Assembly: GCF_021228295.1 (NCBI RefSeq) | Contig: NZ_JAJQPD010000004.1 | Span: forward strand, 248,001 to 312,000 | DNA length: 64,000 bases | Origin: Agromyces humatus | GTDB lineage: Bacteria > Actinomycetota > Actinomycetes > Actinomycetales > Microbacteriaceae | Direction of reading: 5' to 3' | Part shown: piece after piece, positions 1 through 64,000 of the stretch | Position numbering within the stretch: position 1 is the stretch's first letter | Layout: each line of letters starts with the position of its first letter | Translations under genes and position numbers: made by a program | Notes under the pieces: model-generated | The model's database searches: none | The model's input: the letters and a program-made list of their open reading frames with translations, nothing else | What the model was told of the DNA's origin: nothing

Positions 1-589
1 CGACTGCCGGGAACGTCACGGCGACCACGCTGACGACCACGGTGATGAGCAACCCGGTGAGCACGAACTGCACCCAGCCGGCGACGCGCACCCCGAACCA
101 GTTGGCGATGAACGGCGGCACGAAGACCGCGAAGCCGATGATCGGCACCGCCGCGCGGTCGACGCCGAGCACGGCGACCACGTACTCGCCGCCGAGCACG
201 GCGAGCACGGGCGCGCCGACGCACACCCCGAAGTAGAACCAGTAGCCCGCCATGCGAGCGGCGGTGCCGCCGAGCGCGCGGCGCACGTAGCTCGCGACCC
301 CGCCCGCGTCGGGATAGCGCGCGGCGAGCGCCGCGAAGGTGCCGGCGAGCGGGATCGAGAGCACGAGCACGGCGGCCACCGCGACGATCGATGCCGGGCC
401 GGCGGCTGCGGCCGCGAGCCCGGGGAGCACGAGGATGCCGGTGCCGAGCACGCTCGCGATGTAGAGCGCCGTTCCCTGCCCGAGCCCGAGCGTGCCGTGG
501 TGGGCGCCGTCTGCGGTCGTCGCCGCGACCTCGGCGGTTGCGGTGTCGGGAGCGGGCCTGATCGAAGTCACCCGCTCATTCTGCGGCAT
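1..589 (-). CDS. APC-family amino acid permease (3' part outside window)
   Basis: The reading frame runs off the left edge, so only the first ~196 residues are present. After a soluble N-terminus comes GTALYIASVLGTGILVLPG, the glycine-rich first transmembrane segment typical of APC amino acid/polyamine transporters, then further hydrophobic segments and the YPDAGGVASYVRRALGG loop found after helix 2 in this family. This indicates an inner-membrane secondary transporter, probably for an amino acid; the substrate cannot be read from the fragment. ATG at 589 is in frame and gives MPQNERVTS; GTG at 571 is an alternative start. It is the same strand as metB but 167 bases downstream of it, so co-transcription is possible but not shown. 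Confidence 0.8.
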   Translation of the reverse strand, partial: MPQNERVTSIRPAPDTATAEVAATTADGAHHGTLGLGQGTALYIASVLGTGILVLPGLAAAAAGPASIVAVAAVLVLSIPLAGTFAALAARYPDAGGVASYVRRALGGTAARMAGYWFYFGVCVGAPVLAVLGGEYVVAVLGVDRAAVPIIGFAVFVPPFIANWFGVRVAGWVQFVLTGLLITVVVSVVAVTFPAV

Positions 590-756
590 CCCACCGTCAT
601 CTACCGATGGCAGTAGTGACACTGTCCATCAAGATCCTGCCAGCTTTGTTGCCCAACGCACCTGTGCGGCCGCCGCCTCGCGATCGATCAACCCCACGAA
701 CCTCGCCGATCGAGTCGAGCAGCGGCCCTGGGAACACGACGGGCGAGCGGATGCCG

Positions 757-1926
757 CTACAGGCGCTCGAGCGTCTGGTCGATGTCGGCCAGCAGGTCGT
801 CGACGTCTTCGATGCCGACCGAGAGGCGCACGATCGACTCGGGCACCTCGGCTTCGGTTCCCTTCACCGACGCGTGGGTCATCTCGGACGGGTAGTTCAC
901 GAGCGACTCGACCCCGCCGAGCGACTCGGCGAGCTGGAACAGCTCGGTCGACTCCGCGAACCGGCGCGCCGCCTCGCCGCCGCCCGTGAGCGCGATCGAG
1001 AGCATGCCGCCGAAGCCCGACATCTGCCGGCCCGCGAGCTCGTGGCCGGGGTGCGACTCGAGACCGGGATAGTAGACGCGCTCGATGCCGTCGTGCTCCT
1101 CGAGCCGCCGGGCGATCGCGAGCGCGTTCTGGCTGTGCCGCTGCATGCGGATGCCGAGGGTCTTGATGCCTCGCGACGTGAGGAACGCGTCGAACGGACC
1201 CGAGACCGCACCTGCGGCGAACTGGGTGAACGTCACGCGCTCGGCGACCTCGGCGCGCTCATCGCCGGCGCCGAACACGAGGGCGCCGCCGATGACGTCG
1301 GAGTGTCCGCCGAGGTACTTCGTCGTCGAGTGCACGATGACGTCGGCACCGAGCTCGAGGGGCTGCTGCAGGGCAGGCGACGCGAACGTGTTGTCGACGA
1401 CCACGAGCGCCCCGGCCTCGTTGCCGAGCTCGGCGAGGGCTGCGATGTCGCTGATCTTCATGAGCGGGTTCGACGGCGTCTCGACCCAGAGCACTTTCGT
1501 GGTGCCGAGCTCGATCGCCGCGCGCACGGCGTCGAGGTCGCTCGTGTCGACGGTCGTGTGCCGCACGCCCCAGTCGCCGAAGATGCGGCGGATGAGCCGG
1601 TGCGTGCCGCCGTAGACGTCGTTGCCGATGACGACGTGGTCGCCCGGCACCAGTACGGTGCGCAGCAGCGCGTCTTCGGCCGCGAGGCCCGACGCGAACG
1701 AGAGTGCGTGCGCGCCGCCTTCGAGCGCCGCGAGTTGCGTCTCGAGGGCGGTGCGGGTGGGGTTGCCGCCGCGCGAGTACTCGTAGCCGCCGCGCAGGCC
1801 TCCGATGCCGTCCTGCACGTACGTCGAGGTCGCGTAGATCGGCGGGATGACCGCGCCGGTCGTCGGGTCGAACTGCTGCCCGGCGTGGATCGCGCGGGTG
1901 TCGAAACGTCGGTTGTCCGTGTTCAT
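757..1926 (-). CDS. metB: Cystathionine gamma-synthase / PLP-dependent transsulfuration enzyme
   Basis: A 389-residue cytoplasmic PLP enzyme of the Cys/Met metabolism family. VIVHSTTKYLGGHSD contains the Schiff-base lysine (about K203), VVVDNTFASP the cofactor-binding aspartate, and YSRGGNPTR the phosphate-binding loop. Family knowledge: MetB makes cystathionine from an activated homoserine and cysteine; close relatives (cystathionine gamma-lyase) run the reverse step. Because cystathionine beta-synthase lies immediately upstream, a gamma-lyase role in reverse transsulfuration (methionine to cysteine) is at least as plausible. It starts 22 bases after the cbs stop, preceded by an AGAAGAGA ribosome-binding site, so the two form an operon. 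Length is full for the family. Confidence 0.9.
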   Translation of the reverse strand: MNTDNRRFDTRAIHAGQQFDPTTGAVIPPIYATSTYVQDGIGGLRGGYEYSRGGNPTRTALETQLAALEGGAHALSFASGLAAEDALLRTVLVPGDHVVIGNDVYGGTHRLIRRIFGDWGVRHTTVDTSDLDAVRAAIELGTTKVLWVETPSNPLMKISDIAALAELGNEAGALVVVDNTFASPALQQPLELGADVIVHSTTKYLGGHSDVIGGALVFGAGDERAEVAERVTFTQFAAGAVSGPFDAFLTSRGIKTLGIRMQRHSQNALAIARRLEEHDGIERVYYPGLESHPGHELAGRQMSGFGGMLSIALTGGGEAARRFAESTELFQLAESLGGVESLVNYPSEMTHASVKGTEAEVPESIVRLSVGIEDVDDLLADIDQTLERL

Positions 1927-1948
1927 GGTGTCGTTCTCTTCTGAATCG

Positions 1949-3316
1949 TCAGGCCGACAGGTAGGTGAGCAGGTCGGTTCGGGTGATGACGCCGAGCGCC
2001 TTGCCGCCGTCGGTGACGAGCATCGCGGGCGCGTCGGCGAACGCGGTGCGAGCGGCTGCCACGGGCTCGGTGACCCCGATGAGCGGAAGCGATTCGCCGA
2101 CCACGCCGGCGACCTCGTCGGTGAGCTTGGCCTGACCCGAGAACACCTGGTCGAGCAGGGCGGCCTCGTGAAGCGCGCCGACGACCTCGCCGAGCACGAC
2201 GGGCGGCTCGGCCGAGAGCACGAGCAGCTGCGACACGCCCGTCTCGTTCATGCGGTCGATCGCCTCGCGAATGGTCGCGGTGGGGTGCACGTAGACGAGC
2301 GGCTCGGTGCGGCCGGCCTTCGCCGCGAGGATGTCGGCGATCGTGTGGCCGGCGGGCGCGTTGCCGAACCCGTACGCGCGCATCCACTTGTCGTTGAAGA
2401 TCTTGCCGAGGTAGCCGCGGCCGCCGTCGGGCAGCAGCACCACGAACACGTCGTCAGGCCCGGCGGATGCCGCTGCCTTGAGTGCTGCCACGACGGCCAT
2501 GCCGCTCGACCCGCCGACGAGGATGCCCTCTTCGCGGGCGAGGCGGCGCGTCATCGCGAACGACTCGGCATCGGAGACCTCGATGATCTCGTGCGGCACC
2601 TTCGGGTCGTAGGCGCCGGGCCAGAAGTCCTCGCCGACGCCCTCGACGAAGTAGGGGCGACCCGTGCCGCCCGAGTAGACCGAGCCTTCAGGGTCGGCGC
2701 CGATGATGCGCACGGTGTCGCCCGAGACCTCGCGCAGGTAGCGGCCCGTGCCCGAGATGGTGCCGCCCGTGCCGACGCCGGCGACGAAGTGGGTGATCTT
2801 GCCCTCGGTGTCGCGCCAGATCTCGGGGCCGGTGGTCTCATAGTGCGAGCGGGGGCCGTTGGGGTTCTCGTACTGGTTCGGCTTGAAGGCGCCGGGCGTC
2901 TCGCGCACGAGCCGATCGCTGACGGAGTAGTAGGAGTCGGGGCTGTCGGGCGCGACCGCGGTGGGCGTCACGACGACCTCGGCACCGTATGCCGTGAGCA
3001 CGTTGATCTTGTCTTCGCCCACCTTGTCGGGCAGCACGAAGATGCAGCGATAGCCGCGCTGCTGCGCGACGAGCGCCAGCCCGACGCCCGTGTTGCCCGA
3101 GGTCGGCTCGACGATCGTGCCGCCCGGCTTCAAGAGCCCGTCGCGCTCGGCGGCATCGATGATGCGGCCGGCGATGCGGTCTTTCGACGAGCCGCCCGGG
3201 TTCAGGTATTCGAGCTTCACGAGCACCGTGGCATCCGTCACGCCCTCGGTCACTCGATTCAGCTTGACCAGCGGGGTGTTGCCCACGAGATCGACGATGT
3301 TCTCTGCGTACTTCAT
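1949..3316 (-). CDS. cbs: Cystathionine beta-synthase with CBS domains
   Basis: A 455-residue enzyme. The N-terminal ~310 residues are a fold-II PLP synthase with the lysine in GGSSKDR (K45) and the substrate loop PTSGNTG (about 71-77); GTGGTISGTGRYL forms the phosphate-binding loop. The C-terminal ~125 residues are a paired CBS-domain module, including VITRTDLLTYLS at the end, which in the family binds adenosine ligands. The reaction is serine plus homocysteine to cystathionine. It is the first gene of the cbs-metB operon. The start is supported by AAGGA about 10 bases upstream. Expression is probably controlled by the Cys-Cys leader peptide encoded 77 bases upstream. Confidence 0.92.
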   Translation of the reverse strand: MKYAENIVDLVGNTPLVKLNRVTEGVTDATVLVKLEYLNPGGSSKDRIAGRIIDAAERDGLLKPGGTIVEPTSGNTGVGLALVAQQRGYRCIFVLPDKVGEDKINVLTAYGAEVVVTPTAVAPDSPDSYYSVSDRLVRETPGAFKPNQYENPNGPRSHYETTGPEIWRDTEGKITHFVAGVGTGGTISGTGRYLREVSGDTVRIIGADPEGSVYSGGTGRPYFVEGVGEDFWPGAYDPKVPHEIIEVSDAESFAMTRRLAREEGILVGGSSGMAVVAALKAAASAGPDDVFVVLLPDGGRGYLGKIFNDKWMRAYGFGNAPAGHTIADILAAKAGRTEPLVYVHPTATIREAIDRMNETGVSQLLVLSAEPPVVLGEVVGALHEAALLDQVFSGQAKLTDEVAGVVGESLPLIGVTEPVAAARTAFADAPAMLVTDGGKALGVITRTDLLTYLSA

Positions 3317-3392
3317 GCCGTGTTCATTCCTTGTGTCAGTGCGTCTGCTGCGCCGGATGCGGTGCGCGACGCTGTAGAGAGGGTCGTCTGTC

Positions 3393-3425
3393 TCAGCGAC
3401 GACAACACAGCAGGGAGGAGTTCAC
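3393..3425 (-). CDS. Leaderless Cys-Cys leader peptide upstream of cbs (putative cysteine attenuator)
   Basis: A ten-codon frame starting GTG and ending TGA reads M-N-S-S-L-L-C-C-R-R. Two adjacent Cys codons lie four residues from the end. A -10-like TAGGCT (3432-3437) sits six bases before the GTG, so the transcript should start at or next to the start codon (leaderless). Established knowledge: in mycobacteria, leaderless short ORFs with consecutive Cys codons upstream of cysteine genes act as cysteine-responsive translational attenuators. The next gene is cbs, 76 bases on, which fits that role. The size, promoter position and Cys pair are seen in the sequence; the regulatory function is inferred. 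Confidence 0.7.
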   Translation of the reverse strand: MNSSLLCCRR

Positions 3426-3431
3426 GCGCCC

Positions 3432-3437
3432 AGCCTA
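3432..3437 (-). promoter_or_regulatory. -10 element for the leader peptide / cbs-metB operon
   Basis: TAGGCT on the minus strand lies six bases before the GTG of the leader peptide, the spacing expected for a leaderless transcript. No good TTGACA-like -35 box is visible 16-18 bases upstream (GGCAAC is the best candidate), so the promoter may rely on other contacts or an activator. Confidence 0.5.
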
Positions 3438-3640
3438 GCCCGAACGTGCACGGCGTTGCCGGACTGTCGGAGGCCGGCGCGGGCACCCGATTCGTGCCGA
3501 GGGTACCCGCGAGGGACCGTCGTGCCGCAGAATCGTAGGAACGGATGCGGACGCGCGACTGAGCGTTCTCCCAGCTGCATACGTTCGTATTGAACGAAGA
3601 CGTCGTTCGATCGACCCCGTCCACCGAAAGAGGCCCACGC

Positions 3641-4321
3641 GTGAGCGCGACCCCGCCCGTCCCCCCGAAGGCGAAGAAGCTGTCCGTCAAAGAGCAGCGC
3701 GCTGCCGAGCGCCAGCGCAAGCTCGAGGAGTTCCGCCGGCGTGAGGCGAAGTCGCGGCGCAACCGTCGCATCGCGATCTGGAGCGGATCGATCGCCGCCG
3801 CCGTCGTCGTCGGCTTGCTCATCACCTCGATCGTGCTCACCCCCCAGGCGGCCAGGTACACCGCGGGCGGCGAAGGCGCGACGGTCGAGGGCGTCGAGAC
3901 GTTCGAGAACACGTCGAACCACGTCGAAGGCGTCGTCGACTACCCGCAGACCCCGCCCGCCGGCGGCGAGCACAACCCCGCGTGGCTCAATTGCGGCGTG
4001 TACACCGAGCCAGTGCCCAACGAGAACGCGGTGCACTCGCTCGAGCACGGGGCCATCTGGGTCACCTACGACCCGAGCCTCAGCGACGCCGACCTCGAGA
4101 CCCTGAAGTCGAAGCTGCCCTCGACCTACATCGTGCTCTCGCCCTTCGACGACCTTCCCTCACCCATCGTGCTGAGCGGCTGGAACACCCAGCTGCAGGT
4201 CGACGAGGCCGACGACCCCCGCATCGCCGAGTTCCTCGAGGAGTACTGGCAGAGCCAGAATGTGCCCGAGCCCGGAGCGCTGTGCACGGGCGCAATCGAC
4301 GCGCCCGGCAAGGTCTCGTGA
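3641..4321 (+). CDS. DUF3105 membrane protein
   Basis: A 226-residue protein. A charged, lysine/arginine-rich N-terminus (residues 10-44) with coiled-coil character precedes one transmembrane helix (about 45-67); the extracytoplasmic part carries the DUF3105 signature HSLEHGAIWVTYDP and paired cysteines (NCGVY and ALCTG) that may form a disulfide. Its biochemical role is not known. Start: GTG at 3641 follows GAAAGAGG with good spacing; an upstream TTG at 3590 lacks a ribosome-binding site. The stop overlaps the start of the DUF305 gene (GTGA), so the two are translationally coupled, a pairing that suggests a joint envelope function. Confidence 0.82.
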   Translation: MSATPPVPPKAKKLSVKEQRAAERQRKLEEFRRREAKSRRNRRIAIWSGSIAAAVVVGLLITSIVLTPQAARYTAGGEGATVEGVETFENTSNHVEGVVDYPQTPPAGGEHNPAWLNCGVYTEPVPNENAVHSLEHGAIWVTYDPSLSDADLETLKSKLPSTYIVLSPFDDLPSPIVLSGWNTQLQVDEADDPRIAEFLEEYWQSQNVPEPGALCTGAIDAPGKVS

Positions 4322-5076
4322 CCGACGGGCACGAACACGATCCCGAGGGCGTCGCGCGCGACGCTTCCGCGGCGAGTGACGAGCACCCCGACGAGCACGA
4401 GCACCACCGCATGAACCGCGGCGCTCGCATCGCGATCATCGTGGCGGCGGCCGTGGCTCTCGTCCTCGTCGCGGTCGCGGCATACTCGATCGGCCGCCTG
4501 TCGACCCTCGCCGAACCCACGCCGACCGCCACGAGCGCCGAGGCGGGCTTCGCCCGCGACATGCAGGTTCACCACCAGCAGGGTGTCGAGCTCGCGATGA
4601 TCATCCGCGACCGCACCGACGATCCCGACGTGCGACTGCTCGGCTACGACATCGCGACGACGCAGGCCCAGCAGGCCGGGCAGATGTACGGATGGCTCGC
4701 CGAGTGGGACCTCTCGCAGGCCGGTTCCGAGCCGTCGATGACCTGGATGACCCGTCCCGCCGAGGGTGGTGCCGGGCATGCCACGCACGACTCCGAGGGC
4801 TCGACGCATTCGCCCGGCGAACCGATGCCGGGGCTGGCGACGCCCGAGCAGATCGCCGAGCTGCAGGGCCTCGAGGGCCGGGCCGCCGAGGTGATGTTCC
4901 TCGAGCTGATGATCGCGCACCACCAGGGCGCGGTCGAGATGGCCGAGGCCGCGCTCGAGCGCTCGTCGAACGATGTCGTCGTCGACCTCTCGAACTCGAT
5001 CGTCGCCAGCCAGCAGGCCGAGATCGACCTCATGAACGACATGCTCGCCGAGCGCGGCGCCGATCGGGTCGAGTAG
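4318..5076 (+). CDS. DUF305 protein, His-rich, membrane-anchored
   Basis: A 252-residue protein starting at the GTG that overlaps the preceding stop. A histidine/acidic N-terminal tail (HEHDPEG, DEHEHHRMNRG) is followed by one transmembrane helix (about 37-57). The extracytoplasmic DUF305 domain, a ferritin-like four-helix fold, shows the two characteristic motifs VHHQQGVELA (about 84-93) and AHHQGAVEMA (about 200-209). Family members are often near copper-handling genes and the His pairs look metal-binding, but no metal is proven here. It is coupled to the DUF3105 gene upstream. Confidence 0.85.
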   Translation: MTDGHEHDPEGVARDASAASDEHPDEHEHHRMNRGARIAIIVAAAVALVLVAVAAYSIGRLSTLAEPTPTATSAEAGFARDMQVHHQQGVELAMIIRDRTDDPDVRLLGYDIATTQAQQAGQMYGWLAEWDLSQAGSEPSMTWMTRPAEGGAGHATHDSEGSTHSPGEPMPGLATPEQIAELQGLEGRAAEVMFLELMIAHHQGAVEMAEAALERSSNDVVVDLSNSIVASQQAEIDLMNDMLAERGADRVE

Positions 5077-5222
5077 CGAGCGGAGCCGACCGCACCGGCC
5101 GATCGACGTCCGGTGAAGATCGCCGATGTCCAGGTCGCTTCCCTGGTGCAGAATGGAGGGGATCCCGTTGCGGACGCAGGTCGCGTCCGCGGTGGGTGCG
5201 TCTCCCGATCGCGGAGCCGAAG

Positions 5223-5588
5223 ATGACCGAGAAGCCCACTGAGCACGGCCCACCCGCCCAGAACGCCGATACGCGCCCGACTGAGGCGCTCCCCGATGCG
5301 GCCGCTGCCGCCGGTGCGCCCGATCCCGGGGAGGCGCCCGGGCCGCCGAAGCCGAACATCCACGTCAGCGCGCTGATCGTGTGGCTGACGATCTTCCCAC
5401 TCGTCGCCATCTTCGGCACACTGCTCGCCCCCATGATGCCGGACTGGCACCCCGTGCTCAGAGCGTTCGTGCTCACGCTCATCGTCGTTCCGATCGCGGC
5501 GTACTGGCTCATGCCGCAGATGTTCCGGTGGTACGCGGCGTTCGCGCGGCATCGCGTGGCGCGGCGCGCGAATGGGAGCGCGCGGTAG
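5223..5588 (+). CDS. Small two-helix membrane protein, function unknown
   Basis: A 121-residue protein. The first ~45 residues are proline/alanine-rich and probably disordered. Two hydrophobic segments follow: ALIVWLTIFPLVAIFGTLLAP (about 48-68) and LRAFVLTLIVVPIAAYWLMP (about 79-98), and the C-terminus is basic (RHRVARRANGSAR). GGAG eight bases upstream supports the ATG at 5223. I do not recognise a named family with certainty; the helix pair with WHPVLR between resembles small actinobacterial integral membrane proteins. It ends eight bases before the convergent ABC exporter gene. Confidence 0.6.
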   Translation: MTEKPTEHGPPAQNADTRPTEALPDAAAAAGAPDPGEAPGPPKPNIHVSALIVWLTIFPLVAIFGTLLAPMMPDWHPVLRAFVLTLIVVPIAAYWLMPQMFRWYAAFARHRVARRANGSAR

Positions 5589-5595
5589 CGCGGGT

Positions 5596-7521
5596 CTATT
5601 CGACCGACGGCGTCTCGAGCACGGGCCGCTGCTCCTGCTGGCGGTAGAGCGAGGCGTACACCCCGTCGACCCCCACGAGCTCGGCGTGCGTGCCCTGCTC
5701 GACGACGCGACCGGCGACGATGACGAAGATGACGTCGGCCGCGACCACGGTCGAGAGCCGGTGCGCGATCGCGATCGTGGTGCGCCCTCGCGCGGCGTCG
5801 TCGAGCGCCTCCTGCACCACTCGCTCCGAGATCGTGTCGAGCGCGCTCGTCGCCTCGTCGAGCACGAGCACCGCGGGATCCTTCAACAGCACCCGCGCGA
5901 TGGCGATGCGCTGCTTCTCACCGCCCGAGAGCCGGTAGCCCCGCTCGCCGACCACCGTGGCGTAGCCCTCGGGGAACGACGCGATCGTCTCGTGGATGTT
6001 CGCCGCCCGCGCGGCCGCCTCGAGCTCGGCGTCGGTCGCGTCGGGGCGGGCGTAGCGCAGGTTCTCGGCGATCGTCGCGTGGAAGAGGTACGTCTCCTGA
6101 CTCACGATTCCGATGTGCGTCATGAGCGACTCCTGGCTGAGCTCGCGAACGTCGTCGCCGGCGAAGCGCACCTCGCCCGATGACGCCTCGTAGAGGCGCG
6201 GCACGAGGTACGAGACCGTGGTCTTGCCGGCCCCGCTCGGCCCCACGAAGGCTGCGAACTGGCCGGGCTCGATCGTGAAGCTCACGTCGTCGAGGGTCGG
6301 ACGCGATTCGCCGTCGGCGTCGGGGTACCGGAACGAGACCCGATCGAACTCCACCCGCCCGAGCGCGCCGTCGGTGGGCACAGGGCGCGCGCCCGCGGCA
6401 TCCGATATCGCGGGCTTCAGGTCGAGGTACTCGAAGATCCGCGCGAACAGCGCACTCGAGGTCTGCAGGTCGAGCGCCACCCGCATGAGCCCCATCAGCG
6501 GGAACAGCAGGCGCGCCTGCACCGTCGTGAACGCCACGATCGTTCCGGCCGTGATGTCGGCGACCCCGCCGGTGACGAGCCAGCCCGCGACGAGGTAGAC
6601 GATCGCGGGGATCGACGACATGAAGATGTTCACCATCGCGAAGAACCACTGGCCCGTCATCTGCTGGCGCACCTGCAGGCTGATCTGGTTCCGGTTCTCG
6701 TCGGCGTAGCGCTCGATCTCGCTGCGCTGCCGGGTGAAGCTCTTCGACAGCAGGATGCCCGAGACGCTCAGCGTCTCCTGCGTGATCGCCGTCATCTCCG
6801 ACAGCGACTCCTGCGTCTTGCCCGCGATGCGCGCACGCACCTGGCCGACGCGCCGCTGCGCGATGACCATGAACGGCATGAGCACGAGCGCGATGATCGT
6901 GAGCTGCCAGTTAAGGATCAGCATCGCGATGAACGCCGAGATCACCGTCACCGTGTTGCCGAGCACGCTCGACACCGTGTTCGTGAGCACGCTCGCGACA
7001 CCGCCGACGTCGTTCTGCAGGCGCGACTGGATGACGCCCGTCTTCGTTCGGGTGAAGAAGCTGAGCTCCATCGCCTGCAGGTGGGTGAACAGCCGCACCC
7101 GCAGCGTGCCCATGACCTTGTTGCCGATGTTCGCCGTGAGCCACGTCTGCCACACGCCGAGCAGCGCCGACACGATGAACACGCCGATCATCGCGAGCAC
7201 GAGCGTCGTCAGCACCGGGATGTTCGGGCCGGATGCCGCGCCACTCGCATCGACCGGGAAGAGCCCGTCGTCGAACGCCCGCTGGGTGAGCAGCGGCGGG
7301 ATGATGGCGAGCGCCGCACCGACGAGCACGAGCACGACCGTGGTGATGAGCGCGACCTTGTGTGCGGCGAACAGCTCGACGATGCGCCCCAGCAGGTGCG
7401 GGATCTTCGGCGCCTCGGCGTTCTCGGCGCGCTGCGCCGCCTCATCGGCCGACGCGATGCGGGTGCGCCCCTTGCCGTATCGGCCCGTCTGCCCGCCGGG
7501 CGCGCCCCCATGCATGCTCAT
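5596..7521 (-). CDS. ABC exporter half-transporter (membrane domain fused to ATPase)
   Basis: A 641-residue protein. Residues ~55-365 form the six-helix exporter membrane domain; ~388-630 is the nucleotide-binding domain with Walker A GPSGAGKTT (427-435), signature LSGGEKQR (531-538) and Walker B VLVLDEATSALD (551-562), followed by the switch histidine in IAHRLS. Such proteins dimerise and export lipids, peptides or drugs; the substrate is not evident. The gene stands alone on its strand. The start at 7521 has GGGTGA upstream; an internal ATG six bases later is possible. All catalytic motifs are intact. Confidence 0.9.
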   Translation of the reverse strand: MSMHGGAPGGQTGRYGKGRTRIASADEAAQRAENAEAPKIPHLLGRIVELFAAHKVALITTVVLVLVGAALAIIPPLLTQRAFDDGLFPVDASGAASGPNIPVLTTLVLAMIGVFIVSALLGVWQTWLTANIGNKVMGTLRVRLFTHLQAMELSFFTRTKTGVIQSRLQNDVGGVASVLTNTVSSVLGNTVTVISAFIAMLILNWQLTIIALVLMPFMVIAQRRVGQVRARIAGKTQESLSEMTAITQETLSVSGILLSKSFTRQRSEIERYADENRNQISLQVRQQMTGQWFFAMVNIFMSSIPAIVYLVAGWLVTGGVADITAGTIVAFTTVQARLLFPLMGLMRVALDLQTSSALFARIFEYLDLKPAISDAAGARPVPTDGALGRVEFDRVSFRYPDADGESRPTLDDVSFTIEPGQFAAFVGPSGAGKTTVSYLVPRLYEASSGEVRFAGDDVRELSQESLMTHIGIVSQETYLFHATIAENLRYARPDATDAELEAAARAANIHETIASFPEGYATVVGERGYRLSGGEKQRIAIARVLLKDPAVLVLDEATSALDTISERVVQEALDDAARGRTTIAIAHRLSTVVAADVIFVIVAGRVVEQGTHAELVGVDGVYASLYRQQEQRPVLETPSVE

Positions 7522-7587
7522 GGATTCACCCTACGTCGCCCCCGAGCGCCGCCTCCCGCCGACGAGGGCGTGGTCGTTCGCGTTCGC

Positions 7588-9312
7588 TCAGCGCGTGATC
7601 GGCCGGCGCGGCGGTCGGGGCCGGCGCGACGACGCGCCGTGCGACACCAGTGCGGCCTCGCGCCTCGTCGGCACGACGACGGATGCCACCTCCGCGAGTC
7701 GGGGGCGCGCCTCGTCGCCGTCGACGATCACACCCGTGTGCCAGGTGATCGTCAGCCCGTCGGAACCGTCGCGGAGCAGCGCCAGGTTGTTGTCGAACCA
7801 GGGGCCCTTCACGGTGTGCCAACGGAACGGCGGATCGGGCACCTTCACCGAGCGTGCAACCGCCGCGCCGATCGGGGTCGCCACCCCGTACGACATGACG
7901 ACGGCGAACCAGCGCAGCAGCCTCGGAAGCGGATTGCGCACCGGCGAGCAGACCGCTTGAAGGATGCGGCCCCCCGTCTGGCGTTCCACCTCCGCCAGGA
8001 AGGAGTAGTGCACGTCACCCGAGAGGAACGTCACCGTCTGCGGTGCTGGGCCGCGCTCACCGTCGGCGACCGCCGTCGCGATCCCGGCCACGGCCTGAAA
8101 GCTGTTCTGGAAGGCCGCCCAGTGCTCGAGGTCGACCGCCTGTCGCAGGCGTTCGCCGATCCATGCGGCGAATCGGCCCCACGCGCCCTCAGCGACCGCC
8201 TCATCCCAGGCCTCGACGTGGTGCAGGCCGAGAGGCAACAGGAACGGCAGCGAACTTGCCACGAGGAGGTGCCGGAGTCCACCGCGCATGCGCTCATCGA
8301 GCCATTCGAGCTCCTGGGCATCGAGAAGCCCGCGAGCCGACGGGGTCAGGTCCCTCGCCACGCGCGAGTCGACGACGATCAGCCGGACGTCGTCGAAATC
8401 CCGGCAGTAGCTCCAGCCGTAGCCGTCGGGCTCTGCGTCGCAGCGCTCCGCGAACTCGTCGATGACGTCGGTGAGGTCGAGTTCGGCGACCGCGTCGTGG
8501 CCGATGATGCGACGCCACACCTCGTCGGCCGATCGCGCTCGGGGCGACAGGTTGCCGAGGTGCTGGTACACCCAGTACGACGCCAGGCCGGCGACGATGC
8601 GACCGTGCCACCACGAGGTGGCCTCCATCTTCTGCTTCCAGTCGAGTGAGGCGTTCCAGTCGTCGCGGATGTCGTGGTCGTCGAAGATCATGGCGCTGGG
8701 AAGGGTCGACAGGAGCCAGCGATTGGCCGGGTCGGACCACGCGAGCTCGTAGAGATGCCCGTACTCCTCGTAGTCCTTGAGCTCCTTCCCCGGCTCCTCG
8801 CGGATGTCGCGCCGGCTCCGGATGAAGTCCTGCATCTCCTTCGAGGTCGAGTCCGCGTACACCTGGTCGCCGAGGAAGAGGAGCAGGTCGGGACGGTCGG
8901 CCCGGCCTTCGGCTACGGCGAGGGCGAACGCGCGCAGCGCGTCGACGCCGTGCCTGCGGTTCCCCTGCCGATCGTGGGAGACGCTGGTGCGGCACGACCC
9001 GAACGCGATGTGCACCGGGCGCCCGGGCGTGCGCGTCTCGATCACGGGCGGCGGGTATTCGGAATCCGCCTCGGGCCAGACCCGTCGGCCGTCGATCTGC
9101 ACGTCGTACGGTCGCGCCGCGCCCGGCTCGAGGCCGTCGACCTCGACGAGTGCGTAGTGGTGGCCGTGCACCGCGAACGTGCGGGCGTGCCACGACCGCC
9201 CTTCGGCGGTGACGGTCACGCGGCAGCCGCCTCGCGTCTCGACCCAGATGCTCGCGGAGGTCTCGTCGACGAACCGCAGCATCGGTCCGAGCACCAGTGG
9301 GGAGGTCGCCAT
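7588..9312 (-). CDS. PhoD-like metallophosphatase
   Basis: A 574-residue protein. An N-terminal ~90-residue beta-sandwich like that of alkaline phosphatase D enzymes precedes the metallophosphoesterase core: FGSCRTS (104-110), LFLGDQVYAD (145-154), FDDHDIRDDW (210-219) and, near the C-terminus, LSGDVHYSFLAE. These supply the metal ligands of the PhoD family, which hydrolyses phosphodiesters and monoesters. No signal peptide is seen at the chosen ATG, so this member appears cytoplasmic, unlike classical Tat-exported PhoD. The same frame stays open upstream into the ABC permease region, but that part has no homology sense; ATG at 9312 begins the family-like sequence. Confidence 0.85.
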   Translation of the reverse strand: MATSPLVLGPMLRFVDETSASIWVETRGGCRVTVTAEGRSWHARTFAVHGHHYALVEVDGLEPGAARPYDVQIDGRRVWPEADSEYPPPVIETRTPGRPVHIAFGSCRTSVSHDRQGNRRHGVDALRAFALAVAEGRADRPDLLLFLGDQVYADSTSKEMQDFIRSRRDIREEPGKELKDYEEYGHLYELAWSDPANRWLLSTLPSAMIFDDHDIRDDWNASLDWKQKMEATSWWHGRIVAGLASYWVYQHLGNLSPRARSADEVWRRIIGHDAVAELDLTDVIDEFAERCDAEPDGYGWSYCRDFDDVRLIVVDSRVARDLTPSARGLLDAQELEWLDERMRGGLRHLLVASSLPFLLPLGLHHVEAWDEAVAEGAWGRFAAWIGERLRQAVDLEHWAAFQNSFQAVAGIATAVADGERGPAPQTVTFLSGDVHYSFLAEVERQTGGRILQAVCSPVRNPLPRLLRWFAVVMSYGVATPIGAAVARSVKVPDPPFRWHTVKGPWFDNNLALLRDGSDGLTITWHTGVIVDGDEARPRLAEVASVVVPTRREAALVSHGASSRRPRPPRRPITR

Positions 9313-9360
9313 GCATCCCGTTCTACCGCGTTGCGCCCAACACTGCCACGGGTTGCATGG

Positions 9361-9391
9361 CGGATGCCGCGGCTCCCGCCCGCGGCATCCG
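9361..9391. terminator. Hairpin terminator, 12-bp perfect stem
   Basis: CGGATGCCGCGG pairs with CCGCGGCATCCG across a 7-base loop. It lies between the end of the sugar ABC operon (9414) and the start of the phosphatase (9312), both on the minus strand. No U-tract follows, as is common in actinobacteria. The stem is built on the same GGATGCC core as two other terminators in the window. Confidence 0.75.
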
Positions 9392-9413
9392 TATCGCCCG
9401 GCCCGTCGTGGAG

Positions 9414-10409
9414 CTACCCCTTCGTGGCACCCGCCAGCAGTCCGCGCACGAAGTATCTCTGCAGGCTGAAGAACACGATCAGCGGGATCACGATCGAGAC
9501 GAATGCCGCGGCCGTCAGCAACTGCCAGTCCTGGCCCCTCGTGCCGACCAGCTCCGCCAGCCGCTGGGTGATCGGCGCGACGTCTTGCGTGCCTCCCGAG
9601 AAGATGAGCGCGACGAGCAGGTCGTTCCAGACCCAGATGAACTGGAAGATCGCGAACGACGCGAGCGCGGGGGTCGCGAGCGGCAGCACGATGCGGAAGA
9701 AGATCTGCCCGTGCGTCGCACCGTCGACCTTCGCCGCTTCGATGACGTCGGCGGGGATATCGGAGATGAAGTTGTGCAGCAGGAAGATGGCGAGCGGCAG
9801 GCCGAACATCGCGTGTGCGAGCCAGAGCGGAAGGTAGTTCTGCTCGGGAATGATCGGCACGATGTCGTGCAGCCACGCCTGCATCGGCCGCAGCCACGTT
9901 GAGAAGATCTGCAGCAAGGGCACGAGCGACATCTGCAGGGGGATGATCTGCAGTGCGAACACGAAGATGAACAACCAGTTCACCCACTTGAACTTGATCC
10001 ACGCGAACGCGTAGGCCGCCATCGCTGCGAACACCAACGTGATCAGCGTGCCGAGCAGGGTGATCGCGATCGAGTTCACGATGTAGGAGCCGAGCTGCGG
10101 TGACGACGACGACGTCGAGAAGAGCACGGTGGCGTAATTCTCGAGCGTGAAGCCGGGGTTCTGGAAGATCGTCCACCAGCCCGTCGTGCGGATGAGCTCG
10201 GCGGGGCGGAACGACGAGATCAGCAGGCCGAACGTCGGGATCGTCCAGACCACGGCGATGACGAGCGACGCGATCGTCGCGGTGCGCGAGGTGAGGCGCT
10301 GCTTGACGCGCGCCGCCTTCGTGCCGGGCTCTCTCTCGGCGAGCTCGGCGGCCTCGCCATCGGCGAGCTCCTTGTCGATCGGGAGGTCGGCGGGGGCGAC
10401 GCTGCTCAT
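9414..10409 (-). CDS. Sugar ABC transporter permease, alpha-glucoside type (MalG/AglG-like)
   Basis: A 331-residue inner-membrane permease with six predicted helices. The EAA loop that contacts the ATPase reads EAAKVDGATHGQIFFRIVLP, a classic CUT1-family permease signature. A cytoplasmic N-terminal extension of ~50 residues precedes the first helix. It pairs with the permease encoded just upstream: its ATG overlaps that gene's stop (ATGA at 10406-10409). No ATPase gene is in the operon, which in actinobacterial sugar importers usually means a shared MsiK-like ATPase is supplied from elsewhere. Confidence 0.88.
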   Translation of the reverse strand: MSSVAPADLPIDKELADGEAAELAEREPGTKAARVKQRLTSRTATIASLVIAVVWTIPTFGLLISSFRPAELIRTTGWWTIFQNPGFTLENYATVLFSTSSSSPQLGSYIVNSIAITLLGTLITLVFAAMAAYAFAWIKFKWVNWLFIFVFALQIIPLQMSLVPLLQIFSTWLRPMQAWLHDIVPIIPEQNYLPLWLAHAMFGLPLAIFLLHNFISDIPADVIEAAKVDGATHGQIFFRIVLPLATPALASFAIFQFIWVWNDLLVALIFSGGTQDVAPITQRLAELVGTRGQDWQLLTAAAFVSIVIPLIVFFSLQRYFVRGLLAGATKG

Positions 10410-11371
10410 CGGATCTCCCTCTGCTTGCGAAGCACATTGACGTTGTAGATGACGATCGGCAACACGAAGACGAACAGGATGAGCGCGAGGGCCGACCCTC
10501 GCCCGATCTCGCTCGCGCGGAAGGCCTGGGTGTACATCTCGTTGGCGACCACGCTGGTGTTGAAGTTGCCCGCCGTCATCGTCCGGACGATGTCGAAGAC
10601 CTTCAGGGTGGCGATCGAGATGGTCGTGAACACCACCACGAGTGCGCCTCGGATGCCCGGCACGGTGACGTTCCTGAACCGTTGCCAGGCGTTCGTGCCG
10701 TCGAGTTGCGCCGCCTCGATCTGCTCGGTGGGGACGCCCTTGATGGCGGCGCTGAGCAGCACCATCGCGAATCCGGTCTGAATCCAGATCATGATGACGA
10801 TCAGCAGGATGGTGTTGATCGGGTCGGTCTGCAGCCATTGCACCGGGTCGCCGCCGAATGCGACGACGAGCGCGTTCAGCACGCCGATCTGATCGCCGAC
10901 GCCGTTGTAGTCGTACACGAAGCCCCAGATGACGCCCGCCCCGACGAACGAGATGGCGATCGGCATGAAGAGGATCACCTTGTAGTACTTCTCACCGCGC
11001 GACTTGTCGATGAACACCGCGTAGGCCAGGCCGATCACCGTCGAGATGATCGGGGCGAGCGCCACCCAGAGGATCGTGTTGATGAGCGTACGGATGGCGG
11101 CCGGCTGGGTGAACATCCACACGAAGTTGTCGAGCGTCCACTCGCCGGCATTGTTCTGGAACGCGAGGAAGCTCGTGCGAATGGCGGGATAGACCAGGCC
11201 GATCGCGATGAAGAGCATCGCCGGAAGCAGGAACAACGCGAGTTGCCAGTAGTCGCGGCCCTTCTTGGGCGCCTTGTCGATGAAGAAGATGAGCAGGCCG
11301 ACGACCGCCGCCAGCACGGCGAGGCCCATCACCACCTGCAGGATCTTGCCGAGGAGATCGGCCGTGGTCAT
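10406..11371 (-). CDS. Sugar ABC transporter permease, alpha-glucoside type (MalF/AglF-like)
   Basis: A 321-residue permease with about eight hydrophobic segments. The EAA loop is EAAQLDGTNAWQRFRNVTVP, and segments such as RGEKYYKVILFMPIAISFVGAGVIWGFVYDYN closely resemble AglF-type permeases of alpha-glucoside importers, from family memory. It forms a heterodimer with the downstream permease. It is the second gene of the operon, separated from the binding-protein gene by 114 bases that contain a strong hairpin. The start ATG at 11371 precedes a hydrophobic N-terminus. Confidence 0.88.
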   Translation of the reverse strand: MTTADLLGKILQVVMGLAVLAAVVGLLIFFIDKAPKKGRDYWQLALFLLPAMLFIAIGLVYPAIRTSFLAFQNNAGEWTLDNFVWMFTQPAAIRTLINTILWVALAPIISTVIGLAYAVFIDKSRGEKYYKVILFMPIAISFVGAGVIWGFVYDYNGVGDQIGVLNALVVAFGGDPVQWLQTDPINTILLIVIMIWIQTGFAMVLLSAAIKGVPTEQIEAAQLDGTNAWQRFRNVTVPGIRGALVVVFTTISIATLKVFDIVRTMTAGNFNTSVVANEMYTQAFRASEIGRGSALALILFVFVLPIVIYNVNVLRKQREIR

Positions 11372-11424
11372 CGTGCCTCCCGATGTTCTTCATTGAACGC
11401 AGTCTTCGTTGAAACTGGGGTGAC

Positions 11425-11454
11425 GAGGGGCGGGGTTTCGAAGCCCCGCCCCTC
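11425..11454 (-). terminator. Intercistronic hairpin between binding protein and permeases
   Basis: GAGGGGCGGGG pairs with CCCCGCCCCTC around TTTCGAAG, an 11-bp GC-only stem. It follows the binding-protein gene by 31 bases and precedes the permease genes. By analogy with malE-malF, such a hairpin lets the binding protein be made in excess over the permeases by partial termination or 3'-end protection. Confidence 0.7.
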
Positions 11455-11485
11455 GATCATGCCGCGTACGGCGTGACGCGCGCTA

Positions 11486-12844
11486 CTAACTCGCCGGCCA
11501 ACTGGCTTCGATGGTGTCGAGCACCTGGGTGGTGTCCTCACCGCCGACCCAGGCGACGATGCCCTTCCAGAAGGAATCGGCGCCGACGGCGCCCGGCATC
11601 AGGTCGGACCCGTCGAAGCGGAACGTCGTCTCGGGATCCTGCAGGATCTCGATCGACTGCACGAGCAGCTCACTCGATGCATTCTGGGGGTCGACGCCCT
11701 TGTTGGCGCTGATGACGCCGCCGAGGCTCACGCGGTTGTTCGCCCAGGTGTCGCTCGAAAGGTAGGCACGGAACGCCTCGACCTCTTCGGCTTCGCGGAA
11801 GGCCACGACGATCTCGCCGCCACCGGTCACCGACAGCGGGTCATCGGCGTTGGCCGGCGGAAGCAGGAAGCCGAACACCGTGCCGTCGGAGGCCACCGTG
11901 TTGGCGTCACCGCCCTCGGGGTTCCAGAAGGTCTCGTAGAACGAAGCCTGATGGTGCAGCGAGCACTCGCCGTCGAGGATGGGGAGGCCGCCCGTCTGGA
12001 ATGCCTCGGTGACCAGCGTCGAAACATCGCCGATGCCGCCGTTGACCATCTCGTCGCTCTTGAGGTATTCGCCGACGGCGTCGAACGCCTCGGCGACCAT
12101 CGGGTCGTTGAACGGAATCTCGTGCGTGACCCACTGGTCGTACACGTCGGCGCCGTGCAGGCGCAGCATGTAGTCCTCGACCCAGTCGGTGCCGGGCCAT
12201 CCGGTGGCGTCGCCGGACTCGAGGCCGACGCACCAGGGCTGACGTCCGCTGTCGGCCGCGATCTGATCGGAGAGGGCGGTGAGGTCGTCGAGCGTTGCCG
12301 GGATCTCGTAACCGTTCTCTTCGAACTCGGCCGGCGAGTACCAGACGTAGCCCTTGATGCTCGCCATGAGCGGGGCCCCGTAGAAGGTGTCTTCGAAGGT
12401 GCCGTACTGCTTCCAGTCCTCCGACCAGAACTCGTCGGTGTTCGCCTCGACGGCCTCGGATGCCGGGATGAGCCAGCCGCCTGCGGCGAGGCGGTTCATC
12501 AGGCCGGGCTGCGGCACGAAGCCGACGTCGGGCGCGTTGCCGCCCTCGGCGAGCACCGCGATCTGCGCCTCGAACTCGCTCGAGCCCTGGTAGTCGACCG
12601 AGATGCCCGTGCAGGCTTCGAAATCGGCCCACGACTCGTTGAGCCGGTCGGCCTCGATGTCGAGGATGGTGCTGGCGGCGGTGACCTCGGCGCCGTCGAA
12701 GGTGCCGTACTGCTCGTAGTCAGCGCAATCGGTGTCGGCCGCGTCTTGTTCGGCGATGTCGCCGGTACACGCCGTGAGTGCGAGGCCTGCCGCCGCGGCC
12801 AACGCCACGGGGCCGATCCAACGGCGATGCCGTGTGAGTCTCAT
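11486..12844 (-). CDS. Sugar ABC transporter substrate-binding lipoprotein (AglE-like)
   Basis: A 452-residue extracellular lipoprotein. A basic N-terminus, hydrophobic helix and lipobox LTAC (Cys about 24) mark signal peptidase II processing. The mature part has the family-1 solute-binding fold, e.g. ISVDYQGSSEFEAQIAVLAEGGNAPDVGFVPQPG and IPASEAVEANTDEFW, resembling alpha-glucoside binding proteins. ATG at 12844 is six bases after GAGGAG; ATG at 12850 is too close to it. It is the first gene of the importer operon, divergent from the LacI regulator, with an operator overlapping its likely transcription start. Confidence 0.88.
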   Translation of the reverse strand: MRLTRHRRWIGPVALAAAAGLALTACTGDIAEQDAADTDCADYEQYGTFDGAEVTAASTILDIEADRLNESWADFEACTGISVDYQGSSEFEAQIAVLAEGGNAPDVGFVPQPGLMNRLAAGGWLIPASEAVEANTDEFWSEDWKQYGTFEDTFYGAPLMASIKGYVWYSPAEFEENGYEIPATLDDLTALSDQIAADSGRQPWCVGLESGDATGWPGTDWVEDYMLRLHGADVYDQWVTHEIPFNDPMVAEAFDAVGEYLKSDEMVNGGIGDVSTLVTEAFQTGGLPILDGECSLHHQASFYETFWNPEGGDANTVASDGTVFGFLLPPANADDPLSVTGGGEIVVAFREAEEVEAFRAYLSSDTWANNRVSLGGVISANKGVDPQNASSELLVQSIEILQDPETTFRFDGSDLMPGAVGADSFWKGIVAWVGGEDTTQVLDTIEASWPAS

Positions 12845-12912
12845 GTCCATCTCCTCGTCGAGTGTGGTGCAGGTGGTGGTGCCGGTGTGCTGCCCAGTGT
12901 GCAAGAGGTCCG

Positions 12913-12924
12913 GGAACCGGTTCC
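12913..12924. promoter_or_regulatory. LacI-family operator O1 (importer side)
   Basis: GGAACCGGTTCC is a perfect 12-bp palindrome with the central CG typical of LacI/PurR-family operators. It lies immediately downstream of the predicted -10 box of the importer operon, at the start site, so binding would block transcription. A near-identical site is at 13069-13080. Confidence 0.75.
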
Positions 12925-12931
12925 AGACTCC

Positions 12932-12961
12932 ACGCTAGGACAGGTGCACTGGCGACCACAA
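12932..12961 (-). promoter_or_regulatory. Predicted promoter of the sugar ABC operon
   Basis: On the minus strand TTGTGG (12956-12961) and TAGCGT (12932-12937) are separated by 18 bases. The operator O1 sits just downstream, where the start of transcription would fall. Confidence 0.5.
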
Positions 12962-13068
12962 GGGAACACAGATCACGAATCGAGCACCAAACCGGAGTGG
13001 CTCCCCTGCTCGCAGAGAGCGCTCCCAGGACGGGAGAGGCCCACCACGAGGCATCCGATACGCCGTCT

Positions 13069-13080
13069 GGAATCGGTTCC
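13069..13080. promoter_or_regulatory. LacI-family operator O2 (regulator side)
   Basis: GGAATCGGTTCC differs from O1 by one base and extends to TGGAATCGGTTCCA. It lies 59 bases before the lacI-type start codon and 145 bases from O1, which would allow autoregulation and looping by a tetrameric or dimer-of-dimers repressor. Confidence 0.75.
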
Positions 13081-13139
13081 ACGCCGTGGTCGCAGCCATT
13101 ATGCTCAGCACCGGAACTGCCCGATGGAGGGGGTTGCTG

Positions 13140-14162
13140 ATGGCCGCGATCGGCGACGTCGCACGGCTGGCCGGGGTCTCGAAGGCGACGGCGTCGCGCG
13201 CCCTCTCGGGCCGCGGGCACGTCGCCGAGTCGACCCGCCACCGGGTCGAGGTCGCGGCCGCCGAGATCGGCTACATCGCGTCCCCTGCCGCCGCAAGCCT
13301 CGTCACGGGGCGAACGATGAACGTCGGTGTCGTGATCCCGTTCGTCAACCGCTGGTTCTTCGGCGAGGTGCTCGAGGGCATCGAGCGCGCGCTGCTCGGG
13401 GCCGGTTACGACCTCACGCTCTACAACGTCGGTTCCGCCGGGCAGGACCGCGATCGGGTCTTCGACTTCTTCCTCGCCCGCAAGCGCGTCGATGCGGTGA
13501 TCGCCGTGGGGGTCGACCTCACCGAGCGCGAGACGGCCTCGCTCGATCGCCGTGAGAAGCCGCTCGTGAGCCTCGGTGGCAGCGGCGCCGGCGGCGCGCG
13601 CCTCTCGATCGACGACCGCGCGGCCGGCGCGCTCGCGACCGAGCACCTGCTGCATCTCGGCCACACCCGCATCGCCCATCTCGCCGGCGAGGGCGCGCTG
13701 TCGAACCCCGAGAGCGTGCACGGATGTCGCCGCGAGGGCTTCCTCGAGGCGATGGCGGCCGCGGGCCACGCGTCTGAGGCCGACGCGCACATCGTGGAGG
13801 CCGAGATGACCATGCCGGGCGGGTACACGGGTGCGCTGCAGTTGCTCGGCCACCCCGGTCGACGGCCGTCTGCGGTGTTCGCGGTCTCCGACGAGATGGC
13901 GTTCGGCGCCATCCGGGCTGCCGAACGACTCGGCCTCACGGTGCCCGGCGACCTGTCGATCATCGGCGTCGACGGCCACGAGTACGCCGAGATGTTCGGG
14001 CTCACGACGATCGAGCAGTACCCCGGCGCGCAGGGCCGTCTCGCCGTCGACGTGGTGCTGCACCTGCTCGGCGAGGATCTGGCCGACCCCCTGCCCGACT
14101 CGGGCGCGCCGCTGCCCACCCGCCTGGTGGTGCGCTCGAGCACGACCGCCGCACCGCGCTGA
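13140..14162 (+). CDS. LacI-family transcriptional repressor of the sugar importer
   Basis: A 340-residue regulator. The N-terminal helix-turn-helix IGDVARLAGVSKATASRALSG (about 4-24) is a textbook LacI motif, with a hinge region reaching residue ~60. The rest is a periplasmic-binding-protein-like effector domain with GVVIPFVNRWFFGEVLEGIE at its start and SIIGVDGHEYAEMFGLTTIEQ near the end. Start ATG at 13140 has GGAGGGGG seven bases upstream. Divergent to the importer, with two palindromic operators between, it most likely represses the operon until an alpha-glucoside or related sugar binds. The inducer is not identifiable from sequence. Confidence 0.9.
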   Translation: MAAIGDVARLAGVSKATASRALSGRGHVAESTRHRVEVAAAEIGYIASPAAASLVTGRTMNVGVVIPFVNRWFFGEVLEGIERALLGAGYDLTLYNVGSAGQDRDRVFDFFLARKRVDAVIAVGVDLTERETASLDRREKPLVSLGGSGAGGARLSIDDRAAGALATEHLLHLGHTRIAHLAGEGALSNPESVHGCRREGFLEAMAAAGHASEADAHIVEAEMTMPGGYTGALQLLGHPGRRPSAVFAVSDEMAFGAIRAAERLGLTVPGDLSIIGVDGHEYAEMFGLTTIEQYPGAQGRLAVDVVLHLLGEDLADPLPDSGAPLPTRLVVRSSTTAAPR

Positions 14163-14217
14163 GGCGCCCCGCTCGTCTCGCGCCTCGACCTGCCGTTCCA
14201 GATGGAAGGGTCGAGTC

Positions 14218-14335
14218 ATGGCCGATTCGACGCATGACGTGCACGTCACCCGCGAGTTCAACGCGCGCCGATCGAGCGCGTGTGGACCGCGTGGACGCAA
14301 CCCGACGACCTCCGCGCGTGGTGGGGTCTCGTGGC
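14218..14335 (+). pseudogene. Frameshifted, truncated SRPBCC/AHSA1-domain gene remnant
   Basis: Frame one from ATG 14218 gives MADSTHDVHVTREFNA, the typical start of AHSA1/SRPBCC proteins (with GGAAGGG upstream). A two-base insertion (or one-base loss) around 14261 breaks it; reading on in the shifted frame gives IERVWTAWTQPDDLRAWWG, the conserved next segment. After WWG the homology stops and the sequence enters GGCCACGGGGCATCCG, the same sequence as one arm of the terminator at 15119-15159. About 40 of the usual ~150 residues remain, so this is a decayed gene. Confidence 0.7.
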
Positions 14336-14485
14336 CGTGACCGGCCACGGGGCATCCGCACGTCGCCGTGGCGTCTCAGTGGCAGCCCGGTGACGGTCCC
14401 GCGACCGCCGTCGTAGCCTCCGCATCGGGCGACCCTGCGGTACCGATCGGACCGCAAGCCGTCCGCACCGATGAAGGAGGGCGCT

Positions 14486-15106
14486 ATGACCACCGAAACC
14501 GCTGCCGCCTCGAGCGCGGCGATCACCCCCGCCGATGGACTCACACTGCAGAGAGTGGCCCGCGCGGGCGGATACCGAGGTCCCAACGACGGACTACCGG
14601 GCGTGAACACTTGGAAGGGCCTCCAGCAGACCGTCAAGGGCTACGGCTACGCCGGACACCTCGACGGCCATCCGGGCCCGGCCACGTGGGATGCGCTGCA
14701 GCGGCTCGCCGCGAAGGGCGGATACACGGGTCCCAACGACGGCGTCATGGGCATCGCATCGTGGAAGGGCGTCCAGACCGTTCTCGCGGGATTCGGCTAC
14801 GCCGGCCCTGTGGACGGCATCCCGGGACCGCTCACGAACACGGCGCTCCAGGTTCTGGCCCGCATCGGCGGCTACTTCGGCCCCTATGACGGCGTCCTCG
14901 GGCCGAATTCCTGGCGAGGCGTGCAGACGGTGCTCACCGGCACCGGGTACGCGGGCCCGATCGACGGCGTGCCCGGGATGAACACGTGGAAGGGCCTGCA
15001 GCGCATCGCCAAGCGGGGCGGCTACACCGGGCCGATCGATGGCGTCCCCGGCCCGAACACCTATGCCGGACTCGCCAGGCTGCTCCTGAGGAGCGAGCAC
15101 GACTGA
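14486..15106 (+). CDS. Protein of seven tandem 25-residue peptidoglycan-binding-like repeats
   Basis: A 206-residue protein: 20 N-terminal residues, seven repeats of exactly 25 residues (21-195), then LARLLLRSEHD. The consensus is LQxxAxxGGYxGPxDGxPG followed by xxTWKG, resembling a shortened PG_binding_1 motif (GY.GP.DG..G..T). Odd repeats begin LQ with GGY; even ones have GYGY/GFGY/GTGY, so the array may have grown as pairs. No signal peptide or transmembrane helix is seen, which is odd for a wall-binding protein. AAGGAGG five bases before ATG 14486 fixes the start. Function unknown; cell wall or glycan binding is an inference from the motif. Confidence 0.75.
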   Translation: MTTETAAASSAAITPADGLTLQRVARAGGYRGPNDGLPGVNTWKGLQQTVKGYGYAGHLDGHPGPATWDALQRLAAKGGYTGPNDGVMGIASWKGVQTVLAGFGYAGPVDGIPGPLTNTALQVLARIGGYFGPYDGVLGPNSWRGVQTVLTGTGYAGPIDGVPGMNTWKGLQRIAKRGGYTGPIDGVPGPNTYAGLARLLLRSEHD

Positions 15107-15118
15107 GCAGGACGAACG

Positions 15119-15159
15119 ACGGATGCCCCGTGGCCGATGATCGGCCACGGGGCATCCGT
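15119..15159. terminator. Hairpin terminator, 19-bp perfect stem
   Basis: ACGGATGCCCCGTGGCCGA pairs perfectly with TCGGCCACGGGGCATCCGT around a three-base loop. It is 13 bases after the stop of the repeat protein and also downstream of rplL on the other strand, so it can serve both convergent units. Confidence 0.85.
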
Positions 15160-15190
15160 GTGTTCAGGTGACGCAGGTCACCTCAAGCCG

Positions 15191-15210
15191 GTGCGCTCTC
15201 GCGAGCGCAC
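15191..15210 (-). terminator. Hairpin downstream of rplL
   Basis: GTGCGCTC pairs with GAGCGCAC around TCGC, 58 bases after the rplL stop on the minus strand. A smaller stem GCCCTC/GAGGGC at 15248-15262 lies between it and rplL. Either could end the ribosomal operon before the stronger shared hairpin. Confidence 0.45.
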
Positions 15211-15267
15211 GCGATTCCTCGAGGGTGACGATTGCACCCAGTGTGCTGCCCTCTTCGAGGGCGGCGA

Positions 15268-15657
15268 CTACTTGAGGGTGACGGTCGCGCCGGCCTCTTC
15301 GAGAGCAGCCTTGGCCTTCTCGGCGGTCTCCTTGTTCGCGCCCTCGAGCACGGCCTTGGGAGCACCGTCGACGACGGCCTTGGCCTCGCCGAGGCCGAGC
15401 GAGGTGAGCTCGCGGACGACCTTGATGACCTGGATCTTCTTGTCGCCGGCAGCCTCGAGGACGACGTCGAAGGAGTCCTTCTCCTCGACCTCTTCAGCAG
15501 CAGCGCCGCCGCCTGCGGCAGCGGGGCCGGCAACGGCGACGGGGGCGGCCGCGGTGACCTCGAAGGTCTCCTCGAACGCCTTGACGAACTCCGAGAGCTC
15601 GATGAGGGTCAGGCCCTTGAACTGCTCGAGCAGCTCTTCAGTGGACAGCTTCGCCAT
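15268..15657 (-). CDS. rplL: 50S ribosomal protein L7/L12
   Basis: A 129-residue acidic ribosomal stalk protein. The N-terminal dimerisation helix starts [30 protein letters not shown], an alanine/glycine-rich hinge follows (about 35-60), and the C-terminal domain contains [30 protein letters not shown], which recruits translational GTPases. Length and sequence are typical of actinobacterial L7/L12. It is 50 bases downstream of rplJ in the usual rplJ-rplL order, with AAGGAGAA just upstream of the ATG. Confidence 0.98.
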
Positions 15658-15707
15658 GATTCTTCTCCTTAGATTCTTTGGTTACTCACCGCTTGAGAGG
15701 CTCGCGC

Positions 15708-16223
15708 CTACGCAGCGGACTCCTGCTTCTCACGCAGCGCGTCGACCGTGCGAACGGCCTTCGACAGCGGTGCGTTGAACAGATATGCGGCTCCGAACAG
15801 CGAGGCCTTGAAGGCACCGGCGAGCTTCGCCAGCAGCACTTCGCGGGACTCGAGGTCGGCGAGCTTGCCTACCTCTGCTGCGGTCAGGGGCTTGCCATCG
15901 AAATAGCCGCCCTTGACCACGAGGAGAGGGTTCGCCTTGGCGAAGTCACGCAGCGCCTTCGCGACGGCGACCGGGTCACCGTGCACGAACGCGATCGCCG
16001 ACGGCCCCTTGAGGTCGTCGTCGAACGAGCTGATCCCGACGTTGTTGGCCGCGATCTTGGTCAGCGTGTTCTTCACCACGGCGTAGCTCGCGTCCCCACT
16101 GATGGACTTGCGCAGCGTCTTGAGCTGGGCAACAGTGAGGCCGCGGTATTCGGTCAGCAGAACGGCGGTCGAGCTCTCGAACAGGTTCGTGAGTTCGGCA
16201 ACCGAGGCTTCCTTGTTCGCCAT
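15708..16223 (-). CDS. rplJ: 50S ribosomal protein L10
   Basis: A 171-residue protein that anchors L7/L12 dimers to the ribosome. [39 protein letters not shown] is the conserved N-terminal rRNA-binding start; [11 protein letters not shown] and the C-terminal stalk helix complete the family pattern. ATG at 16223 follows AAGGAG by five bases; a GTG six bases earlier is too close to that site. The preceding ~220 bases form an L10 leader with an attenuator hairpin, so L10 (with L12) probably represses its own operon. Confidence 0.98.
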
Positions 16224-16442
16224 GGCCACTCCTTGTGTCTTCTACGTGCATCGCGGAGGCGGTGCACGGCCTGGGAGCGCTGGAAGAGTATGGAGAAAGA
16301 AAAAAGCTCCGGCGCAGTTGCGCGGAGCTCGGCCCGATTGCTCGGAAGTCTTCGTCACACCTGCGCGGGCCCTTGCTTTCGCAAGACTTCGGTCGGCATT
16401 CATTTCGGAACGCGCGACAACCAGCGGTCTTCGGCTCCGTAA
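16224..16442 (-). ncRNA. L10 leader (ribosomal protein autoregulatory 5' region)
   Basis: The 219-base region between the predicted rplJ promoter and the gene has the position and length of the L10 leader, a cis-acting RNA bound by the L10(L12)4 complex. It contains several GC-rich stems and ends with a terminator-like hairpin and U-tract (16297-16329). The exact L10-binding kink-turn was not modelled; a covariance search against the L10_leader family would test it. Confidence 0.6.
16297..16329 (-). terminator. Attenuator hairpin in the rplJ leader
   Basis: On the minus strand AGCTCCGCGCA and TGCGCCGGAGCT pair with one bulged base, immediately followed by TTTTTTCTTTC. This is the clearest intrinsic terminator with a U-tract in the window. 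Its position ~75 bases before rplJ makes it an attenuator rather than an operon end. Confidence 0.8.
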
Positions 16443-16471
16443 AGACTAACGGATGCCGCGTGCGCGGCCAA
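16443..16471 (-). promoter_or_regulatory. Predicted rplJ promoter
   Basis: On the minus strand TTGGCC (16466-16471) and TAGTCT (16443-16448) are separated by 17 bases, a good housekeeping-type promoter directly before the leader RNA. Confidence 0.55.
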
Positions 16472-16501
16472 ATCGTCGGTGGCTGACGGTAGACCGGAGA
16501 C

Positions 16502-16888
16502 ATGGAGATCACACACCTCAACCCCGGCACGCTCCACACGAATCCGGCGTTCAGCCAGGGAGTGCTCGTGCGCGGCGCTCATGACACGCTGTACGTCGGC
16601 GGCCAGAACGGCACCGATGCCTCGGGCGCCATCGTTGCGGGCGGCCTCGGGCCGCAGACCGAGCAGGCGCTCCGCAACGTGCTCGCCGTGCTCGCCGAGG
16701 CGGGCGCCGACCAGTCGAATGTCGTGCGCATGGCGGTCTACGTTGGCGCCGGGCAGTCGGTCGACGAGGGCTTCGCCGCGTCGATGCGGATCTGGGGTCC
16801 CAAGCCGACCGCCATCACGGTGCTGTTCGTGGCGGGCCTCGGCCGCCCCGACGCGCTCGTCGAGATCGAGGCGACCGCGGCGATGTAG
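16502..16888 (+). CDS. RidA (YjgF/YER057c/UK114) family protein
   Basis: A 128-residue cytoplasmic protein of the RidA superfamily, whose founding member hydrolyses reactive enamines/imines from PLP enzymes. The fold markers are PAFSQGVLVRG, LYVGGQNGTDASG, QTEQALRNVLAVLAEAGA and GRPDALVEIEATA; the arginine in GRPDALVEIEA is at the position of the catalytic Arg of RidA. The N-terminus differs from canonical RidA, so this may be one of the divergent subgroups with another substrate. GGAG precedes ATG 16502. It is transcribed divergently from rplJ. Confidence 0.85.
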   Translation: MEITHLNPGTLHTNPAFSQGVLVRGAHDTLYVGGQNGTDASGAIVAGGLGPQTEQALRNVLAVLAEAGADQSNVVRMAVYVGAGQSVDEGFAASMRIWGPKPTAITVLFVAGLGRPDALVEIEATAAM

Positions 16889-17099
16889 CGCCCAGACGAA
16901 CATCCCTCTTGCGGTTGACGTGCCGCTTCGGGCGTGGTCACCGGGTGAGGTAGACGGGCGACACAGGGTGTGCACGACGGGCGTGCGGCCCCGCCCTGAG
17001 CCATTTTCGTGGTCAGTATGTCGCCAGGCCGATTGGGGACCAACGGCTATCGGACGGTCCGGCCATGACGTTCCGAGCAGGTACGTTGCTCAAGTGTCG

Positions 17100-17567
17100 A
17101 TGAAGTGGCTTACCCGCGAATGGGCATCCGGCACGCTCGACGACTCTGAATGGGATTCGCATTGGCGGGACTACCAGGTGCATTGCACCGCGGTGATGCC
17201 GCGGCTACGTGACGGCGCTGAGAGGTTGGTTCAGGGGGTGAATCTGCACGATGGGCAGATCCAATCCTTCGAGTACCGACCCGACGGTGCGCTGGTCGTG
17301 CGTGCGCTCGTAGGCGATCTTCAGGTTGGCTACGAGTTCGTCGAGCTGAGCTTCGTCGACGCGGAACTGCGCTTGGAACCTGGGGCGACCATCGATTCAC
17401 TGCGTTTCCATGACGCCGAGAGCGAGATCGTCTATGACGAGGTCGACGTTGAAGCTGACGGGCGCTTCGTGCATCGCGTTCTGCTTTGGCCGCAGGGCGA
17501 GTACGAGGTGGTCTTCACCGCGCTCAGCGAGCGTCGCGAGGAAGCGACATCCCGCGATCGCCGCTGA
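17100..17567 (+). CDS. Small DUF4085-like protein, function unknown
   Basis: A 155-residue acidic soluble protein. It begins MKWLTREWASGTLDDSEWD, which resembles the start of DUF4085 proteins, followed by VNLHDGQIQSFEYRPDGALVVRALVGD and a C-terminal segment rich in E/D (FHDAESEIVYDEVDVEADG). There is no signal peptide or membrane helix. ATG 17100 is chosen because it starts the family-like sequence; GTG at 17094 is also in frame and no strong ribosome-binding site separates them. The gene opens the accessory stretch. The family assignment is from memory of a short motif and is tentative. Confidence 0.55.
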   Translation: MKWLTREWASGTLDDSEWDSHWRDYQVHCTAVMPRLRDGAERLVQGVNLHDGQIQSFEYRPDGALVVRALVGDLQVGYEFVELSFVDAELRLEPGATIDSLRFHDAESEIVYDEVDVEADGRFVHRVLLWPQGEYEVVFTALSERREEATSRDRR

Positions 17568-17681
17568 AGGAAACCGGCCACGTGAGCGCTGAGGGACCGG
17601 CTTGCGTGTCCGCGGCTCGGTTGGCATCGCACCCAGGGTGTGACGGAATGGGTTGGCCGGACATTCCTTAGTGTGGGCGAT

Positions 17682-18275
17682 ATGGATGAGGCAGGCGATG
17701 AGCAGGCGCTGTGGGCTCGGGTGCTCATCGGCGACGACATCGCATTCACGGCCATCTTCGATCTCCATGCTGCGCGCGTGCATCGGCAGGCTCGACGCCT
17801 TGTGAAGGACGAGCGCGACGCTGAGGATGTCACGGCGATGGTCTTCTTCGAAGCATGGCGCCGGCGCGGCAGCGTTCGTTTCGTGAACGACTCGCTTGCC
17901 GGGTGGCTGCTGGTGACGACCACGAACGTGGTGCGTAATCGCGAGCGTTCCCGCGTCCGCTACGAGGCATTGCTCCGGAAGGTGCGTGTCGAGACGGTTC
18001 CGGACCACGCTGATGCCGTGCTCGAATCCGTCGAGCGACCCGCGATGCAGGCACAGGTGCGAGGAGCCTTCGACCGGTTGAGTGCCCGCGACCAGGAGAT
18101 CCTCACGCTGTGCGTGATCGAGGAACTCGCACCCGTCGATGTCGCCCGGGTGCTTCGGGTTCCGGCGGGAACGGTTCGGATGCGGCTGAGCCGCGCGAAG
18201 GCCCGCTTGCGCGCAGCCGTGCACGACGCGCAGCAACTGGCCGTGATGACCGAGATCGGAGGAACCGCCCCATGA
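17682..18275 (+). CDS. ECF-type RNA polymerase sigma factor
   Basis: A 197-residue sigma-70-family protein. Region 2 includes FTAIFDLHAARVHRQARRLVKDERDAEDVTAMVFFEAWRR (about 22-62) with the DAEDV core-binding helix; region 4 includes LSARDQEILTLCVIEELAPVDVARVLRVPAGTVRMRLSRAKARL, a helix-turn-helix for the -35 element. It directs polymerase to an unknown regulon. The stop overlaps the start of the next gene (ATGA), an anti-sigma-like membrane protein, and a lipoprotein follows. A TTAGTG box 8 bases before the ATG suggests a leaderless transcript. Confidence 0.88.
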   Translation: MDEAGDEQALWARVLIGDDIAFTAIFDLHAARVHRQARRLVKDERDAEDVTAMVFFEAWRRRGSVRFVNDSLAGWLLVTTTNVVRNRERSRVRYEALLRKVRVETVPDHADAVLESVERPAMQAQVRGAFDRLSARDQEILTLCVIEELAPVDVARVLRVPAGTVRMRLSRAKARLRAAVHDAQQLAVMTEIGGTAP

Positions 18276-18796
18276 TCGACGACGACGATCGGATCCTCGA
18301 CGGGCAGTACCGTGATCGGCTGCGGTCGACACTGCAGACCATGGTCAAGGACGAGGCGACTCCGAAACGACGGCATCTGAATCGCCCGGCGATCATCCTG
18401 GCGGTGAGCGCGACCGCCGCGGCTGCGATCGTTACGGTCGCATTGCCGATGATGGGCGATCGAGCGGCGGCTTCGCTGGAGGTCGCCTGTCTTGACAGTG
18501 CCGATCCTGTCGCGGTGGCTGGCGCCGCGACCGCTGAGACCGTCACACTCACGCCCGGGCCAGACGGGCTGACTGTGCGGGACGTGGAGGCGGCGTGCAC
18601 GGCGTTGTGGGTGGCGAAGACTCGGCAACAGGGCTCTGTTGACTTCCAGTCCGGAGCACAGCCGTCGACCGGGCCAATCACCACCAAGCCCACACTCGTC
18701 GTCTGCACGCTCCCCGATGGCCGGCCCGGGGTGCTCCCGGGGCAGACGACGACGTGCACCGTGCTGGGCATGGAGTTGTGGAGGTTCGAACCGTGA
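18272..18796 (+). CDS. Putative anti-sigma-like single-pass membrane protein
   Basis: A 174-residue protein overlapping the sigma gene (ATGA). The cytoplasmic N-terminus (~1-38, MIDDDDRILDGQYRDRLRSTLQTM) is charged; a transmembrane helix follows (about 39-61, AIILAVSATAAAAIVTVALPMMG); the rest is extracytoplasmic with cysteine pairs (VACLDS, AACTALW, VVCTLPDG, TTCTV). No zinc-binding HxxxCxxC anti-sigma motif is present, so the role is inferred only from operon position and topology. The stop overlaps the GTG of the lipoprotein gene. Confidence 0.6.
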   Translation: MIDDDDRILDGQYRDRLRSTLQTMVKDEATPKRRHLNRPAIILAVSATAAAAIVTVALPMMGDRAAASLEVACLDSADPVAVAGAATAETVTLTPGPDGLTVRDVEAACTALWVAKTRQQGSVDFQSGAQPSTGPITTKPTLVVCTLPDGRPGVLPGQTTTCTVLGMELWRFEP

Positions 18797-19395
18797 TCGA
18801 CCTGCGACCGATCCGAGCGCTCGCCGTCATGGCGGCGGTATTGATGACCGCCGGGTGCGCGACGACCGCGCTCCCCCGCGCGACGGATGCGACGGCCCCC
18901 AGTGTCGTCGAGTACGAGGTGTCGGGCATGCTCCATATCGCGCAACAAGAAGCGGCCATCTGCACACTTCACATGCAGAGCATGCCGCCACGGTGCGGGG
19001 GCGGCGTTCCGGTAGCCGGACTCGACACGGTCGTCATCCCCTCGGGACTGCTCGCGACATACTACGGCGTGACTTGGGGAGACGCACGGCTCGTCGGCAC
19101 TTTCGAGGACGGAACCCTCACACTCACGCGCGATCCACTGCCGCCCCTCAAGCTGGATGCTTCCCCGGCCGAGGTCATCCCCACCGAACCCGCCAACGCG
19201 GCCGAACTCGCGAAGATCGCCGAAACCATCGCCCACAGCAACCGATCAGACGTCCTCGTTGTCGAGTCCAGCGACGGTCAGGTCCACGTGCTCGTCCCGC
19301 TCGAGATCGGCGACGAGCTCCAAGCATCGTTCGACGCAGAATTCGGCACCGGCGTGGTCGTCGTCAACTCTTGGCTGCAACCCTGGAAAGGCTGA
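18793..19395 (+). CDS. Putative lipoprotein of the sigma operon
   Basis: A 200-residue exported protein. The signal sequence IRALAVMAAVLMTAGC ends in a lipobox (Cys about 23), so it should be anchored outside the membrane. The mature part contains SVVEYEVSGMLHIAQQEAAICTLHMQSMPPRCGGG with two cysteines likely in a disulfide, and an alternating beta-rich pattern; no family is recognised. It starts at GTG 18793, overlapping the upstream stop (GTGA). As third gene of a sigma / membrane protein / lipoprotein operon it could be the extracellular sensor or the regulated product. Confidence 0.65.
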   Translation: MIDLRPIRALAVMAAVLMTAGCATTALPRATDATAPSVVEYEVSGMLHIAQQEAAICTLHMQSMPPRCGGGVPVAGLDTVVIPSGLLATYYGVTWGDARLVGTFEDGTLTLTRDPLPPLKLDASPAEVIPTEPANAAELAKIAETIAHSNRSDVLVVESSDGQVHVLVPLEIGDELQASFDAEFGTGVVVVNSWLQPWKG

Positions 19396-19542
19396 CGCTC
19401 GCGCCATCCCCGATAGGTGTCAGCAGTGCTCGCTCAGGGATCCGCTGTCGGATGTCCGTTGGCGGACCGGTCTGCGGGCGTGCGTCCGGCGAGCATACGT
19501 GGCTGTGGGGCGAGTGACTCGAGGGGCGGCTACCGTGGGGTG

Positions 19543-20178
19543 GTGACTGCTGCTGCTGCGTTCGTCCTGCTGGATGTCGACGGGACGTTGATCGACGCGG
19601 TCGCGAACCAGCGACGTGTCTGGCATGAATGGGCAAGGATCTTCCACCTGAATCCGGCCCAGGTGTACGCCGTCGCGCTCAGAACGAGACCTATGGACAC
19701 GGTCGCCGAAGTCGCCCCCGATCTGAACCATGACGAGTGTCTCTCGACGCTCCACCGCCTCGAGGATCACGATGCGCGGCACGGGACCTATTCCGCGTTC
19801 GAGGGCGCTGCCGAACTGCTTGCGGGGTTGGTCGCGGGTCGCTGGGCGGTGGTGACCTCGAACTACGCGCATCGCGTGCGAGAGCGGTTCTCGCGTACCG
19901 GCCTGCGGGCCCCGGAGGTGATCGTAGATGCGCGGTTCTCGGGACCGGGGAAGCCGGCGCCGGATCCATATCTCTACGCCGCAGAGGTGCTGGGACCTGC
20001 GCCGGAACAGTGTCTCGTTCTGGAGGACTCGCCCAGCGGAGTCGAGTCGGCCAAGGGCGCCGAGATGATCGTGTGGGCGGTGAACACCTCGGTGCGCATC
20101 GAACGAGCGGACCGGACGTTCAACACGCTCGCCAAGGCTGTGCCTCACGTGCTCAGGATGCACCGCGCGGACCAGTAG
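19543..20178 (+). CDS. HAD-superfamily phosphatase
   Basis: A 211-residue haloacid dehalogenase-type hydrolase. Motif I is LLDVDGTLID (nucleophile D11, acid D13), motif II is VVTSNYA, the motif III lysine is in GPGKPAPDPYLY, and motif IV is LVLEDSPSGVESAKGAEM. The helical cap inserted after motif I and the KPAPDPYL...LEDS...G pattern match the sugar/glycerol-phosphate phosphatase and beta-phosphoglucomutase subgroup. The substrate is a small phosphorylated metabolite, not determinable. The start is uncertain: GTG 19543 is nearest the fold; the ribosome-binding site is weak. Confidence 0.85.
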   Translation: MTAAAAFVLLDVDGTLIDAVANQRRVWHEWARIFHLNPAQVYAVALRTRPMDTVAEVAPDLNHDECLSTLHRLEDHDARHGTYSAFEGAAELLAGLVAGRWAVVTSNYAHRVRERFSRTGLRAPEVIVDARFSGPGKPAPDPYLYAAEVLGPAPEQCLVLEDSPSGVESAKGAEMIVWAVNTSVRIERADRTFNTLAKAVPHVLRMHRADQ

Positions 20179-20232
20179 CGCCCGCACCTTCCCGATAAGT
20201 CCGAGCGGGCGATCACGATCGCAACCGGAGAT

Positions 20233-20805
20233 CTACGCGAGAGCCTCCGCCGCGAAGCGGACACCGAGTTCGGCTACCCGATGGGAGCGGTGTTCCGGGC
20301 GCATACGGCCAGCACGTTCCAGCAGGCTGACGCCGTGCAGGGCGCCCCAGAACACTTCGGTCACCGTGCCGTCGCTATTGTCTCCGATCGCGTCCGCGAG
20401 AACCTCGAACCCTGCGCGAAGGTCGGATTCGGTGTCGTCACCGGCGAATCGTATGTCGATCGGCAGTTGGAACATGGCTTCGTACACAGCGGGGTGCTCA
20501 CTGCTGAAATCCAAGTAGGCGACGGCGACGGCCTCGATCGCACGCCGCCCGCGCTTGCGGCCGAGCGCAGCGCGACACCGCCGCGTCAGGTCGACGAAGC
20601 CTTCGAGAGCGATGGCCAGCATGATCTCGGACTTGCCTCCCGGAAAGTGGCCATAGAGCACGGGCTGCGTGTATCCGATGGCGTCGGCGAGATGTCGAGT
20701 CGTCACGGCCTCCCAGCCAGCGGCGTCCGCGCGCTCCCGAGCGGCAGCGAGGATCCGACGGCGTCGCTCGTCGCTGCGCTGCTGGCGTGCCGTCTGTTCA
20801 GCCAT
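20233..20805 (-). CDS. TetR-family transcriptional regulator
   Basis: A 190-residue regulator. The helix-turn-helix near the N-terminus is AWEAVTTRHLADAIGYTQPVLYGHFPGGKSEI (about 30-60); the C-terminal ~130 residues form the ligand-binding domain with a WHG-like VFWGALHGVSLLERAGRM stretch. ATG 20805 is preceded by AGGAGG at ideal spacing. It is divergent from the DUF1772 gene, and three alternating copies of the half-site CGCTAGAA lie between them, so it most likely represses both genes. The ligand is unknown. Confidence 0.88.
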   Translation of the reverse strand: MAEQTARQQRSDERRRRILAAARERADAAGWEAVTTRHLADAIGYTQPVLYGHFPGGKSEIMLAIALEGFVDLTRRCRAALGRKRGRRAIEAVAVAYLDFSSEHPAVYEAMFQLPIDIRFAGDDTESDLRAGFEVLADAIGDNSDGTVTEVFWGALHGVSLLERAGRMRPEHRSHRVAELGVRFAAEALA

Positions 20806-20850
20806 CAGTCCTCCTCTTGCGGTCACGTCGTCGATCACCTACTGTAGCAA

Positions 20851-20876
20851 CGCTAGAAATTCTAGCGGCGCTAGAA
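20851..20876. promoter_or_regulatory. TetR operator with three alternating half-sites
   Basis: The sequence reads CGCTAGAA-A-TTCTAGCG-G-CGCTAGAA. Half-sites 1-2 and 2-3 each form a perfect 17-base inverted repeat, so the middle half-site is shared. It lies in the 87-base divergent gap between the tetR gene and the DUF1772 gene, 46 bases from the first and 17 from the second. Confidence 0.8.
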
Positions 20877-20892
20877 TTGAAGGGCATTCTCT

Positions 20893-21345
20893 GTGGAACC
20901 TGTTCTCGCCATCATCACCGCGTCCGTCGTCGGCCTCATGGTCGGCGTCGAGTTCGCGGTCGCTTTCGTCATCAACCCGATCCTGTTGCGACTGCCGGTC
21001 GGCGCGTCACTGACAGCACAGGCGGACGGTGCGCGCATGTTGGGACGCGCGATGCCGTTCTGGTACGTCGGTTCCCTGATCCTCGTCGCCGCCCTTACGG
21101 CTCTCACGTGGGGCGCACCGGCCGCGGCACCCGCTCTCGTCGCCGGAGTGTTGCTGGCCATCAGCGTCATCCTGTCCATCGCCCTGCTGGTGCCGATCGC
21201 CAATCGCGCGGCAACCTGGACCCCCGACAGTCATCCCGACGACTGGCGCGAGCAGCAGCAGCGCTGGGACCGCCTGCACTACGCCCGCGTCGCTCTCATC
21301 GTCGCGGCCTTCGTCCTCGTCGTGACCGCGACGACGATGATCTGA
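20893..21345 (+). CDS. DUF1772 (anthrone-oxygenase-like) membrane protein
   Basis: A 150-residue protein with four predicted helices (about 3-27, 53-73, 77-101, 130-150). The conserved DUF1772 features are NPILLRLP after helix 1, VPIANRAATW after helix 3, and WDRLHYARVALIVAAF at helix 4. Members include anthrone-oxygenase-like proteins, but most are uncharacterised; an enzymatic role here is not established. The start is GTG 20893, nine bases after GAAGGG. Immediately downstream of the TetR operator, it is probably the regulator's main target. Confidence 0.75.
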   Translation: MEPVLAIITASVVGLMVGVEFAVAFVINPILLRLPVGASLTAQADGARMLGRAMPFWYVGSLILVAALTALTWGAPAAAPALVAGVLLAISVILSIALLVPIANRAATWTPDSHPDDWREQQQRWDRLHYARVALIVAAFVLVVTATTMI

Positions 21346-21736
21346 CGCGATAGCGACCGCATCCCGCGCACCCTGCGTCCGAGCCGGCGACTGGGGCGTG
21401 TCGTAAGCACCTCGGCGCGTGCGGAGGTGTGAGAGCAGGCCACGGTTTCAGGTGATTTCGGACGCTCATCCGCCAAGTCGCCCGCGCCCGATAGCCGGTC
21501 CGTCACGGGACTTCCGTAGGCGGATCCGCTTGTGCGACTGGGCTGTGTCGCTGGCGGACCCCTTACCCACAAGACTGGGCCCGATCGCGGAGCGGACGCA
21601 TCCGTCGCATTTGACAGGGCAGACGAGTGCTGACGGGGAAAGCAGCCCGTACCCGTCAAGGCCGGTCACCCTCGGGTGACCGGCCGCCAGGGTGGCTCCG
21701 CCCCCAGGGGCCGGACCGTGAACCAGGCGGGGTCCT
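21346..21736. other. Intergenic stretch with one terminator, no gene recognised
   Basis: 391 bases between the DUF1772 gene and a convergent hydrolase gene. Short open frames exist on the minus strand (21466-21669) but lack a start signal or family resemblance; it may be decayed coding sequence. The only clear structure is the hairpin at 21660-21685. Confidence 0.5.
21660..21685. terminator. Hairpin terminator
   Basis: GGCCGGTCACC pairs with GGTGACCGGCC around a four-base CTCG loop. It lies downstream of both the DUF1772 gene (+) and the hydrolase gene (-, ends 21737). Confidence 0.7.
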
Positions 21737-22513
21737 TCAACCAGCCGCGCTCCTAACGAACGCGGTGATGGCTGCGGCCACCTCGCGGTGCACCGTCTCG
21801 TTGAGGATGTCGTGCTTCATGCCCTCGAACACCAGGGTGCGGATCTGCGCGGACCGAGCGGCGACGGCGGCAACGTCCGCAACGGGCGCGACGGCGTCCT
21901 CCGAACCGTTGAGGGCGAGGACCGGAATCCTCAGGTCGCCGACCGTCTCGGCGACCTCGGCCCATGCGGGTGGCAGGACCCTGCGGAGCACATCGACGAT
22001 GTCGGCCTCTGTGAAGGCGAGCGGATCGTTCTCCAGGGAGTCCCGGTAGAACGGGTCCCCGGAGAGCTCGTCCAGGTCGAGGGCAAACGCGTCGCCCGCA
22101 TCCTCGAGTTCGGCGAACCACTGCGGCATGCTCAGAGTGGCGCCGGTCAGCACGGCCGCGCGGTAGCGGTCAGGGTGCCGCAGGGTAGTGATCATGGCCG
22201 CCACCGCTCCCAGCGAGTGCCCCGCGATGACCAGCGGCAGGCCGGCCTGTGCGGCGAGGTCGGTGAGTCGCTGGCCGTTGGAGACCAGCGCATCGATGCT
22301 CTCGATCTCACCACGCTGGCCTTCGGTAAGGCCGTGCCCGATCTCGTCCAGCGCCCACAGATCGATGTCCGCCTGGTTCAAGGCCGCGCCGAACCGGTGG
22401 TAGACCCCGGTGTGCTCGCCGAAGCCGTGCAGGAAGACCACCGCGGCCATGGGCGAGGCCGCGTCCCAGTGCCGGTAGTACACGGGGCCTGAGAGCCCAT
22501 CGAAGAAGGGCAC
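21737..22513 (-). CDS. Alpha/beta hydrolase, monoacylglycerol-lipase-like
   Basis: A 258-residue serine hydrolase. The oxyanion region is VVFLHGFGEHTGVY (about 25-38), the nucleophile elbow is GHSLG (Ser100), the acid is Asp206 in NGSEDAVAP, and the catalytic histidine is in GMKHDILNE (about 234). The HGFGEH signature and the overall layout match lysophospholipase/monoacylglycerol lipases. No signal peptide, so it acts in the cytoplasm. No adjacent gene suggests its substrate. Confidence 0.85.
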   Translation of the reverse strand: MPFFDGLSGPVYYRHWDAASPMAAVVFLHGFGEHTGVYHRFGAALNQADIDLWALDEIGHGLTEGQRGEIESIDALVSNGQRLTDLAAQAGLPLVIAGHSLGAVAAMITTLRHPDRYRAAVLTGATLSMPQWFAELEDAGDAFALDLDELSGDPFYRDSLENDPLAFTEADIVDVLRRVLPPAWAEVAETVGDLRIPVLALNGSEDAVAPVADVAAVAARSAQIRTLVFEGMKHDILNETVHREVAAAITAFVRSAAG

Positions 22514-23003
22514 CGTTACTCCACGGCTGGGCGGACGTCGGTCGTTACCATCCTGCCCGACGGTTCGCTGCGATGCGATCCCTCAAGTCTGTGACTGTTG
22601 AACGTGCATGAGGGATCGGTGAGTGCGCAGGCCCCCGGCGATGACTCCCTTCGGTGAAGATGGCTGTGCGAGGCGAGTCGGTGGGCTGTTTGTCGTCGCG
22701 ATAGCGAATTGCAGTCGGTGTGTCGGGCTGCGTAGCGGCGAGGGGATGCACGGAGATCGGCTGAACCAACGAGCTCACCGTGGACATCACCGGCATGCAA
22801 CCAGCCGAGATTGCCGCGATCGAGCTCTGCGGTGGCTACGCCTGTCGTCATCACAACGACCACGCTGTCGCCGTCGCAGTGATCGAAGGCCCCGCGGGCG
22901 GCCGGGATACTGCTCGCCGATGCAATGTCCGCCGTCGACTTGTACTTATGAGGCGTCACAACTTTGTGTTAGACATGTGACACAACCTTGGACTGGAGAC
23001 GAT
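22514..23003. other. Intergenic stretch carrying the promoter/operator of the membrane protein-GntR operon
   Basis: 490 bases between two divergently read genes. Several short frames are open on both strands (for example 22780-22980), but none has a ribosome-binding site plus recognisable product. The last ~40 bases hold an inverted repeat and probable promoter for the next operon. The rest shows nothing identifiable and may be decayed sequence. Confidence 0.5.
22964..22985. promoter_or_regulatory. Inverted repeat, putative operator for the GntR protein
   Basis: TTGTGTTA and TGACACAA (six-base perfect arms TTGTGT/ACACAA) flank AGACAT; TAGACA inside it could be a -10 box. It is 19 bases before the ATG of the membrane protein gene whose operon encodes a GntR regulator, so autoregulation is likely. 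Confidence 0.5.
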
Positions 23004-24044
23004 ATGACGTGGGGCAACATCTTTTCGATTGGCCTGAGCGAGCTGGTGGCTTTCGCCTTCTCGCTGCCGTTCTTTTCGCTGGTGGTGGCCTCGCTGATCG
23101 TTGCGGGCGGGCTTCTCGTGGTTCGTCTGCGCGAAGGGCGGGGTCGAACACCTCGGCCTTCCGCAGCCGACGCGGCTTCGGTGGCGGCGCGGTACCTGCC
23201 TGAGCGCCGTGCGCTCGGTTTCGGCGCGATCGGGGTCGTCGTCGTGTTCGGGATCGAGAACGTCGTCCGGGGATACCTCCTGAACCTCGTCGACATCGTG
23301 GAGTGGTGGCAGTACGCGACCCCGGTGTTCGCGGCGTTCCTCAGCCTCTCCGTGGTGCTGGCCATGATCGCGTTCCGAGGCACCACCCCGCCCGAGCAGC
23401 CGGTCGTGTCGGGCGCACGCCGCTCCTGGACGACCTACGGGTCCCGGATCTCCATGCTCAGCGCCGGCGCGGCGCTGGTCGGGCTGCTCGGCACGACCAT
23501 CGCTGCCGGCCTGGCATCGTCAGCTGATGAAAGGGGGCGGTACATCTATCTCGCGATCCCCGTACCGAATACGGCGATCGACCCGATCCGTCCGTGGTTC
23601 TACGGGTGGGGCTTCGGCGTACCGGTCCTCGTCTGTGTCGCAGCGCTGGCCGTGGTGACGTGGGCGACACTCCGCGGCAACGCGATCAGGCCCTTCATCC
23701 GCCCGGAGACGGTCGGGGCAGAGCAGATCGCGCGCACTGAGGTCGCGTCCGCGGTCCTCCGGATCGCAACCGCAGGCATGCTCCTCGCACTCGCCGGCGC
23801 CTGGCGGTTCATCGCCCGGGCCGGATCCGCGTCCAGTTTGGGGGTCGGGGATGAGTCGGGGGGCCGTACCGAGTACGACCTGGCCTGGCAGTGGGCGGAA
23901 TTCGCCATCGCAGCCGGCTGGCTCGCGCCCGCCATCGAGATCACGGCGTTCGCCCTCCTGATCCTGGTCGCGAGCCGACTCCGTCGCGAGCACACACTCG
24001 AGCGGTCGCCCGAGCGCACACCCGACAGGGAAACCGTGCGATGA
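23004..24044 (+). CDS. Polytopic membrane protein of unknown function, partner of a GntR regulator
   Basis: A 346-residue protein with about seven hydrophobic segments (roughly 13-38, 66-90, 98-122, 145-170, 200-226, 255-276, 305-330), no signal peptide and short loops; the tail is charged (RREHTLERSPERTPDRETVR). ATG 23004 has GGAGA upstream. I do not recognise a family with certainty; membrane proteins beside short YtrA-like GntR regulators are often DUF1648-type or bacteriocin/antibiotic-response proteins. The stop overlaps the start of the GntR gene (ATGA), and a 34-residue peptide gene ends the operon. Confidence 0.65.
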   Translation: MTWGNIFSIGLSELVAFAFSLPFFSLVVASLIVAGGLLVVRLREGRGRTPRPSAADAASVAARYLPERRALGFGAIGVVVVFGIENVVRGYLLNLVDIVEWWQYATPVFAAFLSLSVVLAMIAFRGTTPPEQPVVSGARRSWTTYGSRISMLSAGAALVGLLGTTIAAGLASSADERGRYIYLAIPVPNTAIDPIRPWFYGWGFGVPVLVCVAALAVVTWATLRGNAIRPFIRPETVGAEQIARTEVASAVLRIATAGMLLALAGAWRFIARAGSASSLGVGDESGGRTEYDLAWQWAEFAIAAGWLAPAIEITAFALLILVASRLRREHTLERSPERTPDRETVR

Positions 24045-24466
24045 GCGCTCAACCGATCCTGCCGCCGGACGAGACCAGCCCGGCGCTCGACATCTACCAC
24101 CAGTTCCGCGGCCTCATCGCCTCAGGCCAACTCGGCGCAGGCGAACGGCTCCCGACCGTCCGGCAGACCGCGAGCGACCTCGGCGTTGCCCCCGGCACCG
24201 CGGCGAAGGCGTACAAGCTGCTCGAACGCGACGGGCTCGTCGTCACCCGCACCGCCGCCGGCACCCGAGTCGCCGAGACCGCGGCGATACTCCCCATGCC
24301 CGTGGTACGACGCATCCGCGACCTCATCGCCGCGGCGCAGACGGCCGGCGCCGACCCCGAGGATGTCATCGACGTTCTCCGCATCACCTGGCAACCGCGA
24401 CCACAGCAGGCCGACAACCAGCCAACCGACACCCCATCCGACGCTCGAACGCAACCTCACAGCTGA
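24041..24466 (+). CDS. GntR-family regulator, YtrA subfamily
   Basis: A 141-residue short regulator. The winged helix reads YHQFRGLIASGQLGAGERLPTVRQTASDLGVAPGTAAKAYKLLERDGLVVTRTAAGTRVAE (about 16-76). The C-terminal part (~65 residues) is too short for the large effector domains of other GntR subfamilies, matching YtrA-type proteins, which usually repress an adjacent membrane transport operon. Translationally coupled (ATGA) to the membrane protein gene and followed 29 bases later by the 34-residue peptide gene. Confidence 0.85.
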   Translation: MSAQPILPPDETSPALDIYHQFRGLIASGQLGAGERLPTVRQTASDLGVAPGTAAKAYKLLERDGLVVTRTAAGTRVAETAAILPMPVVRRIRDLIAAAQTAGADPEDVIDVLRITWQPRPQQADNQPTDTPSDARTQPHS

Positions 24467-24495
24467 CCCAAATGACTCGACGAAGGGAACACACC

Positions 24496-24600
24496 ATGAC
24501 CGCAGCGCCCATCGACCCCGCCGGGATCGCACTACCTCCGACCGTGCCGATCGACATCACGGCCTACCTCCCTGATCCCCGCGACGAAGCGACCGCCTAA
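24496..24600 (+). CDS. Conserved 34-residue peptide, paralogue of the peptide at 25996
   Basis: A 34-codon frame with AAGGGAA six bases before the ATG and a TAA stop. The peptide contains IDPAGIALPPT, PIDITAYLPDP and ends RDEATA; it is acidic, proline-rich, lacks cysteine and any hydrophobic export signal. It is 21 of 29 residues identical to the peptide at 25996-26106, and 13 of those 21 shared residues use different synonymous codons, strong evidence that both are translated and selected. It is the last gene of a membrane protein / GntR / peptide operon. No family is known to me; a signal peptide, regulator ligand or modified-peptide precursor are all possible. Confidence 0.75.
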   Translation: MTAAPIDPAGIALPPTVPIDITAYLPDPRDEATA

Positions 24601-24676
24601 GAACGGATTCGGCGACTCAGGCGGTCCGGCGAAGGGCCGCAATCTACAACGGTGCAGCGGCGCCGGTCAGGGTAAG

Positions 24677-24707
24677 GCGCCCGCAAGCCCGACCGACTTG
24701 CGGGCGC
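24677..24707 (+). terminator. Hairpin terminator
   Basis: GCGCCCGCAAG pairs with CTTGCGGGCGC across nine bases, 76 bases after the first peptide gene. It would end the membrane protein-GntR-peptide operon before the second cassette starts at 24835. Confidence 0.7.
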
Positions 24708-24834
24708 TGATCATCGGCCTCGGGGCGTTGCTCCGCCGAACCGCGACGGATATCCCGAGACCTCCACCGATCTGCTGGACGTTTCTTCGCTCTGCGGACA
24801 TGTACCTAGTGAGACCATCAAGCGGGGAGAAGAC

Positions 24835-25440
24835 ATGGAACATGTCAACCTGGACGAGCGTCTATCGGCAGCGGCACCGTCGGTCATGGCCCTCGACCGC
24901 GAATTGGACACTGCACTCGACAGAGTTCTCGAGCAGCGAGTGCGGACCACGCCGCGACGGCATAGACGGACGCTGCTGGTGACCGCGGCAGCGTCCGTGC
25001 TGGTGTTCGGCGGGGCATCCGCCGCACTGGCCAGCCCGTCGTTCCAAGAGTTGCTCAAGGGTATGAGCCTTGATCGCTCCACGGCGCTCGTCGGTGAGTC
25101 AGGTCAGGACTGCGCCACCGGTTGGGTGATCAAGGCAGAGCCAGGAGTCCCAGCTGATGATCCCGTCGTGCTCGAGGCGCAGAAGATTCTGCAGGCGATG
25201 GACATCGACTCCATCCCGATCGACCCCGTCACGTTGCAGGAACAGCGAGAGCTTTCGGACCGGTTCGCAAAGGCAGCGGCCGCCCGAGGCGAAGACCCGG
25301 CAGACCTCACCTGGAACGACCCTGAGCTGAGCGCGCTCCACAGTGCCGTCACATTCGCCGTGTTCGACCGTTTGACGGCCGAAGGGTACGACGCCAGCAG
25401 GATCCACATCGAGGGCGTCGCCGATTGCGTGGCACCGTGA
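24835..25440 (+). CDS. Putative anti-sigma-like membrane protein
   Basis: A 201-residue single-pass protein. The cytoplasmic N-terminus (1-45) contains LDRELDTALDRVLEQRVRTTPRRHRR; the transmembrane helix is about 46-66 (TLLVTAAASVLVFGGASAALA); the outer part has two cysteines (QDCATGW, ADCVAP) likely disulfide-linked. ATG 24835 follows GGGGAGAAG. No zinc anti-sigma motif is seen. The stop overlaps the GTG of the sigma factor gene (GTGA), the basis for the inferred anti-sigma role. Compared with the first sigma operon the order is reversed. Confidence 0.6.
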   Translation: MEHVNLDERLSAAAPSVMALDRELDTALDRVLEQRVRTTPRRHRRTLLVTAAASVLVFGGASAALASPSFQELLKGMSLDRSTALVGESGQDCATGWVIKAEPGVPADDPVVLEAQKILQAMDIDSIPIDPVTLQEQRELSDRFAKAAAARGEDPADLTWNDPELSALHSAVTFAVFDRLTAEGYDASRIHIEGVADCVAP

Positions 25441-25979
25441 ACGACGCCCAGGCACGTTCACACTACGAATCGGCCGTCCGAAGCAACATGAGAGATCTGC
25501 TCGCCTACCTTGAGCGGCGAGTCGAGGTCAGGGCCGATGCCGCCGAGTATCTCAACTATGCGCTCCTCGCGGCGTGGAGGAAGCGCCGGCACATTCCCGT
25601 GGGCTACGAACGGCCGTGGCTGTTCGTCTTCGCACGGAACACGCTCCTCAACGCCCGGAGGACCGCCCGACGACGTAGCGCGCCAACGGATCAGCTACGA
25701 AACGTCCTCGCCCGCGACAGCGGCCACGAGAGCCTCTCCACCCCAGAGATCGTCGAGATCCGCACCGCTGTGGCCCTACTGCCCGATGAGCTGCGCGAAC
25801 TCGTCGAGCTCGTGCATTGGGAGGGGCTGACGATCGTCGACAGCGCGCGCGTGCTCGGCGTGCATCCTTCGACGGCTCGTTCACGGTACGCCAGCGCGAA
25901 GCAACTGCTCCGTCGTCAGCTCGGCGACGAGGAGGAACCGACGACAGCCGTCACAGCCCTCATCGCAATGAGCGCTTGA
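25437..25979 (+). CDS. ECF-type RNA polymerase sigma factor
   Basis: A 180-residue sigma-70-family protein. Region 2 includes LLAYLERRVEVRADAAEYLNYALLAAWRKRRHIP and RPWLFVFARNTLLNARRTARRRS; region 4 includes LPDELRELVELVHWEGLTIVDSARVLGVHPSTARSRYASAKQLLRRQL (about 117-165), a helix-turn-helix. It starts at GTG 25437, overlapping the preceding stop, so it is co-translated with the anti-sigma-like protein. The second small conserved peptide gene follows after 16 bases with its own strong ribosome-binding site. Confidence 0.85.
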   Translation: MNDAQARSHYESAVRSNMRDLLAYLERRVEVRADAAEYLNYALLAAWRKRRHIPVGYERPWLFVFARNTLLNARRTARRRSAPTDQLRNVLARDSGHESLSTPEIVEIRTAVALLPDELRELVELVHWEGLTIVDSARVLGVHPSTARSRYASAKQLLRRQLGDEEEPTTAVTALIAMSA

Positions 25980-25995
25980 ACCCGAGGAGGATGAG

Positions 25996-26106
25996 ATGAA
26001 TCAACCACCCATGCGGATCGACCCCGCAAGCATCGAACTCCCACCAACACAACCCATCGACATCACCGCGTTCCTTCCGGACCCGGCCGACGAGACGCCT
26101 GGGTAG
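25996..26106 (+). CDS. Conserved 36-residue peptide, paralogue of the peptide at 24496
   Basis: A 36-codon frame from ATG 25996 with AGGAGG five bases upstream, an almost ideal Shine-Dalgarno. It contains IDPASIELPPT, PIDITAFLPDP and ends ADETPG. Against the 24496 peptide, differences in conserved positions are largely synonymous, and Y/F is swapped conservatively. No export signal, no cysteine, net acidic. Last gene of an anti-sigma / sigma / peptide operon, mirroring the membrane protein / GntR / peptide operon 1.5 kb upstream. An ATG at 25991 yields only two codons and was rejected. Confidence 0.78.
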   Translation: MNQPPMRIDPASIELPPTQPIDITAFLPDPADETPG

Positions 26107-26192
26107 CGCGGTGTCCCGCCGAGGGATCCTCGACAGGGCTGGAACGCTACGCCTCCTCGCGCGGTCGAAGGAAGAGAGCTAACCTGACGCGC

Positions 26193-26717
26193 ATGGCCCG
26201 GGTAGCCTCGCCTGCACGCGCGTGGATGGGGACGATCGCCTTCCTCTTCCTCGCTCCCGGCATCGTCGCCGGCCTCCTCCCCTGGCTCATCTCCGGCTGG
26301 CAGCAGCACGACTGGAGCGGTGCTGCCTGGATCGTCGTGCCGATCGCCTGGATCGCGATCGCGACTGGAGTGGTCTTCCTCCTGCACGCGTTCGCGCTGT
26401 TCGCCCAGCACCGCGGAACACCCGCTCCGGTCGCCCCGACTGAGACGCTCGTCGTCACGGGGGTCTACCGCTTCGTGCGGAACCCGATGTATCTCGCGGT
26501 GCTCGCGATCATCCTCGGCCAGGCGCTGCTGTTCGGCAATTGGTGGCTCGTGCTCTACGCCGGGATCGCCCTCGCCGCTGTCGTCACGTTCGTGAAGGGA
26601 TACGAGGAGCCGACCCTGTTCCGCACCTTTGGCGAGCAGTACCTCGACTACCGGCGCAACGTGCCCGGGTGGTGGCCGCGGCTCACGCCGTGGCGCGAGG
26701 GTAGGCCGGATAGTTGA
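26193..26717 (+). CDS. ICMT-like isoprenylcysteine carboxyl methyltransferase family protein
   Basis: A 174-residue membrane protein with four predicted helices. The C-terminal signature GVYRFVRNPMYLAVLAIILGQAL...EEPTLFRTFGEQYLDYRRNVPGWWPR is characteristic of the ICMT/PEMT methyltransferase superfamily: the RNPMY and EEP...Y motifs bind S-adenosylmethionine. Bacterial members methylate unknown, probably lipophilic, substrates. No ribosome-binding site is obvious near ATG 26193 (GGAAGAGAG lies ~18 bases upstream). It stands alone upstream of the drug exporter promoter. Confidence 0.82.
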   Translation: MARVASPARAWMGTIAFLFLAPGIVAGLLPWLISGWQQHDWSGAAWIVVPIAWIAIATGVVFLLHAFALFAQHRGTPAPVAPTETLVVTGVYRFVRNPMYLAVLAIILGQALLFGNWWLVLYAGIALAAVVTFVKGYEEPTLFRTFGEQYLDYRRNVPGWWPRLTPWREGRPDS

Positions 26718-26730
26718 CCGACGGCAATAG

Positions 26731-26759
26731 TTGACATCGATCATCTAATTCTCTAGAGT
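26731..26759 (+). promoter_or_regulatory. Promoter of the DHA2 exporter-marR operon
   Basis: TTGACA (26731-26736) and TAGAGT (26754-26759) are separated by 17 bases, one of the best promoter matches in the window. The -10 box is followed by the inverted repeat AGTTGA/TCAACT. Confidence 0.7.
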
Positions 26760-26774
26760 TGATCGAAGTCAACT
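26757..26774. promoter_or_regulatory. Putative MarR operator
   Basis: AGTTGA-TCGAAG-TCAACT is an inverted repeat overlapping the -10 box and start site of the exporter promoter. Two further TAGTTGAC half-sites occur at 26711-26718 and 26728-26735, the second overlapping the -35 box. Repression by the co-transcribed MarR protein is the natural inference. Confidence 0.65.
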
Positions 26775-26795
26775 ACTTTCTGGAGTCCTCACCGA

Positions 26796-28517
26796 ATGTC
26801 ACGTACCTCCTCGGCGCCCGACGCCGGCGCACTCACCGAGGGCGGCATGACGCATCGCCAGGTGCTCGCCGCCCTTTCGGGCCTCCTGCTCGGCATGTTC
26901 GTGTCGATGATCGCGTCGACCGTGGTCGGCACGTCACTGCCGCTCATCATCGCCGACCTCGACGGCGACCAGAGCGCCTTCACGTGGGTCGTCACCGCGA
27001 CCCTGCTCGCCACGACCGTCTCGACCCCGATCTGGGGAAAGCTGGCCGACCTCTTCAACCGCAAGCTGCTGCTGCAGCTCGCCCTCGTCATCTTCGTCGC
27101 GTCATCGGCGATCGCGGGCTTCGCACAAGACCCGGCCATGCTCATCACGATGCGCGTGTTCCAGGGCCTCGGCGCGGGCGGGCTCGCCGCACTCAGCCAG
27201 ATCGTCATGGCCGACATCCTCAGCCCGCGTGAGCGCGGCCGCTACGCCGGCCTCTTCGGCGCGGTCATGGCCGTCGCCACGATCGGCGGCCCGCTGCTCG
27301 GCGGCGTCATCACCGACACGCTCGGGTGGCGCTGGAACTTCTTCGTCGGCCTGCCGATCGCGATCGTCGCCCTCGTGCTGCTGCAACGCACCCTGCACCT
27401 GCCGAAGCTCCCGAAGAAGAAGGTGTCGATCGACTACCTCGGCATCATCCTCATCTCGGCCGGCATCTCGCTGCTCCTCATCTGGGTCTCGCTCGGCGGC
27501 AGCCAGTTCGAGTGGAACTCGCTCGAGTCGTGGCTCATGATCGGCGGCGCCGTGGCGTTGCTCGCGATCGCCGTCGTCGTCGAACTGCGGTCGAAGGAAC
27601 CCCTCATCCCCCTCGGGCTCTTCACGAACCGCACCTTCACGCTCTCGGTCGTCGCGAGCCTGAGCGTCGGCGTCGCGATGTTCGGCACCGCGGTGTTCCT
27701 CAGCCAGTACATGCAGCTCGCGCGAGGCGCGACCCCCACCGAGTCGGGGCTGCTCACCATCCCGATGATGGCGGGCGTGCTCATCTCGTCGACCATCGTG
27801 GGCGGGCTCATCTCGCGCCGCGGCAAGTGGAAGGCGTACGTCATCATCGGCGCCGTGCTCGCGGTCGTGGGCACGCTGCTGCTCAGCAGGCTCGAGTACG
27901 ACACCGACTTCACCTACGTCGGTTTCTCGATGTTCGTGCTCGGCGCCGGCATCGGCATGGTCATGCAGAACCTCGTGCTCGTCGTGCAGAACACGAGCGA
28001 AGTGAAGAACCTCGGCGTCGCCACGAGCGCCGTCACGTTCTTCCGCAGCCTCGGCGGCACCGCGGGCGTGGCGGTCATGGGCTCCATCCTCGGAACGGTC
28101 GTCGCCGACCAGATCAAGAGCGGCATCCAGGGCCTCGAGCCCGAGCAGCAGGCGGTGGCCGCGCAGACGCTCGGCGGCGGCAGTATTCCACACGTCGCCG
28201 AGCTGCCCGACTTCCTGCGCATCGTCGTCGAGTCGGCCTACGGGCTCGGCGTGGGCAGCGTGTTCCTCGCGGCGCTGCCGCTCACCGTGATCACGCTTAT
28301 CGCCGTGATCTTCCTACCCAACGTACAGCTCGGCACCCTCACCGCGGTGCAGCGTGCGAAGCAGGAGGCGGCCGACGACGCGCCCGACTCGCTCGAGGCC
28401 GAGCTCGAGCACGTCGGCGAAGAGTTGCTCGAGGTGTCCGAGGCATCGGTCGGGGTGCCCGTCACCGCATCGACTGCCGTGGTCGACGCGGCCCCGCGCG
28501 GGAACGGCCGAGCATAA
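26796..28517 (+). CDS. DHA2-family MFS multidrug exporter (EmrB/QacA type)
   Basis: A 573-residue transporter with 14 predicted helices. Marker sequences are STVVGTSLPLIIADLDGDQSAFTWVVTATLLATTVSTPIWGKLADLFNRK (helices 1-2 and the MFS loop GKLADLFNRK) and RVFQGLGAGGLAALSQIVMADILSPRERGRYAGLFGAV. The hydrophilic tail (~520-573) is acidic. Such proteins use the proton gradient to expel drugs or toxic metabolites. The stop is one base before the marR start, so the two are co-transcribed; the strong promoter with an overlapping palindrome suggests tight inducible repression. Confidence 0.92.
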   Translation: MSRTSSAPDAGALTEGGMTHRQVLAALSGLLLGMFVSMIASTVVGTSLPLIIADLDGDQSAFTWVVTATLLATTVSTPIWGKLADLFNRKLLLQLALVIFVASSAIAGFAQDPAMLITMRVFQGLGAGGLAALSQIVMADILSPRERGRYAGLFGAVMAVATIGGPLLGGVITDTLGWRWNFFVGLPIAIVALVLLQRTLHLPKLPKKKVSIDYLGIILISAGISLLLIWVSLGGSQFEWNSLESWLMIGGAVALLAIAVVVELRSKEPLIPLGLFTNRTFTLSVVASLSVGVAMFGTAVFLSQYMQLARGATPTESGLLTIPMMAGVLISSTIVGGLISRRGKWKAYVIIGAVLAVVGTLLLSRLEYDTDFTYVGFSMFVLGAGIGMVMQNLVLVVQNTSEVKNLGVATSAVTFFRSLGGTAGVAVMGSILGTVVADQIKSGIQGLEPEQQAVAAQTLGGGSIPHVAELPDFLRIVVESAYGLGVGSVFLAALPLTVITLIAVIFLPNVQLGTLTAVQRAKQEAADDAPDSLEAELEHVGEELLEVSEASVGVPVTASTAVVDAAPRGNGRA

Positions 28518-28518
28518 G

Positions 28519-28962
28519 ATGTCGCCTGTGACCACCGACCCCGACCTCGAAGCGTCGATCGCGGCCGTCGAAGAGGAGTTCGGCCGCCTCTTCCACCGGG
28601 CGCGCACGATATGGCGGATCTCCGCGGCACAGGTGCACCCCGACCTGCAGCCCACGGGCTACAAGGTCGTCGCGACGCTCGTGTCGAGAGGGCCCGCGCA
28701 CGCGGGCTCCCTCGCCGAAGAGCTGCAGATCGACAAGAGCCTGCTGAGCCGTCAGCTGCGCCAGCTCGAGGAGCTCGGGCTCACCGAATCCCGGGTCGAC
28801 GAGCACGACGCCCGCTCGCGGGTGATCGCCGCCACGCCCCTCGCGATCGAGCAGGTCGGCAGGGTGAAGGCGGCGAACCAGGCCCAGATGCGAGAGCGCC
28901 TGCGGGAGTGGGAGCCGGGCGAGATCGAGCTGTTCGCCGAGCTGCTCGGCCGTCTGCTCTGA
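28519..28962 (+). CDS. MarR-family transcriptional regulator
   Basis: A 147-residue regulator. The winged helix is SLAEELQIDKSLLSRQLRQLEELGLTESRVDEHDARSRVIAATP (about 57-101), including the D-x-R wing motif DEHDARS; flanking helices form the dimer interface. ATG 28519 is one base after the exporter stop; GTG 28528 is also in frame. It probably represses the exporter operon through the AGTTGA/TCAACT site until an exported compound binds. Confidence 0.88.
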   Translation: MSPVTTDPDLEASIAAVEEEFGRLFHRARTIWRISAAQVHPDLQPTGYKVVATLVSRGPAHAGSLAEELQIDKSLLSRQLRQLEELGLTESRVDEHDARSRVIAATPLAIEQVGRVKAANQAQMRERLREWEPGEIELFAELLGRLL

Positions 28963-28973
28963 GCCGACGGGTC

Positions 28974-29052
28974 TCGAGACGCTCGCTGCGCTCGCTCCTC
29001 GACCAACGGGGAGAGAGCGCTCGCTCCTCGACCAACGGGGAGAGCGCGCTCG
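28974..29052. repeat. Dispersed palindrome-type repeat with internal 29-bp tandem duplication
   Basis: The gap between marR and the convergent histidine kinase contains GGTCTCGAGACGCTCGCTGC, then a 29-base unit (CTCGCTCCTCGACCAACGGG plus GAGAG...) twice in tandem at 28991-29019 and 29020-29048. The TCTCGA...CTCGACC pattern is shared with the element at 58102-58171, so this belongs to one dispersed family. Confidence 0.7.
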
Positions 29053-30672
29053 CTACGCGACCGACGGCTTCGACAACGGCAGTTCGACGGTGAACACCGT
29101 CGAGCGCGGCGTGCTCGAAACCCCGACCGAGCCGTGGTGCGCCTCGACCACGCCCTTGACGATCGCGAGCCCGAGGCCCGTGCTGCCCGCCAGACGCGAG
29201 CGCGACGAGTCACCGCGTGCGAACCGCTCGAACAGCGACCCCACGAGCTCCTCGGGAATGCCGGGCCCGTCGTCGGTGACCGTGAGCACGACGTCGTCGC
29301 CCTCTCGTTCGAGCGCGGCGACGACGCTCGTGCCGTCGGGCGTGTGCACCCGGGCGTTCGCCAGCAGGTTCGTGACGACCTGTCGAAGCCTCGGCTCATC
29401 GCCCGTGACGACGGTCGCGCCATCGGGCAGGCGCACCTCCCAGTCGTGGCCGGGTCCGGCCGCCTGCGCATCGCCGATGGCCTCCACGAGCACCCGGCCC
29501 AGATCGACGGGCTGGGCGGCGAGTTCTCGGCCCTCGTCGAGTCGTGCGAGCAGCAGCAGGTCCTCGACGAGCTCGGTCATGCGCACCGACTCGGACTCGA
29601 TACGGCCGATCGCGTGCATCACGTCGGGTGGCAGCTCACCGCCGTGCATGCGCGTGAGCTCGGCGTAACCGCGAATCGCCGCGAGCGGGGTGCGCAGTTC
29701 GTGCGAGGCGTCGGCGACGAAGCGGCGCACCTTCTGCTCACTCTGCTCGCGGGCCGAGAGCGCGGACGCCACGTGGCCGAGCATGCGGTTGAACGCGGCC
29801 CCCAGCCGACCGACCTCGGTCACGCCGTCGGCCTCGGCCACCCGCTCGGTGAGGTCGACATCGCCCCGATCGAGCGGGAGCTCTGAGACCGCCTGCGCCG
29901 TCGCCGTCACGCGGGCGAGCGGAGCGAGCGCCCGGCCGACGACGAGCCAACCGACGAGGAGCGCGAGAACGAGCCCGGTCGCCGCGACGATCGCGACGGT
30001 CCATGCGAGTTGCATGGACTGGGCGTTGACGTCGGCGAGGGGCAGTGCCAGCACGCTGCGCACCTGAGGCTGGATCTCCACGGCGAGCGCTCGATAGTCG
30101 CCGAGCGAACCGGCCGAGACCGTGCGCGGCTCGCCGTCGGTCGGCACCCTCGTGAGCGCCTCCATCGCACTGTCGTCGGGCTGAAGCAGGTCGCCGGTCT
30201 CGGAGATGTACGCTCCGCCGACCGCATCGCCTGCGACGATCACGCCGAGCGTGCCGACCGGTTGGCCCGGCACACTCAGGAACTCGAAGACGCTCGCCCG
30301 TGGATCGGTGGGGAAGTCCGGCGGGGTCGCCTCGGTCGCCCGCGAGGCGGTCGCGCGCAGGCTGGCATCGAGACGCTCGACCGAGGTGGAGTGGAACACG
30401 AGCACGGTCGCGACGCCGATGACGGCGCTCACGGCCACGAGGAGCGCCGCGACGATGACGAGGAGCCGCTGCCGCAGAGTCCACGGGCGACGCCTCGACG
30501 GGGCATCCGTCGCCTCGGTGTCATCGTCGTCATCGGTGGAGTAGACGGCGTCCACTCCCAGCGGCTCGTCGTCGAGACCCTTGGCCGTGCCGCCGGCGGC
30601 GACCACGGCGACCGACGCTGTGTGCGCCTCGCGCGACGCCGCGGCGTGACCCGGATCGCCCGGGCGGGTCAT
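29053..30672 (-). CDS. Sensor histidine kinase of an OmpR-type two-component system
   Basis: A 539-residue kinase. A ~68-residue acidic, disordered cytoplasmic N-terminus precedes TM1 (about 69-93), an extracytoplasmic sensor domain (94-221), TM2 (222-246) and a HAMP linker. The phosphoacceptor H box is FVADASHELRTPLAAIRGY (His324); the ATPase domain has N box NLLANARVHTPDG and G boxes VTDDGPGIP and STGLGLAIV. Its ATG overlaps the stop of the response regulator (ATGA), so the two are co-translated. The signal is unknown; the layout resembles TrcS/MprB-type actinobacterial kinases. Confidence 0.93.
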   Translation of the reverse strand: MTRPGDPGHAAASREAHTASVAVVAAGGTAKGLDDEPLGVDAVYSTDDDDDTEATDAPSRRRPWTLRQRLLVIVAALLVAVSAVIGVATVLVFHSTSVERLDASLRATASRATEATPPDFPTDPRASVFEFLSVPGQPVGTLGVIVAGDAVGGAYISETGDLLQPDDSAMEALTRVPTDGEPRTVSAGSLGDYRALAVEIQPQVRSVLALPLADVNAQSMQLAWTVAIVAATGLVLALLVGWLVVGRALAPLARVTATAQAVSELPLDRGDVDLTERVAEADGVTEVGRLGAAFNRMLGHVASALSAREQSEQKVRRFVADASHELRTPLAAIRGYAELTRMHGGELPPDVMHAIGRIESESVRMTELVEDLLLLARLDEGRELAAQPVDLGRVLVEAIGDAQAAGPGHDWEVRLPDGATVVTGDEPRLRQVVTNLLANARVHTPDGTSVVAALEREGDDVVLTVTDDGPGIPEELVGSLFERFARGDSSRSRLAGSTGLGLAIVKGVVEAHHGSVGVSSTPRSTVFTVELPLSKPSVA

Positions 30673-31418
30673 CCGACGGCCTTCAGCATGTAGCCGGCGC
30701 CGCGCACGGTGTGGATCATCGGCTCGCGGCCGGCGTCGATCTTCTTGCGCAGGTACGAGATGTAGAGCTCGACCACCGACTCCTTGCCGCCGAAGTCGTA
30801 CGACCACACGCGGTCGAGGATCTGGGCCTTCGAAAGCACCCGGCGCGGGTTGCGCATGAGGAAGCGCAGCAACTCGAATTCGGTCGCGGTGAGCTCGATG
30901 GCCGTTCCGGCGCGGGCCACCTCGTAGGAGTCCTCGTCGAGCGTGAGGTCGCCGACCGTGAGCACGGGGTCCTTCGCCTGGGCGAGGGTGAGCGTCGAGC
31001 GGCGGATGAGTCCGCGCAGGCGCGCCACGACCTCTTCGAGGCTGAACGGCTTGGTGACGTAGTCGTCGCCGCCCGCGGTGAGGCCGGCGATGCGGTCGTC
31101 GAGCGAGTCCTTCGCGGTGAGGAAGAGCACCGGCGTCTCGGTGCCGTCGGCGCGCACGCGCGCCAGCACCTCGAGACCGTCGATGTCAGGGAGCATGATG
31201 TCGAGCACGATGGCGTCGGGCCGGAACTCGCGCGCGACCTTGACCGCGCTGAAGCCGTCGGCGGCGGTGCGCACGTCCCAGCCCTCGTAGCGCAGGGCCA
31301 TCTTCAGCAGCTCGGTGAGCGAGTGCTCGTCGTCGACCACGAGCACGCGCACCATCGAACCGTCGCCCTTCGCGATGGCGGGGGCGCGGTGGGGCGTGGC
31401 GGCGGGTGACGTGCTCAT
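30669..31418 (-). CDS. OmpR/PhoB-family response regulator
   Basis: A 249-residue regulator with a ~22-residue N-terminal extension. The receiver domain (about 23-140) has the acidic pocket VVDDEH, phosphoacceptor Asp73 in VLDIMLPD, FLTAKD and the lysine in YVTKPFS. The winged-helix DNA-binding domain (150-249) ends ESVVELYISYLRKKIDAGREPMIHTVRGAGYMLK, typical of OmpR/PhoB. First gene of the two-component operon, coupled to the kinase. An internal start at MVRVLVVDD would remove the extension and cannot be excluded. Confidence 0.93.
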   Translation of the reverse strand: MSTSPAATPHRAPAIAKGDGSMVRVLVVDDEHSLTELLKMALRYEGWDVRTAADGFSAVKVAREFRPDAIVLDIMLPDIDGLEVLARVRADGTETPVLFLTAKDSLDDRIAGLTAGGDDYVTKPFSLEEVVARLRGLIRRSTLTLAQAKDPVLTVGDLTLDEDSYEVARAGTAIELTATEFELLRFLMRNPRRVLSKAQILDRVWSYDFGGKESVVELYISYLRKKIDAGREPMIHTVRGAGYMLKAVG

Positions 31419-31636
31419 GTTCCCAGTATCCGCGCGGACCTATGCGCTCGCTATGGGTTCGATGAACGGATGCCCCGCGCATCGGTCGGCGGCAGCATAG
31501 GCAGCCCGTTGGACGGGCATCGGGCGCGCAGAGCGGGCGTCCATAGCGTCGCGATCGATACTCCGCCCGCCGGGCGGACCAGTCGCCTGCACATCGCGCA
31601 CGGAACCGTCACCGAGCGCTGACGGCGGGATGCGAA

Positions 31637-31679
31637 CGGCGGATGCCGCGGCGAGGGGCTCTCGCCGCGGCATCCGCCG
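31637..31679. terminator. Hairpin terminator, 19-bp perfect stem
   Basis: CGGCGGATGCCGCGGCGAG pairs with CTCGCCGCGGCATCCGCCG around GGGCT. It is 37 bases downstream of the methyltransferase gene (-). The stem is again built on the GGATGCCGCGG core seen at 9361. Confidence 0.85.
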
Positions 31680-31715
31680 CTCTGCTGTGTGCTCGTTCAA
31701 GTGCTGCGCCGACGC

Positions 31716-32903
31716 TCACCCGATGCGGTAGAAGCGCCAGAACGGGTTCTCGATGTCGAGCACGTCGACCCGGCCGAAGCCGGCCTCGGCGGCCCAGCGT
31801 CGCAGCGTCGGCGCGCGCAGCACCGTGCCGTTGGCGAGATCGCCCGACTCCGCCGTCGTCGCGGGCAGGCAGTGCAGCACGCTCATCGCGTAGAGCATGC
31901 GCTCGACCGGCTCGGCACCGGCGTGGAACGCGTCGGCGACGCGCTCGTCGGCGACGAGCAGCGCGCCGCCCGTGCGCAGCAGCGCCCGGAACCAGGCGAG
32001 CGCGTCGACCGGCCGGCCCATGTCGTGCAGCGCCTCGAACACCGTGACGAGATCGAATCCGGATGCCTCGACGCCGGTCTCGCCCGTCGTCTCCGCGGTC
32101 CCGGTGCTCGCGGCTGCGGCCGCGGCGCGAACCGTCGCCTTATCGCCGGCGTTGCCGTGCAGGAACGAGATCCGGTCGGCGACCCCCGCATCGCGGGCGT
32201 TGCGCCGCGCCTCGATGATCGACGCCTCGTCGAGATCGAGCCCGACGATGCGTGCGTTCGGGAAGGCGTGGGCGAGCGCAATCGTCGACCAGCCGACACC
32301 GCAGCCGGCATCGAGCACGGCACCACCGGCGTCGAGGGCTGCGGCCCGGTCCGGCATCGCGTCGACCCAGTTGCGCAGTTCATGCGTGAAGCCCGGACGG
32401 TTCAGCGAGCCGAGGCCGCCGCGCAGTTCGGCGCCGTACTCGTCGAACGCGACACCGCGGCCTCGTCGATAGTCGGCGACGAGCTCGGGGAAGGCGAGGG
32501 CGACGCCGGCGAACAGGCTCGCCGCCGGCGCGACATGCGCGGGGTGCGTCTCGTCGACGAGCACCGGGACGTGCAGGTCGGGCAGCACGAAGCGTCGCTC
32601 GTGCCCGAACACCCCGGGCTCCACGACCGTGAGGTATCCGGCGGCCGCCTGCTGTTCGAGCCACTCGCGGGCGTAGCGCGGCGCGACACGGGTGGCCTCG
32701 GCGAACGCGGTCGCGGTCATCGGGCCGGACTCGTGCAGCGTTCGGTAGAGACCGAAGCGGCGGCCGAGCTCGATCGTGAGCAGCTCGGTGGCCGAGCCGA
32801 GCATACCGACGATCTGCTCGGCGAGCGCGCCGACCTGCTCGGCCGCGCGCTCCTCGTCGGACGCGACGACTTCGGTGGTCGTGGTGGTGAGGGTCTCGGA
32901 CAT
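31716..32903 (-). CDS. SAM-dependent methyltransferase with N-terminal winged-helix domain (Rv2258c-like)
   Basis: A 395-residue protein. Residues ~36-118 form the winged-helix domain seen in Rv2258c-type methyltransferases (IELGRRFGLYRTLHESGPMTATAFAEATRVAPRYAREWLEQQAAAGYL). The Rossmann methyltransferase domain follows, with SAM motif I VLDAGCGVGWST (196-207), acidic motif VGLDLDEAS and VFEALHDMGRP. The methyl acceptor is unknown. A 16-base inverted-repeat operator lies 104 bases upstream, nearly identical to one upstream of the HTH gene at 34240; the LuxR-hydrolase gene between them is the obvious regulator. Confidence 0.85.
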   Translation of the reverse strand: MSETLTTTTTEVVASDEERAAEQVGALAEQIVGMLGSATELLTIELGRRFGLYRTLHESGPMTATAFAEATRVAPRYAREWLEQQAAAGYLTVVEPGVFGHERRFVLPDLHVPVLVDETHPAHVAPAASLFAGVALAFPELVADYRRGRGVAFDEYGAELRGGLGSLNRPGFTHELRNWVDAMPDRAAALDAGGAVLDAGCGVGWSTIALAHAFPNARIVGLDLDEASIIEARRNARDAGVADRISFLHGNAGDKATVRAAAAAASTGTAETTGETGVEASGFDLVTVFEALHDMGRPVDALAWFRALLRTGGALLVADERVADAFHAGAEPVERMLYAMSVLHCLPATTAESGDLANGTVLRAPTLRRWAAEAGFGRVDVLDIENPFWRFYRIG

Positions 32904-33006
32904 CAGTGGTTTCCTTGCGTTGGGTTCGGCCGGCAGATGCTCGGCACGAGAGGCAAGTCAACGCCTGTGGCGCCGCGACCGAATCGCCGGATCCGGCCAA
33001 CCTGTG

Positions 33007-33022
33007 TGGCCGGAACGGGCCA
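33007..33022. promoter_or_regulatory. Shared 16-bp operator, copy 1 (methyltransferase promoter)
   Basis: TGGCCGGAACGGGCCA, an inverted repeat with TGGCC/GGCCA arms, differs by one base from TGGCCCGAACGGGCCA at 34730-34745. Each is preceded by an extra GGCCA at 8-9 bases (32995-32999 here). It is 104 bases before the methyltransferase start. Confidence 0.65.
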
Positions 33023-33118
33023 GCACGCGACATCCGTTCGCCGCGGCTCACTCAGAGTGCGGTTGCGGCGGCCCTCCCGAGGGCGCGTAGTGTACGTCGG
33101 GCGGGCGGCCCGCAGCCG

Positions 33119-34207
33119 TCAGATGAGCTCGTTGCGCAGCGCCCAGGCGGCCGCGGCCGTGCGCGAGGGAACGCCGAGCTTCGTGCGGATGTTCGCGATG
33201 TGGCGGTGCACCGTGTGCGTCGAGAGCACGAGGTGCGCGGCGATCTCGGCGTCGGTCTCGCCGTGCGCGACAAGTCGCAGCACTTCGCGCTCGCGTTCGG
33301 TGAGCCGGGCGGTGACGCCGGCCGAGCCGGAGAATCCGACCGCGCCGGCCGCGCCCGACGCGGCGGATGCGGGCGCCCGCTCGACGGGCGCGCCGAGGAA
33401 CGCGAGGGTCTCGAGCACGACCGCATCGGAGTCGCCCCGCCACGGGAAGTGGTCGTCGCCCTCGAGCGCAACGAAGCGGGCATTGCGAATACGCCCCGCG
33501 AGCTCCTTGCCGAGGGCGAACGGGATCGCCCGGTCGTCGCGTCGGTGCAGCACGAGCGTGGGAGCCAGCACGTCGCCGAGGTGACCCGTGGCATCGAAGT
33601 CGTAGACCGCGCGCAACGACGCGAGTGCGACCTCGCGCGAGGCGGAGCGCCGCTGGAGCTCCGCGAACTCGGCACGCTCGTCGGCGGTCGCGTCGGGCAG
33701 GAACAGGTCGGCGAGCACCCGGGAGCCGAGCCCCCAGTGCTGGTCGACGATCGAGAGCATCGTCTCGCGCGCTGCGGGCGGGGCGAGGTCGATGCCGCGC
33801 GCATACGTTCCGTAGAGGACGAGCCGTTCGACGCGCTCGGGGTGCCGCGCCGCGTACAGCGAGGCGACCCCGCCTCCCGAGGACGCCCCGAACAGCGAGA
33901 TCGTGCCGGGCGCCGGCGCCGCCTCGTCGATGAGCGCCTCGAGCGTCGCGAGCTCCTCGTCGAGCGTGCGCGCCGGCATCGCGCCCCGATCGGAGACCCC
34001 CGCGCCGGGGCGGTCGTATCGGATGACCGTGCGGTACTCGGCCAGTGCGCCCGCGAATCGGCGAAACTTCGGGCTGCGCCAGTCGAGGTCGAGATGGCTC
34101 GACCACCAGCCGCCGATGACGAGCGGCGGGCCCTCTCCGACCGCCGACCAGGCGATCGAGGCGCCGTCGTGCTCCGCGTAGCGGATCACCTGGTCCTCTG
34201 GCTGCAC
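33119..34207 (-). CDS. Alpha/beta hydrolase fused to a LuxR-type DNA-binding domain
   Basis: A 362-residue fusion. Residues ~5-265 are an alpha/beta hydrolase with nucleophile motif GASSGG (Ser109), an acid in LHRRDDRAIP and a histidine in EGDDHFPWRG, so the triad looks intact. A short linker (270-300) leads to a LuxR/GerE helix-turn-helix: LTEREREVLRLVAHGETDAEIAAHLVLSTHTVHRHIANIRTKLGVPSRTAAAAWA (303-357). It may bind or hydrolyse a small ester/lactone and thereby control transcription. Its neighbours on each side carry nearly identical operators, making it their likely regulator. Confidence 0.88.
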   Translation of the reverse strand: MQPEDQVIRYAEHDGASIAWSAVGEGPPLVIGGWWSSHLDLDWRSPKFRRFAGALAEYRTVIRYDRPGAGVSDRGAMPARTLDEELATLEALIDEAAPAPGTISLFGASSGGGVASLYAARHPERVERLVLYGTYARGIDLAPPAARETMLSIVDQHWGLGSRVLADLFLPDATADERAEFAELQRRSASREVALASLRAVYDFDATGHLGDVLAPTLVLHRRDDRAIPFALGKELAGRIRNARFVALEGDDHFPWRGDSDAVVLETLAFLGAPVERAPASAASGAAGAVGFSGSAGVTARLTEREREVLRLVAHGETDAEIAAHLVLSTHTVHRHIANIRTKLGVPSRTAAAAWALRNELI

Positions 34208-34239
34208 GCCCCAAGTCTAGGAACGCGGGGGTCGCCTGA

Positions 34240-34614
34240 CTACAGTCCGGCGAGCGCGGGCGGCACCTGATCGCGGTGCGCGTCGAGCAGCTCGCGGGCG
34301 CTCTCGAACTCCGGCTCGTCGTGGTCGTCGAGCAGGATCGGCACGTATTCGCCCGGAAGCAGCAGTTCCTCGTGCTCTCCGTCGGGCGAGTCGACGACCC
34401 GCAGCACGCCCGCGGCGAGCTGTTCATCGAGCCAGGCGCGCCCGAGGCGCTCGGTCACACCGGCGAGCTCGGCGAAGGTCGCGGCATCGACCGGGCCCGC
34501 ATCGAACAGGAGGCGGAAGTAGCCGCGCTTTCGGCCGAAGGCGATCGACGCGCGGGCGATCCGCTCGGCGGCGGCGTCGACGACCGGCTGGGTGGATGCG
34601 ACGGTGATGAACAT
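34240..34614 (-). CDS. Free-standing winged-helix domain related to the methyltransferase N-terminus
   Basis: A 124-residue protein. RIARASIAFGRKRGYFRLLFDAGPVDAATFAELAGVTERLGRAWLDEQLAAGVLRV aligns with the winged-helix segment of the methyltransferase at 31716 (RFGLYRTLHESGPMTATAFAEAT...). The catalytic domain is absent: the frame stops after residue 124 and the next ORF begins, so it is either a truncated methyltransferase or a regulator made from that domain. GAGGAG upstream fixes ATG 34614. Its promoter region carries the second copy of the shared operator, suggesting it is still expressed and regulated, not debris. Confidence 0.75.
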   Translation of the reverse strand: MFITVASTQPVVDAAAERIARASIAFGRKRGYFRLLFDAGPVDAATFAELAGVTERLGRAWLDEQLAAGVLRVVDSPDGEHEELLLPGEYVPILLDDHDEPEFESARELLDAHRDQVPPALAGL

Positions 34615-34729
34615 TTCGGCTCCTCGGTGCGTGATGTGGTGGCGACGTGGTGATTGACGTGACCGGTGATGACACCGATTCCACTCCGAAGCACCGCACG
34701 GGTCATCGCGTGTTCGGGCCACCTTGGGA

Positions 34730-34745
34730 TGGCCCGAACGGGCCA
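34730..34745. promoter_or_regulatory. Shared 16-bp operator, copy 2 (HTH gene promoter)
   Basis: TGGCCCGAACGGGCCA, a TGGCCC/GGGCCA inverted repeat, 116 bases before the HTH gene start, with an extra GGCCA at 34717-34721. Fifteen of sixteen bases match copy 1 at 33007-33022. Confidence 0.65.
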
Positions 34746-34809
34746 TGAGCCGTCGTGAACCGCGCATCGGCCGACCTGCCGCGCGACACCGGTGCACGAA
34801 CCCTGCCCG

Positions 34810-35538
34810 ATGACCGCGGCGGCGAGTACGCTCGAAGCCGTGCCCGATACTCCGTTCGCCCTCTTCGACCTCGAGGGCGCATGGTCGGCCGCTCCGGCAG
34901 AGCCGCGGCCGAGACTTCCGCATGAGACCCGCGTGGTCGCCGACTCGGGCGACCGGGTCGCATGGCTGCGGGCACGGGCCCGGGGCGTGACCGCGACCGA
35001 TGCCGCGAAGCTCGCCACGCGCGAGTCGGTGCGCACCGCAGCGTATGAGAAGCTCCACGGCAGCCGCACGAGCTTCGGCGGCAGCCGCTTCACCGACCAC
35101 GGCCGCGAGCGTGAGCCCGTCATCGCCGAGTGGGCGCGCCGCATGCACGGCATCGACCCCTCGACGCTGCTCTTCCACGCCGAGTTCGAGCGACGCCACC
35201 TCGCGACCCCCGACGGCCTGCGCGTCGCGCCGAGCGGCGCACTCGAGCTGTGCGAGATCAAGACCACGTCGAAGCCGTGGCGGGGCATCCCGCGTGGCTA
35301 CCTGCGTCAGGTCTGGTGGCAGCAGTACGTGCTCGGCGCCGAGCGCACGCTCGTCGTCTGGGAGCAGCACGACGACTTCGTGCCGGTCAGTGACGAGCCC
35401 AGGTGCCGCTGGGTCGACCGCGACGACGACCAGATCGCGATCCTCGTGCGCCTCGCCGACGAGCTGCTCGTCGCAATCCGCCCGACCGCCCCGGTCGAAG
35501 ACCCGCGCGCGGTGTATCGCCCGGGTGCACTCGCGTGA
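34810..35538 (+). CDS. YqaJ-like recombinase/exonuclease-domain protein
   Basis: A 242-residue protein of the PD-(D/E)XK nuclease superfamily, YqaJ (lambda exonuclease-like) type. Visible motifs: ARGVTATDAAKLAT, HGREREPVIAEWARR, and GALELCEIKTTSKPW with the ExK catalytic pair, then a conserved YLRQVWWQQYVLG. Phage YqaJ proteins degrade DNA ends for recombination; chromosomal copies outside prophages are common in actinobacteria. The start is uncertain among ATG 34810, ATG 34792 and GTG 34840. The stop overlaps the hydrolase start (GTGA). No phage genes adjoin. Confidence 0.75.
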   Translation: MTAAASTLEAVPDTPFALFDLEGAWSAAPAEPRPRLPHETRVVADSGDRVAWLRARARGVTATDAAKLATRESVRTAAYEKLHGSRTSFGGSRFTDHGREREPVIAEWARRMHGIDPSTLLFHAEFERRHLATPDGLRVAPSGALELCEIKTTSKPWRGIPRGYLRQVWWQQYVLGAERTLVVWEQHDDFVPVSDEPRCRWVDRDDDQIAILVRLADELLVAIRPTAPVEDPRAVYRPGALA

Positions 35539-36338
35539 CGACACTGCTGCTGCACGGCCTCGGTGCCGACCGCCGACAGCCGATCGACCTGCTCAGTTCG
35601 CCGGTGCGCGCCTCGTGCGGCGACGACGAGCTCATCATCGCGCCCGACGTTCGGGCCCATGGCGGTTTCCTCGAGGTCGGCAGCCCGTCCGACTTCGAGA
35701 TCGACCGGCTCGCCGCCGAGGTTGCCGTCACGGTGCGCGATCAGGTGACGGATGCCACAGGCGCGGCGCTCGACGCGTCGAACCCGCTCACCGTCATCGG
35801 CATCTCGATGGGTTCGGCGATCGCGCTCCGGCTGATCCTCGACGACCTGCTGCCGATCGAGCGGGCGGTCTTCATCCGTCCGGCGTTCGACGACCGGTCC
35901 CTGCCCGACAACCTGCGCCCGTACCCCGTGATCGGGCAGTTGCTCATCGACGCCGGTCCCGCGGGCGTCGATGAGTTCCGCGAGCGATCGGTCTTCCAGC
36001 GGGTCGCCGCCGAGTCCCCCGCCGGGGCGAAGGGCCTGCTCAGCCAGTTCACGGCCCCCGACGCCGCGCGCCGGGCGATGCGGCTCGTCGAGATCCCCCG
36101 CAACCGCGCGTTCCACGGCGACGCCGAGCTCGCGGGGCTCGAGGCACGGGGCATCCGCTCGCTCGTGGTGGGCGCTCCTCGCGATCCCGTGCATCCGACC
36201 GCGATCGCCGAGCGCTGGGCGGGTGCCCTCGGCGCTCCGCTCGGCATGGTGTCGGCGCGCGACGAGGGCCAGGCGCACCAGAACATGATGGTCGGCCAGC
36301 TGGTCGGGCGCTGGCTGCATCACGCCCGTCAGGTCTGA
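35535..36338 (+). CDS. Alpha/beta hydrolase
   Basis: A 267-residue serine hydrolase starting at GTG 35535, overlapping the YqaJ stop. TLLLHGLGADRRQP supplies the oxyanion loop, VIGISMGSAIALRLIL the nucleophile elbow (GxSxG-like GISMGS), and a VVGAPRDPVHP region with DEGQAHQNMM near the C-terminus offers the acid and histidine. No signal peptide. Co-translation with a nuclease-like protein is unusual and its meaning unknown; the substrate is not evident. Confidence 0.8.
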   Translation: MTTLLLHGLGADRRQPIDLLSSPVRASCGDDELIIAPDVRAHGGFLEVGSPSDFEIDRLAAEVAVTVRDQVTDATGAALDASNPLTVIGISMGSAIALRLILDDLLPIERAVFIRPAFDDRSLPDNLRPYPVIGQLLIDAGPAGVDEFRERSVFQRVAAESPAGAKGLLSQFTAPDAARRAMRLVEIPRNRAFHGDAELAGLEARGIRSLVVGAPRDPVHPTAIAERWAGALGAPLGMVSARDEGQAHQNMMVGQLVGRWLHHARQV

Positions 36339-36397
36339 ACGCGCCCGACCGCTTTCCGGCTTCGAGGCGCCTCTTCGTCGTGCCCCTCTCCGCGATC

Positions 36398-37090
36398 TCA
36401 GGCGACGACGCGCTCGCCGCGCTCCTCTGCCTCGTCGTCGACCGGCGGGTCGACGGCACGGTACGGCCAGCTCACCTGGCTGAGGCCGACGATCGCCGAG
36501 CCGACGAGCAGGATGAACGAGGCGATCGCGATGACGTACAGTGTGACGCCGCGATAGCCGACCCCGGGCTCGATCGCGGGGTCGAGGAACGGATACGGGT
36601 ACCAGCCCACGATCGCGCCGCGGACGATCGTGTAGACGACCCAGGCGATCGGGAACGCGGCGATCCACCAGAACCGGCTCCACGGCACGCGCCCACGGCC
36701 GGGGGCGAGGATCCAGTCGAGCAGCAGGTACAGCGGCGCCCAGACGTGCAGGATCTCGTTCGACCACGGAACGGTGGTGGCCTGGTCGAGCGAGATGTCG
36801 CGCAGCAGCAGGTTGTAGACGACGAGCGTCGTGGTCATGTACGTCACGATCGCGGCACGCGCGAACGTGTACCAGTCGGGCTCGGACACCCCCCGAAGGC
36901 CGTACCACGCGCCGATGAGCAGCACGATCGCGGCGAGCGCGTTCGACAGGATCGTGAAGAAGCTGAAGAAGTTCACGACGAACGCCGCCGGGTCGGGCAC
37001 CATCGAGAGGCTGTTGGCGAACTGGCCGACGATCGCCACGATGATCGCGGCAGCTGCGAGCAACCGCAGGACTCCGAACAGTCGACGCAC
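36398..37090 (-). CDS. Pr6Pr family six-helix membrane protein
   Basis: A 230-residue integral membrane protein with six hydrophobic segments. Characteristic sequences are FFSFFTILSNALAAIVLL, EILHVWAPLYLLLDWILAPGRGRVPW and WVVYTIVRGAIVGWYPYPFLDP, which match Pr6Pr (predicted integral membrane protein, FAR-17a/AIG1-related) proteins. FAR-17a/AIG1 enzymes are hydrolases of fatty acid esters of hydroxy fatty acids; whether this bacterial protein is an enzyme is unproven. Single gene, ending with an acidic tail. Confidence 0.78.
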   Translation of the reverse strand: MRRLFGVLRLLAAAAIIVAIVGQFANSLSMVPDPAAFVVNFFSFFTILSNALAAIVLLIGAWYGLRGVSEPDWYTFARAAIVTYMTTTLVVYNLLLRDISLDQATTVPWSNEILHVWAPLYLLLDWILAPGRGRVPWSRFWWIAAFPIAWVVYTIVRGAIVGWYPYPFLDPAIEPGVGYRGVTLYVIAIASFILLVGSAIVGLSQVSWPYRAVDPPVDDEAEERGERVVA

Positions 37091-37212
37091 GTTTCCCGCC
37101 CCTCTCGGTCGCCGCTCGGCGACGCTGAGTGCAGCCTAGTGGTGCACGAGAATGGAGCACATCACCGGATGCCGCGACACGCGGCCGGCTGAGAGCGGAG
37201 GCGATACCACCC

Positions 37213-38202
37213 ATGACCGAGACGATGCGCGCGCTCGTGATCGACCGCACGGGCGGGCCCGACGAACTCCACATCGCCGAGGTTCCCGCGGCGCGACGCG
37301 TGATCGACGAGGTGCTCGTGCGGGTCATCGCCGCGGGCGTGAATCCGATCGACGTGAAGACCCGTGCCGGACGAGGAGTCTCGGGCTCGCTGGGCGCGTT
37401 CCCCGCGGTGCTCGGATTCGACTTCGCCGGCGTGGTCGAGGCGAGCCCGTACGCCGCGCACCCGCTGCAGCCGGGCGACCGCGTGTACGGCATGGCCAAG
37501 GTGCCGCGCGCCGCCGGCAGCTATGCCGAGCTGGTCGCGGCGACGTCGCTCAGCGTCACGCCGATGCCGACCTCGCTCGACTTCGTCCAGGCCGCGGCGG
37601 TGCCGCTCGCCGCGCTCACCGCGTGGGGCGCCGTCGTCGACACGGCGCGCGTGCACGACGGGCAGCGGGTGCTGATCCACGCAGGTGCGGGCGGGGTGGG
37701 CCATTTCGCGGTGCAGCTCGCCGCGTACTTCGGCGCGACGGTGACGACGACCGGGTCGCCCCGCAATGCCGAGTTCCTGCGCGAGCTCGGCGCCCACCGC
37801 GTCGTCGACTACACGAGCGAGCGGTTCGAGGAGGTCGCGGGCGAGCAGGACGTGGTCATCGATCTCATCGGCAACGTGCACGACGAGACCGGCACCCGCT
37901 CGCTCGACGTGCTGCGCCGCGGCGGCCTCATCGTCAACATCCCGACGGCGTCATGGCCGACCATGGCCGCCGAGGCCGAGGCACGGGGCATCCGCGCCAC
38001 CGGGTACTCGGTCGTCCCCGACGCGCGCACCCTCGCGGTGATGACGCGGCTGATCGACGACGGCGCGGTCCGCGTGCACGTCGACCGCGAGCTGCCGCTC
38101 GAGCAGGGCGCCGAGGCGCACCGCCTGCTCGAGGCCGGCCACGTGCGCGGCAAGGTCGTGCTGCGCATCGCGTCCGATCCCGCTCCTCCGCCGGTCGAGT
38201 AG
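37213..38202 (+). CDS. NADPH:quinone oxidoreductase-like MDR enzyme
   Basis: A 329-residue medium-chain reductase without structural zinc cysteines. The N-terminal GroES-like fold contains GVNPIDVKTRAGRG and LGFDFAGVVEA; the Rossmann domain has VLIHAGAGGVGHFAVQLAAYFGA (about 155-177), the AxxGGVG dinucleotide site of quinone oxidoreductases. The reaction is NADPH-dependent reduction of a quinone or enone. GGAGG lies 11 bases before ATG 37213. Convergent with the DUF5937 regulator, with no operon partner. Confidence 0.88.
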   Translation: MTETMRALVIDRTGGPDELHIAEVPAARRVIDEVLVRVIAAGVNPIDVKTRAGRGVSGSLGAFPAVLGFDFAGVVEASPYAAHPLQPGDRVYGMAKVPRAAGSYAELVAATSLSVTPMPTSLDFVQAAAVPLAALTAWGAVVDTARVHDGQRVLIHAGAGGVGHFAVQLAAYFGATVTTTGSPRNAEFLRELGAHRVVDYTSERFEEVAGEQDVVIDLIGNVHDETGTRSLDVLRRGGLIVNIPTASWPTMAAEAEARGIRATGYSVVPDARTLAVMTRLIDDGAVRVHVDRELPLEQGAEAHRLLEAGHVRGKVVLRIASDPAPPPVE

Positions 38203-38238
38203 TCCCCACTGGCGCGAATCGGCACTCCCCCATCAGGA

Positions 38239-39204
38239 TCAGCGGGTCAGCGGCCGCGCGTCGAGCAGGGCGCTGCCGAGCTCGCTGCGCAGGTAGAGCA
38301 CGCTGTGCCCATACCGAGTCGAGACGAGCAGGCCGGCGTCGCGCAGCACTCGCAGGTGCTGGTTCACCGCCGACGCCGTGACGCCGAAGCGCACGCCGAG
38401 TTCGGTCGATGATGCCGGGTCGCCGAGGGCGGAGAGCAGGCTCGCCCGGGTTCGGCCGAGGATCGCCGCGAGTCCCGCGGGGTTCGCGACCTGCTCCGCC
38501 TCCCAGAGCGCGCCCTGCCCGCGGGCCGGGTACATGATGAGCGGCGGCCCGTCGCCGACGGGCGCCGATCCGCGGCGCGTGAACATCGTCGGCACGAGCG
38601 TGAGGCCGTGTCCGTCGATGCGCTGCACGCGGTCGTTCGGGTCCTTGAGCCGCACCGACACGATGCCGTCGGCGTAGTCGACCGTCGACGAGATGCCGTT
38701 CAGCATGACTGAGAGGCCGCCCTGTGCGATCTGGCGGCCGCGGTAGACGACGTCGGCCTCGAGTACCGCCCGCATGCGCGGCCAGTGGGGCTCGAATGTC
38801 GCCGTCCAGAGCTCGCGCAACGCCTGCACGATGCGCCGCACCGCGACCCGCGGTGAGCCGGCGAACACCTCGGGCACGTGGCCGTGCACCGCCACGAGGT
38901 CGCGCACGAACTCGTCGGGCGGCGTCGCGGCGAGCACCTCGAACTCGTCGTCGAGGCGCGTCAGGGGCGAGACAGGGCGCGGGTTCAGGAAGTCGGGAGT
39001 CCACAGCCGGTCGTCGATGAGGGCGAACAGCGCATCGAGGTCGAGGCCTGCGCGCGACGCCTCGGTGCGACGCAGCCAGGGAAGCTGCAGCGGGAAGCGC
39101 GAGGGGTCGCGGATGGCACGCAACGAGAGCCCCAGTTCGCACAGCGGTGAGATGCCGAAGCGCACGGTCGCGACATCCGCCTCGTTCAGCACGTAACGCA
39201 ACAT
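38239..39204 (-). CDS. DUF5937 / ArsR-type transcriptional regulator
   Basis: A 321-residue protein. The N-terminal ~230 residues match DUF5937 (RFGISPLCELGLSLRAIRDP, LPWLRR, PTMFTRRG..GDGPPLIMYPARGQGALWE); the C-terminal ~80 residues form an ArsR-like winged helix: RASLLSALGDPASSTELGVRFGVTASAVNQHLRVLRDAGLLVSTRYGHSVLYLRSELG. It is divergent from an MFS transporter gene across a 56-base gap, the usual arrangement in which this regulator type controls an exporter. No palindrome is clear in the gap. Confidence 0.85.
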   Translation of the reverse strand: MLRYVLNEADVATVRFGISPLCELGLSLRAIRDPSRFPLQLPWLRRTEASRAGLDLDALFALIDDRLWTPDFLNPRPVSPLTRLDDEFEVLAATPPDEFVRDLVAVHGHVPEVFAGSPRVAVRRIVQALRELWTATFEPHWPRMRAVLEADVVYRGRQIAQGGLSVMLNGISSTVDYADGIVSVRLKDPNDRVQRIDGHGLTLVPTMFTRRGSAPVGDGPPLIMYPARGQGALWEAEQVANPAGLAAILGRTRASLLSALGDPASSTELGVRFGVTASAVNQHLRVLRDAGLLVSTRYGHSVLYLRSELGSALLDARPLTR

Positions 39205-39260
39205 GAAGCGTCACGCTACATCAATTTCGTCGGTCGGATGTCTCTGCCAGAACTGTATGC

Positions 39261-40664
39261 GTGAGCCCTACCTCCACACCCGAATCCGATACCGGCACGA
39301 TCGACGTTCCCGAACACCCGCGACCGGGACTGTTCGCCCGGCTCGCCGCCTCCGTCTCCGACCCGGTGCTGCGCATCCTGGTCGGCGCCACGCTCATCTC
39401 GCGGGTCGGCCGCGGCATCTTCCTCACTGTCACGGTGCTGTACTTCACGTTCATCGTGGGCCTCGCCCCGCACGAGGTCGCGATCGTGCTCGCCGCGGCG
39501 AGCGGGGCAGGCGTCGTGGCGTCGCTCGCGGGCGGGTGGCTCGCCGACCGATTCAGTGCGAAGCGCCTCGTGATCGTCTTCACGGCGATCGAGGGCGTCG
39601 CACTGATCAGCTACGTGTTCGCGGGCGACTTCATCTCGGCGCTCGTCATCGCGGTGATCTGCGGCGCGTTCGAGATGGGCGCGAACTCGACCAGGTCGGC
39701 GATCATCGCGCGGGCGTTCGAGGGCGAGAGCCGGGTGCACGCGCGTGCCGTGCTGCGCAGCATCACGAACGTGGCCATCGCGGCAGGGTCGGGGCTCGGC
39801 GCCCTCGCGCTGGCGCTCGGCACCGCCGAGGCGTATCGCTCGCTCATCGTCGGCGCGGGCGCGCTCTACCTGCTCGGGCTGTTCCAGCTCGTGAAACTGC
39901 CCGCCAGCGTCGATGCGCCGGCTCGCCCGGCCGTCGCCTCGGTGACGACCGCAACCGGATCGGTCGATGCCGCGGCCACCGCTGACGCGGCTGTGGCGTC
40001 ACGCCGCGACTGGGCGCGACGCTCACCGTGGCGCGACCCGCGCTACCTCGTGTTCACGGCCCTCAGCGCGGTGTTCGGCATGCAGTTCGGGGTCGCCGAA
40101 CTCGGCGTGCCGCTCTGGATTGCGCGCGAGACCGCGGCGCCCGAGGTGCTCGTCGCGCTGCTGCTCATCCTGAACACGGTGATCGTCGTCATCTTCCAGG
40201 TGCCGCTGTCGAAGGGCACGCACGACTTCAGGGTGGCCGCTCGGGTGTCGGCGATCAGCGCCTGGCTGATGGCCGGCGCGTGCCTCGTGTATGCGGCCGC
40301 GGCCGGCCTGCCCGTCGGGTTCGCGATCGCCGTGCTCGTGGTCGCCGCGCTCGCGCACGCGTTCGCGGAGGTGCTCTCGCAGGCGGGCGGCTGGGGGCTC
40401 AGCTTCGAGCTCGCCGACCCGCTGCGGGCCGGCGCCTACCAGGGCGTGTTCGGAATGGGGTACGCAGTCGGTGCGCTCGCGGCACCGCTCGTGGTGAACG
40501 CGACCGCGATCGCGCACGGCTTCGCCGGTTGGGCGATCCTCGCGGTGGTGTTCCTCGCCTCGGGGCTCGGCACCTGGGCGATCGCGCGGGCCGCGGCGCG
40601 CACCGCAGATCACACGCGGCACGCGGGCGCGGCAGCGGACGCGGGCGCGGGCGCGGCATCCTGA
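39261..40664 (+). CDS. MFS transporter
   Basis: A 467-residue protein with 12 predicted helices. GRGIFLTVTVLYFTFIVGLAPHEVAIVLAAASGAGVVASLAGGWLADRFSAKRLVIVFT holds helices 1-2 and the MFS motif A-like loop GGWLADRFSAKR. A central cytoplasmic loop (~215-250) precedes the second half. Start at GTG 39261; the first 30 residues are soluble. Divergent from the DUF5937/ArsR regulator, it is probably an exporter induced by that regulator's ligand; the substrate is unknown. Confidence 0.86.
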   Translation: MSPTSTPESDTGTIDVPEHPRPGLFARLAASVSDPVLRILVGATLISRVGRGIFLTVTVLYFTFIVGLAPHEVAIVLAAASGAGVVASLAGGWLADRFSAKRLVIVFTAIEGVALISYVFAGDFISALVIAVICGAFEMGANSTRSAIIARAFEGESRVHARAVLRSITNVAIAAGSGLGALALALGTAEAYRSLIVGAGALYLLGLFQLVKLPASVDAPARPAVASVTTATGSVDAAATADAAVASRRDWARRSPWRDPRYLVFTALSAVFGMQFGVAELGVPLWIARETAAPEVLVALLLILNTVIVVIFQVPLSKGTHDFRVAARVSAISAWLMAGACLVYAAAAGLPVGFAIAVLVVAALAHAFAEVLSQAGGWGLSFELADPLRAGAYQGVFGMGYAVGALAAPLVVNATAIAHGFAGWAILAVVFLASGLGTWAIARAAARTADHTRHAGAAADAGAGAAS

Positions 40665-40710
40665 TCGGATTCGCAGGCGGCCCGTCAGGGGAGTCGACTA
40701 TCGTCGCCGC

Positions 40711-42075
40711 ATGAGCGTCGCACCGTCGATCGTCTGGTTCCGCGACGACCTGCGCGTCGCCGATCACCCGGCGCTCGCAGCCGCCGTCGAACGCGGCGCG
40801 CCCGTCGTGTGCGTGTACGTGCTCGACGAGGAGTCCCCCGGCATCCGCCCGCTCGGCGGCGCCGCGAAGTGGTGGCTGAACGGCTCGCTCACGGCGCTCG
40901 GCGCGGCGCTCGACGGTCTCGGCGCGCGGCTCGTGCTGCGACGAGGGCCCGCCGCCCGCGTCATCCGCTCGCTCGTCGACGAGACGGGGGCGGGCGCCGT
41001 GTTCTGGAACCGCCGCTACGGCGGACCCGAGCGCCGGCTCGACGCCGAGCTCAAGCAGGCGTTTCGCGACGACGGTCTCATCGTTCAGAGCTTCGCCGCG
41101 AACCTGTTGTTCGAGCCTTGGACCATCCGCACCGGACAGGGCACGCCGTTCTCGGTGTTCACCCCGTTCTGGCGTGCGTGCATGCACGCGCCCGAGCCGC
41201 GGCATCCGCTGCCCGCGCCCGAGAAGATCGAGCCGACGGATGTCGCGACCGAACGCCTCGACGACTGGAGCCTGCTGCCCACCCGCCCCGATTGGGCCGC
41301 CGGCCTGCGCGAGGCCTGGAGCCCGGGCGCGGTCGCCGCGCACGAGCGCCTGCGCGGGTTCCTCGCCGACGACCTCGCCGACTACGCCGACGGGCGCGAC
41401 CGTCCTGCCCGCTCGGCGACCTCGCGGCTCTCGCCGCACCTGCGCTGGGGCGAGCTCAGCCCCCACGAGGTGTGGCACGCGATGCGCCAGCGGCGAGTGC
41501 ACGGCGAGGGCGCGAACCGGTTCCGCACCGAACTCGGCTGGCGCGAGTTCGCCTGGCACGTGCTGTTCCACGCACCCGAGTTGGCGACGACGAACTGGCG
41601 CGGCGAATTCGACGCGTTCCCGTGGCCGCGCCTGCATCCCGCCGCGTTGCGCGCATGGGAGGAGGGGCGCACCGGTGTGCCCCTCGTCGACGCCGGCATG
41701 CGCGAGCTCTGGGCCACCGGCACCATGCACAACCGCGTGCGCATGGTCGTGGCCTCGTTCCTCACCAAGAACCTGCTCATCGACTGGCGCCGCGGCGAGC
41801 AGTGGTTCTGGGACACGCTCGTCGATGCCGACGCGGCATCGAACCCGTTCAACTGGCAGTGGGTCGCCGGGTCGGGCGCAGATGCCGCGCCGTACTTCCG
41901 CGTGTTCAACCCCGAGCTGCAGGCGACGAAGTTCGACCCCGACGGCGAGTACGTACGGCGATGGGTGGCCGAGATCGGCACCGACGAGTACCCTGAGCCG
42001 ATCGTCGACCTGAAGCAGACCCGCGCGGCGGCGCTCGCGGCGTACGAGCACGTGAAGGCGGCGGCGCGCGGGTAG
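40711..42075 (+). CDS. phrB: Deoxyribodipyrimidine photolyase (CPD photolyase)
   Basis: A 454-residue flavoprotein. The N-terminal antenna domain begins PSIVWFRDDLRVADHPAL, the classic photolyase start. The FAD domain contains TSRLSPHLRWGELSPHEV, LGWREFAWHVLFHAPEL, MRELWATGTMHNRVRMVVASFLTKNLLIDWRRGEQWF and ASNPFNWQWVAGSGADAAPYFRVFNP, which cover the FAD and DNA-lesion contacts (NW and MHNRxRM motifs). It repairs UV-induced cyclobutane pyrimidine dimers using blue light. Monocistronic; length and motifs are complete. Confidence 0.95.
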   Translation: MSVAPSIVWFRDDLRVADHPALAAAVERGAPVVCVYVLDEESPGIRPLGGAAKWWLNGSLTALGAALDGLGARLVLRRGPAARVIRSLVDETGAGAVFWNRRYGGPERRLDAELKQAFRDDGLIVQSFAANLLFEPWTIRTGQGTPFSVFTPFWRACMHAPEPRHPLPAPEKIEPTDVATERLDDWSLLPTRPDWAAGLREAWSPGAVAAHERLRGFLADDLADYADGRDRPARSATSRLSPHLRWGELSPHEVWHAMRQRRVHGEGANRFRTELGWREFAWHVLFHAPELATTNWRGEFDAFPWPRLHPAALRAWEEGRTGVPLVDAGMRELWATGTMHNRVRMVVASFLTKNLLIDWRRGEQWFWDTLVDADAASNPFNWQWVAGSGADAAPYFRVFNPELQATKFDPDGEYVRRWVAEIGTDEYPEPIVDLKQTRAAALAAYEHVKAAARG

Positions 42076-42128
42076 GCGCGCTGAGCCGACGACCGTCACG
42101 AGGCGCTCGCGCTCGAGCGAGCGCGTGA

Positions 42129-42686
42129 TCAGGCAATGGGCGCGAGCGGCCGCTCGAGCACCCAATCGTCCTCGTCACGGTCTCCGAGGCGGAAATGCTT
42201 TCGTCCGACCTTCGCGAAGCCGTGCTTCTCATAGAAGCGGATGGCGCGCGCGTTCTCCTCGTTCACGCCGAGCCACGCGCTCGCCGCACCTGTCGCCGCT
42301 GCCGCCTCGAGCGTCGCAGACATCAACGGGCCGGCCACCACGCCCGAGCCGTGGGCGAGCGCCCGCGTGTAGAACTTGCTGAGCTCGATCGCGGGCCGCG
42401 CCGACACTGCTGCAGCTGCATCCGTGTCGCCGGGTTCACCGGCGATGAGCATCGTGTAACCGACGAAATGGCCATCGGGCTCGTGCGCTACGAGGAGGGT
42501 GCGGTCGACGTCGGCGAGGTACCCGGCCATGCGCTCGGCGGTGAGGTTCACGGCGATGAACGCGGTGATGGCCTCGGCCGTCGTCGACGGCGGGCAGGCG
42601 AGTGGGAATGTGTCGGCGGCGAGCTCGGCGAGGGCCGCGGCATCGCCCGGGCTCGCGAGGCGGATCAGGAGGTCTGGCACGGTCAC
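42129..42686 (-). CDS. GNAT-family N-acetyltransferase
   Basis: A 185-residue acetyltransferase. IRLASPGDAAALAELAADTFPLACPP opens the fold; ELSKFYTRALAHGSGVVAGPLMSATLEAAAATGAASAWLGVNEENARAIRFYEKHGFAKVG carries the acetyl-CoA binding region and the C-terminal GNAT strand/helix (NxxAxxFYxKxGF). Start chosen at GTG 42686, five bases after GGAAGG; GTG 42680 is an alternative. The substrate amine is unknown. Convergent with the photolyase gene. Confidence 0.85.
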   Translation of the reverse strand: MTVPDLLIRLASPGDAAALAELAADTFPLACPPSTTAEAITAFIAVNLTAERMAGYLADVDRTLLVAHEPDGHFVGYTMLIAGEPGDTDAAAAVSARPAIELSKFYTRALAHGSGVVAGPLMSATLEAAAATGAASAWLGVNEENARAIRFYEKHGFAKVGRKHFRLGDRDEDDWVLERPLAPIA

Positions 42687-42781
42687 GATCCTTCCAGAGC
42701 CGGTGCCGGTGAGAACACGGCGCTCCCGCACGGGTCGTCGGCAGCGGGTCGTCAGGGTCCCAGGTGTCGCGCGAACAGATA

Positions 42782-42809
42782 TTGACAAATCCTCGGTGCT
42801 GAGTAACGT
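42782..42809 (+). promoter_or_regulatory. Promoter of the small secreted protein
   Basis: TTGACA (42782-42787) and TAACGT (42804-42809) are separated by 16 bases, about 70 bases before the ATG at 42879. The consensus -35 suggests strong expression. Confidence 0.6.
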
Positions 42810-42878
42810 CTGTGAACGGGCCTCACCCTGCTGCGGGTCTCATCCTTCTCCTGGATCCAACGCAACGACGGAGGAAAC

Positions 42879-43244
42879 ATGTTCAAGAAGTCACTCGCGG
42901 CGATCGGCCTGACCGCGGCATTCGTGTTCATTCCCACCGCGGCGAATGCACTCGACTGCGTCAACGTGTCGAAGCCGCCGGCGGCGTGCGGCGCTGTCTG
43001 CACCGACGGCCCCATCATCAACGGCAACTGGGCCTGGCTGCCCAGTGTCTTCCCGGGCGCACCGCAGGTCTGGGCGTTCGTCCCGCCGGGCACGGTTCAG
43101 GACTTCGGTCTGCCGGGCGAGAACGGCAACTTCCAAGGCGGAGAGGGGTTCGCCCTCCTCGTCAACGCCATCTGCAATTCGAACGGAGCGGTGCTCGACA
43201 AGCGCCAGACCGGACACGGCATCCAGCTCATGGAGGTGTGCTAG
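42879..43244 (+). CDS. Small secreted cysteine-containing protein, family unknown
   Basis: A 121-residue exported protein. The signal peptide MFKKSLAAIGLTAAFVFIPTAANA (1-24) has an AxA-type cleavage site. The ~97-residue mature protein has five cysteines (ALDC, PAAC, GAVC, NAIC and the C-terminal EVC), so disulfides and one free or dimer-forming cysteine are expected; it is otherwise glycine/proline/asparagine-rich. GGAGG precedes the ATG and a consensus-like promoter lies upstream. No known family is recognised. The single-gene unit looks highly expressed; a wall-associated or secreted effector is possible. Confidence 0.7.
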   Translation: MFKKSLAAIGLTAAFVFIPTAANALDCVNVSKPPAACGAVCTDGPIINGNWAWLPSVFPGAPQVWAFVPPGTVQDFGLPGENGNFQGGEGFALLVNAICNSNGAVLDKRQTGHGIQLMEVC

Positions 43245-43310
43245 CAGCCGGCGGTCGCTTCTGAAGCGGCATTGCCCGAGGCATTGCCGCAGGAGTGGGA
43301 TGATCGGCGC

Positions 43311-44690
43311 ATGGATGCAGCGACTTCGCCCATCGCCCGCTCCGACGACGGACGTTCGTTCCTCGTCGGCGACGCCTCGGGCTCGAACCTCACCGCCGGT
43401 TCGCTCGTCATCGTCTCGGGCGGTGGCGAGCGGCAGCTCGCGCTCGTCGAGGAGCGCACCGAATCGCAGCCCGCGCTGCTCCGCGGGCGACTCATCGGCG
43501 TGCTCAGCGACGGCGGGCTCGACACCGCTCGCAGCCACCCGTTCGAACAGGGCACGGTCGAGGAGGTCGACGCCGCGACCATCGAGATGCTGCACGCCAC
43601 CACAGGTGCGCTGCTCGAGGTCGGCACGAACCTGACCGACCCGGGCGGTGCGGCGAAGCTGCTGCCCCACCGATTCAACCGGCACACGTTCTGGTGCGGG
43701 CAGAGCGGCTCGGGCAAGACGTACGCGCTCGGCGTCGTGCTCGAGCAGCTGGTCGCGCACACCGCGCTGCCGGTCGTGATCTTCGACCCCAACTCGGACT
43801 TCGTGCGGCTCGGCGAGCTCAACCCCGACGCGAGCGGGCCCGCCGCCGAAGCACTCGCGCAACGCGACATCCGCGTGCTTCGCCCACGCGGCGAAGGCGA
43901 CGCCGGCCTGCGAGCACGATTCCTCGACATGAACCTGCCGTCGAAGGCTGCCGTGCTGCGGCTCGACCCCATCGCCGACCGCGACGAGTACAACACGCTC
44001 ATCCACCTGCAGGAGGTCGTGCGAGTCGGCGACATCGGCCAGATGCTGCCGATGATCCAGGCTGCGCAGGGGTCGGGTGACACGCATCCGCTCGCCGACC
44101 GCATCGAGAACCTGCGCGTGCTCGACTGGGAGGTGTGGGCCGGCGACCAGACGGCCGTCACCGACGTCGTCGCGCAGCGACCCGACGCCACCGTGCTCGA
44201 CCTGGGCGGATTCTCGACGCCCGAGCAACAACTCGTGGTCGCCCTCTCGCTGCTCGACGACCTCTGGGAGCGCCGCGAGGAGCGACGCCCCGTTCTGCTC
44301 GTGATCGACGAGGCCCACAACCTCTGCTCGCCTCGTCTCGACTCACCCCTCGCGATCGCGGTGCGCGAGCGGATCGTGCAGATCGCCGCCGAGGGGCGCA
44401 AGTTCGGCCTGTGGCTGCTGTTGTCGACCCAGCGTCCCTCGAAGGTGCATCCCGGCATCCTGTCGCAGTGCGACAACCTCGCGCTCATGAAAATGACCTC
44501 ACCGGTCGACCTCGGCGAGGTCGGCACGTACTTCGGGTATGCGCCGGCGTCGCTGCTCGCCCGGTCGCCGTGGTTCCGCCAGGGCGAGGCGCTGTTCGCC
44601 GGCGGCTTCGTGCCGACGCCGTCGCTCGTGAAGATGAACGCCCGGCTCACGCCCGAGGGCGGCAGCGACGTGAAGGTGCCGCTGCGCTGA
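43311..44690 (+). CDS. HerA-type ATPase (DUF87 helicase/translocase)
   Basis: A 459-residue P-loop ATPase. An N-terminal HAS-barrel-like domain (~1-105, GRSFLVGDASGSNLTAGSLVIVS) precedes the ATPase with Walker A GQSGSGKT (130-137), Walker B VLLVIDEAHNLCSP and sensor LLLSTQRPSKVHPG followed by a putative arginine finger. This is the HerA/FtsK-like hexameric DNA translocase pattern. Archaeal HerA acts with NurA nuclease; no NurA or DUF4-type partner is adjacent here. ATG 43311 begins the barrel; the ribosome-binding site is poorly placed. A large hairpin follows. Confidence 0.82.
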   Translation: MDAATSPIARSDDGRSFLVGDASGSNLTAGSLVIVSGGGERQLALVEERTESQPALLRGRLIGVLSDGGLDTARSHPFEQGTVEEVDAATIEMLHATTGALLEVGTNLTDPGGAAKLLPHRFNRHTFWCGQSGSGKTYALGVVLEQLVAHTALPVVIFDPNSDFVRLGELNPDASGPAAEALAQRDIRVLRPRGEGDAGLRARFLDMNLPSKAAVLRLDPIADRDEYNTLIHLQEVVRVGDIGQMLPMIQAAQGSGDTHPLADRIENLRVLDWEVWAGDQTAVTDVVAQRPDATVLDLGGFSTPEQQLVVALSLLDDLWERREERRPVLLVIDEAHNLCSPRLDSPLAIAVRERIVQIAAEGRKFGLWLLLSTQRPSKVHPGILSQCDNLALMKMTSPVDLGEVGTYFGYAPASLLARSPWFRQGEALFAGGFVPTPSLVKMNARLTPEGGSDVKVPLR

Positions 44691-44739
44691 GCCACCCACC
44701 GCCCTTCAGCGGCGACGCACGCGGTGGGTCGAGTCGACG

Positions 44740-44794
44740 CTCAGGAGAATGGCCGCCATCCCCCTCACGGGGTGTTGGCGGCCATTCTCCTGAG
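44740..44794. terminator. Large nested hairpin, 19-bp outer stem plus 4-bp inner stem
   Basis: CTCAGGAGAATGGCCGCCA pairs perfectly with TGGCGGCCATTCTCCTGAG, and CCCC/GGGG pair inside around TCAC. It lies 50 bases after the HerA stop and 12 before the next promoter. It is the longest perfect hairpin in the window and has no U-tract. Confidence 0.75.
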
Positions 44795-44805
44795 CTCCGC
44801 GCGAA

Positions 44806-44835
44806 TTGACATTGGACAAACATAAGTCGCATATC
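44806..44835 (+). promoter_or_regulatory. Promoter of the large secreted protein
   Basis: TTGACA (44806-44811), then about 18 bases later CATATC (44830-44835). It leaves a ~135-base 5' untranslated region before the ATG at 44976. Confidence 0.45.
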
Positions 44836-44975
44836 TGCCGACAATTTTTGGATGGTATCGGTCGGAACCTGTAGACACACCGTGAGAAAGCCGCCTAAGC
44901 TCTGGACGTTTGTTGTTGGCGAAGGTGGCAGTGACGCGCTTCGTCGACTCGTCTTGATCGACCAAAGGAGCGATG

Positions 44976-47900
44976 ATGCCTGTAACTGCAAGTCCGCCGG
45001 TACGACGCCGGTTCGGTTCCCGCCTCGGCGCTGGAGCGCTCGCCCTCGCAACGATCGCCAGCGCGCTGACGATCGCGGGAGCGGCCGCACCTGCTTCGGC
45101 TGAGCTGCCGGAGCAGGAACCGGGTGTCACGCTCCGCACCTTCAACGTGCCGCCCGGAATGACCGAGCTGTGCACGCTGAAGTCGGGAACGACGCCGAAC
45201 GTCGACAAGCTGATGCCGACGATCGACTTCGTCGCGGACGCGGACTTCGGCGGCACCGACTACTTCGTCACGCACGTGATCGCGAACCTGAACGTGCCGG
45301 CCGACGGTGACTACACGTTCCGCCTGACGAGCGACGACGGCTCGAGGCTCATCCTCGACGGGGAGCGCATCATCGACAACGACGGGCTTCAGGGCCCGAC
45401 TGCGGTGGACGCCACGACAACGCTGACCGCAGGCAGCCACGCGCTCTTCGTCGAGCATTTCGAAGACAAGTACGGCCAGATGCTGAAGCTCGAGTGGCGT
45501 CCGCCAGGTGCAGCCGGATTCGAGGTCGTGCCGAACAGCGTGCTGAGCACCGACGCGAACGTCGTGCGTGTGACCGCGCCGGGGACCAAGTACTGCGAGG
45601 GCGCCGCGGATACCGCGGGCGACGGTCTCCGGCTGGACACCGTCAATCCGAACTACGACCTCATCGACCTGCGTCCCGCCGGGTTCGAACCAAAGGTCTC
45701 GGGCCTCGACTTCACGGACGACAATCGTCTTGTCGTGTCCACCACCGGTTCCGTGAGTTCCGGCGGATGGGTGCCGGGCGCGGAGCCCGGAGAGGTGTTC
45801 CTGCTCGACAACGTGCTCGACGCCACGGGGCCCGAGGAGGTGGAGGTCACGAAGGTCGCGACCGACCTGCTCAACCCGATGGGCGTCGACGTCATCGGCG
45901 ACAAGATCTACGTCTCCGAGCGACACCAGCTCACCGAACTCAGCGACCCCGACGGCGACGGCTTCTACGATGTGCACACGAAGCTGGCTGAGTGGCCCTA
46001 TGGCGGCAACTTCCACGAGTTCGCCTTCGGCCTCGTCCACGATGACCAGAACTTCTACGTGAACCTCTCGGTCGCGATCAACAACGGCGGGGCGACCACC
46101 AATCCGCAGCCCGCTCCGAACCGCGGAACCACTCTCAAAGTCGACCGTGCAACCGGCGAGGTGAGCTACGTCGCCGGCGGCCTGCGCACTCCGAACGGCA
46201 TCGCCTTCGGTCCCGATGACGAGCTGTTCGCCATGGACAATCAGGGTGCTTGGCTGCCGGCCTCCAAGCTCGTGCACGTCGAGCAGGACCGGTTCTTCAA
46301 CCACTTCACCAACCCTGCGGGTCCGTTCGATGCCAAGCCGGTGACCCAGCCGGTGGTGTGGATCCCCCAGAACGAGATCGGAAACTCGCCGAGCACGCCG
46401 ATCCTCCTCGAGGAGGGACCCTTCGCCGGCCAGATGCTGTTCGGTGACGTGACCTATGGCGGGCTGCAGCGCGCGTTCATCGAAGAAGTCGACGGGGAGT
46501 ACCAGGGTGCGGTCTTCCGTCACACCGCCGGCCTCGAGTCGGGCGTCAACCGGGTGATCGTCGGACCGGACGGTGCGCTCTACGTCGGCGGGACCGGCGA
46601 GGGCGGCAACTGGGGCGAATCGGGCAAGCTCCGGTTCGGGCTGCAGAAACTCTCCCCGGTGAGCGAGAGCACCTTCGACATGACGTCCGTTCGTGTCGTC
46701 GAAGGCGGGTTCGAGATCGCATACACCGAGCCGATCTCCGAGGACACCGCGGCGAACATCGCGAAGGCCTATCGTGCCGAGCAATGGCGATACGTGCCGA
46801 CGACCAGCTACGGCGGGCCGAAGATCGACGAGGAGCCGCTGCGTGTCACCGGGGCTGACGTGTCCGAGGATCGGAAGACCGTCACGGTGAGCCTCGACGG
46901 CCTCAAGCCGAACCGCGTCGTGCACCTGCGTTCGCCGCGTCCGTTCGTGTCGGAGACCGGCCAGGAACTGTGGAACACCGAGGCGTGGTACACACTGAAC
47001 ACCCTCCCGGGGTACGTGCCTCCCGCCGACCGAGGCTGGTATGAAGCTGAGGAGGCGGCACTCCTCGGCACCGCGGGCATCGACATCGAGCACAACGGCT
47101 TCTCCGGCTCCGGGTTCGTCGACGGGCTCGGGAACGTCGGGTCCGGGGCATCCTTCTCGGTCACCGCCGACGAGGAAGGGACCCACCCGGTCAACCTGCG
47201 CTACGCGAATGGGCCGAACCCGTTCCAAGGCACGAAGGAGCTCTCGCTCTACGTGAACGGGACGAAGGTCGGTCCATGGGCTCTGCCGAGCACGGGTGAC
47301 TGGAAGACGTGGAAGACGGTCACTCGCGATATCGACCTCCCTGCGGGCAGAAGCACCATCGCGCTCAAGTACGACACCGGCGACGACGGTCACGTCAACA
47401 TCGACATGCTCTCCGTCGGCGGAGGCGCCGACATCTGCGCGCCCGCCGAGGCGGAGGCGGGATACACCGGCCTCTTCGACGGAACGCTCGCCAGCTTCGA
47501 GAACTGGCGGCTTGCCGGCTCGGGCGGGTTCGGTCGAACTGCCGATTGCACCCTGCAGACCCACGGTGGTATGGGGCTGCTCTGGTACACGGCTCAGGAG
47601 CTCGGGGAGTACAGTCTCAAGCTCGACTGGAAGCTCACGCAGGATCACAACGGCGGCGTGTTCGTCGGCTTCCCCAACCCTGGAACCGACCCGTGGGTCG
47701 CCGTGAACAAGGGCTATGAGATCCAGATCGACGCGAGCGACGCGCCTGACCGCACGACTGGTGCGATCTACACCTTCCAGGGCGCCGATGCCGATGCAGT
47801 GGCAGAGGCTCTCAACCCGGTTGGCGAGTGGAACGCGTACGAGATCGTCGTCAAGGGGCAGACCATCACGGTGGTCCTGAACGGCACGGTCGTGAACGAG

Positions 47901-48284
47901 TTCACGAGTACCGATCCTGCGCGGGACCTGGCACAGGGCTTCATCGGCGTCCAGAACCACGGAGGCGGCGAGACGGTCCACTACCGCAACATCCGCGTGA
48001 AGGAGGAACTCGAGGTCAGTGCGACCGCGGAGGTTCGCTGCTCCGTCCACAAGGCGTATCTCGCGGTTCGTGCAACGAACGACGACACCGTCCCCGTCGA
48101 CATCACTCTGTCGACCGCGTTCGGCAAGCGTACGGTGACGGACGTTCAGCCGGGCGACTCCATCCTCGAGACGTTCACCAGGCGTGCCACCGCGCTCGAT
48201 GCGGGGACCGTGGACGTCGCGGCAGCCGGAGACGAACGGACGGGAGGAGTGAGCGCCGACTATGCCGCGAAGAGCTGCGGCTGA
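44976..48284 (+). CDS. Secreted multidomain carbohydrate-active protein (PA14, sorbosone-dehydrogenase-like propeller, CBM6/35, DUF1080)
   Basis: A 1102-residue extracellular protein. A long signal peptide (~1-42, ends APASA) is followed by a PA14 domain (about 60-175: DYTFRLTSDDGSRLILDGERIIDN), a glucose/sorbosone-dehydrogenase-type beta-propeller (about 215-570: GGLRTPNGIAFGPDDELFAMDNQG), a carbohydrate-binding CBM6/35 domain (about 690-815: GWYEAEEAALLGTAGIDIEHNG) and a DUF1080 / 3-keto-disaccharide hydrolase domain (about 835-1010: YTGLFDGTLASFENWRLAG). AAAGGAG five bases before the second ATG favours 44976 over 44973. It probably binds and processes oxidised sugars or glycosides outside the cell. 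Confidence 0.88.
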   Translation: MPVTASPPVRRRFGSRLGAGALALATIASALTIAGAAAPASAELPEQEPGVTLRTFNVPPGMTELCTLKSGTTPNVDKLMPTIDFVADADFGGTDYFVTHVIANLNVPADGDYTFRLTSDDGSRLILDGERIIDNDGLQGPTAVDATTTLTAGSHALFVEHFEDKYGQMLKLEWRPPGAAGFEVVPNSVLSTDANVVRVTAPGTKYCEGAADTAGDGLRLDTVNPNYDLIDLRPAGFEPKVSGLDFTDDNRLVVSTTGSVSSGGWVPGAEPGEVFLLDNVLDATGPEEVEVTKVATDLLNPMGVDVIGDKIYVSERHQLTELSDPDGDGFYDVHTKLAEWPYGGNFHEFAFGLVHDDQNFYVNLSVAINNGGATTNPQPAPNRGTTLKVDRATGEVSYVAGGLRTPNGIAFGPDDELFAMDNQGAWLPASKLVHVEQDRFFNHFTNPAGPFDAKPVTQPVVWIPQNEIGNSPSTPILLEEGPFAGQMLFGDVTYGGLQRAFIEEVDGEYQGAVFRHTAGLESGVNRVIVGPDGALYVGGTGEGGNWGESGKLRFGLQKLSPVSESTFDMTSVRVVEGGFEIAYTEPISEDTAANIAKAYRAEQWRYVPTTSYGGPKIDEEPLRVTGADVSEDRKTVTVSLDGLKPNRVVHLRSPRPFVSETGQELWNTEAWYTLNTLPGYVPPADRGWYEAEEAALLGTAGIDIEHNGFSGSGFVDGLGNVGSGASFSVTADEEGTHPVNLRYANGPNPFQGTKELSLYVNGTKVGPWALPSTGDWKTWKTVTRDIDLPAGRSTIALKYDTGDDGHVNIDMLSVGGGADICAPAEAEAGYTGLFDGTLASFENWRLAGSGGFGRTADCTLQTHGGMGLLWYTAQELGEYSLKLDWKLTQDHNGGVFVGFPNPGTDPWVAVNKGYEIQIDASDAPDRTTGAIYTFQGADADAVAEALNPVGEWNAYEIVVKGQTITVVLNGTVVNEFTSTDPARDLAQGFIGVQNHGGGETVHYRNIRVKEELEVSATAEVRCSVHKAYLAVRATNDDTVPVDITLSTAFGKRTVTDVQPGDSILETFTRRATALDAGTVDVAAAGDERTGGVSADYAAKSCG

Positions 48285-48292
48285 TCCGAACC

Positions 48293-48328
48293 TCCGGGGG
48301 CGAGTGGCGAATGCCATTCGCCCCCGGG
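48293..48328 (+). terminator. Hairpin terminator, 15-bp stem
   Basis: CCGGGGGCGAGTGGC and GCCATTCGCCCCCGG pair (one G-U) around GAAT, nine bases after the stop of the large secreted protein. Confidence 0.8.
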
Positions 48329-48422
48329 CGATCGGGCGAGCCCGCCCAGGCCGTGCACCTCCGGGGTCTCCGGAATCGGCCTGAACGGGCCCGCCCAGTC
48401 GGCGGAGCCGCGGATCAGCAGC

Positions 48423-50126
<1,704 letters not shown>

Positions 50127-50154
50127 GGTCGTGTCTCCTTGCATTTCTCGCGGA

Positions 50155-50269
50155 TTGAGGAGGCCCGCCAGGGCCGTCTCGAAATCTGAGGAGGCCCGCC
50201 AGGGCCGTCTCGAAACCTGGTCGTTGGGCGAATGGGTTTCGAGACGGCGGTGAACCGCCTCCTCAACCC
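50155..50269. repeat. Dispersed repeat cluster: two direct copies and one inverted copy
   Basis: TGAGGAGGCCCGCCAGGGCC followed by GTCTCGAAA occurs at 50156 and again at 50187 (period 31), then an inverted partner at 50234-50268 reads GGTTTCGAGACGGCGGTGAA and CCGCCTCCTCAACC. Copy two and the inverted copy can form a long hairpin. It fills the aceA-aceB gap and could modulate read-through. Confidence 0.8.
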
Positions 50270-50279
50270 GCGGATGCGG

Positions 50280-51635
50280 TCAGTGGTTGAACTGTTCTTC
50301 CTCGGTCGATCCGACGAGGGCGAGGGTGGCGCTGTTGGGGTTCAGCGCCGTGGCGATCTGGTCGAAGTAGCCGGTGCCGACCTCGCGCTGGTGGCGCGTG
50401 GCGGTGTAGCCGGATGCCTCCGAGGCGAATTCGGCCTCCTGGAGTTCGACGTAGGCCGACATGTGGCGCTCGTTGTAGTCCTTGGCGAGCGTGAACATGC
50501 CATGGTTCAGGGAGTGGAAGCCCGCGAGGGTGATGAACTGGAAGGCGTAGCCCATCGACGCGAGCTCGCGCTGGAACTTCGCGATCTGGTCGTCGTCGAG
50601 GTGACGCTTCCAGTTGAACGACGGCGAGCAGTTGTAGCTCAGGCGCTTGCCCGGGAACTTCGCGTGCACGGCCTCGGCGAAGCGGCGGGCCAGGTCGAGG
50701 TCGGGCTCGGCCGACTCGACCCAGAGCAGGTCGGCGTACTCGGCGTAGGCGAGGCCGCGGGCGATGACCGGCTCGATGCCGTTCTGCACCTCGTAGAAGC
50801 CCTCGGCGGTGCGCTCGCCCGTCACGAAGGGGCGGTCGCGCTCGTCGTGGTCGCTCGTGAGCAGGGTCGCGGCGAGCGCGTCGGTGCGGGCGATGATGAT
50901 CGACGGGACCCCCGCGACGTCCGCCGCCAGGCGCGCCGCGTTGATCGTGCGGATGTGCTGGCCCGTCGGGATCAGCACCTTGCCGCCCATGTGGCCGCAC
51001 TTCTTCTCGCTCGCGAGCTGGTCCTCCCAGTGCACGCCGGCGGCGCCGGCCTCGATCATCTGGTGCATGAGCTCGTAGGCGTTGAGGGGTCCGCCGAAGC
51101 CGGCCTCGGCGTCGGCGACGATCGGCGCCATCCAGTCCTTCACGCCGGTTGAGCCTGTCGAAACCGAGCCTGTCGAAACCGCATCCTGCTCGATCTGGCC
51201 GGCGCGCAGCAGCGCATTGTTGATGCGGCGCACGACGGCGGGCACCGAGTTCGCGGGGTAGAGCGACTGGTCGGGGTAGGTCTGGCCGCTGAGGTTCGCG
51301 TCGGCCGCGACCTGCCAGCCCGACAGGTAGATCGCCTTCAGGCCCGCGCGCACCTGCTGCACGGCCTGGTTGCCGGTGAGGGCGCCGAGCGCGGCCGACC
51401 ACTGCGGGTCCTCCTGCGGCGCGAAGGCCGTGCCGGTGTTCTGCTGGATGTCGTTCCACAGCTTCTCGGCGCCTCGCTTGGCGAGCGTGCGCTCTTCGCG
51501 GACCGGGCCACGCAGGGCGACGACGTCGGCGGCGGTGTAGTCGCGGCGGATGTCGCTCCAGCGGGGGTTCGCGTCCCACTCGAGCTGCAGCTCGGCTGCG
51601 GTCTGGGTCTGGTCGCCGGGGCGGTCGGTGCTCAT
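50280..51635 (-). CDS. aceA: Isocitrate lyase with an in-frame repeat insertion
   Basis: A 451-residue glyoxylate-bypass enzyme splitting isocitrate to succinate and glyoxylate. The catalytic motif KKCGHMGGK (Cys213) and [23 protein letters not shown] and [13 protein letters not shown] are intact. Unlike typical sequences, residues ~153-164 read [12 protein letters not shown], encoded by the tandem 15-base unit at 51151-51180, the same unit as dispersed repeats of the GGTTTCGACAGGCTC type. The insert sits in a surface-exposed linker just before the conserved core, so activity is probably retained. First gene of aceA-aceB. Confidence 0.95.
51151..51180. repeat. Tandem 15-bp repeat inside aceA
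   Basis: GAGCCTGTCGAAACC occurs twice in direct tandem, preceded by CGGTT. Each unit encodes five residues in frame on the minus strand (GSVST), giving the low-complexity [12 protein letters not shown] insert. Confidence 0.85.
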
Positions 51636-51730
51636 CGTCGTGCTCCTTCGGTGGTTCGTGCGGTGGCTGTGAACCCACTCTGCGCCCGGTGCGACACCCG
51701 ACTCCGACGAATCCGGGGGTGAACTTTCCC

Positions 51731-51755
51731 GGTTCTTCTGCGCGGCGGAAGAACC
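51731..51755. promoter_or_regulatory. Inverted repeat upstream of aceA
   Basis: GGTTCTTC and GAAGAACC, eight-base perfect arms, flank nine bases, 96-120 bases before the aceA start. GAACTTT lies just beside it (51721-51727), resembling the corynebacterial RamB half-site core AACTTTGCAAA. Probably an operator of the glyoxylate genes. Confidence 0.5.
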
Positions 51756-51793
51756 CTCGTGCCGTGGGCTCTGGCGCGAAACCCGATGCAGGT

Positions 51794-51833
51794 GATACCT
51801 TGCAGTTCTATGTACCTTGCAGATCTAGGTATC
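51794..51833. promoter_or_regulatory. Putative PadR operator region
   Basis: TACCTTGCAG is directly repeated at 51796-51805 and 51813-51822, and GATACCT (51794-51800) pairs with AGGTATC (51827-51833) as an inverted repeat. It lies 40-79 bases before the padR start, consistent with autoregulation. Confidence 0.5.
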
Positions 51834-51872
51834 CGGATCTGCGATGTCCGCAATGACACGATCGGAGCACGC

Positions 51873-52241
51873 ATGCGGCTCGGCAAAGACCTGGTGGCGG
51901 CGGCGGCCACGCCTGTGGTGCTCGGCATCCTCGCCGAGGGCGAGTCGTACGGCTACGCCATCCTGCAGCGCATCGCCGACCTCTCGGGCGGCGAGCTCGA
52001 GTGGAGCGACGGCATGCTCTACCCCCTGCTGCACCGGCTCGAACGACTCGGCCACGTCGACTCCGAGTGGCGACAGTCGCCGGGCGGACGGGCGCGCAAG
52101 CACTACCGCCTCAGCGTGCAGGGCGCCTCGACGCTCGCCGACCAGCGCAGGCAGTGGTCGGTCATCGGCGGGGTGCTCGATCAGGTCTGGCCGGGCGGTC
52201 CCGACGACCGGCAGCCGCGGCTCGCGCTCGGGCTGGGCTGA
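51873..52241 (+). CDS. PadR-family transcriptional regulator
   Basis: A 122-residue regulator. ILAEGESYGYAILQRIADLSGGELEWSDGMLYPLLHRLERLGHVDSEWRQSPGGRARKHYRLS is the PadR winged helix (about 20-85), with the YPLLHRLE recognition region; a short C-terminal dimerisation helix follows. ATG 51873 has GGAG five bases upstream. The gene for a membrane protein with a permease-prefix domain starts three bases after the stop, a pairing seen widely in actinobacteria, where PadR represses the operon. Confidence 0.9.
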   Translation: MRLGKDLVAAAATPVVLGILAEGESYGYAILQRIADLSGGELEWSDGMLYPLLHRLERLGHVDSEWRQSPGGRARKHYRLSVQGASTLADQRRQWSVIGGVLDQVWPGGPDDRQPRLALGLG

Positions 52242-52244
52242 GCG

Positions 52245-53657
52245 ATGACGACCGAACAGGCCCACACGCTCGACGAGCTCGTCGCGTCCTGGCGCAGCTG
52301 GATGGAGCGTCGCGACGCCCTCAGCGTCCGCGACGTCGATGAGCTCGAATCCCACCTCCGCGACCGGGTCGACTCCCTCACGGCCGCAGGGTTCGCCGAC
52401 GACGAGGCGTTCCTCATCGCGGTGAAGCGGCTCGGCGGCATCGATGACCTCTCGCGCGAGTACGCCGCCGAGCACTCCGGCCGGCTCTGGAAGCAGCTCG
52501 TGCTCGACGACTCGGCGCGGAGCGGCGATGGCGAGGCCGCGACCAGTGCAGTCCCCTTCCTGCACCGAGCGAACGGGTTGGCCGTCGCACTCGCGCTCGG
52601 CGTCGGCGCGGGCATCGCCGTGAAGGCGACAGAGCTCCTCACCGGTGAACCAGAACTCGTCGTCCGGAACATCGCGGTGCTCGTGCTGCCGTTCCTCGCG
52701 GCGTGGTTCGCGTGGCTGCGACGACCTCCGGTCGCCACCCTCATCGGCGTCGCCGCGGCGTTCGCGGTCGTCACGCTCGCGCTGAACCTCTACCCGTTCG
52801 ACGGAGGATCGTCGACGGTCACGTTCGCGACGCAGAACTCGGCGACCGCGGTGCTCGCGACGATCGGCTCGATCGTCGCGCTCTGGCTCGTCACGGGCAT
52901 CGTCGAGGCGGGCGGAGTCTGGCAGAGCGATCGCACTCGCATGGACTTCCTGCGATTCAGCGGCGAGTGGCTCGTCTACTTCGTGCTCATCGCAATCGTC
53001 GGCGGCGCACTGAGCGGACTCACGATCGCGGTGTTCGCCTCGATCCAGGTGGAGATCATGCCGTTCATCGGCGAGTGGGTGCTGCCGTGCGGTGCGGCGG
53101 GCGCGGTGCTCGTGGCGGCCTGGCTCGTGGGCGCGAAGCAGCGCGTCATCGAGAACATCGCCCCGGTGCTCACGAAGGTGTTCACGCCGCTCTTCACGCT
53201 CATGATGCTGGCGCTCATCGTCGCCGCCGTCATGCAGTGGAACCTCGTCGACGGCAGCCGCGACCTGCTCATCGCCTTCGACCTCGTGCTCGTCGTGGTC
53301 GTGGCACTCCTCGTGTACTCGATCTCGGCCCGCGACCCCGCGATCCCCCCGGGTTGGTTCGACCGACTGCAGGTGCTCATGCTCGCGGCCGCGCTCGTCG
53401 TCGACGGCATCGTGCTCGTCGCGATGGTCGCCCGCACGGGTGAGTTCGGGTGGAGCGCGAACAAGACCGCCTCGCTCGGGCTGAATCTCATCCTGCTGAC
53501 GAACCTCGCGTGGGCCGCATGGCTGCAGGTCGGCTTCGTGCGTCGGCGCGTGCCGTTCGGCACCATCGAACGCTGGCAGACCGGATTCCTCCCGATCTAC
53601 CTCGGCTGGGCTGGGATCATCGTTCTCGCCTTCCCGCCGGTGTTCGGCTTCGTCTGA
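52245..53657 (+). CDS. Membrane protein with permease prefix domain, PadR partner
   Basis: A 470-residue protein. The N-terminal ~75 residues (LDELVASWRSWMERRDALSVRDVDELESHLRDRVDSLTAAGFADDEAFLIAVKRLG) are a helical permease-prefix-like domain typical of proteins encoded next to PadR. About ten hydrophobic segments follow, with extended loops rich in charged residues, so it resembles DUF4153-type or hypothetical membrane proteins. No transport motif is seen. Translated immediately after padR. Function unknown; the pairing suggests an envelope-stress or antibiotic-response role. Confidence 0.75.
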   Translation: MTTEQAHTLDELVASWRSWMERRDALSVRDVDELESHLRDRVDSLTAAGFADDEAFLIAVKRLGGIDDLSREYAAEHSGRLWKQLVLDDSARSGDGEAATSAVPFLHRANGLAVALALGVGAGIAVKATELLTGEPELVVRNIAVLVLPFLAAWFAWLRRPPVATLIGVAAAFAVVTLALNLYPFDGGSSTVTFATQNSATAVLATIGSIVALWLVTGIVEAGGVWQSDRTRMDFLRFSGEWLVYFVLIAIVGGALSGLTIAVFASIQVEIMPFIGEWVLPCGAAGAVLVAAWLVGAKQRVIENIAPVLTKVFTPLFTLMMLALIVAAVMQWNLVDGSRDLLIAFDLVLVVVVALLVYSISARDPAIPPGWFDRLQVLMLAAALVVDGIVLVAMVARTGEFGWSANKTASLGLNLILLTNLAWAAWLQVGFVRRRVPFGTIERWQTGFLPIYLGWAGIIVLAFPPVFGFV

Positions 53658-53850
53658 TCGCGGCGTCGCCGAGCACCCCTGTAGGCGCACATGCTTCGGA
53701 TGCGCAGCAAGTCGCCGGACGAAGTGTCGTGGTGGGGGCGCTTGCCCGATGGTTCGTCCGGTTCTCGGTGCGGCCATTGCCTTCGAAGCGCCGTCGCGGA
53801 TTGAATGGCCGGACGCGACGACGCGCAGGCGAACCGGGAGGTGCCATCAG

Positions 53851-55020
53851 GTGACAACGGCGACGACCGAGGCCCGGGCGGCCTCAACCATGAACCAGGC
53901 CGAATCCGAGGGCACCGTCGTGCTCGACGGCGTGACCAAGCGCTACGGCCAGGCCACCGCGGTCGACGGCATGTCGCTCACGATCGAGGCGGGCGAGTTC
54001 ATCTCGCTGCTCGGGCCGTCGGGCTGCGGCAAGACCACGACGCTGCGCATGATCGCCGGGTTCGAGCAGCCCGACGCCGGAGACATCCGCATCTCCGGAC
54101 GATCTGTGCTGGGCACCCCGCCCTACCATCGCAACGTCAACACGGTGTTCCAGGCCTACGCGCTCTTCCCGCACATGTCGGTCGCCGAGAACGTGGCCTA
54201 CGGGCTGCAGCAGCGACGCACGCCGAAGTCCGCGATCCGCGAGCAGGTCTCCGAGGCGCTCGATCTCGTGCAGATGCGCAGGTTCGCCGACCGCAAGCCC
54301 ACCCAGCTCTCGGGCGGGCAGCAGCAGCGCGTCGCGCTCGCGCGAGCCCTCGTGAACCGCCCGGCGGTGCTGCTGCTCGACGAGCCGCTCGGTGCGCTCG
54401 ACCGGCAGCTGCGCGAAGAGATGCAACTCGAGCTGAAACTCCTGCAGTTGCGACTCGGCATCACGTTCGTGTTCGTCACGCACGACCAGGGCGAGGCCCT
54501 CTCGATGAGCGACCGCATCGCGATCATGCGCGACGGCCGCATCGACCAGCTCGCCGACGCCGACACCGTCTATGCACGGCCTGCCTCGGCGTACGTGGCC
54601 GCGTTCGTCGGGCAGCAGAACTTCTTCCGCGGCACCGCCGTCGAGGGCGGCGCCGCCGTCGAATCACCTCACGCAGTGGTGCGCGGCACCCGCGCAGACC
54701 TCGTCGACGGGCAGGGCGGCCAGGCTGCGGTCCGCCCCGAGAACGTCCGCATCGAAGCGGATGTCGCGGGCGCTGCATCCGACGCCGTGAATGCCGCACG
54801 AGGACAGCTGATCGGCATTTCGCACCTCGGCGAGACCATGCAGTTCCTGGTGCGCCTCGGCGACGACCAGAGCCTCATCGTGCGCCGCCCCACCCCCGAG
54901 GCTCCCGGCATCGCTGTCGGCGACACGGTCGTCTGCACGTGGAGTGCCGAGAGCGTGCTGCTCTTCCCGGGCGACGACGCCGCGGCCGCGGGCGGCTACG
55001 TCGCCCCGCCCACACTCTGA
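53851..55020 (+). CDS. potA: Polyamine-type ABC transporter ATPase (PotA-like)
   Basis: A 389-residue ATPase. Walker A GPSGCGKTT (55-63), signature LSGGQQQR, Walker B VLLLDEPLGALD and switch VFVTHDQGEA are intact; a C-terminal TOBE-type domain (~290-380) follows, as in PotA. It energises import through the two permeases encoded downstream. GTG 53851 is nine bases after GGGAGG; ATG at 53890 would give a start closer to the ABC domain and cannot be excluded. First of four transporter genes in order ATPase, binding protein, permease, permease. Confidence 0.9.
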   Translation: MTTATTEARAASTMNQAESEGTVVLDGVTKRYGQATAVDGMSLTIEAGEFISLLGPSGCGKTTTLRMIAGFEQPDAGDIRISGRSVLGTPPYHRNVNTVFQAYALFPHMSVAENVAYGLQQRRTPKSAIREQVSEALDLVQMRRFADRKPTQLSGGQQQRVALARALVNRPAVLLLDEPLGALDRQLREEMQLELKLLQLRLGITFVFVTHDQGEALSMSDRIAIMRDGRIDQLADADTVYARPASAYVAAFVGQQNFFRGTAVEGGAAVESPHAVVRGTRADLVDGQGGQAAVRPENVRIEADVAGAASDAVNAARGQLIGISHLGETMQFLVRLGDDQSLIVRRPTPEAPGIAVGDTVVCTWSAESVLLFPGDDAAAAGGYVAPPTL

Positions 55021-55082
55021 ACGATCACACCGACCCACCGACTCACCGATCCCACCCCAACCCCGTCCCGAGGGAGACCGAG

Positions 55083-56267
55083 ATGACCCACACCCGCACG
55101 CCTGTCCGCATCCTCGCCAGTGAGAGCGCCGCGAAGGTCATTCGCAGCGAGCTCTCGCGACGACGCTTCCTCAGCTTCGCGGCGGCGGCGAGCGCCACCG
55201 GCCTCCTCGCCGCGTGCAGCACGGGCGGCGGAACCTCGAGCGCACCCCAGGCCGTCGGCGCCGAGCTCGAGGACGCGCTCTCGATCTACACCTGGGGCGA
55301 CTACGACAACCCCGACGTGCTGAGCGCGTTCACCGACGAGCTCGGCCCGGCCATCACCCTCGACTCGTTCGGCTCGAACGAGGAGCTCATCTCGAAACTC
55401 GTCGCGGCGAAGGGCACGTCGGGCTACGACCTCGTCGTGCCGACGGGCGTGTTCATCCCGCAGATGATCGAGAACGGACTGCTGCAGGAACTCAACCTCG
55501 ACCTCATCCCGAACCTCGAGTTCATGGACCCGGCGTTCCTCGGTCGCGCGTGGGACCCCGACAACGCCTACTCGATCTGCAAGGCGTGGGGCACGACGGG
55601 CTTCGTCTACGACAAGACCGTCATCTCGCGCGAGCTCACATCGTGGGCCGACTTCCTCGACGCCGCGCAGAACGAGGCGAGCGGCAAGACGAGCGTCCTC
55701 GACGACCCGGGCGACCTGACGGGCATGTACTTCTGGGCCAACGGCATCGATTGGAACACGACCGACGCGGGCGAACTCGCCGCCGCCGAGGACTTCCTCG
55801 TGAACACGCTGGCGCCGAACATCTCGGCATTCGACTCGTACCCGGGCGGCGCGGCGATCCCGCAGGGCACGCACGTGCTCATGCAGTCGTGGAACGGCGA
55901 TGCACGCATCGGCATCCTCGAGAGCCCCGACCCCGACCGCTGGCAGTGGGTGTTCCCCGGCCCCGAGACCGAGATCTGGATGGACAACTGGGCGATCGCG
56001 ACGGGCGCACCGAACCCCGAGGCCGCGCACGCGTTCATCAACTACGTGCTCACCCCTGAGAACCAGTTGATGCAGCTCGACTACATCGGCTACCACACGG
56101 GCGCGACGGGCATCGAAGCGGCGGCAGCCGAGGCCGAGCTGCCGATGCTCGACCTCGTGTTCTTCACGCCCGAGCAGATCGCGACCATGCGCGAGGGCGA
56201 GGTGAACGACGCGCAACAGGCTCGCGTGGACATCTGGAACACGACGAAGGCCGCCGCCGGTGCGTAG
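55083..56267 (+). CDS. potD: Polyamine-type ABC substrate-binding lipoprotein (PotD-like)
   Basis: A 394-residue extracellular binding protein. SRRRFLSFAAAASATGLLAAC combines a twin-arginine motif with a lipobox (Cys about 45), so folded export followed by lipidation is likely. The mature part starts ALSIYTWGDYDNPDVLSAFTDE, the characteristic opening of spermidine/putrescine-binding proteins, and the C-terminal lobe contains QWVFPGPETEIWMDNWAIATGAPNPEAAHAFINYVLTPE. GGGAGACCGAG precedes ATG 55083. The true ligand may be a polyamine or another amine/amide, since an amidohydrolase gene follows the operon. Confidence 0.9.
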   Translation: MTHTRTPVRILASESAAKVIRSELSRRRFLSFAAAASATGLLAACSTGGGTSSAPQAVGAELEDALSIYTWGDYDNPDVLSAFTDELGPAITLDSFGSNEELISKLVAAKGTSGYDLVVPTGVFIPQMIENGLLQELNLDLIPNLEFMDPAFLGRAWDPDNAYSICKAWGTTGFVYDKTVISRELTSWADFLDAAQNEASGKTSVLDDPGDLTGMYFWANGIDWNTTDAGELAAAEDFLVNTLAPNISAFDSYPGGAAIPQGTHVLMQSWNGDARIGILESPDPDRWQWVFPGPETEIWMDNWAIATGAPNPEAAHAFINYVLTPENQLMQLDYIGYHTGATGIEAAAAEAELPMLDLVFFTPEQIATMREGEVNDAQQARVDIWNTTKAAAGA

Positions 56268-57258
56268 TCCGCGAATGCCGCGCTTCGCCCTCGCCATACC
56301 GGCATGGGCGTGGCTCGTCGTCTTCTTCGTCGCCCCTGTGGCGATGGTGGTCTGGTTCAGCTTCGGCTACAAGCCCGGCATCTTCGGTACGCACGCGAAC
56401 GACGTGCTCTCGTTCGACCGCTACGTCGAGGCCCTCTCGCCGACGTTCTTCACGACGTTCATGAACACGCTCTGGATCGGCCTCGCGGGCACGGCGCTGT
56501 GCCTCGTGATCGGGCTGCCGGTGGCCTACTGGATGGCGGTGAAGGCGCCGCCGTCGCGTCGCGGGCTGCTGATCGCGCTGGTCATGGTGCCGTTCTGGAC
56601 GAACTTCCTCGTGCGCACGATCGGCTGGCAGGTGATCCTCGCCCCCGAGGGCTGGCTCTCGACGCTGCTGCAGGGGGTGGGCGTCATCGACGGCCCGCTC
56701 GACCTCCTGTACACGCGCACGGCGGTGCTCATCGGCGTGGTCTACAACTACCTGCCGCTCATGATCCTGCCCCTCTACGTCGCGTTCGACCGCGTCGGAA
56801 CCCCATTGCGGGAGGCGTCGAAAGACCTGGGTGCCGGCAAGTGGCGAACCTTCGCGCGGGTGACGTTGCCGCTCTCGCGGCCGGGCGTCATCGCCGGGGT
56901 CCTCCTCGTCTTCATCCCCCTCATGGGCGACTACATCACCGCCACCGTGCTCGGCGGCGCGAAGGGCAATATGGTCGGCCAGCTCGTGGCGAGCCAGTTC
57001 CAGACCGCACAGAACTGGGCTCTCGGATCGGCGATGGCCGTGCTGCTCATCCTTGTCATCATGGTCACCGTCGCGCTCGGCGGGCTCGTCGTGTGGCTCG
57101 TGACCCTGCCGTTCCGAACCCGCAATCGGCTCGTGCTCGGCGAGCCGCCGTCGTCGGAGGCGGCCGACACACCGTCGGCGTCGTCCGTCTCCGGCTCCGG
57201 CTTGGCCGACGACGGCGCCGCGTCCGCCGACCGAGTCCCCGAGGAGGTCGCATCGTGA
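56260..57258 (+). CDS. potB: Polyamine-type ABC permease (PotB-like)
   Basis: A 332-residue inner-membrane permease with six helices. The EAA loop is REASKDLGAGKWRTFARVTLPLSRPG, matching PotB-type permeases; FWTNFLVRTIGWQVIL is a conserved family segment. A 45-residue hydrophilic tail extends beyond the last helix. GTG 56260 overlaps the potD stop (TAG at 56265-56267); ATG 56275 is an alternative start five codons in. The stop overlaps the potC start (GTGA). Confidence 0.9.
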   Translation: MRSPRMPRFALAIPAWAWLVVFFVAPVAMVVWFSFGYKPGIFGTHANDVLSFDRYVEALSPTFFTTFMNTLWIGLAGTALCLVIGLPVAYWMAVKAPPSRRGLLIALVMVPFWTNFLVRTIGWQVILAPEGWLSTLLQGVGVIDGPLDLLYTRTAVLIGVVYNYLPLMILPLYVAFDRVGTPLREASKDLGAGKWRTFARVTLPLSRPGVIAGVLLVFIPLMGDYITATVLGGAKGNMVGQLVASQFQTAQNWALGSAMAVLLILVIMVTVALGGLVVWLVTLPFRTRNRLVLGEPPSSEAADTPSASSVSGSGLADDGAASADRVPEEVAS

Positions 57259-58094
57259 AGCGTTCGTGGTCGGATGTCGCACTCAGTGTGTGGGGCGTCC
57301 TCGTGTTCCTCTTCCTGTTCGCCCCGATCATCGTCATCATCGTCTCGGCGTTCAACACGGGGCGGCTGCTCGTCGCCTGGGACGGCTTCGGGTTCGACGG
57401 GTTCATCGCACTGCTCGAGAAGCCGGCGATCCGCGATGCGGTGTGGGTCTCGGTGCAGACGGGCGCCATCGCCGCCCTCGTCGCCACGGTGCTCGGCACG
57501 CTCGCGGGAATCGCGATGGCGCGGCATCCGGGCAAATGGGTGTTCTGGTTCATCGGCCTGTTGCTGCTTGTGTCGGTGACGCCCGAGATCGTCGATGCGG
57601 TGGCGCTGCTGCCGTGGCTCGTCTTCCTCGGTCAGGACGCCGGCCTCGCGCTCTTCAACGACGGCGTCGTGCGACTCGTCGTGGGTCACTCGCTGTTCGC
57701 GACCGCGGTGGTCTCGTACATCGTGCGCGCCCGGCTGGTGGGGCTCGACGCGCAACTCGAGGAGGCGTCGTCGGACCTCTATGCGAAGCCGCTCACCACG
57801 TTCCGCCGGGTGACGCTGCCCCTCGCGATGCCGGCCGTGCTCGCCGGATTCCTGCTGTCGTTCACGCTGAGTCTCGACAACACCGTCATCGCCGCGTTCG
57901 TGCAGGTGTCGGGCACGACGCCGTGGCCCGTCTATGTGCTGAGCGCGCTGCGCAGCGGCCTGCGACCCGAGATCGCCTCGGTGTCGACGATCATGCTCGT
58001 GCTCACCCTGGTCGCGCTCGGGCTCGTCGCGTTCGTACTGCGGCGTGCAGGCGATTCGGCGACGCAGATCGCCCGCACCATGACCGGCAACTGA
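57255..58094 (+). CDS. potC: Polyamine-type ABC permease (PotC-like)
   Basis: A 279-residue permease with six helices. Its EAA loop is EEASSDLYAKPLTTFRRVTLPLAMPAVL, and SLDNTVIAAFVQVSGTTPWPVYVLS matches the PotC C-terminal half. It starts at GTG 57255 overlapping the potB stop and completes the importer. A dispersed palindrome-type repeat follows, then the amidohydrolase gene 101 bases downstream on the same strand. Confidence 0.9.
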   Translation: MKRSWSDVALSVWGVLVFLFLFAPIIVIIVSAFNTGRLLVAWDGFGFDGFIALLEKPAIRDAVWVSVQTGAIAALVATVLGTLAGIAMARHPGKWVFWFIGLLLLVSVTPEIVDAVALLPWLVFLGQDAGLALFNDGVVRLVVGHSLFATAVVSYIVRARLVGLDAQLEEASSDLYAKPLTTFRRVTLPLAMPAVLAGFLLSFTLSLDNTVIAAFVQVSGTTPWPVYVLSALRSGLRPEIASVSTIMLVLTLVALGLVAFVLRRAGDSATQIARTMTGN

Positions 58095-58101
58095 TCACCC
58101 G

Positions 58102-58171
58102 CCGATCGAGTAGGCCGCCAGGCCGCATCGAGATCCAAGGTCTCGATACGCGCTCCGCGCCACTCGACCGA
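58102..58171. repeat. Dispersed imperfect-palindrome repeat
   Basis: ATCGAGT...ATCGAGA (58105-58133) and TCTCGAT...ACTCGA (58141-58167) form inverted arms around TCCAAGG, giving a long imperfect hairpin. The TCTCGATACGCGCTCCGCGC core has relatives at 28974-29052 and at the very end of the window (GGTCGAGCACCGCGCAGCGC). Confidence 0.75.
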
Positions 58172-58195
58172 CGGACGTACGAAAGGACCTCCCCC

Positions 58196-59851
58196 ATGCC
58201 CCACGCCGACCTCGTCTTCACCGGCGGCCCCGTCTTCACCGCGAACGCGGTCCGCTCGCGGGCGAGCGCCGTCGCCGTCACCGGCGGGCGAATCGTCGCG
58301 GTCGGTTCCGACGACGACGTGCGCGAGCTCATCGGCTCGCGGACCGAGGTCGTCGATCTCGCCGGCCGGATGCTCCTGCCGGGGTTCCAGGACGCGCACG
58401 TGCATCCCGTCTGGGGCGGCCTCGACCTGATGCGCTGCGACCTTGCCCAGTTGGGCACCGAGCCCGAGTACCTCGCGCGCATCGGCGAATACGCGGTCGA
58501 GCACTCCGACGACGAGTGGGTGCTCGGCGGCGGATGGCAGATGTCGGCGTTCCCCGGAGGCACGCCCACGGCGGCGGCGCTCGACCGGGTCGTGCCCGAT
58601 CGGCCTGCGTTCCTTCCGAACCGCGATGGACACGGTGCCTGGGTCAACTCGGCGGCACTGCGGCTGGCGGGTATCGACCGCAACACGCCAGACCCGGCCG
58701 ACGGTCGCATCGAGCGCGACGACGACGGCAACCCGACCGGCACCCTCCATGAGGGCGCGATGTCGCTCGTGAACCGGCACCTTCCCGAGACGAGCCTCGA
58801 GACGCTCACCGAGGCACTCCTGCTCGGCCAGGAGTACCTGCACTCCCACGGGGTGACGGCGTGGCAGGACGCGATCGTCGGCAGCTACGGTGACGCGGGC
58901 GACCCGGGTCCCGCGTACCTCGCCGCCGCGGCAGCGGGCACGCTCACCGCCCGCGTCGTCGGCGCACTCTGGTGGGATCGAACGGCGGGGCTCGAGCAGA
59001 TCGACTCGCTCGTCGAACGACGTGAGCGCTATCGCGGGGGCCGGTTCGCCGCCACGAGCATCAAGATCATGCAAGACGGGGTGGCCGAGAACTTCACCGC
59101 CTCGATGCTCGAGCCGTACTGCGACGGGCATGGGCACTTCACCGACAATTCGGGCATCTCGTTCGTGCCGCCCGAGATCTTGAACGAGGCCGCGCCGAGA
59201 CTCGACGCCCTCGGCTTCCAGCTGCACTTCCATGCGATCGGCGACCGCGCGGTCCGCGAGTGCCTCGACGCCGTGCAGCATGCGATCGCCGCCAACGGCC
59301 GCAACGACCTCAGGCACCACGTCGCACACATCCAGGTCGTGCATCCCGAGGACATCCCACGGTTCCGCGAGCTCGGCGTCGTGGCGAACATGCAGTCGCT
59401 GTGGGCGGCACTCGAACCGCAGATGGTCGACCTCACGCTGCCGTTCCTCGGCTCGCCGCGCGACGCCTGGCAGTACCCGTTCGGCGACCTGTCGCGCTCG
59501 GGCGCCGTGCTCGCCGCGGGCAGCGACTGGTCGGTGTCGACTCCCGATCCGCTCGCCGCGATCCACGTGGCGGTGAACCGCAGGGCGGCCCCGGGCCACG
59601 AAGAGGGCGAGTTCGACGCGTTCCTCCCCGAGCAGGCGATCGACCTCGCGACGTCGCTCACCGCCTACACGGCCGGCTCGGCGTTCGTGAACCACCTCGA
59701 CGACACCGGCACGATCACCGAGGGAAAGCTGGCCGACCTCGTGGTGCTCGATCGCGATCCGTTCGCGGGGCCCGCCTCGGAGATCGGCGCCACGCGGGTG
59801 CTGCAGACGTTCGTCGAGGGAGATCGGGTCTACGCGTCTCCCGGCGCGTAG
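58196..59851 (+). CDS. Amidohydrolase, YtcJ-like
   Basis: A 551-residue metal-dependent hydrolase. FQDAHVHPVW (about 64-73) supplies the first His pair of the amidohydrolase superfamily; LHFHAIGDRAVRECLDA and HHVAHIQVVHPEDIPRF supply later histidines, and AAGSDWSVSTPDPLAA the catalytic Asp; the C-terminal GKLADLVVLDRDPF closes the composite beta-sandwich. Members hydrolyse amides, including N-substituted formamides and related compounds. AAAGGA precedes ATG 58196. It follows the polyamine-type importer, so it may process the imported substrate. Its last 22 bases overlap the convergent WYL gene. Confidence 0.88.
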   Translation: MPHADLVFTGGPVFTANAVRSRASAVAVTGGRIVAVGSDDDVRELIGSRTEVVDLAGRMLLPGFQDAHVHPVWGGLDLMRCDLAQLGTEPEYLARIGEYAVEHSDDEWVLGGGWQMSAFPGGTPTAAALDRVVPDRPAFLPNRDGHGAWVNSAALRLAGIDRNTPDPADGRIERDDDGNPTGTLHEGAMSLVNRHLPETSLETLTEALLLGQEYLHSHGVTAWQDAIVGSYGDAGDPGPAYLAAAAAGTLTARVVGALWWDRTAGLEQIDSLVERRERYRGGRFAATSIKIMQDGVAENFTASMLEPYCDGHGHFTDNSGISFVPPEILNEAAPRLDALGFQLHFHAIGDRAVRECLDAVQHAIAANGRNDLRHHVAHIQVVHPEDIPRFRELGVVANMQSLWAALEPQMVDLTLPFLGSPRDAWQYPFGDLSRSGAVLAAGSDWSVSTPDPLAAIHVAVNRRAAPGHEEGEFDAFLPEQAIDLATSLTAYTAGSAFVNHLDDTGTITEGKLADLVVLDRDPFAGPASEIGATRVLQTFVEGDRVYASPGA

Positions 59852-60822
59852 CCGCTGGCGTCGTCGGCACCGCTCGACGCATCGGTGTCGCCGTACCTGG
59901 ACGTGAGCGCGGCTCCGAGCGTGGCCAGCAGCCGCCGGACCGCCGGCGGGTCGACGACCTCGGTCCGGGCGCCCCACGCCGCTAGGCGCCGGGCGAGCAC
60001 CAGGTCGGTCTGGCCGGCGACTCGCACGATCGCGCGACCGTCGTCGGCCACGCCCATTACCTCGGTCTGCCCGACCCAGCCACGGAACTCGTCTTCGACC
60101 GCCGGGTCGACGAGCACCGTCGCGGTCGTGCGCGCCCGGGTCTGCTCGATCTCGGCCGCGAGGGTCGTCCACGCGGCATCGAGGTCGAATCCGGCGGGCG
60201 GCTCGAACCGATCCTCACGGGCTTCGACATCGGTCATGCGGTCGACGCGGTAGCTGCGAAGCCCCCGGTCGGTGTCGGCGACGAGGTACCAGCGGCCCGC
60301 CTTGTCGACCAGACCGAGGGGGCGCACGACGCGGTCGACGGGCTCCCGCCCCCACGCCGCGTAGCTGAACCCGACGAGCCGGCGCTCGACGACCGCGAGC
60401 TGGAGGGCGTGCACGGCGCCCGGCGTCGATGCCGGTGCACCCCAACCGCCTGCCTCGACGACGACCGCATCGGCTGCAGCCTCGGCATCGGCACGGAAGG
60501 TCGGCGGCAGCGCCCGCATCACCTTGCGCAGCGCCGACGCGGCCGAGGCGGACTCGCCCGCGCGAGGGCCGAGCAGCAGGAAGAGGGCCCGCGCCTCGGA
60601 CGCGGTGAACCCGCTCAGGTCGGTTCGCCCGTCGCCGAGCAGCGACCACCCGCCGCCACGTCCCGGCTGCGGATACACCGGCACGCCCGCCGCCGAGAGT
60701 GCTTCGAGATCTCGACGAGCGGTTGCGACCGAGATCTCGAGCTCGTCGGCGAGCTGGCGCGCGGTGACCCGGCCCCGTGCCTGCATCAGCAGCAGGGTGG
60801 CGACGAGTCGATCTGCGCGCAT
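59830..60822 (-). CDS. HTH and WYL-domain transcriptional regulator
   Basis: A 330-residue regulator. The N-terminal HTH is MRADRLVATLLLMQARGRVTARQLADELEISVATARRDLEALSAAGVPVYPQPG (1-54), the YafY-type DeoR-like winged helix; the WYL domain (about 135-225) has GFSYAAWGREPVDRVVRPLGLVDKAGRWYLVADTDRGLRSYRVDRM, and a WCX-type C-terminal extension follows. The three residues after which WYL is named appear as WYLVA. Divergent from the VOC gene across 103 bases, it most likely controls that gene. WYL domains are thought to bind nucleic acids or nucleotides; the ligand here is unknown. Confidence 0.9.
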   Translation of the reverse strand: MRADRLVATLLLMQARGRVTARQLADELEISVATARRDLEALSAAGVPVYPQPGRGGGWSLLGDGRTDLSGFTASEARALFLLLGPRAGESASAASALRKVMRALPPTFRADAEAAADAVVVEAGGWGAPASTPGAVHALQLAVVERRLVGFSYAAWGREPVDRVVRPLGLVDKAGRWYLVADTDRGLRSYRVDRMTDVEAREDRFEPPAGFDLDAAWTTLAAEIEQTRARTTATVLVDPAVEDEFRGWVGQTEVMGVADDGRAIVRVAGQTDLVLARRLAAWGARTEVVDPPAVRRLLATLGAALTSRYGDTDASSGADDASGYAPGDA

Positions 60823-60848
60823 GCTCTCATTCTCGTCGAGAAAGTAGT

Positions 60849-60867
60849 CAGAAGGTGAGCACTTCTG
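60849..60867. promoter_or_regulatory. Inverted repeat between WYL and VOC genes
   Basis: CAGAAG and CTTCTG flank seven bases, in the divergent gap 27 bases from the WYL start and 59 from the VOC start. A possible WYL operator; short arms make it weak evidence. Confidence 0.35.
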
Positions 60868-60925
60868 TGGAGCATCCTGAATTCAACGACGACATCGGGT
60901 CGCCGAATGACAGGAAGAAGAGATC

Positions 60926-61351
60926 ATGCTTCGAGGCATCGCCACCGTGAACTGCTACGTCGACGACCCGGCCGCGGCCGCGGCCTGGTACACCCGGGTG
61001 CTCGGCATCGAGCCGTACTTCGATCGCCCCGGCCCCGACGGGCGCGCCGCCTACGTGGAGTTCCGCATCGGCGACCACCAGCAGGAGCTCGGCTTCATCG
61101 ACCGGCGGTTCGCCCCGAGCGAGCTGGCCGCGGGCGGCGCCGGGCCGATCGTGCACTGGCACGTCGACGACCTCGAGGCGACCGTCGCACGGCTGGTCGA
61201 ACTCGGCGCGACCCCGCTCCTGCCCATCACCGAGCATGGCCCCGGCTTCGTCACCGCGTCGGTCGTCGACCCCTTCGGCAACGTGCTCGGGGTCATGACG
61301 AACGTGCACTACCTCGACATGCTCGGCGAGGAGCACGCCGCGATCGGCTGA
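60926..61351 (+). CDS. VOC (glyoxalase/bleomycin resistance/dioxygenase) family protein
   Basis: A 141-residue protein with the paired beta-alpha-beta-beta-beta modules of the VOC superfamily. MLRGIATVNCYVDDPAAAAAWYTRVLGIEPYF is the first module start and HWHVDDLEATVARLVELGATPLLP with VVDPFGNVLGVM the second. Metal ligands cannot be assigned with certainty, so it could be a binding protein or an enzyme. AGGAAGAAGAG precedes ATG 60926. It is divergent from the WYL regulator. Confidence 0.82.
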   Translation: MLRGIATVNCYVDDPAAAAAWYTRVLGIEPYFDRPGPDGRAAYVEFRIGDHQQELGFIDRRFAPSELAAGGAGPIVHWHVDDLEATVARLVELGATPLLPITEHGPGFVTASVVDPFGNVLGVMTNVHYLDMLGEEHAAIG

Positions 61352-61363
61352 CGTCACGTGCGG

Positions 61364-62188
61364 TCAGGTGAGTCGGTCCTTCAGGAACCGAACGACCTTC
61401 TTCCGCGCCTCGTGCGCCTCGTTCCGCGACTCCTCGCGCACCTCGACGGTCAGCACGGAGTGCGCCCGCGGCCTGAATCCGCCGGCGTTGCCCCAGGACG
61501 AATCGAGCTCGATGACCTCGAACGCGCCCCCGAGACGCTGCTGCAACGCCGCGAACCGGTGCTTCGGCGCGATGCGATCATCGCTGAAGCGCAGCCCGAG
61601 CACGCAGAGCCCGTCGTCGCGCGTACGACGGGTGATCTCGGTCATCTCCGCTCGGCCGACCGGCACTGCGCGACTCCACGGCCCGGGCAACGCATACGGC
61701 AGCGAGGGCTGGCTGAGCACCGGCGCGACGACGACCTCGCTCATCGCGGCCGCGAGGGCGAACCCTCCCGTGAAGCACATGCCGATGACGCCGACGCCGC
61801 GTGGCGAGTCATCGGTCTTGAGGGCCTCGGCGAGCGCACGCAGCTTCACGCTGAATCCCCGTTGCGACCGCAGTCCGAGCGCCCGGAACTCGCGCGTGAT
61901 GCAGATACGCGCCTGCGCGAGCGGCATGAGCGCCTGACGGGCATCATGGTGCGGCGCCCCGAACAGGTACGGAATCGCCACCGAGAAGCCCTGCGCGACG
62001 AGGTGGTCGCCGAGGCCGACGACCGTCGGCGTGATGCCGAAGAGCTCCTGCAGGAGGATCACGACGGGACCAGGGCCCGCGTCGGGATCGCGCCGGTAGA
62101 CCGGATAGTCGAACTCGCACGCGATCGCCCCCGCCGAGACGGGCTCGCCCCAGTCGGCGATGTCCCCGATCGGTGCCTGCGTCTTCAT
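61364..62188 (-). CDS. Dienelactone hydrolase family protein
   Basis: A 274-residue alpha/beta hydrolase. GVGVIGMCFTGGFALAAAMSE carries the GxCxGG nucleophile elbow in which cysteine replaces serine (as in dienelactone hydrolase), LRFSDDRIAPKHRFAALQQRL the catalytic aspartate and GGFRPRAHSVLTVEV the histidine. VVILLQELFGITPTVVGLGDHLVAQGFSVAIPYLF is the conserved start including the LQELFG loop. Dienelactone hydrolases open lactone rings in aromatic degradation; this stand-alone member's substrate is unknown. It ends 13 bases from the convergent VOC gene. Confidence 0.88.
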   Translation of the reverse strand: MKTQAPIGDIADWGEPVSAGAIACEFDYPVYRRDPDAGPGPVVILLQELFGITPTVVGLGDHLVAQGFSVAIPYLFGAPHHDARQALMPLAQARICITREFRALGLRSQRGFSVKLRALAEALKTDDSPRGVGVIGMCFTGGFALAAAMSEVVVAPVLSQPSLPYALPGPWSRAVPVGRAEMTEITRRTRDDGLCVLGLRFSDDRIAPKHRFAALQQRLGGAFEVIELDSSWGNAGGFRPRAHSVLTVEVREESRNEAHEARKKVVRFLKDRLT

Positions 62189-62425
62189 CGGACGACCCCC
62201 AACGTCGATGACGGGCGTGTCGTCGGCCAGCCTATGCCCGCGACGCGCGGCCGCGGAAGGTCACGGTGCAGCGACCGCGCAGCAGTGCCGCGCCGAACCT
62301 CGACGCGCTGACCGCGCCTGCACCTGCACCTGCATTTGGACGCGCCATGCGCCAGACAGAAGCCGATTCTTCTGCGTCAGATCTCGTCGCATCGGACGAT
62401 TTCACGCAACGGATGCCCCTGCTCG

Positions 62426-62447
62426 CGGAACTCTCGCGAGAGTTCCG
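62426..62447. promoter_or_regulatory. Perfect 22-bp palindrome upstream of the RamB-like gene
   Basis: CGGAACTCTCG followed directly by its reverse complement, CGAGAGTTCCG. It is 36 bases before the regulator's ATG and close to its likely promoter. GGAACTCTCGCGAG partly matches the RamB consensus of Corynebacterium (RRAACTTTGCAAA), so it is a candidate autoregulatory site. Confidence 0.6.
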
Positions 62448-62483
62448 TTTGCGACATCCGCTCGCTCGTGTGACCATCGAGAG

Positions 62484-63971
62484 ATGATCACCGCGGATCG
62501 AAGCGCAACGCTCACCCCCGTCGAACCGGCCGAACCCGCCGATGGAGTCGACGCGCTCACGCTCGGCCGCCGCATTCGCGAACGTCGTACCGCCCGCGGC
62601 ATGACCCTCGGCGCGCTCGCCGCGGCGATCGACCGGGCGCCGTCGCAGGTCAGCGCGATCGAGAACGGCAAGCGCGAGCCACGCCTCTCGATGCTGCGCA
62701 CGATCGCGCTGGCGCTCGGCACGACCGTCGACGAGCTCCTCCGTGCCGATGCGCCGAGTGAGCGCGCCGCCCTCGAGATCGCCGTCGAGCGGGCGCAGCG
62801 CGGCCCCGTCTTCCAGGCGCTGGGGCTCGAGCCGTTCCGCGTGGCCAAGACGATGAGCGACCAGACGCTGCAGACGATCCTCGCGCTGCACCACGAGATC
62901 GACCGCCTGCACCGCGAGCGCGCCGCGACGCCCGAGGAGGCGCGGCGGGCGAACGCCGAGCTGCGCGCCGAGATGCGTGCCCGCGACAACTTCTACCCCG
63001 AGCTCGAGGCGAAGGCCGCCGAGCTGCTCGAGGCCGTCGGGCACACCGGCGGACCGGTGTCGCACCAGCTCGTCGCCGACATGGCGAGCCACCTCGGCTA
63101 CTCGCTGCACTACGTCGGCGACCTGCCCCACTCGACCCGCTCGGTGACCGACAAGCGCAACGGCCGCATCTACCTGCCGACGCAGCAGTCGCCGTCGCGC
63201 GACTCGCGCTCCCCCATCCTGCAGGCGCTCGCCAGCCACCTGCTCGACCACGACGAGCCCGCGAGCTACGCCGACTTCCTGCGCCAGCGCATCGAGACGA
63301 ACTACCTGACCGCGGCGATCCTGCTGCCCGAGCAGGCTGCGGTGCGGTTCCTCACCGAGGCGAAGAACCTGCGCCGCATCTCGATGGAGGAGCTTCGCGA
63401 CGCGTTCGCCGTCTCGTACGAGACCGCCGCCCACCGCTTCACGAACCTCGCGACGGCGCGCCTCGACATTCCGGTGCACTTCACGAAGGTGCATGAGTCG
63501 GGCACGATCATCAAGGCGTACGAGAACGACCGGGTGCGCTTCCCCTCCGACGCACTCGGCGCGATCGAGGGCACGACGATGTGCCGCAACTGGACGGCGC
63601 GAACCGTCTTCGACGTCGAAGACCGCTTCAGCCCCTGGTACCAGTACACCGACACCTCGTCGGGCACCTTCTGGTGCACGTCGCGCATCGAGAAGGCGAA
63701 AGAGGGCGAGTACTCGGTTTCGGTGGGCGTGCCGTTCGAGCACGTGAAGTGGTTCCGCGGGCGCGAGACACCGCACCGTGCGGTGTCGCGATGCCCCGAC
63801 GAATCCTGCTGCCGCCAGGCGCCGGGTGCGCTGGCCGAGAAGTGGGCGGATGCCTCGTGGCCGGCCGCTCGCACCCCGACGAGCCTGCTCGCGGCGCTGC
63901 CGACGGGCACGTTCCCGGGCGTCGACCAGACCGAGGTGTACCAGTTCCTCGAGGCGCACGCGCCGCGCTGA
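62484..63971 (+). CDS. RamB-like XRE/IrrE-domain regulator of short-chain acyl metabolism
   Basis: A 495-residue regulator. The XRE helix-turn-helix is LGRRIRERRTARGMTLGALAAAIDRAPSQVSAIENGKREPRLSMLRTIALALGTTVDELL (about 28-87). A helical linker leads to an ImmA/IrrE peptidase-like domain (~190-300) and a C-terminal short-chain-acyl/DUF2083 domain with cysteines (MCRNWTARTVFD, WCTSRIEK, RCPDESCCRQ). This is the RamB/ScfR architecture, which in Corynebacterium represses acetate and glyoxylate genes. aceA and aceB lie 12 kb upstream in the window. A perfect 22-bp palindrome precedes the start. Confidence 0.85.
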   Translation: MITADRSATLTPVEPAEPADGVDALTLGRRIRERRTARGMTLGALAAAIDRAPSQVSAIENGKREPRLSMLRTIALALGTTVDELLRADAPSERAALEIAVERAQRGPVFQALGLEPFRVAKTMSDQTLQTILALHHEIDRLHRERAATPEEARRANAELRAEMRARDNFYPELEAKAAELLEAVGHTGGPVSHQLVADMASHLGYSLHYVGDLPHSTRSVTDKRNGRIYLPTQQSPSRDSRSPILQALASHLLDHDEPASYADFLRQRIETNYLTAAILLPEQAAVRFLTEAKNLRRISMEELRDAFAVSYETAAHRFTNLATARLDIPVHFTKVHESGTIIKAYENDRVRFPSDALGAIEGTTMCRNWTARTVFDVEDRFSPWYQYTDTSSGTFWCTSRIEKAKEGEYSVSVGVPFEHVKWFRGRETPHRAVSRCPDESCCRQAPGALAEKWADASWPAARTPTSLLAALPTGTFPGVDQTEVYQFLEAHAPR

Positions 63972-64000
63972 CCCACCGGTCGAGCACCGCGCAGCGCGCA

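Follow-up and report, generated by a model that had tools for sequence, protein, structure and literature searches.

Why would two closely similar short peptides stand at the ends of two operons whose regulators are unrelated? The question is raised by a window of 64,000 nt of Agromyces humatus (assembly GCF_021228295.1, contig NZ_JAJQPD010000004.1, positions 248,001 to 312,000), the whole stretch of DNA analysed here, in which an earlier note had pointed to a look-alike pair of ORFs. Both are present on the forward strand, as are all features described below: peptide 1 (MTAAPIDPAGIALPPTVPIDITAYLPDPRDEATA, 34 aa) at 24496–24600 and peptide 2 (MNQPPMRIDPASIELPPTQPIDITAFLPDPADETPG, 36 aa) at 25996–26106. 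In an ungapped alignment starting from IDP, 21 of 29 aligned residues are identical and 13 of these 21 are written with different codons, exactly as first counted, and BLASTP of peptide 1 against peptide 2 gives 2e-13.

Peptide 1 closes an operon whose first gene encodes a polytopic membrane protein of 346 aa (23004–24044), for which no Pfam family scored above cut-off and which has homologues upstream of GntR genes in loci L120 and L122. Its gene overlaps by 4 bases that of a GntR-type regulator of 141 aa (24041–24466; PF00392, 6.7e-13) that is YtrA-like by size and context, so that the pair has the make-up of a YtrA-type GntR module. A palindrome ahead of this operon (GTGTTAGACATGTGACAC, 22966–22983) is a candidate operator, and a sequence resembling it precedes the equivalent operon in L120 and L122. 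Peptide 2 in turn closes an anti-sigma/sigma operon, composed of an apparently single-pass membrane protein of 201 aa (24835–25440; cluster C0) and an ECF sigma factor of 180 aa (25437–25979) whose GTG start overlaps the preceding stop codon. The sigma factor matches PF08281 (7.7e-9, 35.5 bits against a cut-off of 25.7), with PF04542 slightly below its cut-off (1.2e-4, 22.2 bits against 24). A candidate ECF-type promoter (24777–24812), GGACGTTT followed by CGGACAT N7 GTGA, precedes the operon; its CGGACAT begins 40 bases ahead of the anti-sigma start codon, and the GGACGTTT portion was compared by eye. The spacing of 16 to 29 bases behind the regulators that had been described is what we find, with 29 bases between the GntR stop at 24466 and peptide 1 and 16 between the sigma stop at 25979 and peptide 2. 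The described pairing of a membrane protein with a regulator holds for GntR and sigma, both recognised by Pfam; it does not extend to an anti-sigma domain, as neither Pfam nor NCBIfam gives a match above cut-off for the 201-aa protein, which owes its label to gene position and one apparent membrane segment judged by eye.

The two peptides are members of a genuine family, apparently without a name, whose core pattern is [IV]DP[AS]x[ILV]xLPPTxP[IV]D[IL][TS]. No Pfam or NCBIfam profile covers either of them, as the earlier note had suspected; 30 family members had no Pfam match, three PHROGs (one member each) reached only chance level at E 0.14–0.37, and a literature search with preprints outside its scope found no paper on the family. 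Matches at E<=0.001 occur in 60 of 398 Microbacteriaceae genomes, spanning 27 of 85 genera, and in a phylum-wide sample in 2 of 296 genomes, both Agromyces. Within Agromyces, 21 of 60 genomes match at E<=0.01, including the source genome of the window, and among 65 matches to the pattern 34 were confirmed, every one titled Microbacteriaceae. This genome carries a third strong copy behind an ECF sigma gene (C16:205416-205517), identical in protein to peptide 1; a weak fourth match (C16:213113, E 0.017) lies inside a longer frame and was left out of the count. A search of plasmid records returned no peptide match. Order-level matches outside Microbacteriaceae (21 genomes, E 0.0028–0.09) were rejected as chance, being mostly in longer frames (translated in part); a near-match recurs among them at L064, L068, L074, L075 and L082. 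Four PDB sequences matched at best with E 0.15; every one is mitochondrial uL15 carrying PTQPIDLTQLV, and they were taken as coincidence.

For the analyses below, 104 peptide ORFs were read at a 14-bit cut from 100 stretches, namely the window plus 99 that were fetched (L127 and L199 gave none), with roughly a dozen and a half of the weakest Microbacteriaceae matches lying outside these stretches. Shine-Dalgarno-like 4-mers stand ahead of 82 of the 104 copies compared with 15% of random positions, a figure to which the choice of start codons contributes because it favoured such sites. The true frame has the best codon score of all six in 85 of the 104 open copies. Across 15 selection groups, in two of which peptide 1 of the window (window_24496) was counted, pN/pS is 0.26–0.43 in ten, dN/dS is intermediate in three (0.40–0.56), and constraint is weak in two beside HisN (0.62 and 0.89), all with the proviso that dN/dS is lowered because groups were assembled by protein similarity. 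The earlier note would have counted as support many conserved short ORFs with dN/dS clearly below 1 beside GntR or sigma genes, and most groups show this pattern. Chance or decaying ORFs would fit the patchy distribution and two copies in decay (L253 and, by visual judgement, L262), but the many open copies, their codon scores and conservation across the family speak against this reading; it is contradicted already by family matches, selection figures and codon scores, and we give it practically no credence.

The copies lie mostly behind regulator genes, with ECF sigma factors foremost. In 84 of the 104 copies the next upstream gene is on the same strand, and in 45 it lies no more than 60 bases away (baseline 282 of 1010 genes); downstream, a same-strand gene begins within that distance in 13 (baseline 246 of 1010). 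Genes were called with a simple caller that erred at L047, L110, L119 and L121. Our Pfam tally of nearest genes (n=73) comprises 71 of 83 called genes, among which L047 was substituted by hand, and two further genes, L110 and L121, that were entered manually; 12 were dropped (11 same-locus copies and a 52-aa call at L188), and L119, with a GntR neighbour, stands outside it. Second upstream genes number 46 of 54 (dropped: L035, L037, L187, L192, L193, L200, L202 and L210), controls are 73 of 96 random genes drawn, and each tally is of the 25 commonest families. Sigma region-4 matches were found for 18 of the 73 nearest genes and for 12 of the 46 second genes upstream, compared with 2 of 73 control genes. 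The peptide is also hosted by PadR/HAAS and YtrA-type GntR membrane-protein modules, and on the reading preferred below, copies next to metabolic genes, GntR, response regulators or PadR call for an additional event of recruitment. Hairpins behind the stop codon did not clearly distinguish 103 peptides from 702 other genes (Mann-Whitney p 0.051).

These figures agree with the earlier note in that a common conserved, translated-looking peptide recurs family-wide in different regulatory modules. Its further suggestion of a co-regulator or ligand can be read as a peptide that binds and tunes the adjoining regulator or membrane protein, each operon supplying its own partner; this reading draws on the strong regulator linkage relative to control genes and on L121, where the sigma ORF continues in frame into the peptide. 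Against it, one core stands beside unrelated folds, and many homologous regulators have no copy: in Agromyces, 9 of 17 sigma-homologue places are without an intact one, and of 18 GntR-homologue places 13 have none, 3 have an adjacent copy, 1 has it behind a following sigma pair and 1 has a weak candidate. The peptide is therefore an optional companion of regulator operons and not a core part. An AlphaFold2 model of the L121 fusion gave no evidence of docking, with block means of 55–69 for the peptide part (from about residue 199), where alignment depth is missing. MAFFT had placed the peptide over the sigma linker, which prompted a comparison with the sigma profile; a sigma-factor mimic was rejected at an hhalign probability of 0.1%. 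Together with the retention of the peptide after sigma loss and a tail that in Agromyces tracks genus rather than module (both below), these points make a co-regulator of the neighbouring gene unlikely in our view.

The separation of peptide and regulator is most direct at one syntenic locus, where four Agromyces genomes have lost the sigma pair and retained promoter and peptide: L034 keeps an 86-aa anti-sigma/sigma fusion remnant and L037 nine sigma residues, while in L035 and L118 the former leader runs immediately ahead of the peptide. Because sigma-deleted loci were found via the retained peptide, losses of both would not be seen in this series. Between L035 and L118, the last 26 codons differ at 12 of 21.0 synonymous and 5 of 57.0 nonsynonymous sites. 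The element CGGACAT, part of a promoter pattern derived from known sites, is common to the sigma operons (36–45 bases ahead of the first gene in Agromyces; 4 of 9 operons in other genera whose upstream sequence was viewed), and lies 43–79 bases upstream of six solitary peptides, none of them led by a sigma gene. CGGACAT-N7-GTGA occurs three times in the source genome, twice ahead of its two sigma-peptide operons, and 8 of 13 anti-sigma-type operons with the element have no intact peptide. Solitary copies behind the element of the sigma operons suggest that the peptide has a use apart from the neighbouring regulator.

Could the unit instead be mainly a spreading cassette, a ribosome-binding site plus ORF that persists because it propagates itself or because it confers some slight, unspecific advantage at the end of an operon? 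Homology between copies is confined to exactly these parts. Peptide 1 and the C16 copy, one identical protein behind two unrelated regulators in one genome, match by BLASTN from position -16 until 6 bases beyond the stop, and the ribosome-binding segment of peptide 1 (ACGAAGGGAACACACC, 24480–24495) is also the 5' limit of its homology to the L033 and L117 copies, in which the counterpart encodes the final sigma codons (sigma end ...QYERNTP). Peptide 1 may be the remnant of a polytopic-GntR-antisigma-sigma-peptide order like that of L122, or may have come to its place from a sigma operon. Patchy distribution and the two decayed copies would suit such a cassette as well, but amino-acid selection over high synonymous divergence would not, and we consider it distinctly unlikely.

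The make-up of the peptide bears on two further readings. Across genera, the core is conserved and the C-terminal part varies, while in Agromyces the tail is mostly constant across operon types: its end is found in 29 of 36 Agromyces copies compared with 2 of 68 others. Tail similarity is 2.53 for same genus and different module against -1.80 for different genus and same module, with the core about equal, in a comparison where module labels were set by hand for 51 sequences, some weakly (L038), and that of L181 was checked afterwards. Common descent could be the source of the shared Agromyces tail. A variable end behind a constant export or processing motif, next to sensor modules, is what an intercellular signal might look like; neither window peptide, however, shows a hydrophobic stretch or signal peptide, as judged by eye, and the Agromyces end is mostly constant across operons and therefore would not separate signals, which leaves this reading improbable. 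The same leader-like core and variable end could belong to the precursor of a modified peptide served by a trans-acting enzyme. No modifying enzyme appears among the 25 most frequent families of upstream genes, and across 60 Agromyces genomes LanC occurs in 2 and YcaO in 3, with G018 (LanC) the sole peptide carrier among them. The earlier proposal of a modified precursor is thereby weakened only for these two enzyme classes, and we rate it as very improbable.

Several known systems invite comparison. In Streptomyces, DUF397-type small proteins stand beside Xre-family regulators (WhiJ-like sets) with many paralogues per genome; they resemble the present family as small proteins linked to a transcription regulator but are larger and tied to one regulator class, and the 30 members compared match no Pfam family. 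Autoregulated ECF sigma/anti-sigma operons are a known arrangement and host the peptide more often than any other, sharing an upstream element in Agromyces, yet here a third gene outlives the sigma pair and also joins unrelated regulators. For PadR/HAAS or YtrA-type GntR modules, we know of no described small peptide. PepX of Streptomyces venezuelae is a tiny hydrophobic peptide of 19 residues, encoded at a conserved locus between transglycosylase and ABC transporter genes; when it was deleted, several ECF sigma genes changed in expression (PMC11256431). The likeness lies in being a tiny actinobacterial peptide with an ECF sigma connection; the PepX sequence printed in that paper bears no resemblance to the Agromyces peptides.

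Computation thus yields a family that is under protein-level selection in most groups and sits at operon ends, a promoter element held in common, and loss of sigma genes with promoter and peptide retained. The explanation that we tentatively prefer, and that may well be correct although we would not yet count on it, casts the peptide as an output of ECF (and recruited) operons, dispensable yet under selection, that acts in trans on a shared predicted partner. Each ORF would give a short cytosolic peptide, probably unfolded alone (AlphaFold2 models it as extended, with no fold and pTM 0.26), made of the conserved core DPxxIxLPPTxPIDIT and a tail, in Agromyces mostly one tail whatever the operon. 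It would be an output of regulatory operons, above all those of ECF sigma factors, presumably under sigma control, and would bind through its linear core a partner encoded elsewhere and common to the copies rather than the adjoining regulator. A general partner does not by itself account for the lack of any match in 39 of 60 Agromyces genomes.

A bolder and rather doubtful extension of this trans-acting output peptide is that in Microbacteriaceae one short linear peptide serves as a common currency: copies at the ends of many unrelated regulatory operons, expressed alongside them, would report through the LPPTxPIDIT core to one protein hub that integrates several signalling systems. If there is one partner, it would tie together ECF sigma, two-component, PadR and GntR systems, and we know of no described mechanism that does so through one peptide. 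ORFs this short are often skipped by gene callers; the family is matched in 60 of the 398 sampled Microbacteriaceae genomes, yet its members find no counterpart in Pfam or NCBIfam. At one Agromyces locus, the series of deletions is a natural experiment that separates peptide from regulator and makes the function of the peptide directly testable.

The earlier note had described two paralogous short ORFs, each closing a regulator cassette, and both are present in the window: MTAAPIDPAGIALPPTVPIDITAYLPDPRDEATA (copy 1, 24496-24600, 34 aa) lies downstream of a polytopic membrane protein and a GntR regulator, and MNQPPMRIDPASIELPPTQPIDITAFLPDPADETPG (copy 2, 25996-26106, 36 aa) downstream of a single-pass membrane protein and an ECF sigma factor. 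Its pairwise counts were borne out, with 29 aligned residues, 21 of them identical and 13 of these 21 using different codons. No family in Pfam or NCBIfam covers either peptide, and 30 family members gave no match to Pfam and only three, chance-level matches to PHROG. The same genome (4.04 Mb) encodes a third strong copy (C16:205416-205517) that is identical in protein to copy 1 and lies behind another ECF sigma gene. DNA similarity between these two is confined to the stretch from 16 bases before the start codon to 6 bases past the stop, so that the unit is the ribosome-binding site plus the ORF. Because the ribosome-binding segment of copy 1 agrees in sequence with the final codons of the L033 sigma gene, copy 1 could be the remainder of an operon like that of L122 (polytopic protein, GntR, anti-sigma, sigma, peptide); a moved copy would show an identical match. 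A palindrome before the polytopic/GntR operon (GTGTTAGACATGTGACAC, 22966-22983), similar in L120 and L122, is a candidate GntR operator.

Over 102 distinct sequences the family follows the consensus [IV]DP[AS][AD][ILV]xLPPTxP[IV]D[IL][TS]x[YLW][LVI], with P8 (96%), L13 (89%), P14 (91%), T16 (93%) and D20 (98%) as its most constant positions. Ten of 15 groups had a pN/pS ratio of 0.26-0.43, that of the window pair being 0.29; three more fell at 0.53-0.60, and two groups located beside HisN had ratios of 0.66 and 0.92. AlphaFold2 predicted an extended chain (mean pLDDT 82, pTM 0.26). At L188:4105-4530 (minus strand) there is no free peptide, the core being N-terminal in a 141-aa ORF.

Matches were found in 21 of 60 Agromyces genomes, the own one included (13-row profile, E<=0.01), and in 60 of 398 Microbacteriaceae genomes from 27 of 85 genera (30-row profile, E<=0.001, at which about 0.4 false matches are expected). 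A phylum-wide sample yielded matches in 2 of 296 genomes, both Agromyces. A PPT[QE]PIDI scan of the species genomes in GTDB hit 65 stretches; 34 of these were confirmed as family loci, and the titles of all 34 place them in Microbacteriaceae (Agromyces, Microbacterium, Leifsonia, Curtobacterium, Cryobacterium, Glaciibacter, Naasia, Frigoribacterium and other family members). Two likenesses were set aside: the near-match A-I-x-P-A-A-I-x-P-P-x-T-A-P-I-D-H-T-A-W in five genomes from other families of the order (L064, L068, L074, L075, L082) is weak, lies in longer frames and was taken as chance, and PTQPIDLTQLV in mitochondrial uL15 (PDB 4v19 chain P, residues 112-122; E 0.15) probably resembles the core by coincidence.

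Among 104 copies from the window and 99 fetched stretches, 84 have their next upstream gene on the same strand, and in 44 of these 84 it overlaps the start codon or ends no further than 40 bases from it. A same-strand upstream gene within 60 bases precedes 45 of 104 copies (baseline 282 of 1010 called genes), and a same-strand gene starts at most 60 bases downstream of 13 of 104 (baseline 246 of 1010). By Pfam, the nearest upstream gene (n = 73) is a sigma factor in 18 cases, a response regulator in 5, HAAS in 3, and PadR, GntR and TetR in 2 each; the second (n = 46) is a sigma factor in 12, PadR in 6, a histidine kinase in 5 and a response regulator in 1. Sigma, response-regulator, PadR, GntR or TetR genes thus occur among the two upstream genes at about 48 of 73 loci, assuming no double counting. 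Controls drawn from these loci (73 genes) gave 2 sigma factors and 2 response regulators among the 25 commonest families listed. MerR, LacI-type and Xre-type neighbours are also present by eye. The Pfam tally of nearest genes includes non-regulator hosts as well (amino-acid permease, phosphoketolase, inositol phosphatase and MMPL genes). In one genus (g142) the peptide has a conserved position downstream of RsgA- and inositol-phosphatase-like genes and is under weaker constraint (L169, L175, L180, L184, L185, L187, L192, L207, L210). At L121:6880-7578 (minus strand), an ECF sigma ORF reads into the peptide without a stop, through either a natural fusion of the two or loss of the stop codon.

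In Agromyces stretches, CGGACAT stands 90 to 20 bases upstream of 12 of 547 called genes; 9 of these 12 open a sigma module or, in L034, what is left of one, at a distance of 36-45 bases. It also directly precedes 6 of 36 Agromyces peptides, none led by a sigma gene, at 43-44 bases in L035, L037 and L118 of the locus that lost sigma, 79 in L046 and the L039 copy at 7948, and 62 in L049. At L039:7948-8545 and L049:7003-7594, a lipoprotein-like gene follows 4-10 bases after the peptide, with the element CGGACATAT upstream. CGGACAT-N7-GTGA, likely an ECF promoter, occurs three times in the own genome (reversed-pattern control, 0): before two anti-sigma/sigma/peptide operons (window 24795-24812; G000:C16:206731-206748) and overlapping the start codon of an unrelated called gene. 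With a variant pattern that had been derived from known sites, 60 Agromyces genomes yielded 32 sites, versus 8 with the reversed pattern. The 30 loci returned had 13 sites within called ORFs and 17 outside, 13 of the latter at 38-45 bases before anti-sigma-type genes (by eye; L301 is the remnant), two immediately in front of a peptide (L293, L294) and two before neither (L307, L317). Within the 1.5 kb examined, these 13 element-led operons end in an intact peptide in 5 cases, a decayed one in 1 and none in 7. CGGACAT lies upstream of 4 of nine sigma operons inspected in other genera (L163, L167, L201, L202) and not of 5.

The peptide is optional, not integral, to these sigma and GntR operons. 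Behind 17 relatives of the window sigma factor (E<=1e-25, 60 Agromyces genomes), it is intact in 8 (one an in-frame fusion), decayed in 2 (L253 and, by eye, L262) and absent in 7. Among 18 Agromyces GntR places, 3 have an adjacent intact peptide and 13 none; L267 has one behind the following sigma pair and L278 a weak candidate (9.9 bits).

The peptide persists where its sigma gene has been lost. Four Agromyces genomes share a locus of aldehyde dehydrogenase, amine oxidase (3 of 4) and permease, then the peptide and TetR (some of these names given by eye). In L034 the start of anti-sigma is fused to the end of sigma in an 86-residue remnant (91% identity over 47 sigma residues), L037 retains nine sigma residues, and in L035 and L118 an apparent former anti-sigma leader stands immediately 5' of the peptide; these differing junctions imply more than one deletion step. 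Over the last 26 codons, L035 and L118 differ at 12 of 21.0 synonymous and 5 of 57.0 nonsynonymous sites (Fisher p 2e-5), L037 and L118 at 7 of 21.9 and 1 of 56.1 (p 4e-4), and L035 and L037 at 6 of 20.8 and 6 of 57.2 (p 0.06), the pairs not being independent. Since these loci were found via the peptide, deletions removing it too would go unseen.

The tail goes with the host rather than the operon, mainly in Agromyces, which supplied 25 of the 51 labelled copies compared. Tail columns (23-34) had a mean similarity of 2.53 within a genus across modules (200 pairs) and -1.80 within a module type across genera (316 pairs), whereas core columns were similar in both (2.66 and 2.84). The protein end E[PAT][TSPVC]x is found in 29 of 36 Agromyces copies versus 2 of 68 elsewhere. 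Descent within Agromyces could account for this as well.

On the preferred reading, the peptide is a putative output of regulatory operons with a use of its own. ECF sigma operons are its main home and other regulators may have recruited it; in the most economical model its linear motif would bind one putative host protein common to the copies. A literature search found no description of this family, and PepX of Streptomyces (PMC11256431), 19 residues long and hydrophobic, differs from it. We rate this family of small proteins as new but as belonging to a known kind, small proteins linked to operons; if the reading of a shared binding partner is true, the family would be categorically new.
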